NCBI GenBank assembly: GCA_009839505.1
Contig: VXPO01000175.1
Location: 1-54,582 of the forward strand
DNA: 54,582 nt
Reading direction: 5' to 3'
Source: Gammaproteobacteria bacterium
GTDB lineage: Bacteria; Pseudomonadota; Gammaproteobacteria; Pseudomonadales; Azotimanducaceae
In this document: positions 1-54,582 of the stretch, piece after piece
How positions within the stretch are numbered: position 1 is the stretch's first letter
Layout: the number at the start of each line of letters is the position of its first letter
The notes under the pieces: generated by a model
Told to the model about the DNA's origin: nothing
Database searches by the model: none
Seen by the model: only the letters and a program-made list of their open reading frames with translations
Translations under genes and position numbers: made by a program

Positions 1-210
1 TCGCGGTCGACGATTTCGGATCTCGGGCGCGTCATGGGCGGCATTGTCCGCCGCCGGGAGTCGCGGGACTGACAGCCGATGGCCCGCGCCGTTGTAGGAA
101 GTTCCAACAATTTTCGCTAAAGGTACCGCCGCTCGCGAAAAACGAGGGTCCGGCGCTCAACCTTCCACATTCGGCGACGCCGTCGATGGCAACGCAAAGC
201 ATCAACCCAG
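1..210. other. Window edge, no gene recognised
   Basis: I see no convincing gene here. One short frame is open from base 1 to a TGA at 70-72 and could be the last 23 codons of a gene entering from outside the window, but nothing in it is recognisable. The stretch runs directly into the repeat array at 212-454. Confidence 0.4.
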
Positions 211-211
211 G

Positions 212-454
212 CGATGGGTACTCCAAATCCGGGTTCTCCAGGGGCCATCCGGGCTCCGTTCGAGTCAGACGATGAGTGTCCCAATCCGGAGTTCTTCGAG
301 TCGGACGGTGGGTGTCCCAATCCGAGGATCCCGGGAGTCACCGGGGGCCGCCCGGGAGTCACCGGACCGTGGGTGTCCCAATCCGAGGGTCTCGAGTCGG
401 ACCGTGGGTGTCCCAATCCGAGGGTCCCGGACGGTGGGTGTCCCAATCCGAGGG
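212..454 (+). repeat. Intergenic tandem array of a GGTGGGTGTCCCAATCCG repeat (array A)
   Basis: Five clear copies of a roughly 20-24 bp unit with core GGTGGGTGTCCCAATCCG start near 271, 304, 365, 400 and 430, with a more degenerate copy near 212-234. Three copies are preceded by CGAGTCGGAC or CGAGTCAGAC. Spacing varies (30, 33, 35 and 61 bp); the longest gap contains a second small duplication of GGGAGTCACCGG. The array ends a few bases beyond the sppA stop codon. Several frames stay open across it, but only because the repeat lacks stops; the resulting peptides are repetitive and not credible. The core is shared, inverted, with array B near 7.2 kb. Confidence 0.85.
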
Positions 455-460
455 TCGTCC

Positions 461-2254
461 CTACGGACACATCTCGCAAAGGGCGTAGATGTGCCTTGGG
501 TCGTTGAGGCTGTTGAGCAGCCGAAGGTCCCGAAGCAACGGTTCCGCCAGGCTGCCTAGCCGCCCCGTTTGGAAATCCAGGCCTACGTTGTCCAACAATT
601 GACGCGTGAGACGTTCCGCATTGGTCAGGGGTTTCTCGAGGATTCTCACCTGATAGTCCTCAAGGCCCGCCAGTTCCGCCGCCCGGGCTACCGCATCGTC
701 CAAGTGGCCGAGATTGTCGACCAGGCCATGCTCCAACGCGCGTTCACCGAGCCACACGCGGCCTTCGGCGACGGCCTCCACCTGCCCCGTTGGCAGGTCT
801 CGGCCCGTGGCAACGAGCTCGATGAACCGGCGGTAGCCAAAGTCGACATTTGCCTGCAAGGCGCGTCCCATGGCTTCGCCAACACCGCCAACCGGGTCGA
901 GAGCGCCCACGAAGGGACCGGTCCTGACACCATCGCGGGCCACACCCACCGCATCCAGTGTGGCTTCGAAGGTCGGAACCATCGCGAATATGCCAATCGA
1001 GCCGGTCAGCGTCGTCGGCGCGGCCCAGATCTCGTCGGCCGGAGAGGCAATCCAATAGCCGCCCGAAGCGGCCGTTCCGCCCATAGAAACCACCACCGGC
1101 TTGTCTTCCTCCTTCACTTGTAGAACCGACTGGCGGATAAGCTCAGAGGCGAACGCACTACCACCGCCCGAATCGATGCGCAGCACGACAGCGGCCACCG
1201 AGTCGTCATCACGAGCGTCTTCCAGAAGACCCGAGAGCGTGGCCGCACCAATGGTCCCACGAGGTTGGTTGCCCATCATGATCGGGCCGCTGGCAGGAAT
1301 CACCGCGACGGTGTCACCGGAGACTTCTGGTACGACAGGGTCGATGTAGTCCTGCATCGCGACATGCGCCCACGGGTCCGCATCGCCCGTGAGTTCGCTC
1401 AGCAGTTCGTCGAGTGCCTCCCGCTCGAGAAGCTGATCCACAAGACCGTATTCCAGCGCCAGCTTTGCGGTATCGCCCTCGGCTTCCTGAAGCAGCTCAT
1501 CGTAGCGATCGGCGTATTCGATGACCGCAGCGGGTTCGAGCCCGCGGTTCGCACCAACCCGCTCCACGTAGCGCGACCACAGGCTGTCAACCATCTCCAG
1601 GTTCGCCTGTTTCGCCGCTTCGGACATGTCGTTGCGCGTATAGGGTTCGACGTAGGACTTGTAGGTTCCCACCCGGAATACGTGGACGTTGACCTTCAGC
1701 TTCTCGATGAGCCCGGCGTAGTAGTCCCTGAACCGCCCATAGCCGTTCAGCATGACCTCTCCGAACGGGTGCATGATCACGGTGTCGGCGAAGCTCGCAA
1801 GGTAGTATTCGTCGCGCCCGTAGTACTGGCTCTTGGCCACAACGCGTTTGCCGGTTGCACGGAATGCCTCGAGGGCGTCGCCGATGACCTCTAGCTGTGC
1901 CGGCGCGATGTAGCCCAAGGACGACGTGTCGAGTACCAGGGCACCGATTCGGTCGTCCGCGGATGCCTGCTCGATAGCCGACAAGATGTCGCCGAGCCTG
2001 GTCTGTGCCAATGACCCGCCGGCCACAAAGTCGAGAGGGTCTTGTCCGCCGATCTGATCGACTATGGCGCCGGCAGGCTTGAGCAGAAGGGCAGTGTCCT
2101 TCTCGACTTCCACCCGGCCCGTGTCGACGGCTAGCAGTGCGATGATTAGCACCACAACCACAACGACTAGGATGTTGGCCAAGGTGACCCGCGCGAAGGC
2201 GAACACGCGGGCGATGACCGAGTAGATGTTGCGGACGACGTTGGTGATGGTCAT
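461..2254 (-). CDS. sppA: Signal peptide peptidase SppA, 67-kDa type
   Basis: A membrane-anchored serine protease of family S49 that degrades signal peptides left in the inner membrane after secretion. The 597-residue protein has one N-terminal transmembrane segment (about residues 12-43), then two tandem S49 domains as in Escherichia coli SppA. The catalytic lysine is K199 in GTYKSYVEPYTR and the serine is S397 in MGGTAASGGYW; their spacing matches K209/S409 of E. coli. The C-terminus (NDPRHIYALCEMC) also fits the family. An in-frame ATG at 2383 would add 43 arginine-rich residues and cover the AT-rich palindrome at 2354-2371, so I prefer 2254. Transcribed divergently from murF. Confidence 0.93.
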   Translation of the reverse strand: MTITNVVRNIYSVIARVFAFARVTLANILVVVVVVLIIALLAVDTGRVEVEKDTALLLKPAGAIVDQIGGQDPLDFVAGGSLAQTRLGDILSAIEQASADDRIGALVLDTSSLGYIAPAQLEVIGDALEAFRATGKRVVAKSQYYGRDEYYLASFADTVIMHPFGEVMLNGYGRFRDYYAGLIEKLKVNVHVFRVGTYKSYVEPYTRNDMSEAAKQANLEMVDSLWSRYVERVGANRGLEPAAVIEYADRYDELLQEAEGDTAKLALEYGLVDQLLEREALDELLSELTGDADPWAHVAMQDYIDPVVPEVSGDTVAVIPASGPIMMGNQPRGTIGAATLSGLLEDARDDDSVAAVVLRIDSGGGSAFASELIRQSVLQVKEEDKPVVVSMGGTAASGGYWIASPADEIWAAPTTLTGSIGIFAMVPTFEATLDAVGVARDGVRTGPFVGALDPVGGVGEAMGRALQANVDFGYRRFIELVATGRDLPTGQVEAVAEGRVWLGERALEHGLVDNLGHLDDAVARAAELAGLEDYQVRILEKPLTNAERLTRQLLDNVGLDFQTGRLGSLAEPLLRDLRLLNSLNDPRHIYALCEMCP

Positions 2255-2353
2255 TCGGGCGGTTCTCGTGCGCGTTCGGGTCGCGCATTGTCCTTGGCGG
2301 ACATGCTTGAGCGCAAGGGCGCGCTGTGGTGAAGTAGGGCAACGACTCAGCCC

Positions 2354-2371
2354 TATATTTCCAGAAATATA
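2354..2371. promoter_or_regulatory. AT-rich palindrome between sppA and murF
   Basis: TATATTTC and GAAATATA form two 8-bp arms around a 2-bp centre. It is the only AT-rich stretch in the 151-bp divergent intergenic region and overlaps a moderate sigma70-like box pair on the minus strand (TTTCAG, 17 bp, TATAGG) that could serve sppA. Operator or promoter function is inferred. Confidence 0.45.
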
Positions 2372-2405
2372 AAGCTGAAACAATATTCTACAGGCCTTTC
2401 CTGAA

Positions 2406-3764
2406 GTGCAAAAAACATTGTGGGCCTACTCCGAAGTGGCCACCGCGGTGGATGCCGCCGATGCCCGAGGCCCGGACATCACCGGCGCTGGCATCGACTC
2501 GCGTCTCGTCGAGCCCGGTGACCTCTTCATCGCCCTCACGGGTGATCCGGGACCCAGATTCACACCAACTTCCCGCTCGGACCGGGACGGGCACGACTTC
2601 GTGGCTCACGCGGTTGCCCGGGGGGCGGTGGCCTTGATGGTGCACCGCGAGGGCGACTACCGAGTGCCGGCCATTCGCGTCGAGGACACTTTGGATGCTC
2701 TTTGGGATCTAGGACGCGCGGCTCGTCGACGTCTCGACTGTCCGGTGGTCGCGGTGACAGGGAGTAGCGGCAAGACTACCTTCAAGTCATTCGCGGCCAC
2801 GGTGATCGATGGCTTCACCACCTCGGGAAGCCTCAACAACCACCTCGGCGTGCCTCTCTCGCTGGTGCGTACACCGAGAGACTCGGCTGCCGCGGTCTAC
2901 GAGATCGGCACCAATCATCCCGGCGAAATCGCACCACTGGCCCGGCTGGCTTCGCCCGATGTGGCGGTGGTGCTCAATGTCCATCCAGCGCACATCGAGA
3001 ATTTCGGCACGCTTGAAGCCATCCGTCAGGAAAAGGTGTCCATCGCCGAGGGTCTTGGACCGGACGGTACGTTCGTGGGTCCCGTCGGGTTGGCCGGGGA
3101 TTTCGCCGGGCAAGCGTTGACCTTCGGTGTGGGGTCGGAGGCAGACGTTCGCTTGGTGGAACTTCGGGGTTCGACCGCCAGATTGCGCGCGCCCGGCGGC
3201 GAAGTACAGTGTCCCGTTCCGGGCGGCGGCATGCATCGCGCGATGTCCGTGTGCGCCGTGGCTGCAACGTTGGTCGCACTGGAACGTCCGCTCTCATTGC
3301 TGGAACGCCTCGCCGACGTCGATGTGCCTCATGGGCGGGGCAACCGGATCGAGGTGGCTGGCGTCACCGTCATCGACGAAAGCTACAACGCCAACCCCGC
3401 GAGCATGGCGGCGACCCTGGAGACCTTCGCTGCGTCCGTTCCGGATTCGGGGCGGCGCATCGCCATCCTGGGCGATATGCGCGAGTTGGGAGAGAACGCC
3501 GAGCGCTATCACGCCGAGCTTGCCGATCTATGTACCGCGCTCGACGGCGTGATCTGCGTAGGGGATACGATCCGCGCGCTCTACGACCGATTGCCGCAGG
3601 GTCAGCGGTTGGGACTCGCACGCCGCGTTGACCGGGCATTCGCAGCCCGTTGTGCGGCGGATCTCGCCCCGGGCGATCATGTTGTCGTCAAGGGATCCAA
3701 CGCGGTTTTCTGGGTGCACGACTTCGTGGACCGTCTAGTCGAGGCTCTCTCTACGCGCCCTTGA
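2406..3764 (+). CDS. murF: UDP-N-acetylmuramoyl-tripeptide--D-alanyl-D-alanine ligase MurF
   Basis: A cytoplasmic Mur ligase that adds D-Ala-D-Ala to UDP-MurNAc-tripeptide using ATP, completing the peptidoglycan precursor. Seen in the sequence: an N-terminal substrate-binding domain, the P-loop GSSGKTT at residues 119-125, then SLNNHLGVPLSL and EIGTNHPGEI of the central ATPase domain, and the C-terminal ligase signature DESYNANPASM. At 452 residues it equals the usual length. The start is GTG at 2406; a later start would cut the substrate-binding domain. It stands alone, away from the division/cell-wall cluster where murF normally sits; the next gene, moaA, is unrelated. Confidence 0.95.
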   Translation: MQKTLWAYSEVATAVDAADARGPDITGAGIDSRLVEPGDLFIALTGDPGPRFTPTSRSDRDGHDFVAHAVARGAVALMVHREGDYRVPAIRVEDTLDALWDLGRAARRRLDCPVVAVTGSSGKTTFKSFAATVIDGFTTSGSLNNHLGVPLSLVRTPRDSAAAVYEIGTNHPGEIAPLARLASPDVAVVLNVHPAHIENFGTLEAIRQEKVSIAEGLGPDGTFVGPVGLAGDFAGQALTFGVGSEADVRLVELRGSTARLRAPGGEVQCPVPGGGMHRAMSVCAVAATLVALERPLSLLERLADVDVPHGRGNRIEVAGVTVIDESYNANPASMAATLETFAASVPDSGRRIAILGDMRELGENAERYHAELADLCTALDGVICVGDTIRALYDRLPQGQRLGLARRVDRAFAARCAADLAPGDHVVVKGSNAVFWVHDFVDRLVEALSTRP

Positions 3765-3857
3765 CGGGGTGTCCAAAGCGGCGCGGGTTCGCACCGACAG
3801 GACCGCGTCGAGTATCATGGAAGGCATCGTTGACTACGCCGAACGGCGCTGGTGGTC

Positions 3858-4853
3858 ATGATCGTTGACGCCCAGGGGCGACGCTTCCGCAATCTGCGCG
3901 TCAGCTTGACCGCCGCGTGCAACTACGCGTGCACGTACTGCGTTCCCGACGGCAAACGCCTCCAGGCCGCGGTGGCGGAACTGAGTGCCGCGGAGCTGCT
4001 TCGCGCCGTGCGCCTTCTTGTCGAATCAGCCGGCATCGACAAGCTGCGCATCACCGGCGGCGAGCCGCTGTTGACGCCAAAATTCGACGAGTTCCTGCCG
4101 GCGGTCATGAAGCTGCCGCTCACCGACGTTTCCGTAACGACGAACGGTCAGTTCCTGGCCAAGAAGGCGGACATCATCGTCTCCAGCGGCTTGAAGCGCA
4201 TCAACGTCAGCCTGGACACCCTGAACCCGCTGCGCTTCCGCACATTGGCCCGAAGCGGGGATCTCGAAACCGTGCTCGCGGGGCTCGAACTCATGCTCGA
4301 CGCGGGTCTCAAGGTGAAGGTGAACATGGTGCCGATGAAGTCGGCCAACGTCGACCAGATCCTGCCAATGCTCGAATACTGCCTAGAGCGGGGCATCGAG
4401 TTGCGGTTCATCGAGCTCATGAACATGGGGCATCTGAAATACAGCGCGACGTACCATCGCGACTTCTTCGGCATGGACGACATCCTCTCGCTCATCGGCA
4501 CGCGCTACGAGTTTGCGCGCACCGACGCGCCTTTCGACTCGACCTCGGTGCGCTACGAGATCCCTGACCACGCATCCCCAACGCGCCCGCCAGGGCGCGC
4601 AGGTGTGTTCGGCATCATCGCCAACGAGTCGGAGCCGTTCTGCGCCTCCTGCACGCGCCTGAGGCTGTCTTCCAACGGCTACCTCTACGGCTGTCTGTCC
4701 AGTACCAAGCGACATCCCATCGCCGATGTCCTCAAGCTTCCAGACGACCAGGCACGCACACTTCTACAGTCCCGCCTAATGGGGGCGCTGGGCGACAAGC
4801 AGACCGTGCAGTTCAAGGGCGAGGTCACGGTCATGAAGTTCATCGGCGGCTAG
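3858..4853 (+). CDS. moaA: GTP 3',8-cyclase MoaA (radical SAM)
   Basis: A radical SAM enzyme catalysing the first step of molybdenum cofactor synthesis, rearranging GTP to 3',8-cyclo-7,8-dihydro-GTP. Counted from a GTG two codons upstream at 3852, the SAM cluster cysteines are C23, C27 and C30 (CNYACTYC). The second cluster uses C264, C267 and C281 (FCASCTRLRL, then YGC). The protein ends in Gly-Gly, as MoaA requires. ITGGEPLL and SVTTNG match SAM- and substrate-binding stretches. The start is ATG 3858 or GTG 3852. No other moa gene is adjacent. A molybdenum hydroxylase at 40-43.8 kb would need this product. Confidence 0.87.
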   Translation: MIVDAQGRRFRNLRVSLTAACNYACTYCVPDGKRLQAAVAELSAAELLRAVRLLVESAGIDKLRITGGEPLLTPKFDEFLPAVMKLPLTDVSVTTNGQFLAKKADIIVSSGLKRINVSLDTLNPLRFRTLARSGDLETVLAGLELMLDAGLKVKVNMVPMKSANVDQILPMLEYCLERGIELRFIELMNMGHLKYSATYHRDFFGMDDILSLIGTRYEFARTDAPFDSTSVRYEIPDHASPTRPPGRAGVFGIIANESEPFCASCTRLRLSSNGYLYGCLSSTKRHPIADVLKLPDDQARTLLQSRLMGALGDKQTVQFKGEVTVMKFIGG

Positions 4854-4883
4854 GGCTCCCTCAACCCCCAACGTCGTGTCAGC

Positions 4884-5414
4884 GTGGCCGCAAGCCCGTT
4901 CCAAGCTCTCCTAGACGCCGCCCGCGACCGCAACCTGCCGCCGGTCGAGCAGTGGAATCCGGCCCGGGTCGGCGAGATCGACATCCGCATTGCGGCGAAC
5001 GGCGACTGGTATCACGAGGGCGAACCGATCAAGCGTTTCGCCATCGCCCGGGTCTTCAGCACGATCCTGCGCCTGGACGAGGGACAGCACTTTCTCGTCA
5101 CGCCGGGCGAAAAGCTGCGGATCCACGTCGACGACGCACCGTTCCTGGCTATCGATATGGAGACGGAGGGCAAGGGGAGGGCACGCCGAATCCTGTTCAC
5201 GACGAACATGGGAGACGTCGTGCCCGTGGACGCGAACCACCCCATTCGGGTCGAGGAACGCGATGGCCAGCCCCGGCCCTACGTCGAGGTCAGGCATGGC
5301 CTACGCGCCCTGATCGCGCGTAGCGTGTTCTACCGGCTGGTGGATCTGGCCGACGAGGAGGCGAGCGGCGAGTTCAGTGTGTGGAGTGACGGAACCCGCT
5401 TCGTGCTCGGTTGA
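4884..5414 (+). CDS. DUF1285 family protein
   Basis: A 176-residue protein matching the DUF1285 family by eye: NGDWYHEGEPIKR, then RIHVDDAPFLAIDM and a C-terminal SVFYRLVDLA stretch. Members are small soluble proteins of unknown function in Proteobacteria. There is no signal peptide or membrane segment. The start is GTG at 4884, 30 bp after moaA, so the two may be co-transcribed. No catalytic role can be read from the sequence. Confidence 0.8.
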   Translation: MAASPFQALLDAARDRNLPPVEQWNPARVGEIDIRIAANGDWYHEGEPIKRFAIARVFSTILRLDEGQHFLVTPGEKLRIHVDDAPFLAIDMETEGKGRARRILFTTNMGDVVPVDANHPIRVEERDGQPRPYVEVRHGLRALIARSVFYRLVDLADEEASGEFSVWSDGTRFVLG

Positions 5415-5438
5415 TTTCTACTGGCAGGTCGCTCCGCG

Positions 5439-5478
5439 ACAACGCGCGTTGTGCAAACTCGCCGGGCGCTGACGCCCG
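5439..5478. terminator. Likely bidirectional terminator between DUF1285 gene and ETF-QO
   Basis: Two inverted repeats lie in the 80-bp gap between convergent genes: the 14-bp perfect palindrome ACAACGCGCGTTGT (5439-5452) and a 6-bp stem CGGGCG/CGCCCG with loop CTGA (5463-5478). There is no U-tract, so the terminator role rests mainly on position. Confidence 0.45.
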
Positions 5479-5494
5479 CGAACCGGTGCGGCGT

Positions 5495-7156
5495 CTACAT
5501 GTTCCCGTAATTCGGTCCCCCGGCGCCTTCAGGGGCCACCCAGGTGATGTTCTGCGCGGGATCCTTGATGTCGCAGGTCTTGCAGTGCACGCAGTTCTGC
5601 GCGTTGATCTGGAACCGCGGTTCGCCGGCCTCCTCGACCACCTCGTAGACCCCGGCCGGACAGTAGCGCTGGGCCGGCTCGTCGTAGCGCGGCAGATTGT
5701 CGCGGATCGGCGTTTGCGCATCGGTCAGGTTCAGGTGGCAAGGCTGATCCTCTTCATGGTTGGTGTTCGACAGGAACACCGAGGAGAGCTTGTCGAAACT
5801 CAAGACACCGTCCGGCTTCGGATAGTCGATTCGGAGTGCCTTGTCCGCCGGCACAAGGGTGTCGTGGTCGGGAATCGGATCCTTCAGGGTAAACGGCATC
5901 CGGCCCCGGGCGATCTTCTGGTCGACGAAGGTGTAGGCCATCCCGAACAGGGTGCCGAACTTGTGCAGGGCGGGAGCGATGTTGCGCACTTGGCGTAGTT
6001 CCTGGCCGAGCCAGGAGTCGTCGACGCGCTGGCGGAAATCGTCCAACGCCGTGTGGGCATCGCCGCGCGTCAGGGCGTCGAACACGGACTCGGCCGCGAG
6101 CATGCCCGATTTCATGGCCGTATGAGTCCCCTTGATCTTCAGCATATTGAGGAACCCGGCGTCGTCGCCGACGATCACCCCTCCCGGCACGGTCAGCTTC
6201 GGCAGAGCTTGCAGACCGCCCTTGACCACCGCCCGTGCCCCATAGGCGACCCGGCGGCCACCGCGCAGGACGTCGGCAAACAAGGGATGGTGCTTCAGAC
6301 GCTGCAGCTCGTCGTAGGGCGACAGATGGGGATTGCGGTAGGCGAGATCGACGATGATGCCCAGCGCAACCTGGTTGTTCTCCTGGTGGTAGAGGAACGA
6401 ACCCATTCCCGGACTGAATATCCGACCCAAGGGCCAGCCCACGTTGTGCAGGATTCGGCCGGGAACGTGGACGTCGGGATCCACGTCCCATAGTTCCTTC
6501 AAGCCGATCCCGTAGTGCTGCGGCCCGGCGTCGACATCGAGCCGGAACCTGTCGATCAGTTGCTTGCCGAGATGTCCACGGCACCCCTCGGCGAATACCG
6601 TGAACTTGGCATGCAGCTCGTAGCCCGGCTCATACGTGGCCTTGGGCTCGCCGTCGGCGCCGATGCCCATGTCCGACGTCGCCACCCCTTTGACGCTGCC
6701 GTCGTCCCCGAAGAGGATCTCGGAGGCCGCGAACCCCGGAAACACGTTGACCCCCATGTCCTCCGCCCGCTCGCCGAGCCAGCGGCACAGGTTGCCGAGG
6801 GAGAGCGTGAAATTGCCCGTGTTCTTGGTTCCCTTGGGAGGAACCCATGACGGCAACAGGATGCGGTTGGTGTCGTTCACGAGGTAGTAGAAGAGGTCGT
6901 CGGTGACAGGTACGCCGAGGGGCGCGCCGTCCGCAGCGGCATGCGGGAACAACTCGTTCAGGGCTCTCGGATACAACACGGCGCCCGACAGGATGTGGGC
7001 GCCGATCTCGGAACCCTTTTCGACCAGGCAGACGTTCAACTCGCTACCCGCCTCGGCCCCGAGCTGCATCAACCGACACGCGGTGGCGAGACCAGACGGG
7101 CCTCCGCCGACGATGACCACATCGAACTCCATCGACTCGCGGGCTTGTTCGGGCAC
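5495..7156 (-). CDS. Electron transfer flavoprotein:ubiquinone oxidoreductase
   Basis: A membrane-associated FAD/4Fe-4S enzyme that takes electrons from reduced ETF and passes them to ubiquinone. The 553-residue protein has the Rossmann FAD motif VVIVGGGPSGLA near residues 13-24 and the family segments GAHILSGAVL and KGTHTAMKSGMLAAE. The C-terminal cluster domain has the four expected ligands: RYCPAGVYEV, then NCVHCKTCDIKDP. The GTG start at 7156 follows CGGAG at good spacing; an ATG at 7132 is the alternative. It faces away from etfB across repeat array B. With etfB/etfA it forms the route from acyl-CoA dehydrogenases, such as the one at 19.3 kb, to the quinone pool. Confidence 0.95.
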   Translation of the reverse strand: MPEQARESMEFDVVIVGGGPSGLATACRLMQLGAEAGSELNVCLVEKGSEIGAHILSGAVLYPRALNELFPHAAADGAPLGVPVTDDLFYYLVNDTNRILLPSWVPPKGTKNTGNFTLSLGNLCRWLGERAEDMGVNVFPGFAASEILFGDDGSVKGVATSDMGIGADGEPKATYEPGYELHAKFTVFAEGCRGHLGKQLIDRFRLDVDAGPQHYGIGLKELWDVDPDVHVPGRILHNVGWPLGRIFSPGMGSFLYHQENNQVALGIIVDLAYRNPHLSPYDELQRLKHHPLFADVLRGGRRVAYGARAVVKGGLQALPKLTVPGGVIVGDDAGFLNMLKIKGTHTAMKSGMLAAESVFDALTRGDAHTALDDFRQRVDDSWLGQELRQVRNIAPALHKFGTLFGMAYTFVDQKIARGRMPFTLKDPIPDHDTLVPADKALRIDYPKPDGVLSFDKLSSVFLSNTNHEEDQPCHLNLTDAQTPIRDNLPRYDEPAQRYCPAGVYEVVEEAGEPRFQINAQNCVHCKTCDIKDPAQNITWVAPEGAGGPNYGNM

Positions 7157-7212
7157 GGATACTCCGGGGCGTCGGCGAAGCGCGAATTATACGACCGTCA
7201 GTACGACCGTCA

Positions 7213-7381
7213 GGGACACCCACCGGGATCCGAGCCGTGTCGCCAAGGGGACACCCACTCTGCCGATCGCACCGCGCTTACGACCGTCAGGGACACCCAC
7301 CGACCGTCAGGGACACCCACCGACCGTCAGGGACACCCACCGGCGTTTGGCAGCAGCCCTGGGACACCCACCGGCGTTTGG
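7213..7381 (+). repeat. Intergenic tandem array of GGGACACCCACC repeats (array B)
   Basis: Six copies of the core GGGACACCCACC (one ends CACTC) start near 7213, 7248, 7290, 7310, 7330 and 7361. The middle three form an exact 20-bp tandem repeat of CGACCGTCAGGGACACCCAC over 7281-7340, and CGGCGTTTGG flanks the last copy on both sides. Read on the minus strand the core is GGTGGGTGTCCC, the same as array A. The array fills most of the 395-bp divergent gap between ETF-QO and etfB. The remainder (7382-7551) holds no gene that I can see. Confidence 0.85.
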
Positions 7382-7551
7382 TTCATAGCAGCCCTCGCGC
7401 CATGGTGAGAGCCCGCGCCGGTACGTCCAATGCGCGCTTTGAGGGGACGCGGCTTCCCTCACCGAGGGTAATGTAGGAAAATCCCGCGCCCCGAACGTGT
7501 CCGCTGCGGCGACCGTGTCGGCAAAGTCAGCCATGCGAGAAGATCAGCTCC

Positions 7552-8310
7552 ATGAAGGTATTGGTACCCGTCAAGCGCGTCGTGGACGCCAACGTCAAGG
7601 TTCGGGTCAAACCCGACGGCACCGGCATCGACCTAGCCAACGTCAAGATGGCCGTCAATCCGTTCTGCGAGATCGCCATCGAGGAGGCGGTTCGTCTGCG
7701 CGAGGCGGAAGTCGCGACCGAGGTTGTGGCGGTTGCCGTGGGCGAGACGTCCTGCCAGGAGCAGCTTCGCACCTGCCTCGCGCTTGGCGCCGACCGGGCG
7801 ATCCTCGTGGAGACCGAGCCAGACCTCGAGCCGCTTGCCATCGCCAAGCTGCTGAAAGCCATCTACGACCAGGAGCAGCCTGGCCTCGTCATCCTCGGCA
7901 AGCAGAGCATCGACGGCGACAACAGCCAGACGGGCCCCATGTTCGCGGCCCTGACCGGGCTTCCCCAAGGCACGTTCGCATCCCAGGTGTCCATCAACGG
8001 CGATACTGCGGAGGTGGTTCGGGAGGTGGACGGCGGCTTGCAGACCGTGTCGCTGAAGATGCCCATGGTCGTGACCACCGACCTACGCCTTAACGAACCT
8101 CGTTACGCCTCGCTGCCGAACATCATGAAGGCCAAGCGCAAGCCACTGGATACCACGACGCCCGATGAACTCGGAGTGGACGTAGGACGGCGGACCGAGA
8201 TCACCGATGTCACGCCGCCGCCCGAGCGGCAAGCCGGAATCAAGGTGGAGACTGTCGACGAACTGGTCGACAAGCTCACCAACGAAGCGAAGGTGATCGG
8301 GCAGGCGTAG
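7552..8310 (+). CDS. etfB: Electron transfer flavoprotein beta subunit
   Basis: The AMP-binding subunit of the soluble ETF heterodimer, which accepts electrons from FAD-dependent dehydrogenases. The 252-residue length is typical, and [33 protein letters not shown] and [15 protein letters not shown] are characteristic of EtfB. The ATG at 7552 is the first start after array B. It is followed by etfA after 115 bp, a larger gap than usual, which contains a perfect palindrome. Confidence 0.95.
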
Positions 8311-8388
8311 CCGTGGAACCACTCCCACAACGCAAGGCCCTCCCGACCAGGGTGGGATCCACCGGTCTAGGGGACATCGCAACACAGT

Positions 8389-8410
8389 GTTCCTCGGCTA
8401 GCCGAGGAAC
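8389..8410. promoter_or_regulatory. 22-bp perfect palindrome in the etfB-etfA gap
   Basis: A 9-bp arm GTTCCTCGG, centre CTAG, and the exact complement CCGAGGAAC. It ends 15 bp before the etfA ATG and just upstream of its ribosome site (AGAGGA). In RNA it would be a stable hairpin with a CUAG tetraloop; in DNA it could be an operator. There is no U-tract after it, so simple termination is unlikely. Confidence 0.6.
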
Positions 8411-8425
8411 CGAAGAGGACTGAAC

Positions 8426-9358
8426 ATGGCAACACTCGTAGTGGCGGAGCACGACAACGCGGCCTTGCGGCCGGTGACCTTGAGTGTGGTCGCTGCCGCG
8501 CAGGCGATCGGCGCCGACTTCGACATCCTCGTCGCCGGCAGCGGTTGCGCCGTGGTCGCAGACGAGGCGGCGCGTATCGGCGGCACCGGCAAGGTCCTGC
8601 TGGCCGACGCGGGAGCCTACGAGAATGCCCTGGCGGAGAACCTGGCGACGCTCGTGGCCGAATTGGCCGACGGCTACGACCACATCCTCGCCGCACATAC
8701 GACCACCGGAAAGAATTTCCTGCCGCGGGTGGCGGCGCTTCTCGATACGCAGATGGTGTCCGACATCATCGGAGTCGACTCCCCCGATACGTTCAGGCGC
8801 CCGATCTATGCCGGCAACGCCATCGCTACCGTGAAGTCCAACGACGCAAAGCGGGTCGTTTCGGTCCGTGGGACGGGCTTCGATCCAGCGCCGGCCGACG
8901 GCGGTTCCGCTGGCGTCGAAGCGGTGGACGGCGAGCACGATGCGGGCCTCTCGGGTTTCGTTGGCGAGGAGATTGCCAAATCCGAACGGCCCGAACTGAC
9001 TTCCGCATCGATCGTGATTTCCGGAGGCCGGGGAATGCAGAGCGGGGACAACTTCACACTGCTCGAAGGCATCGCCGACAAGCTCGGTGCCGCCATCGGC
9101 GCCTCCCGAGCGGCGGTGGATGCCGGTTTCGTGCCGAACGACATGCAGGTCGGCCAGACCGGCAAGATCGTCGCCCCCGATCTCTACATCGCCGTCGGCA
9201 TTTCGGGTGCCATCCAGCACCTCGCGGGTATGAAGGACTCGAAGGTGATCGTGGCGATTAACAAGGACGAGGACGCACCCATCTTCCAGGTGGCCGACTA
9301 CGGCCTCGTCGCCGATCTCTTCCAAGCGTTGCCGGAACTCGAAGCCGCCCTCGGCTAG
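8426..9358 (+). CDS. etfA: Electron transfer flavoprotein alpha subunit
   Basis: The FAD-binding ETF subunit. The 310-residue protein has the C-terminal FAD domain with [36 protein letters not shown] and [16 protein letters not shown], all conserved in EtfA. The start at 8426 is preceded by AGAGGA. It pairs with EtfB; the complex delivers electrons to the ETF-QO encoded 1.3 kb upstream on the other strand. Confidence 0.95.
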
Positions 9359-9369
9359 TCCTTCTTGGA

Positions 9370-9384
9370 CGCCGATCTTCGGCG
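9370..9384 (+). terminator. Weak hairpin after etfA
   Basis: CGCCGA and TCGGCG form a 6-bp stem with a 3-nt loop 11 bp after the etfA stop, in the gap to the convergent pyrB. There is no U-tract. Confidence 0.3.
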
Positions 9385-9492
9385 ATCATCGGGTCGTCTA
9401 AGGGGCGAGGCCGCCGAGCACCGAGCTGAGCCGTGGGTTCTGTGGCGTCCGACCGTTCCGTCCGCGGTGAGCGCTCGCGATCCTGGTTAGGC

Positions 9493-10530
9493 TCATGAAC
9501 GGGTTCCCAGGCCGGAGGGCGTGCGTCTGGCCGTGTACCAGGTGACCGGGCGCGCGTGGTCGTGGACTTGATCGACCACGTCGAGAATCATCGCAAACAA
9601 CGCCATGCGCACGACGACGCCGTTGTCCGTCTGTCGAAAGATCGCGAGGTTGGGATTGGCGTTCAGATCCTCGTCGAGTTCCTGCGCCTGGGCGCGGGAA
9701 TCCCGGGGGAGGGGATGCATGATGACCGTGTTCGGCTCGCAGTGCTCGGTGTAGATGGCTTCGTTGACCCGGAACAGTCCTCGGTAGCGATCCGCCTCCT
9801 CCGGACTCGCGAAACGTTCCTCCTGGGTCCGGGTGACGTAGAGGATGTCGACGTGGTGAATCCCGTCACCGAGATCGTGGTAGACGCCGGCTTCATGGCC
9901 GGCGTTCGACAACACCGAGACCACATCCGACGGTGCTTCCAGGCCCGGGGGTGAAACGAGATTGACCGAGATCCCTTCGAACAACGCCAGCAGCTTCAAC
10001 AGCGAATGCACGGCCCGGCCGAACTTGAGATCGCCGACCACGGCAATGCGCAATCCATCCATGGTGCGACCCCGGGCACGGATCTCCTGGCGAACCGTGT
10101 AGAGGTCGAGCAGCGCCTGGCTCGGATGCTCGTTGGCGCCGTCGCCGCCGTTGATGACGGGCACGCGCGACGCGGTGGCGAACTCGGCCACCGATCCCTC
10201 CTGCGGGTGGCGCATCACGATGACATCGCTGTAGCCCGACAGCACACGGGCCGTGTCGTGGAGCGATTCTCCCTTTGCCAGCGCGGACGACTTGACCTCC
10301 GTGGTCTCACGCACATCGCCGCCGAGCAGATTGAAGGCGCAACCGAAGGACACGCGCGTTCGCGTACTCGGCTCGAAAAACATGTTGGAGAGAATCGCGC
10401 CTTGAAGCACCCGGGTGATGCGCTCGCGGCGCGCGAAGGGCGCGAGGGCGTCTGCCACGGCGAACAGCCGATCGATGTCGCCACGCGCGAACTGATCTAC
10501 CGAGAGGATGTGGCTGCCGACAAAATCCAA
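9493..10530 (-). CDS. pyrB: Aspartate carbamoyltransferase
   Basis: Catalyses carbamoyl phosphate plus aspartate to carbamoyl aspartate, the committed step of pyrimidine synthesis. The carbamoyl-phosphate motif FFEPSTRTRVSF, SSALAKGESLHDTARV, MRHPQEGSV and NGGDGANEHPSQALLD are all present. The C-terminal extension after the catalytic core is longer than in the E. coli subunit. The frame stays open upstream to 10791, but that part runs antisense into gspE. I place the start at TTG 10530, giving a DFVGSHILSVDQF N-terminus with AAGGGGG 6 nt before it; ATG at 10590 is the alternative. No pyrI lies beside it. Divergent from gspE. Confidence 0.92.
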   Translation of the reverse strand: MDFVGSHILSVDQFARGDIDRLFAVADALAPFARRERITRVLQGAILSNMFFEPSTRTRVSFGCAFNLLGGDVRETTEVKSSALAKGESLHDTARVLSGYSDVIVMRHPQEGSVAEFATASRVPVINGGDGANEHPSQALLDLYTVRQEIRARGRTMDGLRIAVVGDLKFGRAVHSLLKLLALFEGISVNLVSPPGLEAPSDVVSVLSNAGHEAGVYHDLGDGIHHVDILYVTRTQEERFASPEEADRYRGLFRVNEAIYTEHCEPNTVIMHPLPRDSRAQAQELDEDLNANPNLAIFRQTDNGVVVRMALFAMILDVVDQVHDHARPVTWYTARRTPSGLGTRS

Positions 10531-10621
10531 GGTGCGCCCCCTTGGAAACCGAATTGTAACGGAAGGTTGGCGGCAGGGGACTGTTATCATCGCCGCATGG
10601 AAACAAGCAGGTCCTGGCGGC

Positions 10622-12133
10622 ATGGCTGACGAGCTCGGTCCGACACAGCCGGAGGGTCCGAGCCTGCCGTTCGCGTTCGCGCGACGTTTCGGTGTCGTGC
10701 TCGGTAACGGCGCCGGTCCGGATGGCCCGGTGACCGTGTCGTGCAAGGGCCAGCCGTCCCTGACGACGCTGGCGGAGGTCAAGCGGATCACCCAAAGGCC
10801 GCTGACCGTCGAGATCGTCCCGGAGGACGACTTCGAGCAACTCTTGACAGCGGCCTACGTGCGCGACGGGTCCGAAGCAAGGCAGATGGTCGCGGACCTG
10901 GGCGAGCACCCGGACCTGGCGAGCCTTGCCGACTCGGTGCCCGAGGCCGAGGGCGAGGACCTGCTCGCGCAGCGCAACGATGCGCCGATCGTTCAACTCA
11001 TTACGGCGGTTCTCGCCGAGGCCATCCGCAAGGGTGCATCGGACGTACACATCGAGACGTTCGAGAAGACGCTACAGGTGCGTTTCCGGATCGACGGCGT
11101 GATGCGCGAGGAGGTGCAGCCCAAGCGGGTGCTGGCCCCGCTGCTGGTGTCGCGAGTGAAGGTCATGGCCAAGCTGGACATCGCCGAGAAGCGGATTCCG
11201 CAGGATGGTCGCATCACCCTCAAGATCGGCGGGCGTGAAGTGGATGTCAGGGTCTCGACGCTTCCCACCGCCAATGGCGAACGCGTGGTTCTGAGACTTC
11301 TCGACAAGCAGACGGCCGCACTGCAGCTCCCCAACCTCGGCATGGACGATGCCACCTTGGCGCGCGTTCGGCGGGTCGTCAGCGAACCCCACGGCATCTT
11401 CCTGGTGACAGGTCCGACCGGTCACGGAAAGACCACGACCCTCTACGCCGCCATGGCCGAGTTGAACCAGGCGTCCATCAACATCCTGACCATCGAGAAT
11501 CCCATCGAGTACAGCATTCCGGGAATCGGCCAAACCCAAGTGAACGAAAAGGCGGATATGACCTTTGCGCGCGGTCTACGAGCCATCCTGCGCCAGGATC
11601 CCGATGTGGTGATGGTCGGTGAGATCCGCGACCTCGAAACCGCCCAGACCGCGGTGCACGCCAGCCTCACGGGGCACTTGGTAATGTCCACCGTGCACAC
11701 CAATACCGCCGTGGGAGCCGTGACGCGACTGGTCGACATCGGCGTCGAGCCGTTCCTGATCGCGTCCAGCGTCGTCGGCATACTCGCACAGCGCCTGGTT
11801 CGGGTGCTGTGCCCGGTCTGCAAGAGTGCCGCGGAACCCGATGCCCTGGAACGGTTCTTCCTCGGCGATCGCGCGGAGGCTACGACGGTCTACCGCCCGA
11901 CGGGCTGCGATGCATGCGCCGGAACGGGTTTCAAAGGACGAACCGGCATCTACGAACTAGTGACGATGGACGATCATTCGCGAACACTGATCCACGACCA
12001 GGCTTCGGAACAGGTGCTTACCGACTACGTGCGCAAGGAATGTCCGAGCATCTCCGAGGACGGCCGCAACAAGGTCCTTCTTGGCGTGACTTCCGTCAAC
12101 GAGGTCATGCGCGCGGTCAGTCTGACGGATTGA
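10622..12133 (+). CDS. gspE: Type II secretion ATPase GspE
   Basis: The cytoplasmic hexameric ATPase that powers pseudopilus assembly in type II secretion. The 503-residue protein has an N1E-like region, Walker A GPTGHGKT at 264-271, the Asp box LTIENPIEY, Walker B LRQDPDVVMVGEIRD near 323-337, a His box (SLTGHLVMSTVHTN), and the zinc tetracysteine module C397, C400, C429, C432. His replaces the usual Ser in the P-loop (GHGK rather than GSGK), which leaves the essential Gly-Lys-Thr intact. The start is ATG 10622; a longer in-frame ORF from 10508 overlaps pyrB and looks non-coding. First gene of a gspE-M run. Confidence 0.95.
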   Translation: MADELGPTQPEGPSLPFAFARRFGVVLGNGAGPDGPVTVSCKGQPSLTTLAEVKRITQRPLTVEIVPEDDFEQLLTAAYVRDGSEARQMVADLGEHPDLASLADSVPEAEGEDLLAQRNDAPIVQLITAVLAEAIRKGASDVHIETFEKTLQVRFRIDGVMREEVQPKRVLAPLLVSRVKVMAKLDIAEKRIPQDGRITLKIGGREVDVRVSTLPTANGERVVLRLLDKQTAALQLPNLGMDDATLARVRRVVSEPHGIFLVTGPTGHGKTTTLYAAMAELNQASINILTIENPIEYSIPGIGQTQVNEKADMTFARGLRAILRQDPDVVMVGEIRDLETAQTAVHASLTGHLVMSTVHTNTAVGAVTRLVDIGVEPFLIASSVVGILAQRLVRVLCPVCKSAAEPDALERFFLGDRAEATTVYRPTGCDACAGTGFKGRTGIYELVTMDDHSRTLIHDQASEQVLTDYVRKECPSISEDGRNKVLLGVTSVNEVMRAVSLTD

Positions 12134-12157
12134 CGGCGAGAGCCGAGACACGCGCCA

Positions 12158-13393
12158 ATGGCAGCGTTCGAATACACGGCCATCGATGTCCGCGGCCGTC
12201 AGAAGAAAGGCATCGAGGAAGGCGACAGCCCGCGCCACGTTCGGCAGACCTTGCGCGACCGGGGCCTTGCGCCCATGTCGGTCGCACCGGCGGCCACACT
12301 TGATGGGAACACCAACGTCGGACCCCGACGAACGCGTCGTCGTTTCCGCCTGCGTCGCACGTTGCCGCCCTTGGAACTGGCGCTGTTCACAAGACAGTTG
12401 GCCACCCTTGTCGCGGCGGGTCTGCCGGTGGAGGAATCGCTCCATACGATCGCCCGGCAGTCCACCAAGCGACATGTGTCGGCGCTCGTCATGAACGTCC
12501 GCGCCCAGGTGCTCGAGGGCCGGTCCTTGGCCGCGGCGCTCGGCGAATACTCGAACGTGTTCGCTCCGATGTACCGGTCCACGGTGGCTGCGGGCGAGCA
12601 GTCGGGCTATCTCCACGCGGTGCTCGACAATCTGGCGGACTACGCCGAGCGGCGCTACGAGTCCGTACGCAACATCCAGATGGCGCTGTTCTATCCTGTG
12701 TTGTTGTTCTTCGTATCCCTCGCCATCGTGACGGGCCTCATGGTTTACGTCGTGCCCAACATCGTCCAGGTGTTCGAGACCACCGGCAATGAACTCCCGG
12801 TCCTCACCGCCGGTCTGATCGACTTTAGCAATTTCCTGCAGTCGTACTATTGGCTGATCGGAGGTGTCGTGGTCGCTGCGCTGCTGTTCGCGAGATGGCT
12901 GTTCGCGCGCCCCGATTTCCGCCTGGCATGGGACCGGCGCAAACTGTCGATGCCGCTCGTCGGGCGAATCGGTCGGGGTGGCAATGCGGGCCGTTACGCC
13001 AGCACGCTGGCGATTCTGACCTCCAGCGGCGTGCCACTCGTGGACGCCATGCGCATTGCCACGGAGGTGGTCACCAACACCTGGTTGAAGCGACGGCTCA
13101 CGGATGCCGTCGAGAGGGTCAGCGAGGGCACCAGCCTGCGGGCGGCCCTTGAGGAGGCAGGCCATCTTCCGCCCATGTTCCTGCACATGGTCGGCAGCGG
13201 TGAGGCGAGCGGCGAACTCGATTCGATGCTGTCCAAGGTGGCCGACTATCAGCAACAGGAGTTGACGCGGACGGTCACCACCTTGGTGCAGTTGTTCCAG
13301 CCGCTGATGATCCTGTTCATGGCGGGCCTGATTCTGATGATCGTGCTCGCGATTCTCGTGCCCATACTCAGCATGAACCAACTGCTAACATAG
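12158..13393 (+). CDS. gspF: Type II secretion inner-membrane platform protein GspF
   Basis: A polytopic inner-membrane protein that links the GspE ATPase to the growing pseudopilus. The 411-residue protein begins MAAFEYTAIDVRGRQKKG, typical of GspF/PilC, followed by two homologous cytoplasmic domains (ELALFTRQLATLVAAGLPVEE, and RYASTLAILTSSGVPLVDAM). Hydrophobic segments lie near residues 175-200 and 222-248, with a C-terminal one (LMILFMAGLILMIVLAILVP). It starts 24 bp after gspE. Confidence 0.95.
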   Translation: MAAFEYTAIDVRGRQKKGIEEGDSPRHVRQTLRDRGLAPMSVAPAATLDGNTNVGPRRTRRRFRLRRTLPPLELALFTRQLATLVAAGLPVEESLHTIARQSTKRHVSALVMNVRAQVLEGRSLAAALGEYSNVFAPMYRSTVAAGEQSGYLHAVLDNLADYAERRYESVRNIQMALFYPVLLFFVSLAIVTGLMVYVVPNIVQVFETTGNELPVLTAGLIDFSNFLQSYYWLIGGVVVAALLFARWLFARPDFRLAWDRRKLSMPLVGRIGRGGNAGRYASTLAILTSSGVPLVDAMRIATEVVTNTWLKRRLTDAVERVSEGTSLRAALEEAGHLPPMFLHMVGSGEASGELDSMLSKVADYQQQELTRTVTTLVQLFQPLMILFMAGLILMIVLAILVPILSMNQLLT

Positions 13394-13422
13394 GCTCGCT
13401 CGCACACCGGGAGGTATCGACT

Positions 13423-13905
13423 GTGAGCAACTACATGGAATCCCCAACCACGATTCCGCCTGTCCGGCTTCGATGGAATGCCTGTCAGCGGGGAGCGCGC
13501 CGGCGAGGCATGACGCTGATCGAGATCATGATCGTGGTCGCGATCATCGGCATCCTGCTAGCTGTCGTGGTTCCACCGCTTTTCGGAAGCGAGCAGGAGG
13601 CGAAGCAGACGCTCCAGAAGACGGCGCTGCGTAGTGTCGCCAATGGCTTGGAGATGTACCGGCTGAACAACAACCACTATCCGTCCACCGACCAGGGACT
13701 CGAAGCGTTGGTCACCCGTCCCTCGGGATTTCCGGAGCCGAAGAACTGGCGGCCGGTGTTGCGCCAGTCCCAGCTTCTCGACGTCTGGGGCAACGAGTAC
13801 GTCTACATCAGCGACGGCCCGAGTTTCGAATTGATTTCCCTCGGCGCCGACGGCGAGGAAGGCGGAGAGGCCTTCGAGGCCGATATCACCTACGCCGAGC
13901 TGTAG
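13423..13905 (+). CDS. gspG: Major pseudopilin GspG
   Basis: The major pseudopilin of the type II secretion pseudopilus. The prepilin peptidase site is RRG-MTLIEIMIVVAI, with cleavage after G29 and glutamate at position +5 (E34); the +1 residue is Met instead of the usual Phe. The C-terminal half has the GspG calcium-loop region (YPSTDQGLEALVTRP, then DVWGNEYVYIS and SLGADGEEGG). The 29-residue leader is long. The GTG start at 13423 follows GAGGT at good spacing; ATG 13435 is also possible. Confidence 0.95.
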   Translation: MSNYMESPTTIPPVRLRWNACQRGARRRGMTLIEIMIVVAIIGILLAVVVPPLFGSEQEAKQTLQKTALRSVANGLEMYRLNNNHYPSTDQGLEALVTRPSGFPEPKNWRPVLRQSQLLDVWGNEYVYISDGPSFELISLGADGEEGGEAFEADITYAEL

Positions 13906-13915
13906 CGAGGGCGGG

Positions 13916-14512
13916 ATGAGGCGCGCCATCGCCGCCGGCAGTGGCGGATTCACGCTGATCGAGCTGTTGCTGGTGATTGCCATAATCGGAATCCTGGTGG
14001 GCGTGATCACCGTGGTCGGGTCGTTTGACACGGGTCGACAGAAAGCCGTGCAGAACGAAGCGGAGCGACTCGCGCTCGCCGTCGAACTGGCACGCACCGA
14101 GGCCCTGTACCGAAACGAGGTGTGGGGCCTTGCCGTGGATCGTCACGGCTACCGCTTCCAGCGTTTGGAGGACGCCGACGGATCATGGACCGACGTGCAG
14201 CGCCCGCCGTTCTCAAGTCGAGTCTCCGAGGACGACATCGCGTTCTCTGTGGCGACGACGTTCAAGCCGGAAACCGGTCCTCCCCAGCCAGGTGTAGTGG
14301 TCCCCAGGGAGACGGGGACCGAGCGAGGGGGTGAACTGCCGGCGGTCCTTATCCATCCGGGCGGAGAGATCACCCCGTTCGAGATCACCGTTTCAGGAGC
14401 CGAACACCTGCGCGAGTGGGTAGCCAAGACCGACGGGATCCAGCGTACGCGCGCCGGGGCGCTGGGAGAACTGGACAATGCCGAGACCCGGGATTGGCTT
14501 GATGCGGGTTAG
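13916..14512 (+). CDS. gspH: Minor pseudopilin GspH
   Basis: A minor pseudopilin with a short leader and cleavage between G11 and F12 (GGFTLIELLLVIAIIG), E16 at +5, and a hydrophobic helix followed by a soluble domain of about 150 residues. It starts 10 bp after gspG. LAVELARTEALYRNEVWGL is the usual GspH helix, and the position between gspG and gspI supports the name. Confidence 0.9.
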   Translation: MRRAIAAGSGGFTLIELLLVIAIIGILVGVITVVGSFDTGRQKAVQNEAERLALAVELARTEALYRNEVWGLAVDRHGYRFQRLEDADGSWTDVQRPPFSSRVSEDDIAFSVATTFKPETGPPQPGVVVPRETGTERGGELPAVLIHPGGEITPFEITVSGAEHLREWVAKTDGIQRTRAGALGELDNAETRDWLDAG

Positions 14513-14576
14513 ACCGCCTCGAAAACACATGAAGAACCAGCCGGTTGTGAGAATGCCATGAGCGACGTGGTGAGAT

Positions 14577-14969
14577 ATGCGGGCTAGGCCTGCCTCGCGC
14601 GGGTTCACCCTGCTGGAACTCCTGGTGGCGTTGGCCGTGCTGGCGTTGGTGTCGATGGCGGTCTTCACCCAGGGCGGCAATACCGCTCGGCAACTCCACG
14701 AAATGGAAGTGCGCACGTTCGCCCGTTGGGTTGCGGAGAACGAAGTGGCGAAACTGCACTTGGCGCGTCTGGTGGAACAGGATCCGATCCGCGCTGGAGT
14801 GAGCAGGGATCTCGTCACCTACGGCGAGCGTGCTTGGCGGGTGGTCACCGAAACCGAGTCTACCGAGTACCCCAGACTGCATCGGGTGGAAGTCACGGTG
14901 TTCGCCCTCGAAGACGGCAACGAAGTGGGCCCGGTCGACACCTTGACCGCCTTCCTGGGTGAACAGTGA
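14577..14969 (+). CDS. gspI: Minor pseudopilin GspI
   Basis: A minor pseudopilin of 130 residues: cleavage after G9 (SRGFTLLELLVALAVLAL) and E14 at +5, followed by the GspI stretch WVAENEVAKL. Its TGA overlaps the gspJ ATG (TGATG), indicating translational coupling. In characterised systems GspI, J and K form the complex capping the pseudopilus tip. Confidence 0.92.
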   Translation: MRARPASRGFTLLELLVALAVLALVSMAVFTQGGNTARQLHEMEVRTFARWVAENEVAKLHLARLVEQDPIRAGVSRDLVTYGERAWRVVTETESTEYPRLHRVEVTVFALEDGNEVGPVDTLTAFLGEQ

Positions 14970-15748
14970 TGGGCCGCTCACGAGGCGCACGGCCGCGTCC
15001 AGCCCGGTCGCCTTCGAGGCGGGGCGGAAGTCGTCTCCACGGCCGCGTCGGGGGATTCACGCTGGTGGAGATTCTCACGGCCCTCGCGATCTTCGGCGTG
15101 ATCGGCGTGCTCGCCACCCGGATTGTCGCCGGAATGATCGAACTCGGTGGTGCCACGCGGGAGCACGCCGAGGGGCTGGCCGACCTGCAACGGGCCATGG
15201 GAATAATCGAACGCGACATCGAGCAATTCACGGATCGTCCGATCCGCGACGAGCTAGGCGATCCGCTGCCGGGGGTGATCGTGACCGGTGTAAGTCTGCT
15301 TGAACTGACGCGCATGGGCTGGCAGAACCCGTTGCGAGCGCCGCGCTCGGAGTTGCAGCGCGTCGCCTACGTTCTGCGCGACGACAAGCTCGTGCGCCTG
15401 TATTGGGCGGTGCTGGATCGGGCGCCCGACACCCGGCCCGTGGCGCAGCTTCTTCTGGACGGGGTCGCCGATGCACGCTTTGCCGTGTTCGACGAGTTCG
15501 GCGAGAAGCACGGACACTGGCCGCTGCCGCCGGATTCCGAAGATACCGATGAGCTCCGTCTAGCAGCCGTGGAGATGCATCTGCAACTGGAGTCCCATGG
15601 CCTGATGCACCGCCTGTGGATGCTGCCCGAGGGAACCGAGCACGTCTATCAGGCAGAACGACCGGAATCGGGCGAGGAGGGTCGCGGTTCGCGCCAGGAC
15701 TCCGCTGGCCGCGACGGGCGAACCGCGCGACGTGGGGGTGGACGGTGA
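14969..15748 (+). CDS. gspJ: Minor pseudopilin GspJ
   Basis: A minor pseudopilin of 259 residues from ATG 14969. The leader is unusually long and arginine-rich (29 residues) before GGFTLVEILTALAIFG; cleavage is after G29 with E34 at +5. LADLQRAMGIIERDIEQF and the later VAYVLRDDKLVRLYW fit GspJ. It overlaps gspI at its start and gspK at its end by TGATG junctions. The C-terminal tail is also arginine- and glycine-rich. Confidence 0.9.
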   Translation: MGRSRGARPRPARSPSRRGGSRLHGRVGGFTLVEILTALAIFGVIGVLATRIVAGMIELGGATREHAEGLADLQRAMGIIERDIEQFTDRPIRDELGDPLPGVIVTGVSLLELTRMGWQNPLRAPRSELQRVAYVLRDDKLVRLYWAVLDRAPDTRPVAQLLLDGVADARFAVFDEFGEKHGHWPLPPDSEDTDELRLAAVEMHLQLESHGLMHRLWMLPEGTEHVYQAERPESGEEGRGSRQDSAGRDGRTARRGGGR

Positions 15749-16707
15749 TGCGCACGAGGCGGGACGAGTCCCGAGGGGTGGCCCTGGTCAGCGTTCTGCT
15801 GATCGTCGTCATCGTGACCGTGCTCGCCTTCGAAATCGCGAACCGGCACGCCTTCAGCCTGGCCATGAGCCGACAGACGCTGGACGGCTCACAGGCGCGA
15901 CACTATGCCTTGGGCGGCGAACTGTATGCGCGGTTGCTGCTGCAAGAGGACTGGCTCGACGAGAATACGCGAACCAAGGACACCTTCGAGGAGTCCTGGG
16001 CGATGCCCGAGGAGAGCTTCGAGATCGACGAGGGCAGCGTCGAGATGCGCATCGTCGATCTCAACTCGCGCTTCAACCTGAACGCGGTCACCGGCAGCGA
16101 GGCTGCGCCAAGCATGCGTCACTTCAACCGTCTGCTCACGCATCTCGGCTTGGATCCGAACGTCGTCGACGCATGGCGCGACTGGATCGACGCCGACGGG
16201 GATGTGACCGGCGCCGGCGCCGAGGATGCGGACTACCTCCTTGACGAGCCGCCCCGCGTGACAGCTAACCAACCAGCGCGCGACGTCTCCGAGTTCCTCG
16301 TGCCGGTACGTCTTGAACCCGAGGAGTTCGCACTGATTCGGCCCCTCGTCACCGTGCTGCCGACATCCGCGCTAAAGATCAACGTCAACACTGCGAACGG
16401 TGCCGTCTTGGGAACCGCGGCGCCGAACTTTCCGCCGGCCGAGGCGGAACTCTTTGCCGGCGAACGACGGGACTTCGACCGGGTCGAGGATGTTGTCGCA
16501 CTGCACGCGCCTTTGGCGGCGAGCATTTCCGCGTTGTCGGTCACCAGCGAGTACTTCCGGGTTCAGGTACGCGTCAATCTCCGCGACTCCCGCGTGGAAT
16601 TGACGTCCCTACTGCATCGAGATGCCGCGAGTGGTGAAGTCACCGTGTTGTCGCGGAACTTCGGCACTCGTTTCGAACCTGCCGACGACGAGGAGGAGTC
16701 CGTCTGA
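15748..16707 (+). CDS. gspK: Minor pseudopilin GspK
   Basis: The largest minor pseudopilin, at the pseudopilus tip; 319 residues. The leader ends SRG-VALVSVLLIVVIVTVLAF, with no glutamate at +5, which is normal for GspK. Family segments include IVDLNSRFNLNAV, DPNVVDAWRDWIDADGD and KINVNTAN (helix-hairpin-helix-like). The start at 15748 overlaps the gspJ stop; a longer open frame from 15616 lies inside gspJ and is rejected. Confidence 0.93.
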   Translation: MRTRRDESRGVALVSVLLIVVIVTVLAFEIANRHAFSLAMSRQTLDGSQARHYALGGELYARLLLQEDWLDENTRTKDTFEESWAMPEESFEIDEGSVEMRIVDLNSRFNLNAVTGSEAAPSMRHFNRLLTHLGLDPNVVDAWRDWIDADGDVTGAGAEDADYLLDEPPRVTANQPARDVSEFLVPVRLEPEEFALIRPLVTVLPTSALKINVNTANGAVLGTAAPNFPPAEAELFAGERRDFDRVEDVVALHAPLAASISALSVTSEYFRVQVRVNLRDSRVELTSLLHRDAASGEVTVLSRNFGTRFEPADDEEESV

Positions 16708-17954
16708 TGGCCCGGCTGTTCCTGCGCTGTAGATCGGTGACGAACGAAAACCACCTGGATCCGGATGTTGATTGGCTCGTGCGCGGGGACGACGGAACGG
16801 ATGTCGAAGGACATGTGCCTCTGTCCGCCTTGGCGGAGGTTATCGAGACCCATGCCCGTTGGGCCGACGACCCTGACAACGTGGTCCTTTTCGTGCCGAC
16901 GGACGACGTTCTCGCGCTGACCTGCGAGGTTCCCGGTCGCAACACAAACCAGATTCGGCGGGCTGTTCCCTACGCCGTGGAGGAGTTCGTCGCGGACGAC
17001 ATAGACACCATGCACGTCGCCTGCGCGGAACTTCGGCGCGGCGAGCCGGTTCATGCCCTGATCGCGGCTCGTGAGAAGGTTCACGAATGGCTCTCGGATG
17101 TATCGGCAAGCGGAGCCGCGCCCGGCTACATGACGGCCGATGCCCTGGCACTCGCCAGTGCCGACGACAGCGTCGTTGCTCTCATCGATGGCGACCGGGT
17201 ATTGCTGCGAGCGGGTAGTCAGATCGCCAGCGTTGATCGACCGAACCTCGTCACCGCACTGGAGATGCTGCGCACGGGGCTCGGCGAGCAGGCTTCGCTC
17301 CACGTAGTCAACGGCAGGTTGTCGGACGCCGAGTTTCGCGGGAGTGGCTTCGCGGCCGACGAGGTCGCGCACGTCGGACTCGACCATTCGCTGCTAGGGT
17401 ATCTCGCGAGCGAGTTCGAGGCCGGGGAGGGCATCAACCTCCTGCAGGGCGACTTCGCCGTGCGGCGACGACCGCGGGGGGTATGGGCGCGATGGCGTCC
17501 GGTTGCAGCGGCGGCCGGCGTGTGGCTCGCCATCGGTCTCGGGTTCCTGTTCGCCCAGGGAATATGGGCGAACCACCAGGCCGGCAAGCTGCGCGGCCAG
17601 GCAGAGGCCCTCTACCGCGAGATCTACCAGGTCGAACGGGTCGTCGGCAATCCGGCGGACCGGATGCGGCGACAGCTCGGCCAGACCCCGTTGGCTGCAC
17701 CCGGGTTCCACGACCTGATGGGTCGCCTTGGCGTCGGGCTCGGGGAGATCGTCGGGCGTCACGAAGTGCGCAGGCTGCAGTATTCCGCCCGACGCGGTCT
17801 CGATGCCGAACTAGTGGTCGACGACGACGCGGTGCTGGAGAGGCTGGGCGCGGTTCTACGTGAACAGGGTCTGAATATGGAGGTGCTGTCCACGGACTCC
17901 GCCCAAGCCGGTGGCCGCATCGGCGCGCGCGTGCGGGTGACCCTCCCGGAGTAG
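16707..17954 (+). CDS. gspL: Type II secretion protein GspL
   Basis: A bitopic inner-membrane protein whose cytoplasmic actin-like domain recruits GspE and whose periplasmic ferredoxin-like domain pairs with GspM. The 415-residue protein has a cytoplasmic part to about residue 258, a transmembrane segment near 260-280 (VAAAAGVWLAIGLGFLFAQG), and a periplasmic C-terminus. PGRNTNQIRRAVPYAVEEFVADD is a recognisable GspL motif. It overlaps gspK (TGATG) and is followed by gspM after 2 bp. Confidence 0.92.
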   Translation: MARLFLRCRSVTNENHLDPDVDWLVRGDDGTDVEGHVPLSALAEVIETHARWADDPDNVVLFVPTDDVLALTCEVPGRNTNQIRRAVPYAVEEFVADDIDTMHVACAELRRGEPVHALIAAREKVHEWLSDVSASGAAPGYMTADALALASADDSVVALIDGDRVLLRAGSQIASVDRPNLVTALEMLRTGLGEQASLHVVNGRLSDAEFRGSGFAADEVAHVGLDHSLLGYLASEFEAGEGINLLQGDFAVRRRPRGVWARWRPVAAAAGVWLAIGLGFLFAQGIWANHQAGKLRGQAEALYREIYQVERVVGNPADRMRRQLGQTPLAAPGFHDLMGRLGVGLGEIVGRHEVRRLQYSARRGLDAELVVDDDAVLERLGAVLREQGLNMEVLSTDSAQAGGRIGARVRVTLPE

Positions 17955-17956
17955 TC

Positions 17957-18457
17957 ATGGCTCGTTTCCTCGACACGTTGCTCGCTACCTGGCGATCCTC
18001 TCCGGCCTGGCGGCGCTACCAAGCGTTGTCTGGGCGCGAACGGACGCTAGTCAACGTACTGGCCGCGGTCATTGCGATTGCGATCGGCTACGCGTTGGTG
18101 GCCTCGCTGGTCGACTTCCGTCAGCTTGCCGTGGCGCGATACCTCGACGCCGAGGCGGACCTGTCATGGATGCAGGACAATCGTCGCAGCGTGAGCGTCG
18201 ACCGGGTACAGGGTTCGGCGCGGCCGGACACCTTGCTGTCCACGGTTGTGCGGACCACCGCGATTGAATTCGGTTTTCAGCCGCGACGGACGCAAACCGA
18301 AGGCGACGGCGTCGGCGTCAGGATCGAGGCCGAGGCGTTCGACAAGGTCTTGCGCTGGGCGCACGCGTTGGAGGCACGGCACGGTGTGGAAATCGCCAAC
18401 GCCGATATCGACGTCCACAGTCCGGGAAAGGTGAACGCACGTTTCAGTTTGCGCTGA
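17957..18457 (+). CDS. gspM: Type II secretion protein GspM
   Basis: A small bitopic inner-membrane partner of GspL; 166 residues with a transmembrane segment near 32-52 (LVNVLAAVIAIAIGYALVAS) preceded by YQALSGRERTLV, and a periplasmic ferredoxin-like domain. Last gene of the gsp run. No gspN, gspC, gspD or gspO is seen, so the outer-membrane secretin and prepilin peptidase must be encoded elsewhere. The 149-bp gap to the convergent next gene is AT-rich and contains an imperfect duplicated AATAACCG motif, but no clear terminator. Confidence 0.9.
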   Translation: MARFLDTLLATWRSSPAWRRYQALSGRERTLVNVLAAVIAIAIGYALVASLVDFRQLAVARYLDAEADLSWMQDNRRSVSVDRVQGSARPDTLLSTVVRTTAIEFGFQPRRTQTEGDGVGVRIEAEAFDKVLRWAHALEARHGVEIANADIDVHSPGKVNARFSLR

Positions 18458-18606
18458 CCGGTCTCACGGGACGGCTAAAGCTCTCGGGGTGTCTCAAATA
18501 ACCGGGGTAAGTACCGGATTCGGTTTGGTATTTGCATCATCGAGCCTGCCCGCCGGCCAATAACCGACTTCGGTAGGTAATTTAACATAATATACATTAT
18601 GCGAAG

Positions 18607-19188
18607 TTACTGAGGTTCCTCCGCGGAGCTTCCTCCACCCCCGCATTCCAACTCCAAGACGACCGGATTGGGTCTCCGCGAATTCAACGCACCGGTCACT
18701 ATGTCCACCATTGCCGGAATTCCAACGGCGACCAACGGTTTCCACGGGTCTTCGTCCTCCTTCCTAACTTCGGTCCTCGGGCAGTCCTCGGGATCGAAGC
18801 CAACCGCGACCACCGGTACGCAAACAATCACGTCCGCGATCGCATGACCGAAGGCTTTGGCCTCATTCTTCGATGATTCCGCCAAGACCCCGGCCAACCC
18901 CAGCGTCCCGTAACCCGCCAACGTCCACCCACCAACGCGATCGATCCTCGATCCCACTTCGACCGTCGCCGACTCACAACCACTCAGGGCTGCCGTCACC
19001 GAGAGTGGACCACGGCGCTTCACCTCGATCTCGCACGGAGACGTGCACTGCTCTCCCGTTGACAGGGACACGGACGCCCCGGGTGGAACCGTAGCGATTC
19101 CAAGCATCTCCGTGCTCCCGCGGGTGGCCGTGGCGCATCCCCAGCCAAGCAGAGCAACGGTCAACAGCGATAGCACTCGAACTGGCAT
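18607..19188 (-). CDS. Probable lipoprotein with PEGA-like N-terminal domain, function unknown
   Basis: 193 residues. The N-terminus is a signal peptide ending LLGWGC, close to a lipobox though Trp at -2 is unusual. ATVPPGASVSLSTGEQCTSPCEIEV resembles a PEGA-type beta domain, then a hydrophobic glycine-rich stretch (WTLAGYGTLGLAGVLAES) and another (VIVCVPVVAVGF). The C-terminus is Gly/Ser-rich. Such proteins are usually envelope-located. It is convergent with gspM and upstream of the acyl-CoA dehydrogenase on the map, with no obvious functional link. Confidence 0.65.
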   Translation of the reverse strand: MPVRVLSLLTVALLGWGCATATRGSTEMLGIATVPPGASVSLSTGEQCTSPCEIEVKRRGPLSVTAALSGCESATVEVGSRIDRVGGWTLAGYGTLGLAGVLAESSKNEAKAFGHAIADVIVCVPVVAVGFDPEDCPRTEVRKEDEDPWKPLVAVGIPAMVDIVTGALNSRRPNPVVLELECGGGGSSAEEPQ

Positions 19189-19258
19189 GGAATGGCTCCT
19201 GGCTGGCTCGGTGGCTGATCCTAGTCTCTAGGGATTCCACGCGCCGTTACCATTGGTA

Positions 19259-20887
19259 TCAGTGCGTATCGGTTGAGCCCGCAACGCGCTCGAGAAGAGC
19301 TTTGCCCACGACCTTCAATGCAAGTGTCTCTTCCGCACCCTCGAAAATGGACAACACCCGGGCGTCCACGAAGTACCTGCTGACGTCGCTCTCCTCGGCA
19401 TAGCCCATGCCGCCGTGTATCTGCATGGCTTCCCGCGTCACCCATTCCGCCGCCTTGCAGGCGATGAGTTTGACCAAGCTCGCCTCCAACTGCCCATCCC
19501 CAGCGTCCATGCGGCGGGCCGCGGCATAGGAGAACTGCTGGCAAGCGACGATCATGGACTGCATCCTCGCGAGCTTCTGCAATGTCAGCGGGTAGCTCGC
19601 CACCGAGTGGTCGAACACGACGCGCTGTTCGGCGTAGTCCAATGCACGTTCGAAGGCGGCGCGCATCAGACCGCAAGCCCGTGCTGCCGTTTGCAGTCGA
19701 CCGCCCGCGAATCCCCTCATCGTGTAGTAGAAGCCCCTACCCTGTCCGTCCGTCTCGCCCACCAGCGCATCGCTGGGGACCACGAAACCATCGAAGAACA
19801 GTTCAAAGGAGTGCATGCCACGGTAGCCGATCGTCGAAATGGCCCGTCCCGTCAGACGACCCCCAAGAGGACTGTCGTGCGCGAACTCGTGTCCATCGTG
19901 CGCGGGCTTGTCGACGACGAACAGCGACAGACCCCGGTGCGGCGGTGAGGCGTCAGGGTCCGTTCGGGCTAGCACCAGGATCGTGCCGGCCTTGCCGGCG
20001 AAGGTGCACCAGGTCTTCGCCCCGCTCAACGTCCATCCGTCCCCGGCCCGAGCGGGCATTGCCCGAAGCGCGACCGAAGCCACGTCGGATCCGGTGCCCG
20101 GCTCGGTGACCGAAATGGCGACCAGAGGATCGCCGCGCGCGATGCCCGGCAGCCAGCGGGCCTTCTGCGACTCCGTTCCGCCCTCCAACAGCGCACGCGC
20201 CATGATTTCGGGGCGAGTGATCAGGCTCCCGGCCGCACCTAGCGAGCCTCTAGAGAGCTCCTCTGTCACCACCACCATGCCTAGGCTGTCTTCATGGTCG
20301 TCCGGCTTCAGGCCGCCGTAACGTTCCGGAACCGACAGTCCGAAACAACCAAGCTCCCGCAGCCCGTCGATGATCTCATCGGGAATCATCCGGTCGTCCC
20401 GGTGAATGGCCTCCGCCAGGGGTACCACCCGATCTTCGGCGAACTGCCCGAAGGCCTCTCGCATGAGCGACTTCTCTTCCCCGAGATGGTCGACCGGAGC
20501 CCGACCGTGGCGCCGCCGGATGGTCTCGCCCAGCCCCGCGAGGACCGCAGGCTTCAAGCATTCGTCCGTGAATGCCGTTGCGCCGTTGTCGAAGTCCGAC
20601 GAATCCAAGCCGAAGGCCGACGGCCTCGCGCTCAACCGACCGTGAACGTTGGCTACGGTATCGGCGCAGAAGACCCGGGTGAGCGACCGCTTGAACGCGG
20701 CTTCGTCGTCGTCCGCCGGTTGCTCGGCGTAGTCGACCATGGTGCGTGCGGCGGCGAGTTCGGCCCAGGAGAACGCAAGGTCGTAGGCCTCCATCTGCAC
20801 CTCGTCGACGTCCCTGCCCGCGAGATGCGCTCGGCCCCGCTCAAGCAGTGCCACCGTAGCGTCGACAACGCGTCGTGTTCGATCCAT
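19259..20887 (-). CDS. Acyl-CoA dehydrogenase with N-terminal extension, methylsuccinyl-CoA dehydrogenase-like
   Basis: An FAD-dependent acyl-CoA dehydrogenase of 542 residues. The first about 150 residues are a helical extension not found in ordinary 380-residue members. The core has ISVTEPGTGSDVAS, GAKTWCTFAGKAG, the arginine-rich FAD region and QIHGGMGYAEESDVSRYFVDARVLSIFEGAEETL, with Glu in FEGAEE as the likely catalytic base. The extension and the KTWCTFAGKAG/SLITRPEI stretches recall (2S)-methylsuccinyl-CoA dehydrogenase of the ethylmalonyl-CoA pathway; that assignment is from memory of the family and less certain than the family call. I prefer MDRTRRVV at 20887 over an ATG at 20938. 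Electrons would go to EtfAB. Confidence 0.85.
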   Translation of the reverse strand: MDRTRRVVDATVALLERGRAHLAGRDVDEVQMEAYDLAFSWAELAAARTMVDYAEQPADDDEAAFKRSLTRVFCADTVANVHGRLSARPSAFGLDSSDFDNGATAFTDECLKPAVLAGLGETIRRRHGRAPVDHLGEEKSLMREAFGQFAEDRVVPLAEAIHRDDRMIPDEIIDGLRELGCFGLSVPERYGGLKPDDHEDSLGMVVVTEELSRGSLGAAGSLITRPEIMARALLEGGTESQKARWLPGIARGDPLVAISVTEPGTGSDVASVALRAMPARAGDGWTLSGAKTWCTFAGKAGTILVLARTDPDASPPHRGLSLFVVDKPAHDGHEFAHDSPLGGRLTGRAISTIGYRGMHSFELFFDGFVVPSDALVGETDGQGRGFYYTMRGFAGGRLQTAARACGLMRAAFERALDYAEQRVVFDHSVASYPLTLQKLARMQSMIVACQQFSYAAARRMDAGDGQLEASLVKLIACKAAEWVTREAMQIHGGMGYAEESDVSRYFVDARVLSIFEGAEETLALKVVGKALLERVAGSTDTH

Positions 20888-20988
20888 TTGTTTCCGGCGC
20901 ACCGCCAACAATGCTGTAATGGCCGATTCTACCGGCAAGGCGTGCAGACGCTGCGAGGAAGCCCACGAATGTCCACAGCGAGTTCACC

Positions 20989-21921
20989 ATGACTGAAGTG
21001 CCTGACCTCAACGTCGTTGCGACGGGCTTGCGTTTTCCGGAGGGGCCCGTGGCCATGGACGACGGCTCGGTGCTCGTTGTCGAGATCGCGCGGGGAACTC
21101 TGTCCCGGGTATCGCCCGGGGGTCGAATCGAGGTCGTGGCCGAGACCGGCGGCGGTCCCAACGGCGCGGCCATCGGCCCGGACGGCAAGTGCTACATCTG
21201 CAACAACGGTGGGTTCGAATGGGTCGAGCGCCGTGGGCGCACGTATCCCGGTGATCAGGCCAGTGACTACCGTACCGGGCGCATCGAGCGCGTTGACCTC
21301 GACACCGGTGAGGTGGAGGTGCTCTACGAATCGGCCGGCGACGTGCGCCTGCGCGGTCCCAACGACATCGTCTTCGATTCCACCGGTGGCTTCTGGTTCA
21401 CGGACCACGGCAAGACCCGGCCCCGCGAGCGCGACCGCACGGGCGTGTTCTACGCCAAGGCGGACGGCTCGCACATCGAGGAGGTCATTTTTTCCCTGGA
21501 GGCACCCAACGGCATTGGCCTCGCGCCCGACGAGAACGAACTCTACGTCGCGGAGACCCCGACGGGCCATCTGTGGGCGTTTCCGCTGGCGGGTCCGGGA
21601 CAGCTCGGCGGCGAACGTGCCGACCGTCCGGACGGCGGCCGCCTGGTCCGCGGCCGCGATGGCTACTTCATGTTCGATTCCCTGGCCGTGGATTCCGAGG
21701 GCAACGTCTGCGTCGCCACGTTGATCGAGGGCGGCATAACGGTCCTCTCGCCAACAGGCGGCAAGCCCGGATTCGTGCCGATGCCGGACCGACTGACCAC
21801 GAACATCTGCTTCGGTGGTGCGGATTTGACGACGGCGTACATCACCCTCTCCGCGACTGGCCAGCTCGTGTCGATGCCGTGGGAGACGCCGGGACTGCCG
21901 CTCAACTTCCTCAACAGGTAG
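20989..21921 (+). CDS. SMP-30/gluconolactonase-family lactonase
   Basis: A 310-residue six-bladed beta-propeller hydrolase of the SMP-30/gluconolaconase/LRE family. GLRFPEGPVAMDDGSVLVVEI carries the N-terminal metal-ligand glutamate, GPNDIVFDSTGGFWFTDHGK the central Asn/Asp ligands, and FDSLAVDSEGNVCVATL the later Asp. There is no signal peptide, so it is cytoplasmic. It starts a block running through the TTT transporter genes (tctC begins 4 bp after its stop), suggesting that it hydrolyses a sugar-acid lactone related to the imported compound. The substrate is unknown. Confidence 0.87.
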   Translation: MTEVPDLNVVATGLRFPEGPVAMDDGSVLVVEIARGTLSRVSPGGRIEVVAETGGGPNGAAIGPDGKCYICNNGGFEWVERRGRTYPGDQASDYRTGRIERVDLDTGEVEVLYESAGDVRLRGPNDIVFDSTGGFWFTDHGKTRPRERDRTGVFYAKADGSHIEEVIFSLEAPNGIGLAPDENELYVAETPTGHLWAFPLAGPGQLGGERADRPDGGRLVRGRDGYFMFDSLAVDSEGNVCVATLIEGGITVLSPTGGKPGFVPMPDRLTTNICFGGADLTTAYITLSATGQLVSMPWETPGLPLNFLNR

Positions 21922-21925
21922 CCGA

Positions 21926-22900
21926 ATGCCTGAATGGCTCAAGCTGGCGCCGCTGGTCCCCGTCGTCGCGTTCACTCTGTCGGTGGCCACCGCCACCGAA
22001 CGCGTGCACGTGGTGATTCCGGCTGGACCCGGAGGCGGCCTCGATGGCACGGCCCGCGAGGCCGGGCGCGTTCTGGTCGAACTCGGGCTAGTGGAGCGCA
22101 TGTCGTTCGAGAACGTCTCCGGCGGCGGTGGCGGGCGGGCGATGGCGTACTTCCTCGAGAACGCAGGTCGCTTCGACGCCCCGCTGCTGGTGAACTCCAC
22201 GCCGCTGCTGGTCCGTAGCCTGCAGGGAGTCTTCCCCTACGGCCACCGTGACCTGACACCCGTTGCAGGGCTGGTCGCCGACTACGGCGTGTTCGTGGTC
22301 CGCGCCGACGACCCACGAGCGAACTGGGACGCCGTGCTGGACGAGCTCCGAAGTGATCATCGTGCCATGACGGTCGGTGGCGGATCGACCCGGGGCAGCC
22401 TGGACCACATCGTGCTGGCGATGGCGCTCCGGACAGCGGACATCGATCCGCTCGGGATCCGCTACCTTCCCTACGACGGCGGCGGCAAAGCCATGCTCGC
22501 GCTACTCGGCGGCGAGGTCGATCTCCTGTCGACGGGGCTCGGCGAGACCATGGCGTTCATCGATGCGGGCGAGGTCCGCGCCCTTGCCGTCACCTCATCC
22601 CGCCGGGTTCCGGCCATCGCCGACGTCCCGACGCTGACCGAACTGGGCCACTCGCTGGTCTTTGCCAACTGGCGCGGTTTCTTCGGACCGCCCGACATGC
22701 CTCCTGAGACGTTGCAGCAACACCTCGAGCGGCTGGACGCGATACGTGGTTCGGACGCCTGGCAGAAGGTTCTCGAACGCCGAGGCTGGGACACCCTGAA
22801 TGCTTCAGGGGCGGACTTCGCGGCTTTCCTCGACGCCCAGGAAGCCAAGCTTCGCGAAATCATGGAACCCCTTGGCTTCGTGCAATCGAGCGCGCGGTGA
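21926..22900 (+). CDS. tctC: Tripartite tricarboxylate transporter solute-binding protein (TctC family)
   Basis: The periplasmic binding protein of a TTT importer; 324 residues with an N-terminal signal peptide (PLVPVVAFTLSVATA). The mature part begins RVHVVIPAGPGGGLDGTARE, a typical TctC start, with KAMLALLGGEVDLLSTGLGE and RALAVTSSRRVPAIADVPTL further on. The GTG of tctB overlaps its TGA. Carboxylates are the usual ligands of the family; the ligand here cannot be told. Confidence 0.9.
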   Translation: MPEWLKLAPLVPVVAFTLSVATATERVHVVIPAGPGGGLDGTAREAGRVLVELGLVERMSFENVSGGGGGRAMAYFLENAGRFDAPLLVNSTPLLVRSLQGVFPYGHRDLTPVAGLVADYGVFVVRADDPRANWDAVLDELRSDHRAMTVGGGSTRGSLDHIVLAMALRTADIDPLGIRYLPYDGGGKAMLALLGGEVDLLSTGLGETMAFIDAGEVRALAVTSSRRVPAIADVPTLTELGHSLVFANWRGFFGPPDMPPETLQQHLERLDAIRGSDAWQKVLERRGWDTLNASGADFAAFLDAQEAKLREIMEPLGFVQSSAR

Positions 22901-23346
22901 CACGGCGGTTGCCGGCGCTTGTCCTGGCGGCCTTTGCCGCCGTCTATCTCTGGCAGGCGCTGGCGATACCGCTCGATCCCTGGTCGGCCTCGGAGTCCGT
23001 CAACGCCCGGACCCTGCCGATCGCGTATGCCGTATTGCTGCTCCTGGTGGCCGTGGGCATCGGCATCCGCCCTACCCGGTCCAACGAGACCGGATCCACC
23101 GGTTCGGCCCTTGGGTGGCGACGGCTTGCCAGCCACGGCGTGGTGATTGTCGCCTTCGGCGTATTGATTCCGCTCGCAGGTCTGTGGGTGTCCCTTGGGG
23201 CTCTGCTGTTCGCCTGCCTTCTCATCGCGGGGGAACGCCGCCCCCTCGTGCTGGTGTTGGCGCCGCTCGGCACGTCCGTCCTCGCCTGGTTGCTGATCGC
23301 CGTCGTGTTGGACGTCTACATCGATCCAGGCCTTTGGTTTTCCTGA
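22897..23346 (+). CDS. tctB: TTT transporter small membrane subunit TctB
   Basis: 149 residues with four hydrophobic segments (LVLAAFAAVYLWQALAI, AYAVLLLLVAVGIG, VVIVAFGVLIPLAGLWVSLG, VLVLAPLGTSVLAWLLIAVV), the TctB topology. GTG start overlapping the tctC stop (GTGA). Followed 2 bp later by tctA. The repeat-like string GTGGGTGTCCC also occurs once inside this gene. Confidence 0.87.
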   Translation: MTRRLPALVLAAFAAVYLWQALAIPLDPWSASESVNARTLPIAYAVLLLLVAVGIGIRPTRSNETGSTGSALGWRRLASHGVVIVAFGVLIPLAGLWVSLGALLFACLLIAGERRPLVLVLAPLGTSVLAWLLIAVVLDVYIDPGLWFS

Positions 23347-23347
23347 C

Positions 23348-24838
23348 GTGGGTGCGTGGGAAGGCATCGCCACGGGTCTCGCCACGGCGTTCAATCCCGC
23401 CAACCTCGTGTGGGTCGTGGCCGGCTGCCTAGCCGGAACATTCATCGGCATGATGCCCGGACTCGGGCCGATCACCGCCATCGCCCTGATGATCCCGGTG
23501 AGCTACTCGCTGGACCCGGCCGCAGGACTCATCATGATGGCCGGTGTGTACTACGGGGCCGTGTTCGGCGGGTCCACGTCGTCCATCCTGATCAACGCGC
23601 CGGGAGTCGCATCCACGGTAGCCACGTCGTTCGACGGCTACCCGATGGCTCGACGCGGTCAGGCCGGCCGGGCGCTCGCGCTGGCGGCCCACGCGTCCTT
23701 CGCGGGCGGCACCGTCGGCGCCGTGGCCCTGTTGGTGTTCGCCCCGACCTTGGCCGCACTCGCCAAGGAGTTTCAGTCGCCCGAATACGCCCTGATGCTG
23801 GTGTTCGCGCTGTCGAGCATCGCGGCTTTCGCCGATCGCGGCCAAGTGCTGCGTTCGCTCGCTACCGCGCTGGTCGGCTTGATGCTGGGTACCGTGGGCA
23901 CCGACCAGTCCGCCGGGGTGCAACGGTTCACGTTCGGTCGCCTGGACCTGACCGACGGCTTGAGTTTCGTACTCGTCGCGATGGCGACCTTCGCCTTGGC
24001 GGAAGCATTCCGGATGGTTCTCGCCGGGGATGCGGAGTCGCCAACGCCACGGGTCGCCCACGCGCGCCTCCACCCGGGCGATCCCAAGGCGATTGCGCCC
24101 ACGGTGGCGCGCAGTTCGGTACTGGGCTCCCTCGGCGGCGGCCTCCCGGGCGCCGTCGCGACCCGGTAAATCTTTTTCGCGAACTAGTCCAAAACGCTTT
24201 CCCCCCGCCGGGCGGGCGTCGACGACGCCCGCGGCGTCGCTGCCCCCGAAGCGGCGAACAACGCGGCCTGTACGGGCTCGTTCGTTCCCCTGCTGACTCT
24301 CGGCATACCGGGATCGGGAACCACGGCCGTGCTTCTGGGCGTCATGCTGAGCTACGGCGTGCAGCCGGGGCCGCGGCTCTTGGAAGTCGAACCCGCCATG
24401 TTCTGGGGCGTGATCGTGTCCATGTACATCGGCAACCTGGTGTTGCTTGGGCTCAACCTGCCGCTGATTCCCTACCTGTCGCGGATCATCCATCTGCGCA
24501 GACGGGTGCTCGTGCCATTCGTCATCGCGTTCTCGCTGCTCGGCGTCTACCTGACCTCGCTGAACGCCTTCGACGTCCACCTGATGCTCGGCTTCGCGTT
24601 GGCCGGCGTGTTGCTCCGACTCGCGGGGTTTCCGTTGGCACCGCTGCTGCTCGGCTTCATCCTGAGCGGCATGTTGGAAGACAACCTGCGCCGCACCATG
24701 CTGCTCGCGGACGGTTCACTCGGGTTCTTCCTCGACCGCCCTATCAGTCTCGGTCTCGCCGCGTTGTGTGTATTGGTCTGGCTTGCTCCTCTCATGCGCC
24801 TCAGAGGATCGCGAAAGACCCGCCGAACCACTGCATAA
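23348..24838 (+). pseudogene. tctA: TTT transporter large membrane subunit TctA, interrupted by two in-frame stops
   Basis: The large channel subunit, normally about 500 residues. Codons 1-273 are intact, with the signature FIGMMPGLGPITAIALMIP and GGSTSSILINAPGVAS. The frame then meets TAA at 24167-24169 and TAG at 24185-24187, and resumes in the same frame with GVAAPEAANNAACTGSFVPLLTLGIPGSGTT and a normal C-terminus. The 25 codons between LPGA and GVAAPEA nearly match the usual length but align badly, and hold homopolymer runs (TTTTT, CCCCCC). Either a decaying gene or assembly errors; compensating indels are possible. Without TctA the transporter should not work. Confidence 0.8.
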
Positions 24839-24871
24839 TGCTCGGCTTTGCGCACGGTCGACGGAGGAGAC

Positions 24872-26053
24872 ATGACCATTCTGCAGGACATCCGGGTGCT
24901 GGACTTCGGGCGCTACATTGCCGGTCCGTTCTGCGGTGCACTGCTCGGCGATCTCGGGGCCGACGTTATTCGCATCGAGAAGGTGGACGGCAGCGAGGAC
25001 CGATACACCGCCCCGGTGACCGAGGATGGCCAGGGTAGCGGCTATCTGGCGCTGAACCGCAACAAGCGCGGTTTCACCTTGAACCCCCGAAAGCCGCAGG
25101 GGCAGGAGATTCTGCGGCGCCTGGTCGCCACCGCCGACGTGGTGATCGCCAATCTGCCGCCGGACACGCTGAAGTCCATGGGGCTCGACTACGCGAGCCT
25201 CACCGCCATGAAGCCGGACATTATTCTGACCACGACCACGGCGTTCGGCGCCACGGGACCCTACGGCAACCGGGTCGGATTCGACGGCGTCGCCCAGGCC
25301 ATGTCCGGCAACATGCATCTCACGGGCTACGACGACGAACCCATGAAGAACTATTTTCCCTATGTCGACTACACCACCGCGTCGCTGAACACGATGGCGA
25401 CACTCGCTGCGATCATCCACCGCATGAACACCGGCCAGGGACAGCATGTCCAGGGCTGCCTGCTGGCGTCCGCGCTCACCGTGGCCAACGGCACGCTGAT
25501 CGAGCAGGCGATCCTCGACAAGAACCGCCTTGCCACCGGCAACCGCGGCCAGACGGCGGCTCCGGTGGATGCCTTCAAGACTCTCGACGGCTGGATCCTG
25601 GTGCAGGTAGTCGGCAATCCGCTGTACGAGCGCTGGGCCAAGCTCATGGGCGAGCCCCACTGGTTGACCGATCCCCGCTACGCCACCGACGAGGCTCGCG
25701 GCGACAACGCCGTCGATATCAGCGAGCGGATGGGTGCTTGGACGGCTGAGCGGTCGACCGCCGAGGCTATGACCGAACTCGCCGAGGCCCGCATTCCTTG
25801 TGGCGAAGTGCTGACACCCGCCGACGCCCTGGTCAATGAGCAGGTTGTCGACCAGGAATTCCTCGAGCCGACGCCCTACCCCGGCCTACCTGCGCCAGCA
25901 CCCGTTGGCCGGATGCCGGTGGATTTCTCGGGGGCGGACACAGGAATCCGTCGCCGCGCCCCAACCTTGGGCGAACACACCGACGACGTTCTTCGCGAGC
26001 TGGGCTACGACGATGCCGAAATCGACGAGTTGCGCGACCAACGCGTGGTGTGA
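24872..26053 (+). CDS. CaiB/BaiF-family (type III) CoA transferase
   Basis: A 393-residue class III CoA transferase that moves CoA between acyl-CoA and a free carboxylate. VLDFGRYIAGPFCGALLGDLGADVIRIEK is the family N-terminus, NRNKRGFTLN follows, and the Asp in YVDYTTAS is the expected catalytic residue. The ATG at 24872 has GGAGGA just upstream. It follows the TTT transporter by 33 bp and may activate the imported acid; the substrate is not predictable. Confidence 0.92.
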   Translation: MTILQDIRVLDFGRYIAGPFCGALLGDLGADVIRIEKVDGSEDRYTAPVTEDGQGSGYLALNRNKRGFTLNPRKPQGQEILRRLVATADVVIANLPPDTLKSMGLDYASLTAMKPDIILTTTTAFGATGPYGNRVGFDGVAQAMSGNMHLTGYDDEPMKNYFPYVDYTTASLNTMATLAAIIHRMNTGQGQHVQGCLLASALTVANGTLIEQAILDKNRLATGNRGQTAAPVDAFKTLDGWILVQVVGNPLYERWAKLMGEPHWLTDPRYATDEARGDNAVDISERMGAWTAERSTAEAMTELAEARIPCGEVLTPADALVNEQVVDQEFLEPTPYPGLPAPAPVGRMPVDFSGADTGIRRRAPTLGEHTDDVLRELGYDDAEIDELRDQRVV

Positions 26054-26175
26054 TGGCCCGCAAACCCGGCCCGGACGCTGTGGAAAACTCTGTGAGTGAA
26101 TCCAGACGTGCGCGGTCAAAGAGGTACCCAGCCCAGCCCCAACAATAGTGGTGGCGAAAACTTTAACTATAGATT

Positions 26176-26231
26176 CAGCTAGTTGTGTGACTATTCTGGC
26201 TTGGCATGGCCATTTGCCTCGCAACTAGCTG
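26176..26231. terminator. Long inverted repeat between convergent genes
   Basis: CAGCTAGTTG at 26176-26185 is exactly complementary to CAACTAGCTG at 26222-26231, with a 36-nt loop containing a small TGGC/GCCA dyad near 26202-26212. It lies between the CoA transferase and the convergent BON gene, so a bidirectional terminator is the simplest reading. Confidence 0.45.
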
Positions 26232-26278
26232 CTGCTGTGGCGGTCGGAACCGATGTGTACAACCCCGCCAAACGCCGG

Positions 26279-26644
26279 TCAGTCGCTCTCTTCTGCGCGA
26301 GCCTCGCGGACCCCGAGCCGATCCACCACCCGTTCCACATTGGGTACCAACGACGCGATCTCCAGTGCCCGCTGGCGTTCCGCTTCGGATCTGACCTTGC
26401 CGATCAACTCCACGACACGCCGGTTCACCTCGACGTTGATGCGTACACCACGCACGTCCGGGTCGCCAATCAGGCGTTTCTTGACCAGCAATTGAATGGT
26501 CGCGTCATCGGTGAACTGTCCAACCGTCCGCGTCTTGGCGCCCTCGGCGTAGTTTTGGCAAGCGCCGAGCGTGGCGGCGAGCAGCAGCGCAACGCCGGTG
26601 GCGATGCACCACCTCGCGATGTGACCGGGCCGCGGGCAGGGCAT
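26279..26644 (-). CDS. BON-domain lipoprotein
   Basis: A small envelope lipoprotein of 121 residues. The N-terminus MPCPRPGHIARWCIATGVALLLAATLGAC is a signal peptide with lipobox LGAC. The rest is one BON domain: VGQFTDDATIQLLVKKRLI, INVEVNRRVVELIGKVRSEAERQRALEIA and VPNVERVVDRL. BON domains bind phospholipid and occur in OsmY/DolP-like envelope proteins. Upstream in-frame ATGs (26680, 26689) are possible but give no better signal peptide. Confidence 0.82.
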   Translation of the reverse strand: MPCPRPGHIARWCIATGVALLLAATLGACQNYAEGAKTRTVGQFTDDATIQLLVKKRLIGDPDVRGVRINVEVNRRVVELIGKVRSEAERQRALEIASLVPNVERVVDRLGVREARAEESD

Positions 26645-26826
26645 TGACCGCCCCTGCCCAATGCGATCTGTCTCGTGCATGGGTTCCATTGGTTCGCCTC
26701 GTCCATGAGTGCCGCGCGCAGTTTGCCGCCGACCTCCGCGCAGTACAACACCCCTGTCACGCGGATGCCGGTCGGATGACGTATTGTTGTTCCATGGTTT
26801 GTCGTGCGCATTGAGGTCCGGGCCCT

Positions 26827-28167
26827 ATGAACGTAACGATCTTCGGTAGCGGCTACGTCGGGCTGGTGACGGGTGCGTGTTTTGCGGAGATGGGCAACAA
26901 CGTGGTCTGCGTCGATGTCGACGCGGCCAAGATTGCCGAACTGCAGCAAGGCGAGGTGTCGATCTTCGAGCCGGGCCTCGAACCGATGGTGCGTGCCAAC
27001 CTCAAAGCCGGACGCCTGCGGTTCACGACCGAGGCCGCAGATGGCGTCGATCACGGCGAAGTGCTGATCATCGCGGTGGGAACGCCATCCGACGAGGATG
27101 GCTCCGCCGACTTGGGACATGTGCTCGCCGTCGCCGAGGCCATCGGCCGGCACCTGACCCGACCCGCCGTGATCGTCGGCAAGTCCACGGTACCAGTGGG
27201 TACGGCCGATCGAGTGCAGGCCTCTATCGCCGCGTCCCTCGGAGAACGCGGCTTGGAGCTCGCCTTCTCGGTTCTCGCCAATCCCGAGTTCCTGAAGGAA
27301 GGCGCCGCCGTGGCCGACTTCATGAAGCCGGACAGGGTGATCATCGGCAGCGACGACGCGGCAGCGGCGAAGCAGCTCGAGCGCCTGTATGCGCCCTTCG
27401 GCCGGAACCGGGACAAGATCGTGCACATGGACGTGCGCTCCGCCGAACTGACCAAATACGCGGCCAACGTCATGCTGGCGACGCGGATCAGCCTGATGAA
27501 CGAGTTCGCAAACCTGGCCGATCACCTAGGTGCGGATATCGAAGCCGTGCGTCAGGGCATTGGCACCGATCCCCGGATCGGCTACCAGTTCATCTATCCG
27601 GGATGCGGCTACGGTGGTTCGTGCTTCCCGAAGGACGTTCGCGCGCTGGTGCAGATGGGGGCCGAAGTGGGCTTCGATACCGAGATCACGCGGGGCGTCG
27701 AGGCCGTCAACGAACGCCAGAAGCGGATCCTCGTGGACAAGATCAACGTCTACTTCGACGGCGACCTCGATGGACGCACCCTCGCCCTCTGGGGTCTCGC
27801 CTTCAAACCCAACACGGACGATATGCGCGAGGCCCCGAGCCGCACGGTCATCGACGCATGCTTGGCGGCGGGAGCATCCATCCGAGCGTACGATCCGCAA
27901 GCGCGCGGCGCAGCCAAACGCCTATACGAGGCGTCCGCGGACGTCACCTTGTGCGACGACCGCGACGACGCGCTCGCCGGTGCCGATGCTCTGGTGGTGG
28001 TCACGGAGTGGAACGAATTCCGCAGTCCCGACTTCAATACGGTCGGCAACCTGCTAAAGAACAAGGTCATATTCGACGGACGAAACATCTACGATCCGGC
28101 GGTGCTCGCCCAGAACGGCTTTCACCACATCGCGATCGGACGGGGCAACGCGCTTCGTGGTGGCTAG
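26827..28167 (+). CDS. ugd: UDP-glucose 6-dehydrogenase
   Basis: Oxidises UDP-glucose to UDP-glucuronate with two NAD+, supplying exopolysaccharide or LPS sugars. The 446-residue protein has the Rossmann motif IFGSGYVGLVTGACFAEMGN, then VGTPSDEDGSADL, KSTVPVGT, and the active-site cysteine in GCGYGGSCFPKDVRAL. NTDDMREAPSRTVID marks the C-terminal UDP-binding domain. GDP-mannose dehydrogenase is the nearest alternative, but the length and motifs favour UDP-glucose. Single gene; no polysaccharide cluster surrounds it. Confidence 0.92.
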   Translation: MNVTIFGSGYVGLVTGACFAEMGNNVVCVDVDAAKIAELQQGEVSIFEPGLEPMVRANLKAGRLRFTTEAADGVDHGEVLIIAVGTPSDEDGSADLGHVLAVAEAIGRHLTRPAVIVGKSTVPVGTADRVQASIAASLGERGLELAFSVLANPEFLKEGAAVADFMKPDRVIIGSDDAAAAKQLERLYAPFGRNRDKIVHMDVRSAELTKYAANVMLATRISLMNEFANLADHLGADIEAVRQGIGTDPRIGYQFIYPGCGYGGSCFPKDVRALVQMGAEVGFDTEITRGVEAVNERQKRILVDKINVYFDGDLDGRTLALWGLAFKPNTDDMREAPSRTVIDACLAAGASIRAYDPQARGAAKRLYEASADVTLCDDRDDALAGADALVVVTEWNEFRSPDFNTVGNLLKNKVIFDGRNIYDPAVLAQNGFHHIAIGRGNALRGG

Positions 28168-28182
28168 GGAGTACTATCGCGT

Positions 28183-28198
28183 CTCGCGAGTACGCGAG
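28183..28198. terminator. Hairpin after ugd
   Basis: CTCGCG and CGCGAG form a 6-bp stem with loop AGTA, 15 bp after the ugd stop and before a convergent gene. No U-tract. Confidence 0.35.
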
Positions 28199-28269
28199 CC
28201 GTCAAGGAGCAGAATCAAGCACTTGCCCGTCTGCAACCTGAGTGTGAGCATCAAAGGCGCTCAAGGACT

Positions 28270-28518
28270 CTAGCCGCCCTCGATCCGCTCCATGAAGAAG
28301 ACCTCGCTGCCGGGGGCGATGGGTTCAAGCCAGGCGTCCTGGTAGATCTGGCCGTTGATGGCCACGGCGGATTTGGTCAGAACCTCCTCGATGCCGGGCC
28401 ATTTGGCTTCGAGTGCCCTGACAAGGCCGCGGTAGTTTCCGCACTCGACCTCGGTTTCGCGCACACCGTTCGTGTTCACCGTGAGATGGTCGGGAAAGAC
28501 GACCTTTACCTTCTGCAT
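28270..28518 (-). CDS. MoaD/ThiS-family ubiquitin-like sulfur-carrier protein
   Basis: An 82-residue beta-grasp protein. The sequence begins MQKVKVVFPDHLTV and contains LVRALEAKWPGIEEVL and SAVAINGQIYQDAWLEPIAPGSEVFFMERIEGG, ending in the C-terminal Gly-Gly on which MoaD/ThiS proteins are adenylated and thiocarboxylated. It is not linked to moaE or thiG here; instead it is the last gene of a minus-strand run with two short-chain dehydrogenases. A longer frame up to 29079 is a shadow of the SDR gene. Start chosen at ATG 28518 with AGAGGGG upstream. Which pathway it serves is unclear. Confidence 0.75.
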   Translation of the reverse strand: MQKVKVVFPDHLTVNTNGVRETEVECGNYRGLVRALEAKWPGIEEVLTKSAVAINGQIYQDAWLEPIAPGSEVFFMERIEGG

Positions 28519-28547
28519 CGATTCCGCCCCTCTGAGTAGCGAGGATT

Positions 28548-29510
28548 CTACCGTACGGTCCGGTCCCAAAGTCGGCTGGCTGCTTCGAGGTCGTCCGCTT
28601 CGTTGGAGTGCTCGGCGACGGCACAGCGTTCGTGGTAGCGCCCGCCCTGCAGTTCCGGATCGCTGGCGCATCGGATGATCGTTTCTGCGCACTGTTCGGG
28701 TGTCATCAGTGCCCAAGACGCCATCTTGGCAATCGGGCGGTGGAGCCAGGAGGGGCCAGGCAGGCCGTGGACTCCGTCTCGGATCATGTTGGTGTACGCC
28801 GTTCCCGGGTGCACAGCTGCCGACCGGACGTTGTATTCGCGTGCATAACGGCGATTCAGCTCGAAGCTGTGATGCACGAGTCCCAGTTTCGACTGTCCGT
28901 AGGCGGTCCACGAGTCGTAGTGCAACGGCGCAGCGAGAAACCAGGCATTGCGGCCGCGGATGTGCTGATGGGAGACGACATTGATCACCCGCGCATCGCC
29001 ACTCTCCCGTCCGGATGCCATCAACAGGGGAAGGAATGCGGTCGTCAGCTGAACCGTACCCAGGAAGTTGGTGCGCCAATGGATCTCGAAGCCGTCGTTC
29101 GAACGGCGGGGTTCCGTCCAGCGTGAGAACACGTCGAGCAGGATGCCCGCGTTGTTGACCAGCACGTCCAGTCCATCGTGGTTGTTCCGATACCAGTCTG
29201 CGAATCTCCCGACGCTCTCCGCATCGGCCAGGTCTAGCGTGTGCGCGCGGACACGTCGGCCGGATGCGAACCTCGCGACATCACGCCGCAGGTTCGCCTC
29301 CAGCGACTCCGACCGGTGCCGACAGGTGACCACCACGTCCGCCCCCCACTCCGCCAGCACCTTGGCGACCGAATAGCCGATCGACCCTGTGGACGCGCCC
29401 GTCACGACGACGCGTCGTCCAGTCATGTCAACGACCGGTGCCCTCGGCTTGGGCAACGCGAGGCGCACCATGTGGATCAAGGCATCGCGAATCGGCCGAC
29501 TGCGGGTCAT
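28548..29510 (-). CDS. Short-chain dehydrogenase/reductase, retinol dehydrogenase-like
   Basis: A 320-residue classical SDR with an N-terminal extension before the nucleotide motif VVVTGASTGSIGYS (the glycine pattern is slightly altered by an inserted Ser). DVLVNNAGIL is the NNAG motif, INVVSHQHI contains the catalytic Ser, and YGQSKLGLVHH the YxxxK. The C-terminal part VHPGTAYTNMIRDG resembles WWOX/retinol-dehydrogenase-like members. It begins 9 bp after the neighbouring SDR gene. The substrate is unknown. Confidence 0.85.
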   Translation of the reverse strand: MTRSRPIRDALIHMVRLALPKPRAPVVDMTGRRVVVTGASTGSIGYSVAKVLAEWGADVVVTCRHRSESLEANLRRDVARFASGRRVRAHTLDLADAESVGRFADWYRNNHDGLDVLVNNAGILLDVFSRWTEPRRSNDGFEIHWRTNFLGTVQLTTAFLPLLMASGRESGDARVINVVSHQHIRGRNAWFLAAPLHYDSWTAYGQSKLGLVHHSFELNRRYAREYNVRSAAVHPGTAYTNMIRDGVHGLPGPSWLHRPIAKMASWALMTPEQCAETIIRCASDPELQGGRYHERCAVAEHSNEADDLEAASRLWDRTVR

Positions 29511-29519
29511 CGCACCGGG

Positions 29520-30518
29520 TCAATCCAGAGATGCACTGGCGGGCATGTGTCTGCGGACCAGGGTCTCGCTGGCCTGCCACAGCCTCGCACCGGCGACCGG
29601 ATCCGCGGCACTTTCTCCCGGTTGCTTCTCCTGCATCATGTGCAGGTAGAGCCCGCTCTGCGCTCCCGCCTCGGTCGAGCAACACAGGTAGCTGACCGGT
29701 CTTGCGGCCTTGGCGGGACTCGCGAACAGCAATTTCATGACAGGAACGAGGATCGGCTTCAAGACGAGCGGCGCATCCCGCGCGATGTTCGACGCGATGG
29801 GCCCCGGGCACATGGCGTGTACGGCGACGCGCAACTCGCCATCCGAGTTGAGCCGGCGATGGAGTTCTCGGGCGAAAGTGCACGAGTGAAGCTTGCTCAG
29901 GCCGTAATACCTGATCCCATCCCGTATCCCGTAGTCGGCGAACTCGCCGAACCGCTCGAAGTCGATGGCCTCGGCGGATCGATGGGTTTCCGAGGTGATC
30001 TGTATGAGCCGCGGGCGTCGTCCAGCATCGGTCGAGGGTTCAACGACACCGTCTCGAAGCCAGCGATCCACGAGCACGCGGTTGGCGAGAAAATGCACCG
30101 CGAACATGATCTCGTAGCCATCGGTTGAACGCCGCGCGGTCCGCGGCATGAGGCCCGCGTTCAACACGGCCACGTCGAGTTTCGCGTTCCGCTTCGCGAG
30201 ACCGTCGCATAAGTTGTGCACGCTGCCGAGATCCGCGAGGTCCACCTTCAGCATCTCCACGGCATCGGAGCCCGATTCCCGGCGCACGGCCTCCCCCGCC
30301 TCCGGATGCCCGCCTCGGCATGCCATGAGCACGCGTCCCCCCCGTCGTGCCAGGTCGATCGCGACGGCCATCCCCAGGCCGCTGTTGGCCCCGGTCACGA
30401 GGCATGTCTTGCCGTCGATCCTGACATCGGCGGACAACGCGACAATGCTGTCCTTGGCGGAGAACCGGTCCGCAATAGCCGAACGAACGGCCCTGGAGAC
30501 TCTCCGATATCGGGCCAT
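29520..30518 (-). CDS. Short-chain dehydrogenase/reductase, retinol dehydrogenase-like
   Basis: A 332-residue classical SDR. CLVTGANSGLGMAVAIDLARRG is the cofactor site, DVAVLNAGLM replaces NNAG with LNAG, ITSETHRS holds the catalytic Ser, and YGLSKLHSCTFARELHRR the YxxxK. It is similar in plan to the next SDR gene but diverged, so the pair is not a recent duplication. The frame is open upstream to 30701 but without family similarity; the start is set at ATG 30518. First clear member of an SDR-SDR-MoaD-like run. Confidence 0.83.
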   Translation of the reverse strand: MARYRRVSRAVRSAIADRFSAKDSIVALSADVRIDGKTCLVTGANSGLGMAVAIDLARRGGRVLMACRGGHPEAGEAVRRESGSDAVEMLKVDLADLGSVHNLCDGLAKRNAKLDVAVLNAGLMPRTARRSTDGYEIMFAVHFLANRVLVDRWLRDGVVEPSTDAGRRPRLIQITSETHRSAEAIDFERFGEFADYGIRDGIRYYGLSKLHSCTFARELHRRLNSDGELRVAVHAMCPGPIASNIARDAPLVLKPILVPVMKLLFASPAKAARPVSYLCCSTEAGAQSGLYLHMMQEKQPGESAADPVAGARLWQASETLVRRHMPASASLD

Positions 30519-30525
30519 GGCCGGC

Positions 30526-30696
30526 TCAACCCGTAGGCTCAGGCGCGACGGCGAACCTCGACCGAAGGGCCGCGAAACACGTGCTGCAGAACTCCTCCCA
30601 CGTGCGGCCGCTGACGAGGCGCTCGGCCGTAAGCCGGCGCAACGCTTGGGAGACAAGGCGGAAGTGGGCAAGCAGTCGGATGACAAGACGGTGCAT
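30526..30696 (-). CDS. Possible small ORF upstream of the SDR pair
   Basis: A 56-codon frame (MHRLVIRLLAHFRLVSQALR...) ending 7 bp before the SDR start. It is basic and probably helical, and contains RTWEEFC, a phrase that vaguely recalls N-termini of other small proteins. It may be a real leader gene, a remnant, or chance. The rest of the gap 30519-30891 shows no other gene. Confidence 0.25.
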   Translation of the reverse strand: MHRLVIRLLAHFRLVSQALRRLTAERLVSGRTWEEFCSTCFAALRSRFAVAPEPTG

Positions 30697-30891
30697 GGCA
30701 TTCGGAGCGGTACTCTGCGCCCGACTATATCGCGTAGGCGCGCGCATGCGCTGTGGCGAGCGCGTTGTGGTTGCCTGCGACCGTGACCCGGTGCTTCGTC
30801 CGACCACGCAATGCAGCAGGCCGCGTGAACGCTGGACGCAGCAGTCGAGCCGTATCACACTTCGGCTACCGCGGCCACATTGGGGTGGTCC

Positions 30892-31449
30892 ATGACCAAA
30901 TCCCGCGCGTGTCCCATACCCTGCGTCGGCAGGAGACAAGGCGGTAGCCGACTGTCGGCAACCCTGCTTGGGGTGCTCGTCGCCGTCGCGCTCATCTCAC
31001 CAGCCCGAGCGGGCGAGCAGGACTTCTACATCGTGACGGACTACGACCCGGGCCGGGACAACGTCGAACTGGTCTCGGACGCGATGAAGCGAGCGGACGC
31101 CGAGGACAAACGGGTTCTGCTCATCCTGGGCGGTGACTGGTGCGGCTGGTGCAAGGTCCTTGAGAACGACATCGCCGAGTCCGAGGAGCTGACCGCAATT
31201 ATCAGTCGCCACTACGTCGTCGCCAAGGTGCATTGCGACTCGGGATCCCCCGGGATTCGATACAAGCCGCGCAAACAACCCAAGTACGGTGCATCTTTCG
31301 TCAACATCCGCGCCAAGTCGTACCCGCACCTTGTCATCCTCGACAGCGACGGCAAGCGGCTGCTTTCGCGCGACATGGGCGGGCTGGTGGAGAACCGACG
31401 CTACTCGGAACCGAAGCTCCTGCGGATCCTGAACCGGCACAAGTCTTAA
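30892..31449 (+). CDS. Exported thioredoxin-fold protein with WCGWC motif
   Basis: A 185-residue protein with a signal peptide ending SPARA-GEQ and a thioredoxin-like domain carrying GGDWCGWCKVLEND, the CxxC of the thioredoxin_7/DUF255-like group. FVNIRAKSYPHLVILDSDGKRL includes the expected cis-proline neighbourhood (SYPHLV). It is probably a periplasmic disulfide or redox protein. The ATG at 30892 gives the cleaner signal peptide; a TTG at 30880 is in frame. Convergent with the next gene. Confidence 0.8.
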   Translation: MTKSRACPIPCVGRRQGGSRLSATLLGVLVAVALISPARAGEQDFYIVTDYDPGRDNVELVSDAMKRADAEDKRVLLILGGDWCGWCKVLENDIAESEELTAIISRHYVVAKVHCDSGSPGIRYKPRKQPKYGASFVNIRAKSYPHLVILDSDGKRLLSRDMGGLVENRRYSEPKLLRILNRHKS

Positions 31450-31502
31450 CGTGCCGGCGTTGTCGTTGCGCAAGCGTTCCGGCCCGGCAATACCGAGTTG
31501 AA

Positions 31503-33083
31503 CTAACGGTCTAGAGCCGCGCTCCACACGGCATCGGCAGTAAGCCGGCAGTCACCACGCGCGCTCGCCCATTGCGGCGGAACCTGATTCGCCGGTCGGC
31601 GGTACAGCGGCGGCCCGTCGACTCCTGCGGTCGTCAGGTCGAAGACATCGTAGAAGCCCCTGGATCGAACACCCCGACCGATGGATCTCCTCAACAGGAG
31701 TCGATCACCCAGCAAGTACGGATACCCTCCCCTGCTCCCAAGATCGGCAAGCGTGGCAGCGGATCCCAGAACGGGCCGCAATCGCGCCAAGGCGGCCCTC
31801 TCGTACGCCAGGTGGGTATAGCTCCGCCGTACGACCGGATCATCGAGACGGGGCCCGTCGGGCGGCACTTGTGGAGCGAGTTCTTCGGTCGTGGGAAACG
31901 CCAAGACCAGCTCGCCCGAATGGACATTCAGTGCCCATGTCCGGTAGCGGTCCTCCACCGCTACCCAGTTTCCATTGTCCGACACCGTCAGACCGCGGGG
32001 ATCGCTGCCGCGCACCTTCCAAGACCAGACGTCGCTCCTTCTTGGCCCCTCGTCCTCGCCGTAGCCCTGGTAGACGCTCTTGCGTACCTCGAACGTCCCG
32101 GTGCTTCCGTAACCGCCTTGGTCGACCAGGTGATACGCGGTCTCGCTCGACACGAAATGCACGCGATCCGGGTATCTTCTCATCACGCCTCCCCTGAGAA
32201 TGGGTTCGTCGCGAACCTGTCGAGGGTCGAGTTCGTCAACGGCGTCTCCGCTCCGGGGCGGCACGTCCGCCGAACGGATGCGGACGACCCGCGGGGTGCC
32301 GCCGTCGTTCGGATAGAACCAATAGTCGCCTACAGGCGAGTCGTTCAGCTCCTGGGCGTGACCGAAGACCACCTCCGACATGCCCGAGGAGTAGTACACG
32401 CCGTACGCTCTTCCATGGTTGCCGAAGTGCGTCATCCTGCGACCGAGGTCGAAGTGGTGCTCGGCCATTTCGTCGAGATTGCGCACGACCAGGCGCGATG
32501 TTTCTCCGGCGAGCGGTTCGATGACGAAGAACGACGATCCGTCGCGAGCAACCCCGAATTCCCACAGCTTCTCGTGCTCGTAGATGATCTGGCCGTCCCA
32601 ATAGACGCGCGCAGGTCCGTACAGCTCTGGCGTCTGCGAGTCCCTTTCGTGAACCTTCATATCACCCAGAACGACCACGACTCTGCCGTCGGCCTGCCGG
32701 CCCATGGAGCGCAATCCGGGGACGAACGGAAGCTCGTCCCCGAACAGGATTCCCCCTTGGTCGCGCACCTGGAAACGGGCCTTGTCGCCATCGGCCACGA
32801 TGAGCAGCGCCACGCCACTGGCCGGACCCTTTCCTGCCTGCAGCGAGCACTCGGGGTCGTCGATCAACGCCGCGGCGGACAAGGCTTTGTTCGGACGCGC
32901 CGCAGGCTCAAGCCGCTCGCCGGCATCCTGACCCGGCGGTGGGTCGGATCGTCTCGTCTCCGAGGGTGATTCCGCGTCGCCCGGACCGGCCGTCTTGACG
33001 ATGAGTCCGGCAAACATCACAGCCGCGGCAGCGAGCACGACGACGGCGACTAGGATCGCAGACTTGAGCAACCAAGCGGGCAT
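31503..33083 (-). CDS. Membrane-anchored protein of unknown function, large extracytoplasmic domain
   Basis: I do not recognise this 526-residue protein. One N-terminal transmembrane anchor (residues 7-30, LKSAILVAVVVLAAAAVMFAGLIV) is followed by a Pro/Glu-rich linker to about 75 and then a beta-rich region with repeated Trp/Gly/Asp strands (KLWEFGVARDGSSFFVIEP, WSWKVRGSDPRGLTVSDNGNWVAVEDRYRTWALNVHSGELVLAF). That pattern suggests a beta-propeller that would face the periplasm. There are only two cysteines in the domain. It lies 10 bp downstream of the parE-like gene on the same strand, so it could share the toxin-antitoxin transcript. Confidence 0.7.
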   Translation of the reverse strand: MPAWLLKSAILVAVVVLAAAAVMFAGLIVKTAGPGDAESPSETRRSDPPPGQDAGERLEPAARPNKALSAAALIDDPECSLQAGKGPASGVALLIVADGDKARFQVRDQGGILFGDELPFVPGLRSMGRQADGRVVVVLGDMKVHERDSQTPELYGPARVYWDGQIIYEHEKLWEFGVARDGSSFFVIEPLAGETSRLVVRNLDEMAEHHFDLGRRMTHFGNHGRAYGVYYSSGMSEVVFGHAQELNDSPVGDYWFYPNDGGTPRVVRIRSADVPPRSGDAVDELDPRQVRDEPILRGGVMRRYPDRVHFVSSETAYHLVDQGGYGSTGTFEVRKSVYQGYGEDEGPRRSDVWSWKVRGSDPRGLTVSDNGNWVAVEDRYRTWALNVHSGELVLAFPTTEELAPQVPPDGPRLDDPVVRRSYTHLAYERAALARLRPVLGSAATLADLGSRGGYPYLLGDRLLLRRSIGRGVRSRGFYDVFDLTTAGVDGPPLYRRPANQVPPQWASARGDCRLTADAVWSAALDR

Positions 33084-33093
33084 CGAAGGACTA

Positions 33094-33417
33094 TTACCGT
33101 ACGAGCCGCCCCAACAGAAGGCTCGTCAAGTCACGGCGGGCATCGAGCACGGCCACGACATAAACCGCCCTGTCGTCGTAGCGATAGATAATCCGCCAAG
33201 GACCTTCGATCAACTCGCGATAGCCGACGACATCGACTGCTCTGAGCTCGGGGACCACCCGGCCACGCGCCGGCAATCGGTTCAACTCACCGCACCGCTC
33301 CTCGATTCGTTCCGTCGCCTTCAGGGCGTCCGCTGGGCTTTCCTCTGCGATGTAGGCGACGATCTGTTCGAGGTCCTGGCGCGCGGTATCCGTCCACAGA
33401 ACGTCGCGGTCAGCCAT
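33094..33417 (-). CDS. ParE/RelE-superfamily toxin
   Basis: The 107-residue toxin of a type II toxin-antitoxin pair. WTDTARQDLEQIVAYIAEESPADALKATERI is the ParE helical N-terminus, LPARGRVVPELR and YRELIEGPWRIIYRYDDRAVYVVAVLDARRDL the beta-sheet core. ParE-type members usually poison gyrase and RelE types cut mRNA; the sequence looks nearer to ParE, but the target is not shown. Its ATG overlaps the antitoxin stop by 8 bp. Confidence 0.88.
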   Translation of the reverse strand: MADRDVLWTDTARQDLEQIVAYIAEESPADALKATERIEERCGELNRLPARGRVVPELRAVDVVGYRELIEGPWRIIYRYDDRAVYVVAVLDARRDLTSLLLGRLVR

Positions 33418-33685
33418 CCGAAGCCGTCAATCCGTCCTTGATGTCAGCAAACACTTGGCGTTGGGACACCGTTCTTCCTGCGGAGACGTCGGCCTCGCCT
33501 TGCACGACGAGTTTCAGCATCAGCAGTGCTTCCTGAATGCGCTGGTGCGACGCGTAGTCCTGAACCACCGCGGTCGCGGTTCCATTCTGAGTCAGAACGA
33601 TGGTCTGATCGCCGGTCTTCATCTCGCCGAGCAGTTGCGCCGCTCTCGCCTTGAATTCGCTCAAGCTCACAATGGGTTTGGACAT
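33410..33685 (-). CDS. Phd/YefM-family antitoxin
   Basis: A 91-residue antitoxin: SKPIVSLSEFKARAAQLLGEMKTGDQTIVLTQNGTATAVVQDY is the Phd/YefM DNA-binding N-terminus, followed by the toxin-binding tail. It is upstream of and overlaps the toxin gene, as usual for autoregulated pairs. A 15-bp palindrome lies 10 bp before its ATG. Confidence 0.9.
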   Translation of the reverse strand: MSKPIVSLSEFKARAAQLLGEMKTGDQTIVLTQNGTATAVVQDYASHQRIQEALLMLKLVVQGEADVSAGRTVSQRQVFADIKDGLTASDG

Positions 33686-33695
33686 GAGAGACCTT

Positions 33696-33710
33696 AATTC
33701 GGTCCGAATT
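33696..33710. promoter_or_regulatory. Palindromic operator of the toxin-antitoxin pair
   Basis: AATTCGG, one central base, CCGAATT: a perfect 15-bp dyad 10 bp upstream of the antitoxin ATG. A TATGAT box lies just upstream on the minus strand. Autoregulation by the Phd-type antitoxin or its complex is the known pattern for the family; binding here is inferred. Confidence 0.65.
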
Positions 33711-33809
33711 CAGGCCCGATCATAACGGATGTCCGCGTCTCGGCGCATTGGATTTCGCTGGACCGCCCGTCCGTTCACGGGCAACGGTGCCCGTTCGCGT
33801 CCATTTTCC

Positions 33810-33842
33810 TTGAAGATTCAAAGTTGACGTTTGAAATTTCAA
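33810..33842 (+). promoter_or_regulatory. Two TTGAA-NN-TTCAA dyads upstream of the DUF4143 ATPase gene
   Basis: TTGAA-GA-TTCAA at 33810-33821 and TTGAA-AT-TTCAA at 33831-33842 have centres exactly 21 bp apart, two helical turns, in an AT-rich patch ending 16 bp before the ATPase ATG. A TTGACG box lies between them. The layout is that of a cooperative repressor site. Confidence 0.5.
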
Positions 33843-33858
33843 GAATTGTGGCCGCTAC

Positions 33859-35037
33859 ATGGATATCGACCGACCAGGTGCACTCGAACGCATTGCCCAG
33901 GCCTTCCGGGTACACCCCGCCGTGGCTTTGGTCGGTCCCTGACAGTGTGGGAAGTCGACGTTGTCGCGCATGGTGGCGACTTCGGAGTCGGATGCCACCC
34001 TCTTTGATCTCGAAAGCGCGGTGGACCAGCGTCGCCTCTCCGTTCCCGAGCAGGCATTGGCGCCGTTGGCCGGTCTCGTCATCATCGACGAGATCCAACG
34101 TAGCCCGTCGCTGTTCGAAACACTTCGGGTACTGCTCGACCGACCCGGGCAGACGGGTCGATTCCTGCTGCTCGGCAGCGCATCGCCCACGTTGGTACGA
34201 AGCGCGTCGGAGACCCTCGCCGGGCGTGTGGGCATCGTTGACCTTGCAGGTTTCCACTTGGGGGAAGTTGGCTATCCCGACTCGGCTTCCGCAAGCACCG
34301 TTTGGCGATCACTGTGGCAACGCGGCGGCTTTCCGCGGAGCTACCTGGCACCCGACGACTCTGCCTCGGTGCTTTGGCGACAGAGCTTCGTGCGCACGTT
34401 TCTGGAACGCGACATACCCCAACTCGGGATTTCGATCCCTGCGGAAACCCTGCGGCGCTTCTGGACCATGGTCGCCCACTATCACGGCGAGATCTGGAAC
34501 GCATCGGAGTTCGCCCGTGCGATGGGGGCGACCCAGCCCGTCGCTCGACGCTACCTCGACATCCTCGCGGGTGCCCACATGGTCCGTGTGCTGCCGCCTT
34601 GGTACGAGAACCTGAAGAAGCGGCAGGTCAAGGCCCCTAAGATCTACGTGCGCGACACGGGGCTGCTGCACGAACTGCTCGGATTGCCTTCCAGCGCAGC
34701 GCTTGCCGGACACCCGAAGGTCGGCGCCTCGTTCGAGGGTTTTGCGATTGAGCAGCTGATCGCGTGTGCGAATCTGCGCAGCACCTACTTCTGGTCAACG
34801 CACGGCGGTGCCGAGCTCGACTTGCTGATGATCGCCGGCGGCAAGCGCTACGGGTTCGAGTTCAAGTACGCGGATGCGCCGGGTACGACGCGCTCGATGC
34901 GCATCGCCATGCAGGACCTGAATCTCACCCACCTGTGGGTGGTCTATCCGGGGGACGAGGCGTACGACCTCGATGAACGGATATCGGTACTGCCGGTAGT
35001 AGACCTGCCGACCGTCGCATCAACCCTTGGGGTCTGA
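33859..35037 (+). pseudogene. AAA-family ATPase with DUF4143 domain, TGA inside the P-loop
   Basis: Translated through one stop, the gene begins MDIDRPGALERIAQAFRVHP and has VALVGP-stop-QCGKSTLSRM: the TGA at 33940-33942 sits where the family has Arg in the Walker A motif GPRQxGKST, consistent with a CGA to TGA change. The following 358 codons are intact: LVIIDEIQRSPSLFETLRVLLD (Walker B), FLLLGSAS, GGFPRSYL, SFVRTFLERDIPQLG, then the DUF4143 nuclease-like C-terminus with AELDLLMIAGGKRYGFEFKYAD. A protein restarted at TTG 33961 would lack the P-loop. Such ATPases occur in accessory regions, and their role is poorly known. Confidence 0.82.
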
Positions 35038-35155
35038 TCAACTGTCGCCAGTTGACCGTGTTCGGCGCCTATGTCGCCAACTCAAGTCCAACTCACCCGG
35101 TGCCACTGCGAGACATTGGCGACTCGCTCTGCTCGACTCGAACTGGGGTTGCTGT

Positions 35156-35235
35156 GGGACCGGCGTCGCGTGTGTCCGGAACTCCTCGGAACTCCCTTTG
35201 CGGAACTCCCTTTGTCCGAACTCCCGTCCAGAACT
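35156..35235 (+). repeat. Short repeats of GGAACTCC after the ATPase gene
   Basis: GTGTCCGGAACTCC is followed by further GAACTCC units (five in about 60 bp), two of them as GGAACTCCCTTTG. The leading part, about 32 bp, recurs near 38482-38513 beside the ATPase fragment. The motif is reminiscent of the GTGTCCCAATCC core of array A. No gene is seen in 35038-35249. Confidence 0.6.
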
Positions 35236-35249
35236 CCCGCCACTGACCC

Positions 35250-36716
35250 TCAGGGATCGTTCTGCGACCGAAGGAGAGAGATCGCACTCGCGCGTTGTCT
35301 GGCGGTTTCGATGTCCTCCGGTGAGAAAGGCGCCGCTCGTTCGTACAGCGCCATGACGTCGATATCCGTACTGGTGCGCTTCGCCTCGGTCTCCACCAGC
35401 ATCGCATAGGTCAAACGTACTATCCGCTCGTCGTGCTCACGTCTTGGTCTGATTTCCACTCGCATACGGTCGAACTCGTCGTATACCGCTGATCGTTCAT
35501 CCCCATGTTCGCGATCCTCCCGGCGCAACTCATCGAGTTCGTCATCATTCAAGCCAGCCAACGGATCCTGACTCTCCAAGCGGCGACGCTCAACCTTGTC
35601 ACCATCCACTATGGCTGCAGCCCTGGCCCGTCCCCAGTCTCGTATTGACACGACCCGAGGATAGCGCTGGTCCACCTCTCGCAATCTCTCGGCTTGCTGT
35701 CGGTCCAGTCCCTCGAAGTGCTCGCGCCGGTATCTCTGTCGGACCTTCTCGATTTCCAGTTCGGCTTCGTGGATATAGGCCTGCGTCGGGTTCACCTCGA
35801 ACAAACGGTCGACATGGGCCGCGTCGCCTCGGAACTCGGACAGCGCCCAGGCGTCGCCCAGCCGGGCGGCCACCTCGATCAGCCTCTCGGACTCTTCCCG
35901 CAAATAGCCGTTGACCTCGTGGTCCTCCAACGGCCTGTCCGGATAGAACGAGTCCGGCGGATGCGACAAGTAAATGTCGTCGGCAGAGATCTCGAAGCGG
36001 TAGAGCGGAGCCATCACGTCAGCGGATACAGCACTACACCTCTCGGCCAGCCAGGCTGATCGGAACACCTCCTCCTCGATCACGTTCCTGCGTTGCCAGT
36101 AGATGCCGTTGTCGGCGATGTGCTCGATTCTGGACAACTTCTGTTCAAAATAGTCGTAGCTGACCATCGACGCGTGGTTTCGGCTGCACTCGCGCAGCAA
36201 AACAGCCGACCGGACCATCGACCGAGCGTCGCAATCACCCCCGGGATTCCGGCTGATCTCGCCATTGGCCACATCGCATGTTGCCTCCGCGAGCGTCTTG
36301 ACCGTGCCGTCTCTCACCGAGTCCGGATCGTCGAACACGTCGTGCCAGACCGGCGTATCGGCGACCGCCAGGATGCCGGAGGAGACTGGCCGATCTTGGA
36401 AGTACGCGTCCAAGGTGGCCAAGCACTCCGCGTCGACGACGTCACGAAACGAAGGGCAGCTCGCATGGAGGTCCGCCAAGTCCAAGGCTCTCCCGGACGG
36501 ACGGTCGGTCCCGCCAGCAGAAATGCGAGGCGACTGCGTTGGCTCCCGGATCGCATCCCCTACGGTTTCGCTGCGAAGTTGCGCCTGTTCCCTAACCGGC
36601 GCCGATTCGTGCTCGTCGTCATCGGCACCAATCACGAGCATAGCGCCAACCGCGCAGCCTGCCGCGAACGCGATCACCCCGACCACGATCACTCCGTTTC
36701 GCAACGACATCCGCAT
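35250..36716 (-). CDS. Six-cysteine membrane-anchored protein, paralogue 1
   Basis: Function not recognised. 488 residues: transmembrane anchor at about 9-30, an acidic/Pro linker to about 75, then a domain shared with the genes at 37-39.7 kb. Shared features in order: LDLADLHASC (C87), ECLATLD (C98), WHDVF, C147, C162, C177, then YWQRRNVIEEEVFRSAWLAERC (C227). Next comes AARLGDAWALSEF, slightly Sel1-like. Residues 280 onward are strongly charged, rich in Arg/Glu, probably long helices or coiled coil, and unique to this paralogue. Six conserved cysteines outside the membrane suggest disulfides. It is tail-to-tail with the DUF4143 ATPase gene. ATG 36710 is an alternative start. Confidence 0.72.
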   Translation of the reverse strand: MRMSLRNGVIVVGVIAFAAGCAVGAMLVIGADDDEHESAPVREQAQLRSETVGDAIREPTQSPRISAGGTDRPSGRALDLADLHASCPSFRDVVDAECLATLDAYFQDRPVSSGILAVADTPVWHDVFDDPDSVRDGTVKTLAEATCDVANGEISRNPGGDCDARSMVRSAVLLRECSRNHASMVSYDYFEQKLSRIEHIADNGIYWQRRNVIEEEVFRSAWLAERCSAVSADVMAPLYRFEISADDIYLSHPPDSFYPDRPLEDHEVNGYLREESERLIEVAARLGDAWALSEFRGDAAHVDRLFEVNPTQAYIHEAELEIEKVRQRYRREHFEGLDRQQAERLREVDQRYPRVVSIRDWGRARAAAIVDGDKVERRRLESQDPLAGLNDDELDELRREDREHGDERSAVYDEFDRMRVEIRPRREHDERIVRLTYAMLVETEAKRTSTDIDVMALYERAAPFSPEDIETARQRASAISLLRSQNDP

Positions 36717-36814
36717 TTGCCCATCACACTGCCCAGCCACATCCGTCGACCCCGGCCAGAACCAAGCTCCGCACGTCGATACCAGTTGGAGCCCGGCAAC
36801 GCGGGGATGGACGC

Positions 36815-36933
36815 ACGGCCACCCCTCGGCCGGCCCCCTCGGAAACCGGTGCGTGTAGTTTGGGGTGCTTACTGGCGGCCTGCAGGCACACGCGCCGGCC
36901 GATGGCCGGGAAGCGCGGGCCGTACGGTGCTAA
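36815..36933 (-). pseudogene. Fragment of a molybdenum hydroxylase large-subunit gene
   Basis: On the minus strand this stretch reads APYGPRFPAIGRRVCLQAA and then HPKLHAPVSEGAGRG, matching APYGPRFPAIGLRECLEAAKE and HPNYTAPVPEGAGRG of the large subunit encoded at 40080-42308. The parallel DNA is 41001-41119, mostly identical by eye. Only about 118 bp are present, without start or stop, so it is a relic of a duplicated or transferred copy. Confidence 0.8.
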
Positions 36934-36987
36934 CGATGGTCGGCAGCAGATGCAGCCGTCGGTGTGTCCCAAACTCCCTCCTTTTCT

Positions 36988-38263
36988 TTACTGTCGCGTC
37001 TTCGGCAACTCCCCTACGGCTCCGTCCTTGCGTATCGCATCCACGACCCAGTCTGTACTCTCGTGGTCTACAGGCGCCCTCCCTGAAGGCGTTGGGGGTG
37101 GCGTATAGAGCGACGTACGGCCCTCTACAAGTGCCGACAGGCGGGCCATGTCCAACTCGATGCCATGATGTTCCGCCAGTCGTACGGCATTCGCGGCATG
37201 CCGGGAGCGGTAGCCGCGTTTCGTCGCGTCGTCCATTGAGCCGACATACCCAGCGTAGTACTTGACGCGCATTATCTGACCGAGGACGGGATGGGCGGCG
37301 TCCATCTCTTCGGCGAACTCTTCGAACATGCCCGCCACTTGCGCCAAAGCCCACTCACTTCCAAGGCGTGCGGCGGTCAACATCAGTCGATACCCCTCTG
37401 TTTCTTGCGATATGTTGTGCTCCAACCATCGCCTGTCGTGGAACCCATCCCTCGAACCTATGACATCGTGGGGATTCGCCACATCTGTCCAAGGCGGTCC
37501 GCGGTACTCGAACGGAAATAGGGACTCGAACGCGCCTGTCCGACGCCAAGCTTCGGTCGGCACGGCAAGGCAGCGCGCCATGAGCCAAGCGTCTTGATAG
37601 TGGGCGTCTTCAACGATATTCCTGTATTCCCAATAAGCGCTCGTGTCGTCGACTTCGTCAATCCGCAAGGCGGCGACTCTTTCGTTAACCTCCCAATTCA
37701 GGACATCGAGTCTGGTCGTGAACGCGTGGCCACCGCATTCGAGTTTCAAAGAGGCCAACTCGGCCATGTCTGAGGCACCGCAATGCTTAGACCTTTCGGG
37801 ATATACGCCTTCCTCTGGTCGACACATCGGGTCGGACAACGCTTGTGCCACCCGACTTCGTTTCTCTAGGGGCGCAAGAAATACCCGGTTCCATGTCATA
37901 CGCCTGTCGAGATGAACAATGGGCGCCTGCACGAGAATCATCTAAACCCGAATAAGGCTCACGACCGAGGAACCGTTGGTCGAGCGCTTCCAAGCAACCT
38001 TGGGCAAGTTTTCCGTGACGCAAGGAGGGGCAGTGGTAGGCTAGATCCAGGATGTCCAAAGGCGTTGATGGAACCTGGCCGACCGCAACGGGCGATGGCG
38101 AGTGCTGGGGATGTCCCGGCAAGCTTGAGAGTAGGGAGTCACCGTCGGTCGTTGTCCTGTGGTTCCGTGACTCAACGGATTGCGTCGCGGTAAACCACAT
38201 CGTGACCGCAGCCAAAACGCCCAAGAACGTGGTAGCCGATGCAAGCATGCCCCGCGACGTCAT
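36988..38263 (-). pseudogene. Six-cysteine membrane-anchored protein, paralogue 2, frameshifted
   Basis: Two open frames together make one protein like paralogues 1 and 3. The upstream part (38263 to about 37945) has a transmembrane anchor (about residues 8-27), a linker, and LDILDLAYHCPSLRHGKLAQGCLEALDQRFLGREPYSG (C78, C90). The frame is then lost by one base near 37942-37948; the continuation begins MILVQAPIVHLDRRMTWNRVF and carries the remaining cysteines (DPMC, SKHC, KLEC) and AYWEYRNIVEDAHYQDAWLMARC. AARLGSEWALAQVAG follows. Removing one base would restore about 424 codons. It may be a true frameshift or a sequencing slip. Confidence 0.7.
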
Positions 38264-38319
38264 GGCTTGTCCTTGTTCCCTAGGCAAGTGGTGCCGCATG
38301 TGTCCGCTCTCGGACTCCC

Positions 38320-38513
38320 GAGTTCAAGTACGCGGATGTGCCGGGAACGACGCGTTCGAGGCGCATCGGCATGCAGGACCTGAATGTCACCCACCAGTGG
38401 GTGGTATTCCCGGGGACGAGGCGTACGACCTCGATGAACGGATACCGGTACTGCCGGTAGCAGACCTGCCGACCGTCCGTGAGACCAGTGTCGCGTGTGT
38501 CCGGAACTCTGCG
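38320..38513 (+). pseudogene. C-terminal fragment of a second DUF4143 ATPase gene
   Basis: From 38320 the DNA follows 34858-35016 of the full ATPase gene closely (GAGTTCAAGTACGCGGATG..., ending at the DLPTV codons), then jumps to match 35156-35187 (GTGTCCGGAACTC). The reading frame is broken by small indels. Orientation is the same as the full gene, and it again abuts the 3' end of a six-cysteine gene (38514). Confidence 0.8.
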
Positions 38514-39716
38514 TCAAGGCCACCAGTGGCCATCTTCGTCAGCAGGTTCACCAGATATCTGATCCACTCGATACAACAGCGAATATACGTCCTCGCCGAT
38601 CAGTTCGCCTATCGCGACCCAGTCAATGTCACGGTCTACCAACTCGTCAAACGGAAGGTGTGATCTTGCGCCCTGCAATCGCAATGCTGCGAGTTTGTAG
38701 GCTGCCGCCGTTTCCGCGCGTGCGACCCAATAGTCGTGCGGAAAATGCTCCATGTACCTAGAGCGACTACGGACCTGTGGCATGCGTTCGAACTCGAAAT
38801 CACCCAAAAGGTCGTAGCCCGTGGCGGGGTCGCGCTTGACGATCTCGTCGACCACCGCGCGGGTTGATAGGTCAGCTTGGCGTGCACGTGCGACGGCCGC
38901 TTCGTCCGTGAAGTCGACGATGATTGTGTTGCCGTACACGCGCCACACGTCAAGCGCCATCTTGTTATGGACGTAGTACTTGGCCGCCGCCTTGTCCCCC
39001 AACAGCGCCGCCCGCTCCCCGAACACGGCGTCTACCCATGGGGAGTCGTCCGCGTAGCCAACCAATCCGGTGATTTCGTTCTTGAGCGGTACCCATTTGT
39101 GATGGCACTCGCGACTGAGCCACGCCCTCTGCACCCATTCTTCGGCCTCTGATCGCCTAGCCTGACGGATCGCCTCCAAATTGGTCTCGCCTCGCAGGTC
39201 AAGGAACTGGACGCGATGCAGGGCATTGTCGGGTGGCTGGACACATGCTCTGATCGCCAACGCTAGATTGTGGGTTTCCCAAGCAGCGCACTGATGCTCT
39301 AGGTCGGGTCTCCATCCGGCAACGTCACATTCGGGATCACCAACAGCACGTTCCACGCTCTCCACCTGCGCGGCAAAGCCGTCGAACACCTCACCCCAGG
39401 TCCGCCCAGAGTGACCCGGCCAGCCAGACATCGTCGCCTTACGCGCCCGCATCCAAGCATCGGCTGCGTCGAGGCAGGCGTCCGTCTCCAAACCCCGCGC
39501 ACACCAAAACGCCAAGTCCAGTTCGTGGTGTTCCACGATGCTCGATTCCAGAGTTCCTTCACGGGGAATGTCCCGTGTCTCCGCATCGGGCTCCAAGTGT
39601 TGCGGGACTGCGGGAGCACCGGCAATTGAATCCTCGGGAGAGTCGTCTCGATAGTAGAGCAAGATGCACAGGGCAATCGCCACCACACTCACAACAGAGG
39701 CAAGTAGACGCTTCAT
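38514..39716 (-). CDS. Six-cysteine membrane-anchored protein, paralogue 3
   Basis: Function not recognised. 400 residues: N-terminal anchor at 3-21 (RLLASVVSVVAIALCILLY), acidic linker to about 62, then the shared domain: HELDLAFWC (C72), DACLDAADAW (C81), WGEVFDG, DPEC (C130), HQC (C143), RAC (C158), EWVQRAWLSREC (C204). The C-terminal half is unlike the other two paralogues and ends EDGHWWP. It appears to be the intact member most similar in layout to paralogue 2. The ATG at 39716 is the first after a non-coding gap. Tail-to-tail with the ATPase fragment. Confidence 0.72.
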   Translation of the reverse strand: MKRLLASVVSVVAIALCILLYYRDDSPEDSIAGAPAVPQHLEPDAETRDIPREGTLESSIVEHHELDLAFWCARGLETDACLDAADAWMRARKATMSGWPGHSGRTWGEVFDGFAAQVESVERAVGDPECDVAGWRPDLEHQCAAWETHNLALAIRACVQPPDNALHRVQFLDLRGETNLEAIRQARRSEAEEWVQRAWLSRECHHKWVPLKNEITGLVGYADDSPWVDAVFGERAALLGDKAAAKYYVHNKMALDVWRVYGNTIIVDFTDEAAVARARQADLSTRAVVDEIVKRDPATGYDLLGDFEFERMPQVRSRSRYMEHFPHDYWVARAETAAAYKLAALRLQGARSHLPFDELVDRDIDWVAIGELIGEDVYSLLYRVDQISGEPADEDGHWWP

Positions 39717-39722
39717 ATCGCA

Positions 39723-40079
39723 TCACCGTGGGCGAAAAGTGCCTCCCAACGCGCCCGAAATCCGTGCTCCAGAAGTGCGGATCGCGAGGCCGAGTATGCA
39801 GTAGCCCTGACCGTTCAGAAGGCATGATCCATCGTTCCCGCCGGGATAGCGGAGCTGCGTGTACCGTAGTCCAAGCACGTGGTGTGCGAACAAACGGCAA
39901 CTCACACCTGATGCCACTGTGAGGAGTGCTTGGCCACCCTGGAGCCGAGCCGATTCAGACACGGCGTTGGCGTCGACCGTCGGCGGTGCGAGCGTCGCCG
40001 CGAAGAGAGCGACCGCGACAAGACCTGTCGCGGCCGAAACGCGCGGCGTCGCTGCGCCGCGCGATGGTCGGAAGGAGGG
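39723..40079 (-). CDS. Possible exported small protein without a normal start codon
   Basis: The frame is open from just after the TAG of the hydroxylase large subunit (in the same frame) to 39723. It encodes a convincing signal-peptide-like stretch GLVAVALFAATLAPPTVDANA at about 40025-39963, followed by SARLQGGQALLTVASGVSCRLFAHHV, GLRYTQLRYPGGND and ISGALGGTFRPR, a beta-rich pattern. The first ATG/GTG/TTG in frame is GTG 39962, after the signal-like stretch. It may have an unusual start, an undetected frameshift, or be decayed. I do not recognise the family. Nothing else is seen in this 363-bp gap except a hairpin. Confidence 0.35.
   Translation of the reverse strand, partial: PSFRPSRGAATPRVSAATGLVAVALFAATLAPPTVDANAVSESARLQGGQALLTVASGVSCRLFAHHVLGLRYTQLRYPGGNDGSCLLNGQGYCILGLAIRTSGARISGALGGTFRPR
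40040..40063 (-). terminator. Hairpin downstream of the molybdenum hydroxylase operon
   Basis: CGCGCGGCG and CGCCGCGCG form a perfect 9-bp stem with a 6-nt loop, 17 bp past the large-subunit stop. A short run of T follows on the minus strand, so termination is plausible, although the hairpin also lies in the open frame of the small exported ORF. Confidence 0.5.
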
Positions 40080-42308
40080 CTACTCGCCCCCCTCCTGCCC
40101 GTCGATCGCCTCCAGCACCCTCGGCGGCGACAATGGCAGGTCGTCGATGCGGAAGCCGAGCTGGTCGCGGACCGCGTTCGAGACCGCCGCCAGCGGGGCG
40201 ACGATCGGGGTCTCGCCGACGCCGCGGACGCCGTAGGGGTGGAACGGGTTCGGCACTTCGATGATCTGGGTGTCGATCATCGGCATGTCCGAGGCCACCG
40301 GCACCCGGTAATCCAGGAAGCCGGCGTTCTCCATGACGCCGTCGGCGTCGTAGATGTACTCCTCGTTCAACGCCCAGCCGATGCCCTGCACCGCGCCGCC
40401 CTGCATCTGCCCTTCCACGTAGGATGGGTGGATGGCCCGGCCCGCGTCCTGGACGGCGGTGAAGCTCAGGATGTCGACCTTGCCGGTCTCCTTGTCCACC
40501 TTGGCGTCGGTGAAGTTGCAGGAGAACGATGCGCCCGCACCTTGAGCGTTGAGGCTTGCGCGGCCCAGCAGCGGTCCGCCGGTGCGGCCGGCGCCGCGGG
40601 CGATGTCGGCCAGCGACAGCGGGTTCACGTCGGCGTTGACACCCGGCTTGGGAACGGCTTCACCGTCGACCCAGTCCACCTGCTCCTCGTCGAGATCCCA
40701 GGTGAGCGCGGCGCGCTGCTTGCACTGGGCGATGATGTCTTCGCAGGCTTGGATCACCGCCATGCCGGTGGCGAACGTCGTGCGGCTGCCGCCGGTGACG
40801 TTGCAGAATCCCGTGGCCTCGGTGTCGCCGACGTGGGCCTTGACCCGCTCGTAGGGCACGCCCAGCGTTTCAGCCGCCATCAGCGCCATGGAGGCGCGTG
40901 AACCACCGATGTCGGGGCTGCCCTCCATCACCGTGACCGCGCCGTCCTCGGCGATGCGGACCTCGGCGCTGGACTGCATGCCGATATTGAACCAGAAGCC
41001 CACGGCGAGGCCGCGGCCGGCGCCTTCGGGAACCGGTGCGGTGTAGTTCGGGTGCTCCTTGGCGGCCTCCAGGCACTCGCGCAGGCCGATGGCCGGGAAG
41101 CGCGGGCCGTACGGCGCAACCGTGCCTTCGCCGGCCGCGTTCTTCAGCCGGAGTTCGATGGGATCCATGTTGAGCTTGCGCGCCAGTTCGTCGATGGCGC
41201 ATTCCATGGCGTGCATGGATTGCGGCGCGCCCGGTGCGCGGTAGGCGCAGACCTTGGGCTTGTTGACCAGCACGTCGTTGCCTTCGATCACGAGGTTCGG
41301 CACCTCGTAGGGAGCGAGCACGGACATGCAGCCGGGGCCGATCGGCGCCCCGGGGAACGCGCCCGCCTCGTAGGCGAGCCAGGCCGAGGCGGCGGTGAAC
41401 GTGCCGTCCTTCTTGGCGCCGACCTTGGCCCTGCACCAGGTGCCCGAGGTGGGTCCCGTGGCGCGGAACACGTCCTCGCGACTCATGGTCATCTTCACCG
41501 GACGTCCGGACATCTGGGACATCTTCACCGCCAGCGGTTCCAGGTAGATCGTGGTCTTGCCGCCGAAGCCGCCGCCGATCTCCGACGGAATGACCTTGAT
41601 GTTGCCGACGCTCTCGCCGAGCACCTGGGCGGTCAGCGAACGGACGTCGAAATGGCCCTGGGTGCAGCACCACACGGTGGACTTGCCGTCCTCGTTGACC
41701 GTCGCGGTGCAGGCGTGGGGTTCGATATAGCCCTGGTGCGCCATGGGCACCCGATGCTCGCTCTCGACGATCACGTCGGCCTCGGCGAAGCCGGCCTCCA
41801 GGTCGCCGCGCTCGAAGCGCTGGGTCGCGGCGACGTTGCTCGCCGGCTTCGACGTGTCGCCGTTGGTGTGCTGGTTCTCGTTGACCAGCGTGGCACCGTC
41901 GGCCATGGCCTGGTCCAGCGACATGACGGGTTCGAGAACCTCGTACTCGACATCGATCAACTCCAGCGCGGCTTCCGCCTGGAGTTGGGTCTTCGCGGCC
42001 ACGGCAGCCACCGCGTGGCCGTGGTAGAGGACCTTGTCGCGGGCGATCACGTTCTTGCCCAAGTCGCTCGCGTTGCCGGGGAAGTCCGCGCCCGAAACCG
42101 CCGCCATCACGCCTTCGGCCGCGGCCGCACGACTAATGTCCACGCTCTTGATGCGCGCGTGGGCATGGGGGCTGCGCAGCACCTTGCCATGCAGCATGTT
42201 GGGCAGGTTGAGGTCCGCGCCGAACGCCGCCCGCCCGGTCACCTTGTCGATGCCGTCGGGACGCACCGGCCGGGTGCCGATCGCCTTGAGGTCTACCGCT
42301 TCTGCCAC
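40080..42308 (-). CDS. Xanthine dehydrogenase-family molybdenum-binding large subunit
   Basis: The molybdopterin-binding catalytic subunit (742 residues) of a three-subunit hydroxylase. GIDKVTGRAAFGADLNLPNMLHGKVLRSPHAHARI is the N-terminal a/b hammerhead; PSEIGGGFGGKT, the MCD-loop equivalent CAYRAPGAPQSMHAMECAIDELA, and the catalytic glutamate in RGVGETPIVAPLAA follow. It lacks the AYxCSFR loop of form I CO dehydrogenase; AYRAPG resembles aromatic or N-heterocycle hydroxylases, so the substrate is open. The start is GTG 42308 with AAGGAG upstream; the longer frame to 42791 is antisense-like shadow of the small subunit. Last gene of the FAD-FeS-Mo operon; needs Moco from the MoaA pathway. Confidence 0.92.
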   Translation of the reverse strand: MAEAVDLKAIGTRPVRPDGIDKVTGRAAFGADLNLPNMLHGKVLRSPHAHARIKSVDISRAAAAEGVMAAVSGADFPGNASDLGKNVIARDKVLYHGHAVAAVAAKTQLQAEAALELIDVEYEVLEPVMSLDQAMADGATLVNENQHTNGDTSKPASNVAATQRFERGDLEAGFAEADVIVESEHRVPMAHQGYIEPHACTATVNEDGKSTVWCCTQGHFDVRSLTAQVLGESVGNIKVIPSEIGGGFGGKTTIYLEPLAVKMSQMSGRPVKMTMSREDVFRATGPTSGTWCRAKVGAKKDGTFTAASAWLAYEAGAFPGAPIGPGCMSVLAPYEVPNLVIEGNDVLVNKPKVCAYRAPGAPQSMHAMECAIDELARKLNMDPIELRLKNAAGEGTVAPYGPRFPAIGLRECLEAAKEHPNYTAPVPEGAGRGLAVGFWFNIGMQSSAEVRIAEDGAVTVMEGSPDIGGSRASMALMAAETLGVPYERVKAHVGDTEATGFCNVTGGSRTTFATGMAVIQACEDIIAQCKQRAALTWDLDEEQVDWVDGEAVPKPGVNADVNPLSLADIARGAGRTGGPLLGRASLNAQGAGASFSCNFTDAKVDKETGKVDILSFTAVQDAGRAIHPSYVEGQMQGGAVQGIGWALNEEYIYDADGVMENAGFLDYRVPVASDMPMIDTQIIEVPNPFHPYGVRGVGETPIVAPLAAVSNAVRDQLGFRIDDLPLSPPRVLEAIDGQEGGE

Positions 42309-42364
42309 TTGATATCTCCTTGAAGTCCTTGGTTTCTCGATTGACTCTTTCAGTCCTGTGGGCG

Positions 42365-42844
42365 TTATGCCTCGTAGGCCAGGGTTTGGGCCGCGTCCTG
42401 CACGGCGCGCACGATCTTGTCGTAGCCGGTGCAGCGGCACAGGTTGCCGGCCAGCCAGTAGCGGATCGTGGTTTCGTCGGGGTTCGGGTTCCTGTCCAGG
42501 AGCGCCTTGGTGGCGACGATGAAGCCCGGCGTGCAGATGCCGCACTGCAGCGCGGCGTGCTCGAGGTACTTCTCCTGGATCACGTGCAGCCCATCCGGAG
42601 TCGCGATGCCCTCGATGGTGGTGAGATCGACGCCGTCCGCCTCGACGCCGAGCATCAGGCAGGAACAGACCAGCCGACCGTCCACCATCACCGAGCACGC
42701 GCCGCAGTCGCCGGTGGCGCAGCCCTCCTTTGTGCCGGTCAGGCCGAGCTCGTCCCTCAAGACCTCCAGCAGGGTCTGATGGGGTTCGCACAAGAACTCC
42801 ATCTGGTCGCCATTAATTGTCGTAGAAACATGAGTTTTGCTCAT
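42365..42844 (-). CDS. Xanthine dehydrogenase-family 2Fe-2S small subunit
   Basis: The electron-transfer subunit (159 residues) with two 2Fe-2S clusters. The plant-type ferredoxin domain has GCATGDCGACSVMVDGRLVCSC, and the C-terminal helical domain QCGICTPGFIVATKALL and NLCRCTGYDKIV. The start is ATG 42844, preceded by GGGAGA; the frame upstream to 43102 lies within the FAD-subunit gene and is a shadow. It is located between the FAD and Mo subunits in the operon. Confidence 0.95.
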   Translation of the reverse strand: MSKTHVSTTINGDQMEFLCEPHQTLLEVLRDELGLTGTKEGCATGDCGACSVMVDGRLVCSCLMLGVEADGVDLTTIEGIATPDGLHVIQEKYLEHAALQCGICTPGFIVATKALLDRNPNPDETTIRYWLAGNLCRCTGYDKIVRAVQDAAQTLAYEA

Positions 42845-42881
42845 TAACGTAATCTCCCTATGAGCTTTGAATCGCGCCGGG

Positions 42882-43760
42882 TTAGAGTGCCAGGGCGCGG
42901 TCGCGGGCGATGGCCGCCGCACGCTTGGTGAGTACGCCGACGACCTTCCTGCGGTACTCGATCGTGCCGCGCTTGTCCGTGATGGGCTTCGCCAACGCGC
43001 TGGAAGCATCCGCCGCGGCCGCCAGTGCAGCATCGTCCACTTGGGTTCCGACCAAGGCCGCTGCGGCGTCGGGCACCACGAGGGCGGTGATCGCCACCGC
43101 ACCGATGGACACCTTGGCCGCGGTGCAGGTCCCGGATCCGTCGAGCGTCAGCGCGACCCCGGCGCCGCATACCGCGATATCCATCTCCGTGCGGGGGATG
43201 AAGCGCAGGTAGGCGTCGGAACTGCGTCCCTTGGGACGCGGAATCTTGAAGCCGATCAGGAACTCGGTGGGGTCGAGAACGTTGGTCCCGACACCGGTGA
43301 CGAAGTCTTCGGTCGGAACCTCCCGGTTGCCGCCCGACGAGGCGATGACGCAGACCGCACCGCAGGCGATGAGTGCCGGGATCGTGTCCCCCGCAGGAGA
43401 CGAATTGCATAGATTGCCGCCGATGGTCGCGCGGCCCTGGATCTGGGTGGAGCCGATCAGGTCGGCCGCTTCGATGAGTCCGGGAAGAAGGCCCTTCAAC
43501 TCGGCGTTCTCGTTCAACACGGCCGAGGCGATGGCCGCGCCAATGAAGATCTCGTCGCCGCCGATGGAGAGCGCGTTGGCCTCCGCGACATGCTTGACGT
43601 CCACAAAGGTCCGCGGTCCCTTGTCTATGGACCGCATCTGCACCATGACATCGGTGCCACCGGCGAGAATCTGCGTCCGGTTGCCGGCGGCGTTCTCGCT
43701 GCCGAGTACCGAAAGTGCTTCGTCGACGCTCGTCGGTGCCTGGTAGGCGTATGCCCCCAT
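42882..43760 (-). CDS. Xanthine dehydrogenase-family FAD-binding medium subunit
   Basis: The FAD subunit (292 residues), first gene of the hydroxylase operon. AGGTDVMVQMRS (normally AGGTDL) and TIGGNLCNSSPAGDTIPAL are the two FAD-pyrophosphate motifs; the C-terminal CO-dehydrogenase-flavoprotein domain follows (IGAVAITAL, YRRKVVGVLTKRA). ATG 43760 has GGGAGAA at good spacing; the frame continues up to 44480 antisense to the dipeptidase gene, which I reject. Divergent from the dipeptidase gene, sharing a 117-bp promoter region with a TATACA-like box. Confidence 0.92.
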   Translation of the reverse strand: MGAYAYQAPTSVDEALSVLGSENAAGNRTQILAGGTDVMVQMRSIDKGPRTFVDVKHVAEANALSIGGDEIFIGAAIASAVLNENAELKGLLPGLIEAADLIGSTQIQGRATIGGNLCNSSPAGDTIPALIACGAVCVIASSGGNREVPTEDFVTGVGTNVLDPTEFLIGFKIPRPKGRSSDAYLRFIPRTEMDIAVCGAGVALTLDGSGTCTAAKVSIGAVAITALVVPDAAAALVGTQVDDAALAAAADASSALAKPITDKRGTIEYRRKVVGVLTKRAAAIARDRALAL

Positions 43761-43877
43761 GTTTTCTCCCTTCCAGTGAGCCAAGCGCCTATGTATATCA
43801 GAAAGGTGTGGCCGAATCACGACGCTGGCCGAATACGGACGTAGAATAGCGGCCCCCTTCTGTAGCTCGGGCTCTCG

Positions 43878-45221
43878 ATGACCAATCCAACGTTCGACGA
43901 CGGGAAGTTCCTCGACCACGTCGACACTATTCGGAGTCAATGGGAGCACGCCCTGGCGGGCAACGGTTCGGATGCCGCCGTGGTTCCGGCCGGGATCGCA
44001 CAGATGTATTTCCAGGACGACCAAGCGCCGGCGTTCCATCCGAATCCCCACTTCGCACGCTTCTACCCCGACGACGACTGCGAGCAAAGCGTGCTGCTGG
44101 TACGCCGGGCGGAAAGACCCAAGCTCTACTTCCACCGGGAAGCCAGCTTCTGGCATCAACCACCGTCGCTTCCGGCGTGGGCCGGCGAGGCGTTCGAAGT
44201 CGAAGAGCACGACAACGACGAAGCGTTGATGAAGTCCCTGGTGCACGACTTGGCGAGCTTCGGACGGGTTGCCTTGGTGGGACCGGCCGAGTCGTACGAC
44301 CTCAACCTGCCGCTGGCCGCAGTAAACCCGAAGACCGTCGTCAACCGCCTGCAGTTCGCCCGCGCCCTCAAGACGCCGTTCGAACTCGCCCGGATGCGCG
44401 AAGCCACCGAGATCGGCGTGCGCGGGCACCTCGCCGCGCGGGATACCTTCCGCGACGGCGGCAGCGAGTTCGACATCCACATGGCGTACCTAGCGGCAAG
44501 CCGGCAGCAGGAAAGCAAGCTGCCCTACCCCAACATCATCGCCGTGAACGAGCACGCGGGGGTTCTCCACTACCAGCACTATGATCGGGCGCCGCCGGCC
44601 GAGGCACGCAGTTTCCTGATCGACGCGGGCGGCCGTTCTGGGGGCTATCACTCCGACATCACGCGCACGTACAGCGCAAAGCCTGGCGACGAGTTCGACG
44701 ATCTCATCGCCGCGCTGGACGAAAAGCAGCGGGCGGCCGTCGCCATGGTCCGGCCCGGACTGGCGTACGTGGACCTGCATGTGCACATGCACTGGGAGAT
44801 CGCTGAGTTGTTGACGCACTTCGGTTTCCTGCGCTGCAGCGCCGAGAGCGCCTACGAACAGTCAATCACGGGCAAGTTCTTTCCTCACGGTCTCGGCCAC
44901 CTGCTCGGTCTGCAGACCCACGATGTCGGCGGTCAGTTCATCAACGAGAACGGCGACATCGGCGAGCCGCCGGAACGATTCCCCAAGCTGCGCTTCACGC
45001 GCCCGCTGGAAACCGACCACGTGTTCACCGTCGAGCCGGGCCTGTATTTCATACCCGCACTGTTGGCGGAGCTCAAGGAGTCCGATGCCGCCGGCGACGT
45101 GGACTGGGCGAAGATCGAGGCGTTCATCCCCTGTGGCGGCGTGCGCATCGAGGACAACGTGCTGGTGACCGCAGACGGCGTGGAGAACCTCACCCGGCCG
45201 GCTTTCGAACGTCTCGACTGA
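43878..45221 (+). CDS. pepQ: Xaa-Pro dipeptidase (PepQ type, M24)
   Basis: A cytoplasmic metalloprotease that cleaves Xaa-Pro dipeptides. The 447-residue protein has the M24 pita-bread domain with all five metal ligands in place: D249 (FLIDAGGRSGG), D260 (YHSDITRTY), H341 (FFPHGLGHLLGL), E386 (TVEPGLYF) and E425 (GGVRIEDNVLV). Spacing matches E. coli PepQ (D246, D257, H339, E384, E423). Single gene. A GCCCC/GGGGC hairpin lies shortly after the stop. Confidence 0.93.
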   Translation: MTNPTFDDGKFLDHVDTIRSQWEHALAGNGSDAAVVPAGIAQMYFQDDQAPAFHPNPHFARFYPDDDCEQSVLLVRRAERPKLYFHREASFWHQPPSLPAWAGEAFEVEEHDNDEALMKSLVHDLASFGRVALVGPAESYDLNLPLAAVNPKTVVNRLQFARALKTPFELARMREATEIGVRGHLAARDTFRDGGSEFDIHMAYLAASRQQESKLPYPNIIAVNEHAGVLHYQHYDRAPPAEARSFLIDAGGRSGGYHSDITRTYSAKPGDEFDDLIAALDEKQRAAVAMVRPGLAYVDLHVHMHWEIAELLTHFGFLRCSAESAYEQSITGKFFPHGLGHLLGLQTHDVGGQFINENGDIGEPPERFPKLRFTRPLETDHVFTVEPGLYFIPALLAELKESDAAGDVDWAKIEAFIPCGGVRIEDNVLVTADGVENLTRPAFERLD

Positions 45222-45359
45222 TCACCGCGACACCCATGTGGGACTTTGCCCCGCGGGCGTGGGGCGAATGTCCTCGCTCGCGATGGGCCATCGGCTGATA
45301 CACGTCGGCGCCGCCGTGTGGTGTGCTCGCCGTTCCTCACGGTGGCAAGGGTGGCAAGA

Positions 45360-45707
45360 ATGAAGAACGAGTCCCCGGGTCGGCTGTTGTCGGTGACCTT
45401 CGAGGATGCCAAGGTCCTGCAGGCCGCGTACATGCCGTTCATCAAGAACGGCGGGCTGTTCATTCCCACCACGGAACGTTTCGATCTCGGCGACGAAGTG
45501 TTCGTGATGCTCCGTCTGCCCGGAGACGGCAGCGGAATACCGTTGGCGGGACGGGTCGTGTGGATCACCCCGGAAGGCGCCCAGGGCGGTCGGCAGGCGG
45601 GCATCGGGGTCCAACTGACCGAGCGCGACAACCTAGCGCGCCAGTGCATCGAGGAACACTTGGCGGGGCTCGACGACGTACCCGTGCGCGACAGCTACAC
45701 CCTGTAG
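45360..45707 (+). CDS. PilZ-domain protein
   Basis: 115 residues forming a single PilZ domain: LSVTFEDAKVLQAAYMPFIKNGGLFIPTT, GDEVFVMLRLPGDG, LAGRVVWITPEGAQGGRQAGIGVQLTE. It resembles the type IV pilus protein PilZ, which lacks the N-terminal RxxxR c-di-GMP motif; none is visible here either. In many gammaproteobacteria this gene follows holB on the same strand; here it faces holB tail to tail. The start is ATG 45360; an upstream open frame from 45246 is unconvincing. Confidence 0.85.
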   Translation: MKNESPGRLLSVTFEDAKVLQAAYMPFIKNGGLFIPTTERFDLGDEVFVMLRLPGDGSGIPLAGRVVWITPEGAQGGRQAGIGVQLTERDNLARQCIEEHLAGLDDVPVRDSYTL

Positions 45708-45745
45708 CAAGTGGCACATTCGGTACCCTCGCCCCTACGGCTTGA

Positions 45746-46651
45746 TCAGAGCTTCCTCAGTTTTATGTTCCGGGGCGGATCCATGGAGAGGTCGCGCCAC
45801 AAACGAGCCCACAGGAGCGCAAGACGCTGCAACTGCATGGATCGGTTCAGGCCGGTGTTGAGCAGAGCCGCCTGTCGAACCTCCAGCAGTTCCGCCGCGA
45901 AATCGAGGCCGAATTTGGCGCTCGCCATGGGCCATTGCCGTACCAGCCAATGCACGACCCGCAGCCACCGTTCTACGACATCGGACAGTGGTTCCTCGCG
46001 GTTGACCTGAGCCACGTCGTTCGCAGCCGCCGACGAACGCACGGCTTCCACGAGGACGGGCCACAGCGGCTGCTGCCCGGCTTGGGCAGCCGCGAGGATC
46101 GCGTAGGGAGCACTCCCATACTCGATCATGAACGCTTGAGCGAGATCCGCTTCGACACCGGATTCGACCAGCCAAGCCAGAACGTCCTCGGAGCTTCCCG
46201 GACGGATGACAACCCGCTGGCAACGGCTCCGAACCGTCAGCGGGAGGCGTTCGGGCGTTCCCGTGGCCAGTGCGATGAAACTCTCGGGAGGCGGCTCCTC
46301 CAGCGACTTCAACAGGGCGTTTGCGGCAAAGACGTTCATCCGGTCGGCCTCTTCGATGACGGCGATCTTGCGACCCGCAACCTGCGGGGTCTGCATCAGG
46401 AAGTCGATCAGCGTGCGGATCACGTCGATCCTGATGATGCCGCCATCGGGTGCGATCCAGCGTAGATCCGGGTGCGCGATCTCGCGTGCCTTGCCTTCGG
46501 GCGCGAGCCCCATGAGATCCAGCGCGATCGCGTTGGCCACGCGCTCTTCGCCCCATCCACCGGGACCCTGGATCAGGAGCGCGTGGGGCAAGCGCTCGCC
46601 GAGTCGCGCCACCGTTGCGATCGGTTCCTCAAGCCACGGCGGGTTGTTCAT
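45746..46651 (-). CDS. holB: DNA polymerase III delta-prime subunit
   Basis: The clamp-loader subunit delta-prime, 301 residues. LPHALLIQGPGGWGEERVANAIALDLMG is the degenerate P-loop region, HPDLRWI and GRKIAVIEEADRMNVFAANALLKSLEEPPPESFIALAT the AAA core, and TVRSRCQRVVIR the arginine-containing sensor. The zinc module cysteines usually found between the P-loop region and HPDL are missing; that segment here is LAPEGKAREIA. The ATG overlaps the tmk stop (ATGA). The longer frame to 46999 is a shadow of tmk. Confidence 0.88.
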   Translation of the reverse strand: MNNPPWLEEPIATVARLGERLPHALLIQGPGGWGEERVANAIALDLMGLAPEGKAREIAHPDLRWIAPDGGIIRIDVIRTLIDFLMQTPQVAGRKIAVIEEADRMNVFAANALLKSLEEPPPESFIALATGTPERLPLTVRSRCQRVVIRPGSSEDVLAWLVESGVEADLAQAFMIEYGSAPYAILAAAQAGQQPLWPVLVEAVRSSAAANDVAQVNREEPLSDVVERWLRVVHWLVRQWPMASAKFGLDFAAELLEVRQAALLNTGLNRSMQLQRLALLWARLWRDLSMDPPRNIKLRKL

Positions 46652-47271
46652 GAGCTCTCCATGAACCGCGATACCGCAGCGTGGATGTCCTGCCGCACCC
46701 GAGCGAGTTCCCGACTCGCATCGATGCTGATAATCCGGTCGTACGCGTCCGCACGCTCCCTGTAGACCGCGCGCACGCGTTCGAAGAAAGCTCTGTCCTC
46801 CCGCTCGAAGCGGTCGAGCCCCCGCCCCGCCAGTCGTGGAGAGGCGACCGCCGTGGGGACGTCGAGGTAGAGCGTGAGATCCGGCCAGCGATCGCCGTGT
46901 ACGAGTTCGGCGAGCTGTTCGACGAGGGCACGGTCGACGCCCCGGCCCCCGGCCTGGTACGCGAAGGTCGAGTCCGTGAACCGTTCGCACACGACCCATC
47001 GGCCGGCGTGGAGACTGGGTTCGATCACCATGGCCAAATGCTGGGCGCGGGCAGCAAAGATCAGCAGGGTCTCAGTCAGCGGATCCACTGTTTCGTCCCG
47101 CCTGGCGAGAAGTATGGACCTCACTTCCTCCGCCAGCGGCGTGCCGCCGGGCTCCCGCGTGGCCACTGCATCCAAGCCACGACCCTTGAGGAACTCGACG
47201 ACGAAGTCCGCGTTGGTGCTCTTGCCGGCGCCCTCGCCCCCTTCGATGGTGATGAACCGGCCCCGAAGCAT
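46648..47271 (-). CDS. tmk: Thymidylate kinase
   Basis: Phosphorylates dTMP to dTDP with ATP. The 207-residue protein has the P-loop EGGEGAGKST at 10-19, TREPGGTPLAEEVR, the CERFTDSTFAYQAGGRG dTMP-binding stretch (ERF in the usual DRx position) and LYLDVP. The start at 47271 follows the mltG stop by 4 bp; its stop overlaps the holB start. This mltG-tmk-holB order is typical of gammaproteobacteria. Confidence 0.94.
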   Translation of the reverse strand: MLRGRFITIEGGEGAGKSTNADFVVEFLKGRGLDAVATREPGGTPLAEEVRSILLARRDETVDPLTETLLIFAARAQHLAMVIEPSLHAGRWVVCERFTDSTFAYQAGGRGVDRALVEQLAELVHGDRWPDLTLYLDVPTAVASPRLAGRGLDRFEREDRAFFERVRAVYRERADAYDRIISIDASRELARVRQDIHAAVSRFMESS

Positions 47272-47275
47272 CGGC

Positions 47276-48274
47276 CTACCGCTGGTAACGCCGGACGGCC
47301 CTGTTGTGATCTTCGAGTTCCACGGAGAATTCGCTCGTGCCGTCGCCCCGGGACACGAAGTAGAGCTCGTCGCCGTCCGCGGGGTGAAGAGCCGCCTCGA
47401 TCGCCGCACGCCCGGGGAGCGCGATCGGGGTGGGCGGCAATCCGTAGTGCCGGTATGTGTTGTATTCGTTCCCGGACTCGGCGAGGTGGGCTTTGGTCAG
47501 TTTGCCGCCGAACGCCGACCCGAGCCCGTAGATGACCGTCGGATCGGACTGCAGCCTCCATCCCTTGGCGAGCCGGCGGACGAATACCCCGGCGACCCGG
47601 GGACGATCCTCGGCGTGTCCTGTTTCCTTCTCGATGATGGAGGCGAGAGTCAGCGCCTCGTCCGACGTCCTGAGCGTCGTGTCCCTGTCGCGTCCGGACC
47701 AGCACTCCTCGAGAACGGTCTTCATCCTGTGGTTGGCGCGCCGTAGCAACGACGACGCCTTGTGGCCGCGTTCGAACTGGTAGGTGTCGGGGAAGAACCT
47801 GCCCTCCGGATCGTCCCGCGGCAGCCCGAGGTGCTCCATGAGGTCTGTGCGTGCCACGCCGGCGAGATCGAATTCGATCCTGGAATCCGCCTTCAATCCC
47901 TTGAGCAACGCGGCAACCGTGCTTCCCTCGACGATCAGCAAGCGGTGCCTGACCACGTCGCCGCGGGTCAGGCGGCCAAGCAACCCGCGTGGCGTCTCAC
48001 CCGGTGCCACCCGGTACTCGCCGCTTTGCACGGCCGTCTGCAGGCCGAGCTTCTGCGCGAGTTGGGAGAAGAGCCAGCGGTTCGCCACACCCCGTTCGTC
48101 GAGCATCCGGGCCAACGTGCTGAAGGGTGAGTCAGGCTCGACGATGAACACCGTCTCGTCGGCGACCGGCAGCGGTTCCGTGGACCAACGTTCGAGATAG
48201 ACCTGAAACCCCGCGAGGAATGCAACGCCGAGCACGATTACGGCTGCGGGGAGCAGCAGGATGCGGTTTCTCAC
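47276..48274 (-). CDS. mltG: Endolytic murein transglycosylase MltG
   Basis: A bitopic inner-membrane lytic transglycosylase that cuts nascent glycan strands and so sets their length. The 332-residue protein has a transmembrane segment near 7-25, a LysM-like part (FSTLARMLDERGVANRWLF) and the YceG domain with ASIIEKETG; E217 is equivalent to the catalytic E218 of E. coli. RLQSDPTVIYGLG and YNTYRHYGLPPTPIALPG are further signatures. GTG start with GGAGGA just upstream. pabC, often between fabF and mltG, is absent. Confidence 0.94.
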   Translation of the reverse strand: MRNRILLLPAAVIVLGVAFLAGFQVYLERWSTEPLPVADETVFIVEPDSPFSTLARMLDERGVANRWLFSQLAQKLGLQTAVQSGEYRVAPGETPRGLLGRLTRGDVVRHRLLIVEGSTVAALLKGLKADSRIEFDLAGVARTDLMEHLGLPRDDPEGRFFPDTYQFERGHKASSLLRRANHRMKTVLEECWSGRDRDTTLRTSDEALTLASIIEKETGHAEDRPRVAGVFVRRLAKGWRLQSDPTVIYGLGSAFGGKLTKAHLAESGNEYNTYRHYGLPPTPIALPGRAAIEAALHPADGDELYFVSRGDGTSEFSVELEDHNRAVRRYQR

Positions 48275-48320
48275 TACGTCCTCCGATGGAGGGGTTCCCG
48301 GGCCGCAAACCGGCAGTGAT

Positions 48321-49553
48321 TCACACTTCGGAGAATATCAGGGTGCCGTTGGTGCCGCCGAAACCGAAGGAGTTGGACAATGCCGCGCGGATGGGCACGT
48401 CCCGGGGTTCGTGCGGCACATAGTCGAGATCGCACTCGGGGTCGGGGTTGTCGAGGTTGATGGTCGGCGGCGCGATGTTCTTCGCCACGGCAAGAGCCGT
48501 GAAGATGCCTTCGACGGCCCCCGCCGCGCCGAGAAGGTGACCGATCATCGACTTGGTCGAACTGATCGCCACGTCCGTGTTGTCGCCGAACACCGCCTTG
48601 ATCGACAACGTCTCGGCTATGTCGCCTTGGGGCGTGGAGGTGCCGTGCGCATTGATGTAGTCGATGTCGTCCACACCGAGGTCGGCGTCGGCCAAGGCGT
48701 TGCGCATCGACGTCACGGCCCCATGGCCGTCGTCCGGAGGGCTGGTGATATGGAACGCATCGGCGCTCATGCCGAAGCCCACGAGTTCACAGTAGATCGA
48801 CGCCCCGCGGGCGCGGGCATGGTCGTAGTCTTCGATGATCAGCACGCCTGCCCCATCGCCGAGAACGAACCCGTCCCGGTCGCGGTCCCAAGGGCGGCTG
48901 GCGTGTTCGGGGTCCTCGTTGCGCGTTGACAGCGCCTTCATGGACGCGAATCCGGCAACTGTGACGGGCGACGTGGCCTGCTCGGCGCCACCGACCACCA
49001 TGACGTCCGCTTCGCCGTTCTGGATCATGCGCATGCCGAAGCCGATGTTGTGCGTTCCCGTGGTACAAGCGGTGACGACGGCGATGTTGGGTCCACGGAA
49101 ACCGTACTGGATCGACAGCTTGCCGGCGATCATGTTGATGATGCTCGACGGCACGAAGAACGGGGATACCCGTCCTGGACCCCGGTCCATGCAGGTCGAG
49201 TGGGTCGCCTCGATGGTGTTGATGCCACCGATGCCGGAGCCGATGGCAACCCCGACACGGTCTCCATCGACCCCGTTGTCGATGCCAGCATCGCGCACCG
49301 CCTGGATGCCGGCGATGAGACCGTACTGGATGAAGGCGTCGAGCCGGCGCGCCTCCTTGCGTTCGAGGTATTCGTCGACGGCGAGATCCCTGACACCGGC
49401 ACCGATGGTCACGCTATGACCACTGGTGTCGAAGTCGGTGATCGTGCGCGCACCGCTCATCCCCGCTATGGCGTTGTTCCAGCCCTCCTCGACGCTGTTG
49501 CCAATGGGCGACAGCATGCCGAGACCGGTAACAACGACTCGTCGTCTATTCAT
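48321..49553 (-). CDS. fabF: 3-oxoacyl-ACP synthase II (KAS II)
   Basis: Condenses malonyl-ACP with acyl-ACP in fatty acid elongation. The 410-residue protein (from MNRRRVVVTGLGMLSP) has the catalytic triad Cys163 (TACTTGTHNIG), His in NAHGTSTPQGD and His in KSMIGHLLGAAGAVE. The position after acpP is the standard order. A second ATG three codons upstream (49562) is in frame, with no better ribosome site. Confidence 0.95.
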   Translation of the reverse strand: MNRRRVVVTGLGMLSPIGNSVEEGWNNAIAGMSGARTITDFDTSGHSVTIGAGVRDLAVDEYLERKEARRLDAFIQYGLIAGIQAVRDAGIDNGVDGDRVGVAIGSGIGGINTIEATHSTCMDRGPGRVSPFFVPSSIINMIAGKLSIQYGFRGPNIAVVTACTTGTHNIGFGMRMIQNGEADVMVVGGAEQATSPVTVAGFASMKALSTRNEDPEHASRPWDRDRDGFVLGDGAGVLIIEDYDHARARGASIYCELVGFGMSADAFHITSPPDDGHGAVTSMRNALADADLGVDDIDYINAHGTSTPQGDIAETLSIKAVFGDNTDVAISSTKSMIGHLLGAAGAVEGIFTALAVAKNIAPPTINLDNPDPECDLDYVPHEPRDVPIRAALSNSFGFGGTNGTLIFSEV

Positions 49554-49601
49554 GCGGGTCATGCGGGGAGATGCGTCCAGGCGCGGTGCGAGCCGTCAGG
49601 A

Positions 49602-49835
49602 CTATTGGTGAGCCAGGATGTAGTCGATGGCCTCCCGGACCGTGGTGATGTTTTCCGCTTCCTCGTCCGGGATCTCGGTCTCGAATTCCTCTTCGAGGGC
49701 CATCACGAGTTCCACCGTATCCAACGAGTCTGCACCGAGATCGTCGACAAACGACGCCTCGTCCTTGACCTCCTCTTCCTTGACCCCCAATTGCTCGCAA
49801 ATGAGTCTTTTGACGCGTTCGTCGACACTGCTCAT
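49602..49835 (-). CDS. acpP: Acyl carrier protein
   Basis: The 77-residue acidic carrier of growing acyl chains. The 4'-phosphopantetheine attachment serine is S37 in [15 protein letters not shown] 49835 is preceded by AAAGGAG. It is the most highly expressed gene expected in this cluster, and the 293-bp gap before it holds an attenuator-like set of hairpins, so its expression is probably adjusted separately from fabD-fabG. Confidence 0.97.
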
Positions 49836-50050
49836 GGTTCGAGACTCCTTTTCAAGTACTCACGTGTTCCCATACCCATACCGACGAAGTCGGAGGCGCG
49901 CCCGCCAACCGCCGCGGGTGCATCTCTTGCGCGACCACGTGGCAGCTGCGCGCGCGACGACCCTACAACCACAGTCCGGCGCTGCGGGCGCGTAAGTGTA
50001 TCCGCTTTTGCCACACCCTGCGCAGGCCGCACGCGCCCTGCGGCCAGGTT

Positions 50051-50118
50051 AAAAACGTCCGGGCGCGGCTGACCACAACGCGCCCCCATGGGCGCGCGAA
50101 CGCGCCCGCACGGGCGCG
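50051..50118 (-). promoter_or_regulatory. Five-segment alternating hairpin set with terminal U-tract between fabG and acpP
   Basis: Read on the minus strand after the fabG stop, five 7-mers alternate exactly: CGCGCCC (50118-50112), GGGCGCG (50107-50101), CGCGCCC (50096-50090), GGGCGCG (50085-50079), CGCGCCC (50067-50061). Each can pair with the next; loops are 4, 4, 4 and 11 nt. The 4:5 stem is followed by GGACG and TTTTT (50055-50051), an intrinsic terminator shape; 3:4 pairing would prevent it. The rest of the gap (49836-50050) holds a TACACT box near 50003 but no gene. Confidence 0.65.
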
Positions 50119-50128
50119 CGGTCGCCCC

Positions 50129-50866
50129 CTACGCGAAGTGCAGGCCGCCGTTGACGTGCAGCGTCTCGCCCGTGAGGTAGGCGGCTGCGTCGCTCACTAG
50201 GAAGGACACGGCATGGGCCACATCGTCGACGCTCCCCATGCGCCCGAGCGCCGTCCGATCCACCATGGCCTGGCGCTGCTCGTCGCTGAGTTCGCGGGTC
50301 ATGTCCGTGTCGATGAACCCCGGCGCCACCGCGTTCACGGTGATGCCGCGGCTACCCACCTCCTGGGCCAGCGAGCGTGTGAGCGCCTCGACGCCGGCCT
50401 TGGTTGCCGCGTAGTTGGCCTGTCCAGCGTTCCCCATCCGGGCAACAACCGAACTCAGGTTGACGATCCGTCCCCAACGGGCGCGCATCATTCCTCGGAG
50501 CAGCGCGCGGCAGAGCCGATACGCTCCCGTGAGATTGGTGTCGAGGACGCCGGACCACTGCTCCGGCGTCATGCGCAGCAGCAGGTTGTCCCGGGTGACA
50601 CCGGCGTTGTTGACCAAGACCAGGGGCGCCCCGAAACGCTCCTGTACATCGGCTACACCCTGCTCTACGGAAGCGTCGTCCTCGACGCGCATCTCGATTC
50701 CGGCACCGGCGTCTCCGAGAGACTTAGCGATTCCCGCCGCACCCGGAGCGGTCGTGGCGGTACCCACGATGAACAGACCGTCGGCTGCGAGCTGGGCGGC
50801 GATGGCCCTGCCGATGCCACGGCTGGCACCGGTGACCAGGGCAACCTTGCGTTCGCCGACGCTCAC
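50129..50866 (-). CDS. fabG: 3-oxoacyl-ACP reductase
   Basis: Reduces 3-oxoacyl-ACP with NADPH. The 245-residue SDR has TGASRGIGRAIA at 12-23, VNNAGVTRDNLLLRM, the catalytic Ser in NLSSVVARMGNAGQANYAATKAG and the Tyr/Lys of YAATK. The start is GTG 50866, which overlaps the fabD stop (GTGA); the frame extending to 51031 is a shadow within fabD. Confidence 0.95.
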   Translation of the reverse strand: MSVGERKVALVTGASRGIGRAIAAQLAADGLFIVGTATTAPGAAGIAKSLGDAGAGIEMRVEDDASVEQGVADVQERFGAPLVLVNNAGVTRDNLLLRMTPEQWSGVLDTNLTGAYRLCRALLRGMMRARWGRIVNLSSVVARMGNAGQANYAATKAGVEALTRSLAQEVGSRGITVNAVAPGFIDTDMTRELSDEQRQAMVDRTALGRMGSVDDVAHAVSFLVSDAAAYLTGETLHVNGGLHFA

Positions 50867-51789
50867 GCCTTGGCCCCCAACGCGGTCGCGAGCCGGTCGA
50901 TGTTGTCGATGGGATATACATTGAGCGACCGGTCGATGCGTCGCGCGAGCCCAGCGAGGACGTTGCCGGGGCCGCACTCCACGAAGTTGCGGACCCCGAA
51001 GGTAGCCATGGCGCTCACCGATTGGGACCACTGCACGGGGGATACCAGCTGCGCGATCAGGTTCTTGCGGATCGTGGCCGCGTCCGAAGCCGGCTGCGCC
51101 GTGACGTTCTGCACGACGGGAACGGTCGGGTCGCGCATCTCGATCGCATCGAGCAATTCGGCCAGCGGCCGAGCCGCAGGCGTCATCAATTCACAGTGGG
51201 AGGGGACGCTGACGTCGAGAGGAACGGCACGCCGGGCGCCACGGTCCTTGCAGACCTCCACGGCCGCGTCCACCGGAGCCCGGGCTCCGGCGATGACCAC
51301 TTGGCCCGGGGAGTTGTAGTTGGCGGGGGTCACGACACCCTCGACCGAGGCGCAGCAGGCCGACACGACCTCGTCGTCGAGTCCGAGTATCGCCGCCATG
51401 GCACCCTCTCCGGCTGGCACGGCCTCCTGCATCAGCTTTCCCCGCTCGTGGACCAGGCGGACGGCGTCGCCGAAGTCCAGCACGCCGGCCGCCACTAGAG
51501 CCGCGTACTCCCCTAGGCTGTGCCCGGCGACGACGGCGGGCGCGGGACCACCCCGCTTCATCCACACATCGTGCAGTGCGGCGGACACCGCCACCAACGC
51601 CGGTTGGGTGACGGCGGTTTGGTTCAAGCGGTCCTCGGGTCCTTCGCGGATGATGCCGGCGAGGTCGAAATCCACCACAGCCGACGCCGCTTCGAGACGC
51701 TCCCCGACGATGCCTTCCTCGGCTGCGATGTCGGCGATCATCCCGACCGCCTGTGCACCCTGTCCGGGAAACAAGAAACCCCAACTCAT
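50863..51789 (-). CDS. fabD: Malonyl-CoA:ACP transacylase
   Basis: Transfers malonyl from CoA to ACP. The 308-residue protein begins with the family GFLFPGQGAQAVGM; the nucleophile S91 is in VVAGHSLGEYAAL, and the catalytic His is in VSVPSHCELM. GGGAGG lies upstream of ATG 51789. Between plsX and fabG in the conserved order; fabH, often found here, is absent from the window. Confidence 0.95.
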   Translation of the reverse strand: MSWGFLFPGQGAQAVGMIADIAAEEGIVGERLEAASAVVDFDLAGIIREGPEDRLNQTAVTQPALVAVSAALHDVWMKRGGPAPAVVAGHSLGEYAALVAAGVLDFGDAVRLVHERGKLMQEAVPAGEGAMAAILGLDDEVVSACCASVEGVVTPANYNSPGQVVIAGARAPVDAAVEVCKDRGARRAVPLDVSVPSHCELMTPAARPLAELLDAIEMRDPTVPVVQNVTAQPASDAATIRKNLIAQLVSPVQWSQSVSAMATFGVRNFVECGPGNVLAGLARRIDRSLNVYPIDNIDRLATALGAKA

Positions 51790-51808
51790 TCAACGCCTCC
51801 CACGAACG

Positions 51809-52879
51809 TTATTGAACGCCGGCCGCGATGCGGGCCACGGAACCCGTCGCGAGCGCGCCTATGGCTTGTCGAACCGCGCTGGCGAATCCCGTGCGATCCG
51901 CCCCGCCGTGACTCTTCACGACCACTCCGGCAACGCCCAAGAGGCTCGCGCCGTTGTAGGTCTGCGGATTGTACGCATCCCGAACTCGGTCCAGACGCTT
52001 GTGCAACATCGCCTTGGCCAAGGCGACCCCGGGTGATGTGTCGGCGAGTTCCTTCGCAAGCAGGTAGCGCGCCATCTGCGCCGCTCCCTCCGACGCCTTG
52101 AGCGCGATGTTGCCGGCGAAGCCGTCGGTGACGACGATGTCGGTGGCACCGTCGAACAGGCGATGCGGTTCGATGAATCCCGCATATTGGACCCGCTCGT
52201 CCGCCTCCAGCAGGCGTGCTGCGGAGCGCACCTCGGGCGGACCCTTGCTGACCTCCGAACCGATGTTGAGCAGGCCGACGGAGGGCGACAGGCCCACCTC
52301 CTCCTCGTCCCGCTCGCCAAGGGCGGCGGCCGAGCCCATCAGGGCGAATTGATGCAGCTGCTCCGACGACGAGCCGATGTTTGCACCCAAGTCGAGCATG
52401 CGGAAGCGGCCGCCGTCCGCCGCGCCAAGTGTCTTGATGATGGCCGGTCGCCTAACTCCCGCCAGCAACCCCACAAGGTGGCGTGACAGGGCTACCAGCG
52501 CGCCGGTACTCCCGGCACTGACCACGGCATCGGCATCGCCCCTGGCCAAGGCGTCGACCGCAGCGCGCATCGACGAGGCCATCGCACCGCGCAGCGTGGC
52601 GCGGAGCGGATCCTCCACTTCGAGCCGACGCGGGGAATGCACGACATCGTGACCGGTTCCCTCCAGCAACGGGGCGACGACAGCCGCATCGCCGAAGAAC
52701 GTGAACGCCGGTACGGGTGGCGTTGGCCCGGTGCCTCTCGCCGATACACCCGAGTCGGTTCCCGCACGCTGCACGCTGCTTGCACAACCGACCGCATCCA
52801 AAGCCGCCGACACCAGGACGGTCGGCGAGGCATCGCCCCCCAACGTATCGATGGCGATGCGAATGGGATCGTCCGCGAT
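51809..52879 (-). CDS. plsX: Phosphate acyltransferase PlsX, non-standard start codon
   Basis: Makes acyl-phosphate from acyl-ACP for phospholipid synthesis. GGDASP, SAGSTGALVALSRHLVG, MLDLGANIGSSSEQLHQFALMG and VVTDGFAGNIALKASEG are PlsX motifs. The first ordinary start is TTG 52843, which would remove the conserved first strand RIAIDTLGGD. Upstream in the same frame, back to the rpmF TAA, there is no ATG, GTG or TTG. ATC at 52879 lies 6 nt after GGGAGG and yields 356 residues, the E. coli length; ATT 52864 is another option. I therefore infer a rare ATC or ATT start. Family call very safe; start uncertain. Confidence 0.88.
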   Translation of the reverse strand: MADDPIRIAIDTLGGDASPTVLVSAALDAVGCASSVQRAGTDSGVSARGTGPTPPVPAFTFFGDAAVVAPLLEGTGHDVVHSPRRLEVEDPLRATLRGAMASSMRAAVDALARGDADAVVSAGSTGALVALSRHLVGLLAGVRRPAIIKTLGAADGGRFRMLDLGANIGSSSEQLHQFALMGSAAALGERDEEEVGLSPSVGLLNIGSEVSKGPPEVRSAARLLEADERVQYAGFIEPHRLFDGATDIVVTDGFAGNIALKASEGAAQMARYLLAKELADTSPGVALAKAMLHKRLDRVRDAYNPQTYNGASLLGVAGVVVKSHGGADRTGFASAVRQAIGALATGSVARIAAGVQ

Positions 52880-52900
52880 GCCGGACCTCCCGCGAGTCGT

Positions 52901-53077
52901 TTAGTCGCGCACCTCGACGACCTTGCGGCCCCGGTAGTAGCCATCCTCCGTGACGTGATGCCGACGATGGGTCTCGCCCGTCATCGAATCGGTGGACAGC
53001 GTGGGGTTCGCCAACGCGTGATGGGACCGGCGCTTGCCGCGCTTCGAGCGCGTAACCTTGTTCTGCTGTACGGCCAT
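52901..53077 (-). CDS. rpmF: 50S ribosomal protein L32
   Basis: A 58-residue basic ribosomal protein: [22 protein letters not shown] and the C-terminal [16 protein letters not shown] are diagnostic. The zinc cysteines of some L32 forms are absent, as in E. coli. Start ATG 53077; an in-frame GTG/ATG further up to 53161 reads through the hairpin and is rejected. Located between yceD and plsX as usual. Confidence 0.96.
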
Positions 53078-53131
53078 TGCGTCTTCTCCATGTACGTTCC
53101 GACTCGCCTCAAACCGACGAGGCATGCGTCG

Positions 53132-53151
53132 GGGCGACCCTTGGGTCGCCC
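53132..53151. repeat. GGGCGACCC hairpin between yceD and rpmF
   Basis: GGGCGACCC, TT, GGGTCGCCC: a perfect 9-bp inverted repeat. A closely related element (GGGGCGACCCTTG with GGTCGCC) lies after maf at 54475-54495. The pair looks like a short dispersed palindromic element; here it would fold in the yceD-rpmF message. Confidence 0.55.
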
Positions 53152-53194
53152 GAACAGGCAAGCATCGGAGCCGGTCGGGGATTCTAGTCCATTT

Positions 53195-53734
53195 TCATTG
53201 GGCGGTCGTTCCACCCGTCTTCACGGCCGCCTTCCAGCCGCGCAGCGCCGCGAACGGACTCGCGGTGCTCTCCCCCTCGTCCGCTTCGAGGAACTCCCCC
53301 AACTCGGTCGCGTGGGGACACGTGGTGCGATCTACGCAGCCTACCGACGGGATACTCAGCAGCAGATCGTCCTCGATCAATTCACTGACCGCCACCGACG
53401 CTTCGTCGCACACCACCACGTCGACCGTCGGCATCAACGCGTCGGCGTCCTCCTCGCGAGCGACCACGCGGAAGTCGATGTCGGCGTCGATGTCCACGGC
53501 CAGCGTCTGTGAACATCCTCCGCAGCACACGTTCGCGGTCAACTCGCACGTCCCTGTCACGTGCGCCCGTCCCTCCTCGTCCTTGGCGAAATCCAGCGCC
53601 ACACGAACGGCGTCACCCACCAGCAGGTCGCGGAGTCGATCGAAAGCCCGTGCGTCGATATCGCCCTGCCAAGATCCACCGGATCGAGCCAGCCTTGCGA
53701 CGTTCAGCTTGGGAAGCGACCTCACAGGAAACAT
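53195..53734 (-). CDS. yceD: YceD/DUF177 family protein
   Basis: A 179-residue member of DUF177, a family linked to 23S rRNA accumulation. FDRLRDLLVGDAVRVALDFAKDEEGRAHVTGTCELTANVCCGGCSQTL and the later VDVVVCDEASVAVSELIEDDLLLSIPSVGC, then CPH, fit the family. The frame opens at ATG 53785, but a strong promoter (TTGACA, 17 bp, TATCAT) overlaps that ATG, so transcription should start downstream of it; I place the start at ATG 53734. First gene of the rpmF-plsX-fab run. Confidence 0.87.
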   Translation of the reverse strand: MFPVRSLPKLNVARLARSGGSWQGDIDARAFDRLRDLLVGDAVRVALDFAKDEEGRAHVTGTCELTANVCCGGCSQTLAVDIDADIDFRVVAREEDADALMPTVDVVVCDEASVAVSELIEDDLLLSIPSVGCVDRTTCPHATELGEFLEADEGESTASPFAALRGWKAAVKTGGTTAQ

Positions 53735-53766
53735 ACCCGTCAGCGGCGACCAACTCGGCGGCGCGG

Positions 53767-53795
53767 ATGATATGGTCGCCGCCATTGAGTGTCAA
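53767..53795 (-). promoter_or_regulatory. Near-consensus sigma70 promoter for yceD-rpmF-plsX-fab genes
   Basis: On the minus strand, TTGACA (53795-53790), a 17-bp spacer, and TATCAT (53772-53767). The start of transcription would be near 53760, leaving a leader of about 26 nt before ATG 53734. It is the best promoter match that I found in the window. Confidence 0.75.
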
Positions 53796-53855
53796 AGAAC
53801 GGACCACGCGGAGTGGCAGCGCTTCGCGTGGCGGACGGGAATGGGACGGTCTGAG

Positions 53856-54464
53856 ATGGCATCCTCGGGAGAGCGGGAAACGAGCCTGATCCTGGCCTCG
53901 GCCTCCCGTTATCGGCGCGATCTGCTCGAACGTTTCGGTCTCGCCTTCACGGTGGACGCCGCCGAGATCGACGAGACTCCCTTGGATGGCGAGTCCCCGC
54001 TCACCCTGGTGCAGCGGCTGTCGGTCGCCAAGGCCCGCGCGGTGGCCGGGCGGTGGCCGCACGCGGTCATCGTGGGCTCCGATCAGATCGCGACGTTCGA
54101 CGGTCGAATCGTGGGCAAACCGGGTTCCGCCGAAGCGGCCGTGAAACAGCTCAGCACCTTCGCCGGGCGTCGCGTCGACTTCCTGACGGGCCTAGCCGTC
54201 CTGAACGCCTCTGAAGACCGACTCTCGACTCACGTCGACGTGACGACGACCCGATTCCGAAACGCGACGCAAGAAGACATCCGACGCTACGTAGACCTCG
54301 ACCAGCCGTTGGACTGTGCTGGCGGCATCCGCCTGGAGGGGCTCGGGCCCTGTCTGCTCGAGGGCGTCGACACCGAGGATCCGACCGCGGCCATCGGCCT
54401 GCCCCTCATCAAGCTCGCCGCGCTGCTCCGCGCCGAAGGAATCAACCCCCTAGCGGAGCTTTGA
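53856..54464 (+). CDS. yceF: Maf/YceF-family nucleotide pyrophosphatase
   Basis: A 202-residue Maf-like nucleoside triphosphate pyrophosphatase; E. coli YceF hydrolyses 7-methyl-GTP. LILASASRYRRDLLERFGLAF, DETPLDGESP, VIVGSDQIATFDGRIVGKPG and AGGIRLEGLGPCLLEGVDTEDPTAAIGLPL are the family motifs. Divergent from yceD, the E. coli arrangement, which supports the YceF rather than the YhdE subgroup. The start is ATG 53856; ATG 53841 is in frame. The large upstream frame from 53034 is a shadow. Confidence 0.92.
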   Translation: MASSGERETSLILASASRYRRDLLERFGLAFTVDAAEIDETPLDGESPLTLVQRLSVAKARAVAGRWPHAVIVGSDQIATFDGRIVGKPGSAEAAVKQLSTFAGRRVDFLTGLAVLNASEDRLSTHVDVTTTRFRNATQEDIRRYVDLDQPLDCAGGIRLEGLGPCLLEGVDTEDPTAAIGLPLIKLAALLRAEGINPLAEL

Positions 54465-54476
54465 ACAGACCCGTGG

Positions 54477-54495
54477 GGCGACCCTTGTGGTCGCC
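54477..54495 (+). terminator. GGCGACC hairpin after yceF
   Basis: GGCGACC and GGTCGCC form a 7-bp stem with loop CTTGT, 13 bp after the stop; it shares its sequence with the hairpin at 53132. No U-tract. The last 87 bases of the window contain no gene. Confidence 0.45.
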
Positions 54496-54582
54496 TCGCA
54501 TGGAACAAACTTGATGGGTAGTTGCTAAACTTCCATGGAACAAATCCCGTTTGTTGCCTGGCGGTCAGCGGCGCTCGCTGCC

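Follow-up and report, generated by a model that had tools for sequence, protein, structure and literature searches.

A lineage-specific family of six-cysteine, probably membrane-anchored proteins in uncultured Pseudomonadales

Three neighbouring minus-strand genes in a 54,582-nucleotide stretch of gammaproteobacterial DNA (the window, here always the whole stretch) are members of one real, unnamed, lineage-specific protein family. The family combines a rigid cysteine signature with about 16 genes in a closed chromosome, yet it has no counterpart among the PDB sequences or in any of the four family libraries searched. The reading that we prefer, with a probability of roughly 55%, is that its members are envelope-tethered, disulfide-locked, probably helical binding modules subject to birth-and-death evolution.

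Results

The coordinates and cysteine numbering of the three genes (p1, p2 and p3; Table 1), each described in an earlier note as encoding an N-terminal membrane anchor, a linker and a six-cysteine domain, were borne out, and an N-terminal hydrophobic stretch and linker are present. In p1, a linker of ~60 residues separates the hydrophobic stretch from the cysteine domain, which is followed by a C-terminal half with an AARLGD motif; the cysteines, numbered from the ATG at 36716, are C87, C98, C147, C162, C177 and C227. Successive cysteines of p3 are separated by 8, 48, 12, 14 and 45 residues, corresponding to C72, C81, C130, C143, C158 and C204. The reading frame of p2 is interrupted after the second conserved cysteine, its two pieces lying in different, overlapping frames, and the equivalents of all six cysteines are indeed found across the break, as had been claimed. 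Among the shared landmarks proposed from the sequence, LDLA, WxxVF and AWLxx(R/E)C are present in p1 and p3, with AWLMARC in p2, but CLxxLD at the second cysteine does not hold for p3, which has CLDAAD. Fragments of neighbouring genes lie directly upstream of two of the genes, 74 to 98 bp from the possible starts of p1 and 20 bp from the N-terminal piece of p2. The G+C content of the family genes is 0.588 to 0.614, compared with 0.644 for the window.

Table 1. Family genes and associated sequence copies in the window
Feature	Coordinates	Strand	Remarks
Paralogue 1 (p1)	35250-36740	-	Likely start ATG 36716; GTG start at 36740
p1 six-cysteine core, C87-C227	36036-36458	-	Coordinates from ATG at 36716
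122-bp fragment	36814-36935		81% identical to 41001-41122 within molybdopterin dehydrogenase gene
Paralogue 2 (p2), C-terminal piece	36988-37941	-	WxxVF, C3-C6, AARLGS, C-terminal half
p2, N-terminal piece	37787-38299	-	Hydrophobic stretch, linker, C1 and C2
Copy of DUF4143 ATPase gene 3' end (34857-35016)	38319-38477		Two stretches, 90 and 96% identical
Paralogue 3 (p3)	38514-39716	-	Hydrophobic N-terminal stretch, linker, six-cysteine domain, divergent C-terminal half
p3 six-cysteine core, C72-C204	39105-39503	-	Coordinates from ATG at 39716

A profile built from members in other genomes, with the window's own genome left out, recovered p1 (E 7.2e-76), the C-terminal piece of p2 (7.5e-43), p3 (4.3e-21) and the N-terminal piece of p2 (4.6e-13), with no fifth match among the 746 frames of the window and a single match, at E 0.088, among 14,920 shuffled frames. 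Single-sequence searches were far weaker: p1 used alone as a query did not recover p3, and p3 returned only itself from its own genome at E values up to 10.

The claim that the family is unrecognised also stood, with no relative found in Pfam, NCBIfam, PHROGs, PADLOC or the PDB sequences. A profile search of the PDB gave four matches, the best (E 0.34) to prohibitin 1, and in the Pfam scan of 21 members, where the best E was 0.039, every matched family came from one member only, which we judged to be chance. Three phylum-wide matches with E values of 7e-4 to 8e-4 were rejected as distant homologues; two of them cover the membrane helix and the next stretch of TPR-like proteins, and the third is short and does not carry the cysteine pattern. 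A literature search found no publication on this family or its expansion among the papers listed.

In an alignment of 61 non-redundant members (p1 and p3 included, p2 excluded), all 61 have six cysteines in the same order (C1 to C6), and the C4-C5 spacing is fixed at 14 residues (C4-x14-C5) in every one. By contrast, the C5-C6 distance ranges from 34 to 171, and the length of the six-cysteine core from 133 to 270 residues. The number of cysteines from C1 onward is even in 59 of the 61 members, although these sequences are related to each other and the count therefore overstates their independence; among non-family context frames of at least 250 aa, 74 had even and 85 odd numbers. The optional C7 and C8 occur together in all 20 members having either, and the six non-empty sets of extra cysteines comprise four even and two odd ones. 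The even numbers argue indirectly for disulfides, in keeping with the conserved disulfide core postulated in the earlier note, and we infer that the six invariant cysteines would form three of them.

A hydrophobic 18-residue window with a Kyte-Doolittle mean of at least 1.8 precedes C1 in 46 of the 61 members and falls below this limit in the other 15, suggesting that the proteins are probably exported or anchored in a membrane; an envelope function can fairly be supposed. The domain is probably helical, judging from averaged Chou-Fasman propensities, which called even the membrane stretch a strand. The best conserved charged column is shared by 49 of the 61 members, and an enzyme reading was rejected on this ground. 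As no polar position is so well conserved as to suggest catalysis, a binding role is the most likely one, with a protein, a peptide or a glycan as the partner.

The family profile matched 25 of the 206 genomes of the host's bacterial family, belonging to 2 of its 37 genera; the two are related and consist of uncultured Pseudomonadales. Beyond that bacterial family, no credible match was found in the samples searched. Copy number varies widely among related genomes, with ten or more copies in some carriers, 18 profile matches in one genome and, by our reading of 26 matches, the ~16 genes of the closed chromosome. Both the window and a closed chromosome contain broken copies. Since p1 and p3 belong to different subfamilies and the C-terminal piece of p2 is nearest to genes of another genus, the three window genes are, from their sequences, old, separate subfamilies and not products of recent local multiplication; the proposed multiplication in an accessory island is thus upheld across genomes but not at this locus. 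Nor did the neighbourhoods elsewhere agree with an island: there, members occur alone or as short arrays, with varied genes around them.

Some genomes contain tandem arrays of divergent paralogues, and one gene pair is retained at the same position in two genomes, with 66% identity for each gene. No neighbour recurs. Individual loci adjoin a transposase gene (one member), an ankyrin-repeat gene (one three-gene array) or a DsbA-domain gene (one four-gene array, in one genome), and toxin-antitoxin-type genes lie near some loci (ParE/Phd in the window, HipA and AbiEii elsewhere). Phage or plasmid origin was considered and rejected: p1 had no plasmid match, one other member had no phage match, and two scans of viral contigs yielded no confirmed relative, all these searches reaching only close relatives and so not proving absence.

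These surroundings bear on two other readings. A role in contact with a eukaryotic host, at the surface or in the periplasm, as receptor, host-enzyme inhibitor or camouflage, with expansion in host-associated members, would fit the wide copy-number differences and the ankyrin-repeat neighbour, such genes being common in symbionts; however, one ankyrin neighbour among 20 scanned may be chance and the literature search found no paper on the carriers' habitat, so that we hold this explanation to be possible but unlikely. Alternatively, the proteins could be periplasmic immunity or orphan-immunity proteins, in which a tethered domain neutralises the toxins of rivals and the arrays are a memory of different attackers. 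The tandem arrays, the broken copies and the probable export and disulfide bonding of the members speak for it, as do the toxin-antitoxin-type genes, although ParE/Phd, HipA and AbiEii act inside their own cell. Against it, no Pfam name among the 20 neighbours scanned (part of all neighbours) denotes a toxin delivered to other cells, and TssC/VipB of type VI secretion is present in none of 14 carrier genomes tested and in 2 of 6 non-carriers, which leaves room for attack by others; overall, we consider the immunity explanation rather improbable.

The C-terminal halves had been described as completely different, which proved incorrect for p1 and p2: these are homologous, scoring 81 and 49 bits against a C-terminal profile and having AARLG(D/S) in common, whereas p3 scores barely, at 3.8 bits. 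Selection on the whole genes is purifying: omega is 0.35 when p1 is compared with its 57% relative, lies between 0.39 and 0.62 for genes of the same array, and ranges from 0.11 to 0.36 across five computable between-genome pairs. The diversifying selection suggested earlier was accordingly rejected, as whole-gene omega never exceeded 1 wherever it could be computed; just four 60-codon blocks had pN above pS (0.131/0.119, 0.294/0.227, 0.315/0.298 and 0.037/0.022), and these were judged too short to count. Codon block 180-240 had the highest pN in six of the nine within-array comparisons, and the first block in the remaining three and in p1 against its 57% relative.

Purifying selection also largely contradicts neutral or selfish spread, namely that the genes merely occupy insertion-prone or decaying DNA and have no cellular role. 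Their lower G+C content, the neighbour-gene fragments upstream of p1 and p2, the broken copies and the adjoining transposase could be accommodated in that way, but the gene pair kept in place in two genomes and the retention of six cysteines over deep divergence could hardly be, making this account highly improbable.

Discussion

In the binding-module reading that we favour, an uncleaved N-terminal helix would probably hold each protein in the inner membrane, and members of a subclass whose N-terminal region is shorter would be exported via an apparent signal peptide. A linker of 45 to 65 residues would keep the domain, compact and probably helical, at a distance from the membrane, in the periplasm or farther out, and DsbA-type enzymes would oxidise the six invariant cysteines to three disulfides, with extra pairs in some subfamilies. 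The domain would most likely bind a protein, peptide or glycan on a scaffold that the cysteines hold in place together with a small number of W, F, L and A positions, and the stretch from C5 to C6 and the C-terminal half, which differ between copies, may set specificity. Copies would be gained, exchanged and broken, as happens in families whose partners outside the cell, for instance attackers or a host, keep changing. Export, disulfides, helical fold and binding role are what we infer from the sequences, and a foreign partner is a guess.

More speculatively, and with considerable doubt, the family could be a lineage-specific analogue of variable receptors or immunity: a tethered and disulfide-locked recognition module with its own fold, expanded in some genomes to a repertoire of at least ten paralogues, in which the six-cysteine scaffold is kept and the C5-C6 stretch and C-terminal half are swapped or diversified against foreign partners. 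Such a recognition repertoire would reveal what the uncultured Pseudomonadales that carry it encounter in their surroundings. The 61-member profile is ready for structure prediction and for re-annotation of the two genera.

Three known systems invite comparison. LprI (DUF1311, PF07007) comprises periplasmic proteins, some of which inhibit lysozyme, and, like the present family, has a small cysteine-containing domain; two of the family's motifs, 'LD..F' following C2 and 'AWL..RC' at C6, look LprI-like on visual inspection, and many of the 24 LprI domains compared carry an aWl..R..C-like motif (the 24 were taken from 29 matches, 5 short, broken or low-scoring ones being left out). However, the LprI domain has ~100 positions, shorter than the six-cysteine core of the family, and spacing and the invariant W and F differ. 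With PF07007, neither the window's genome (E cutoff 1) nor any of 21 members (E cutoff 10) gave a match, and hhalign of the 61 members against the 24 domains gave a probability of 0.2% over 13 aligned columns; the membership that the motifs suggested was ruled out by this value, and distant membership of LprI is almost certainly not the explanation.

The likeness to Sel1-like and TPR proteins lies in two anchored TPR-like proteins, which we take to be of the LapB type and which match weakly in their membrane helix and the part behind it, and in AARLGDxxA after C6, which resembles the Sel1 helix motif. This motif is single in the family and forms no repeat, and even with an E cutoff of 10 none of the 21 members matched a TPR or Sel1 family of Pfam.

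Orphan immunity arrays belong to type VI secretion and related systems. The family differs from them in that no delivered-toxin partner was seen among the 20 neighbours scanned and no type VI sheath gene in the 14 carriers tested; it is like them in consisting of tandem, divergent, probably exported paralogues that are both gained and lost.

Recovery of the six-cysteine family in the window

The three minus-strand genes for anchored six-cysteine proteins described in the earlier note were borne out as p1, p2 and p3, with p2 divided between an N and a C piece in two overlapping frames. To avoid circularity, a profile was built from the 58 members that come from other genomes and run against the 746 window frames of at least 40 aa. 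It recovered p1 (E = 7.2e-76), the p2 C piece (7.5e-43), p3 (4.3e-21) and the p2 N piece (4.6e-13), with no further match among these frames and a single one (E = 0.088) among 14,920 shuffled control frames; some circularity persists in these values, the 58 members having originally been collected with profiles that contained window rows. Single-sequence searches were weak: within its own genome, p1 retrieved p2 and one gene from a different contig but missed p3, and p3 (E up to 10) found only itself.

Features of the window discussed in the text
Feature	Position	Strand	Remark
p1	35250-36740	minus	family gene
p2	36988-38299	minus	family gene, two overlapping frames
p3	38514-39716	minus	family gene
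Truncated copy of molybdopterin dehydrogenase gene (41001-41122)	36814-36935		immediately upstream of p1
Truncated copy of DUF4143 ATPase 3' end (34857-35016)	38319-38477		immediately upstream of p2
Thioredoxin-like protein (Thioredoxin_7)	30880-31449		GDWCGWC motif, likely signal peptide
526-aa protein	31503-33083		no Pfam match above chance
ParE/Phd toxin-antitoxin pair	33094-33685		beside array
DUF4143 ATPase	33961-35037		beside array; N-terminal part seems missing (AAA_14 from profile position 62)

Profile searches of related genomes matched 166 open frames, reduced to 76 by removal of duplicates and to 61 members once 15 frames failing to cover the cysteine region had been set aside. The six cysteines (C1 to C6) align in all 61, at successive distances of 8-40, 35-84, 9-29, exactly 14 and 34-171 residues; the rows were selected on profile coverage and score rather than on cysteines, which the profile itself rewards. 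The best-conserved other columns are W (60/61), A (59/61) and L (56/61); among charged positions the R of AARLG ranks highest (49/61). In a 21-row alignment, in which p2 is represented by its C-terminal piece and hence lacks C1 and C2, p1 residues C147, C162, C177, C227, W124, F128 and A283 occur in all rows and C87 and C98 in at least 90%. Checked against characterised families, the family had no convincing match, all values being at chance level, in Pfam (window proteins, 21 members and 10 further ones), in NCBIfam, PHROGs and PADLOC (four window pieces and three other members each) or among PDB sequences. LprI, the sole family with a tempting motif, failed a profile-profile test.

An 18-residue window with a Kyte-Doolittle mean of at least 1.8 precedes C1 in 46 of the 61 members, lying 45 to 65 residues from it in 42 of these. 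Across all members the spacing is 45 to 65 residues in 46 and 21 to 37 in 15, and the latter look by eye like proteins exported through a signal peptide. The C-terminal halves had been said to differ completely. This nearly holds for p3, which scored only 3.8 bits with a C-terminal-only profile (E-values for one target) from which the tested gene had been excluded, along with the 57% identical relative in the case of p1; it fails for p1 (81 bits) and p2 (49 bits), since the same kind of profile matches both.

Distribution and history

With p1 alone as query, matches were found in 9 of 58 relatives. Searched with the 21-row profile, 10 of the 16 genomes in the window's genus gave matches, as did 25 of 206 in the bacterial family, in 2 of its 37 genera; at most nine candidates per genome were scored in the latter scan, which makes its copy numbers minimum values and could let a weak carrier escape. 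Further afield, the same profile matched 5 of 390 genomes sampled from the order (up to four candidates scored), all within the same bacterial family. A 61-row profile (up to five candidates each) hit 1 of 369 genomes sampled from the class, which was that of the window itself, and 4 of 398 sampled from the phylum, of which three were spurious. Plasmid, phage and viral-contig searches confirmed no relative.

Copy number differs between carriers. The closed chromosome OY282460.1 ('uncultured Pseudomonadales bacterium', 4.33 Mb) has 26 profile-match rows, which we read as about 16 genes plus two fragments, at least two genes being broken; four fully scored genomes of the other genus have 9, 18, 4 and 11 rows, some genes occupying two. 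The eight rows in the window's genome we read as six genes, three in the window and one each on contigs C163, C157 and C13. Because a broken copy also occurs in a closed chromosome (L063:9364-11041), the p2 break may be genuine decay and not just a fault of the assembly.

In a maximum-likelihood tree of the 61 members, from which p2 was left out, p1 is sister to a gene of another species (support 100/99), and p3 falls in a different subfamily on a branch so long (2.53) that its placement is unsure. Two groups mix the genera: one joins a gene of the window's genus (L009, G010:C39:27016-28089) to seven of the other genus (100/99), a possible transfer between genera, and the second holds one long-branched gene from each (98/95). 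Such groups suggest exchange or deep paralogy. The p2 C piece is nearest to genes of the first group (31% identity). As p1, p3 and this piece fall with different relatives, the window genes are old paralogues brought or kept together, which does not support the multiplication in an accessory island that the earlier note proposed.

Selection

Omega was 0.39 to 0.62 for close paralogues within two arrays and 0.35 for p1 compared with its 57% relative. Between genomes, it was 0.11 and 0.21 for the syntenic pair G022/G080, 0.11 and 0.17 for two further comparisons with genome G084, and 0.36 for a pair at 93%; most between-genome values are rough because they rest on pS of 0.5 to 0.73, and saturation left two such comparisons and one pair within a genome without a value. 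Three flanking genes gave 0.02 to 0.07, so family members apparently change several times as fast as these neighbours, yet under purifying selection; the proposed diversifying selection does not agree with whole-gene omega of 0.11 to 0.62 across all computable comparisons. The block of codons 180-240, mostly between C5 and C6, was highest in pN in six of nine within-array comparisons; the remaining three, like p1 set against its relative, had the first block highest.

Gene neighbourhoods

The neighbourhood check was run on 20 genes near members, including two in the window and some that were not immediate neighbours. They included serine hydroxymethyltransferase, a transposase, glycosyltransferases, UvrA, a radical-SAM enzyme, a DNA methylase, HipA, AbiEii, a TonB receptor, an amidase and others, one being without match; no partner was conserved among the 20, and therefore no operon-based function could be read. 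A DsbA-domain gene (L062:6018-6692) directly adjoins a four-gene array in OY282460.1; in the second genus, one genome has an ankyrin-repeat protein gene (L113:5218-6291) next to a three-gene array. The neighbour-gene fragments upstream of p1 and p2 are a sign of local rearrangement, as if family genes had been inserted or duplicated along with pieces of host genes. The Thioredoxin_7 protein, encoded some 4 kb away from the family genes, is possibly a link to periplasmic thiol chemistry. The 526-aa protein resembles the six-cysteine proteins in its N-terminal layout (hydrophobic stretch, acidic/proline linker) but has a different domain.

Cysteine parity and possible function

From C1 onwards, members have 6 (n = 30), 7 (1), 8 (20), 9 (1), 10 (8) or 12 (1) cysteines, an even number in 59 of 61, against a Poisson expectation of 0.53 and 74 even to 85 odd among neighbouring non-family frames of at least 250 aa, some of which may not be genes. 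No probability is attached, because the rows are related and a binomial figure would ignore kinship. The 40 residues upstream of C1 contain no cysteine in 59 members and one in two. Extra cysteines are absent from 30 members, form one pair in 19 and a set of four in 8, and otherwise fall into four sets seen once each, two of them odd; the C-terminal half of 20 members carries both cysteines of an optional pair, and no member has one of the two alone.

We favour, at a probability of about 0.55, an envelope-tethered, disulfide-locked binding module. What the data show is the family, its invariant cysteines and their parity, the differing copy numbers and a variable C5 to C6 stretch; in the favoured module the proteins would be exported, the cysteines paired, the fold helical and the role one of binding. 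The module may serve in immunity against rivals or in host contact; type VI sheath genes, present in none of 14 carriers and in two of six non-carriers tested, count mildly against cognate type VI immunity. A preference for even cysteine numbers, described as not strong in the pangenome of the studied species, is reported for exported bacterial proteins (PMC7678975).
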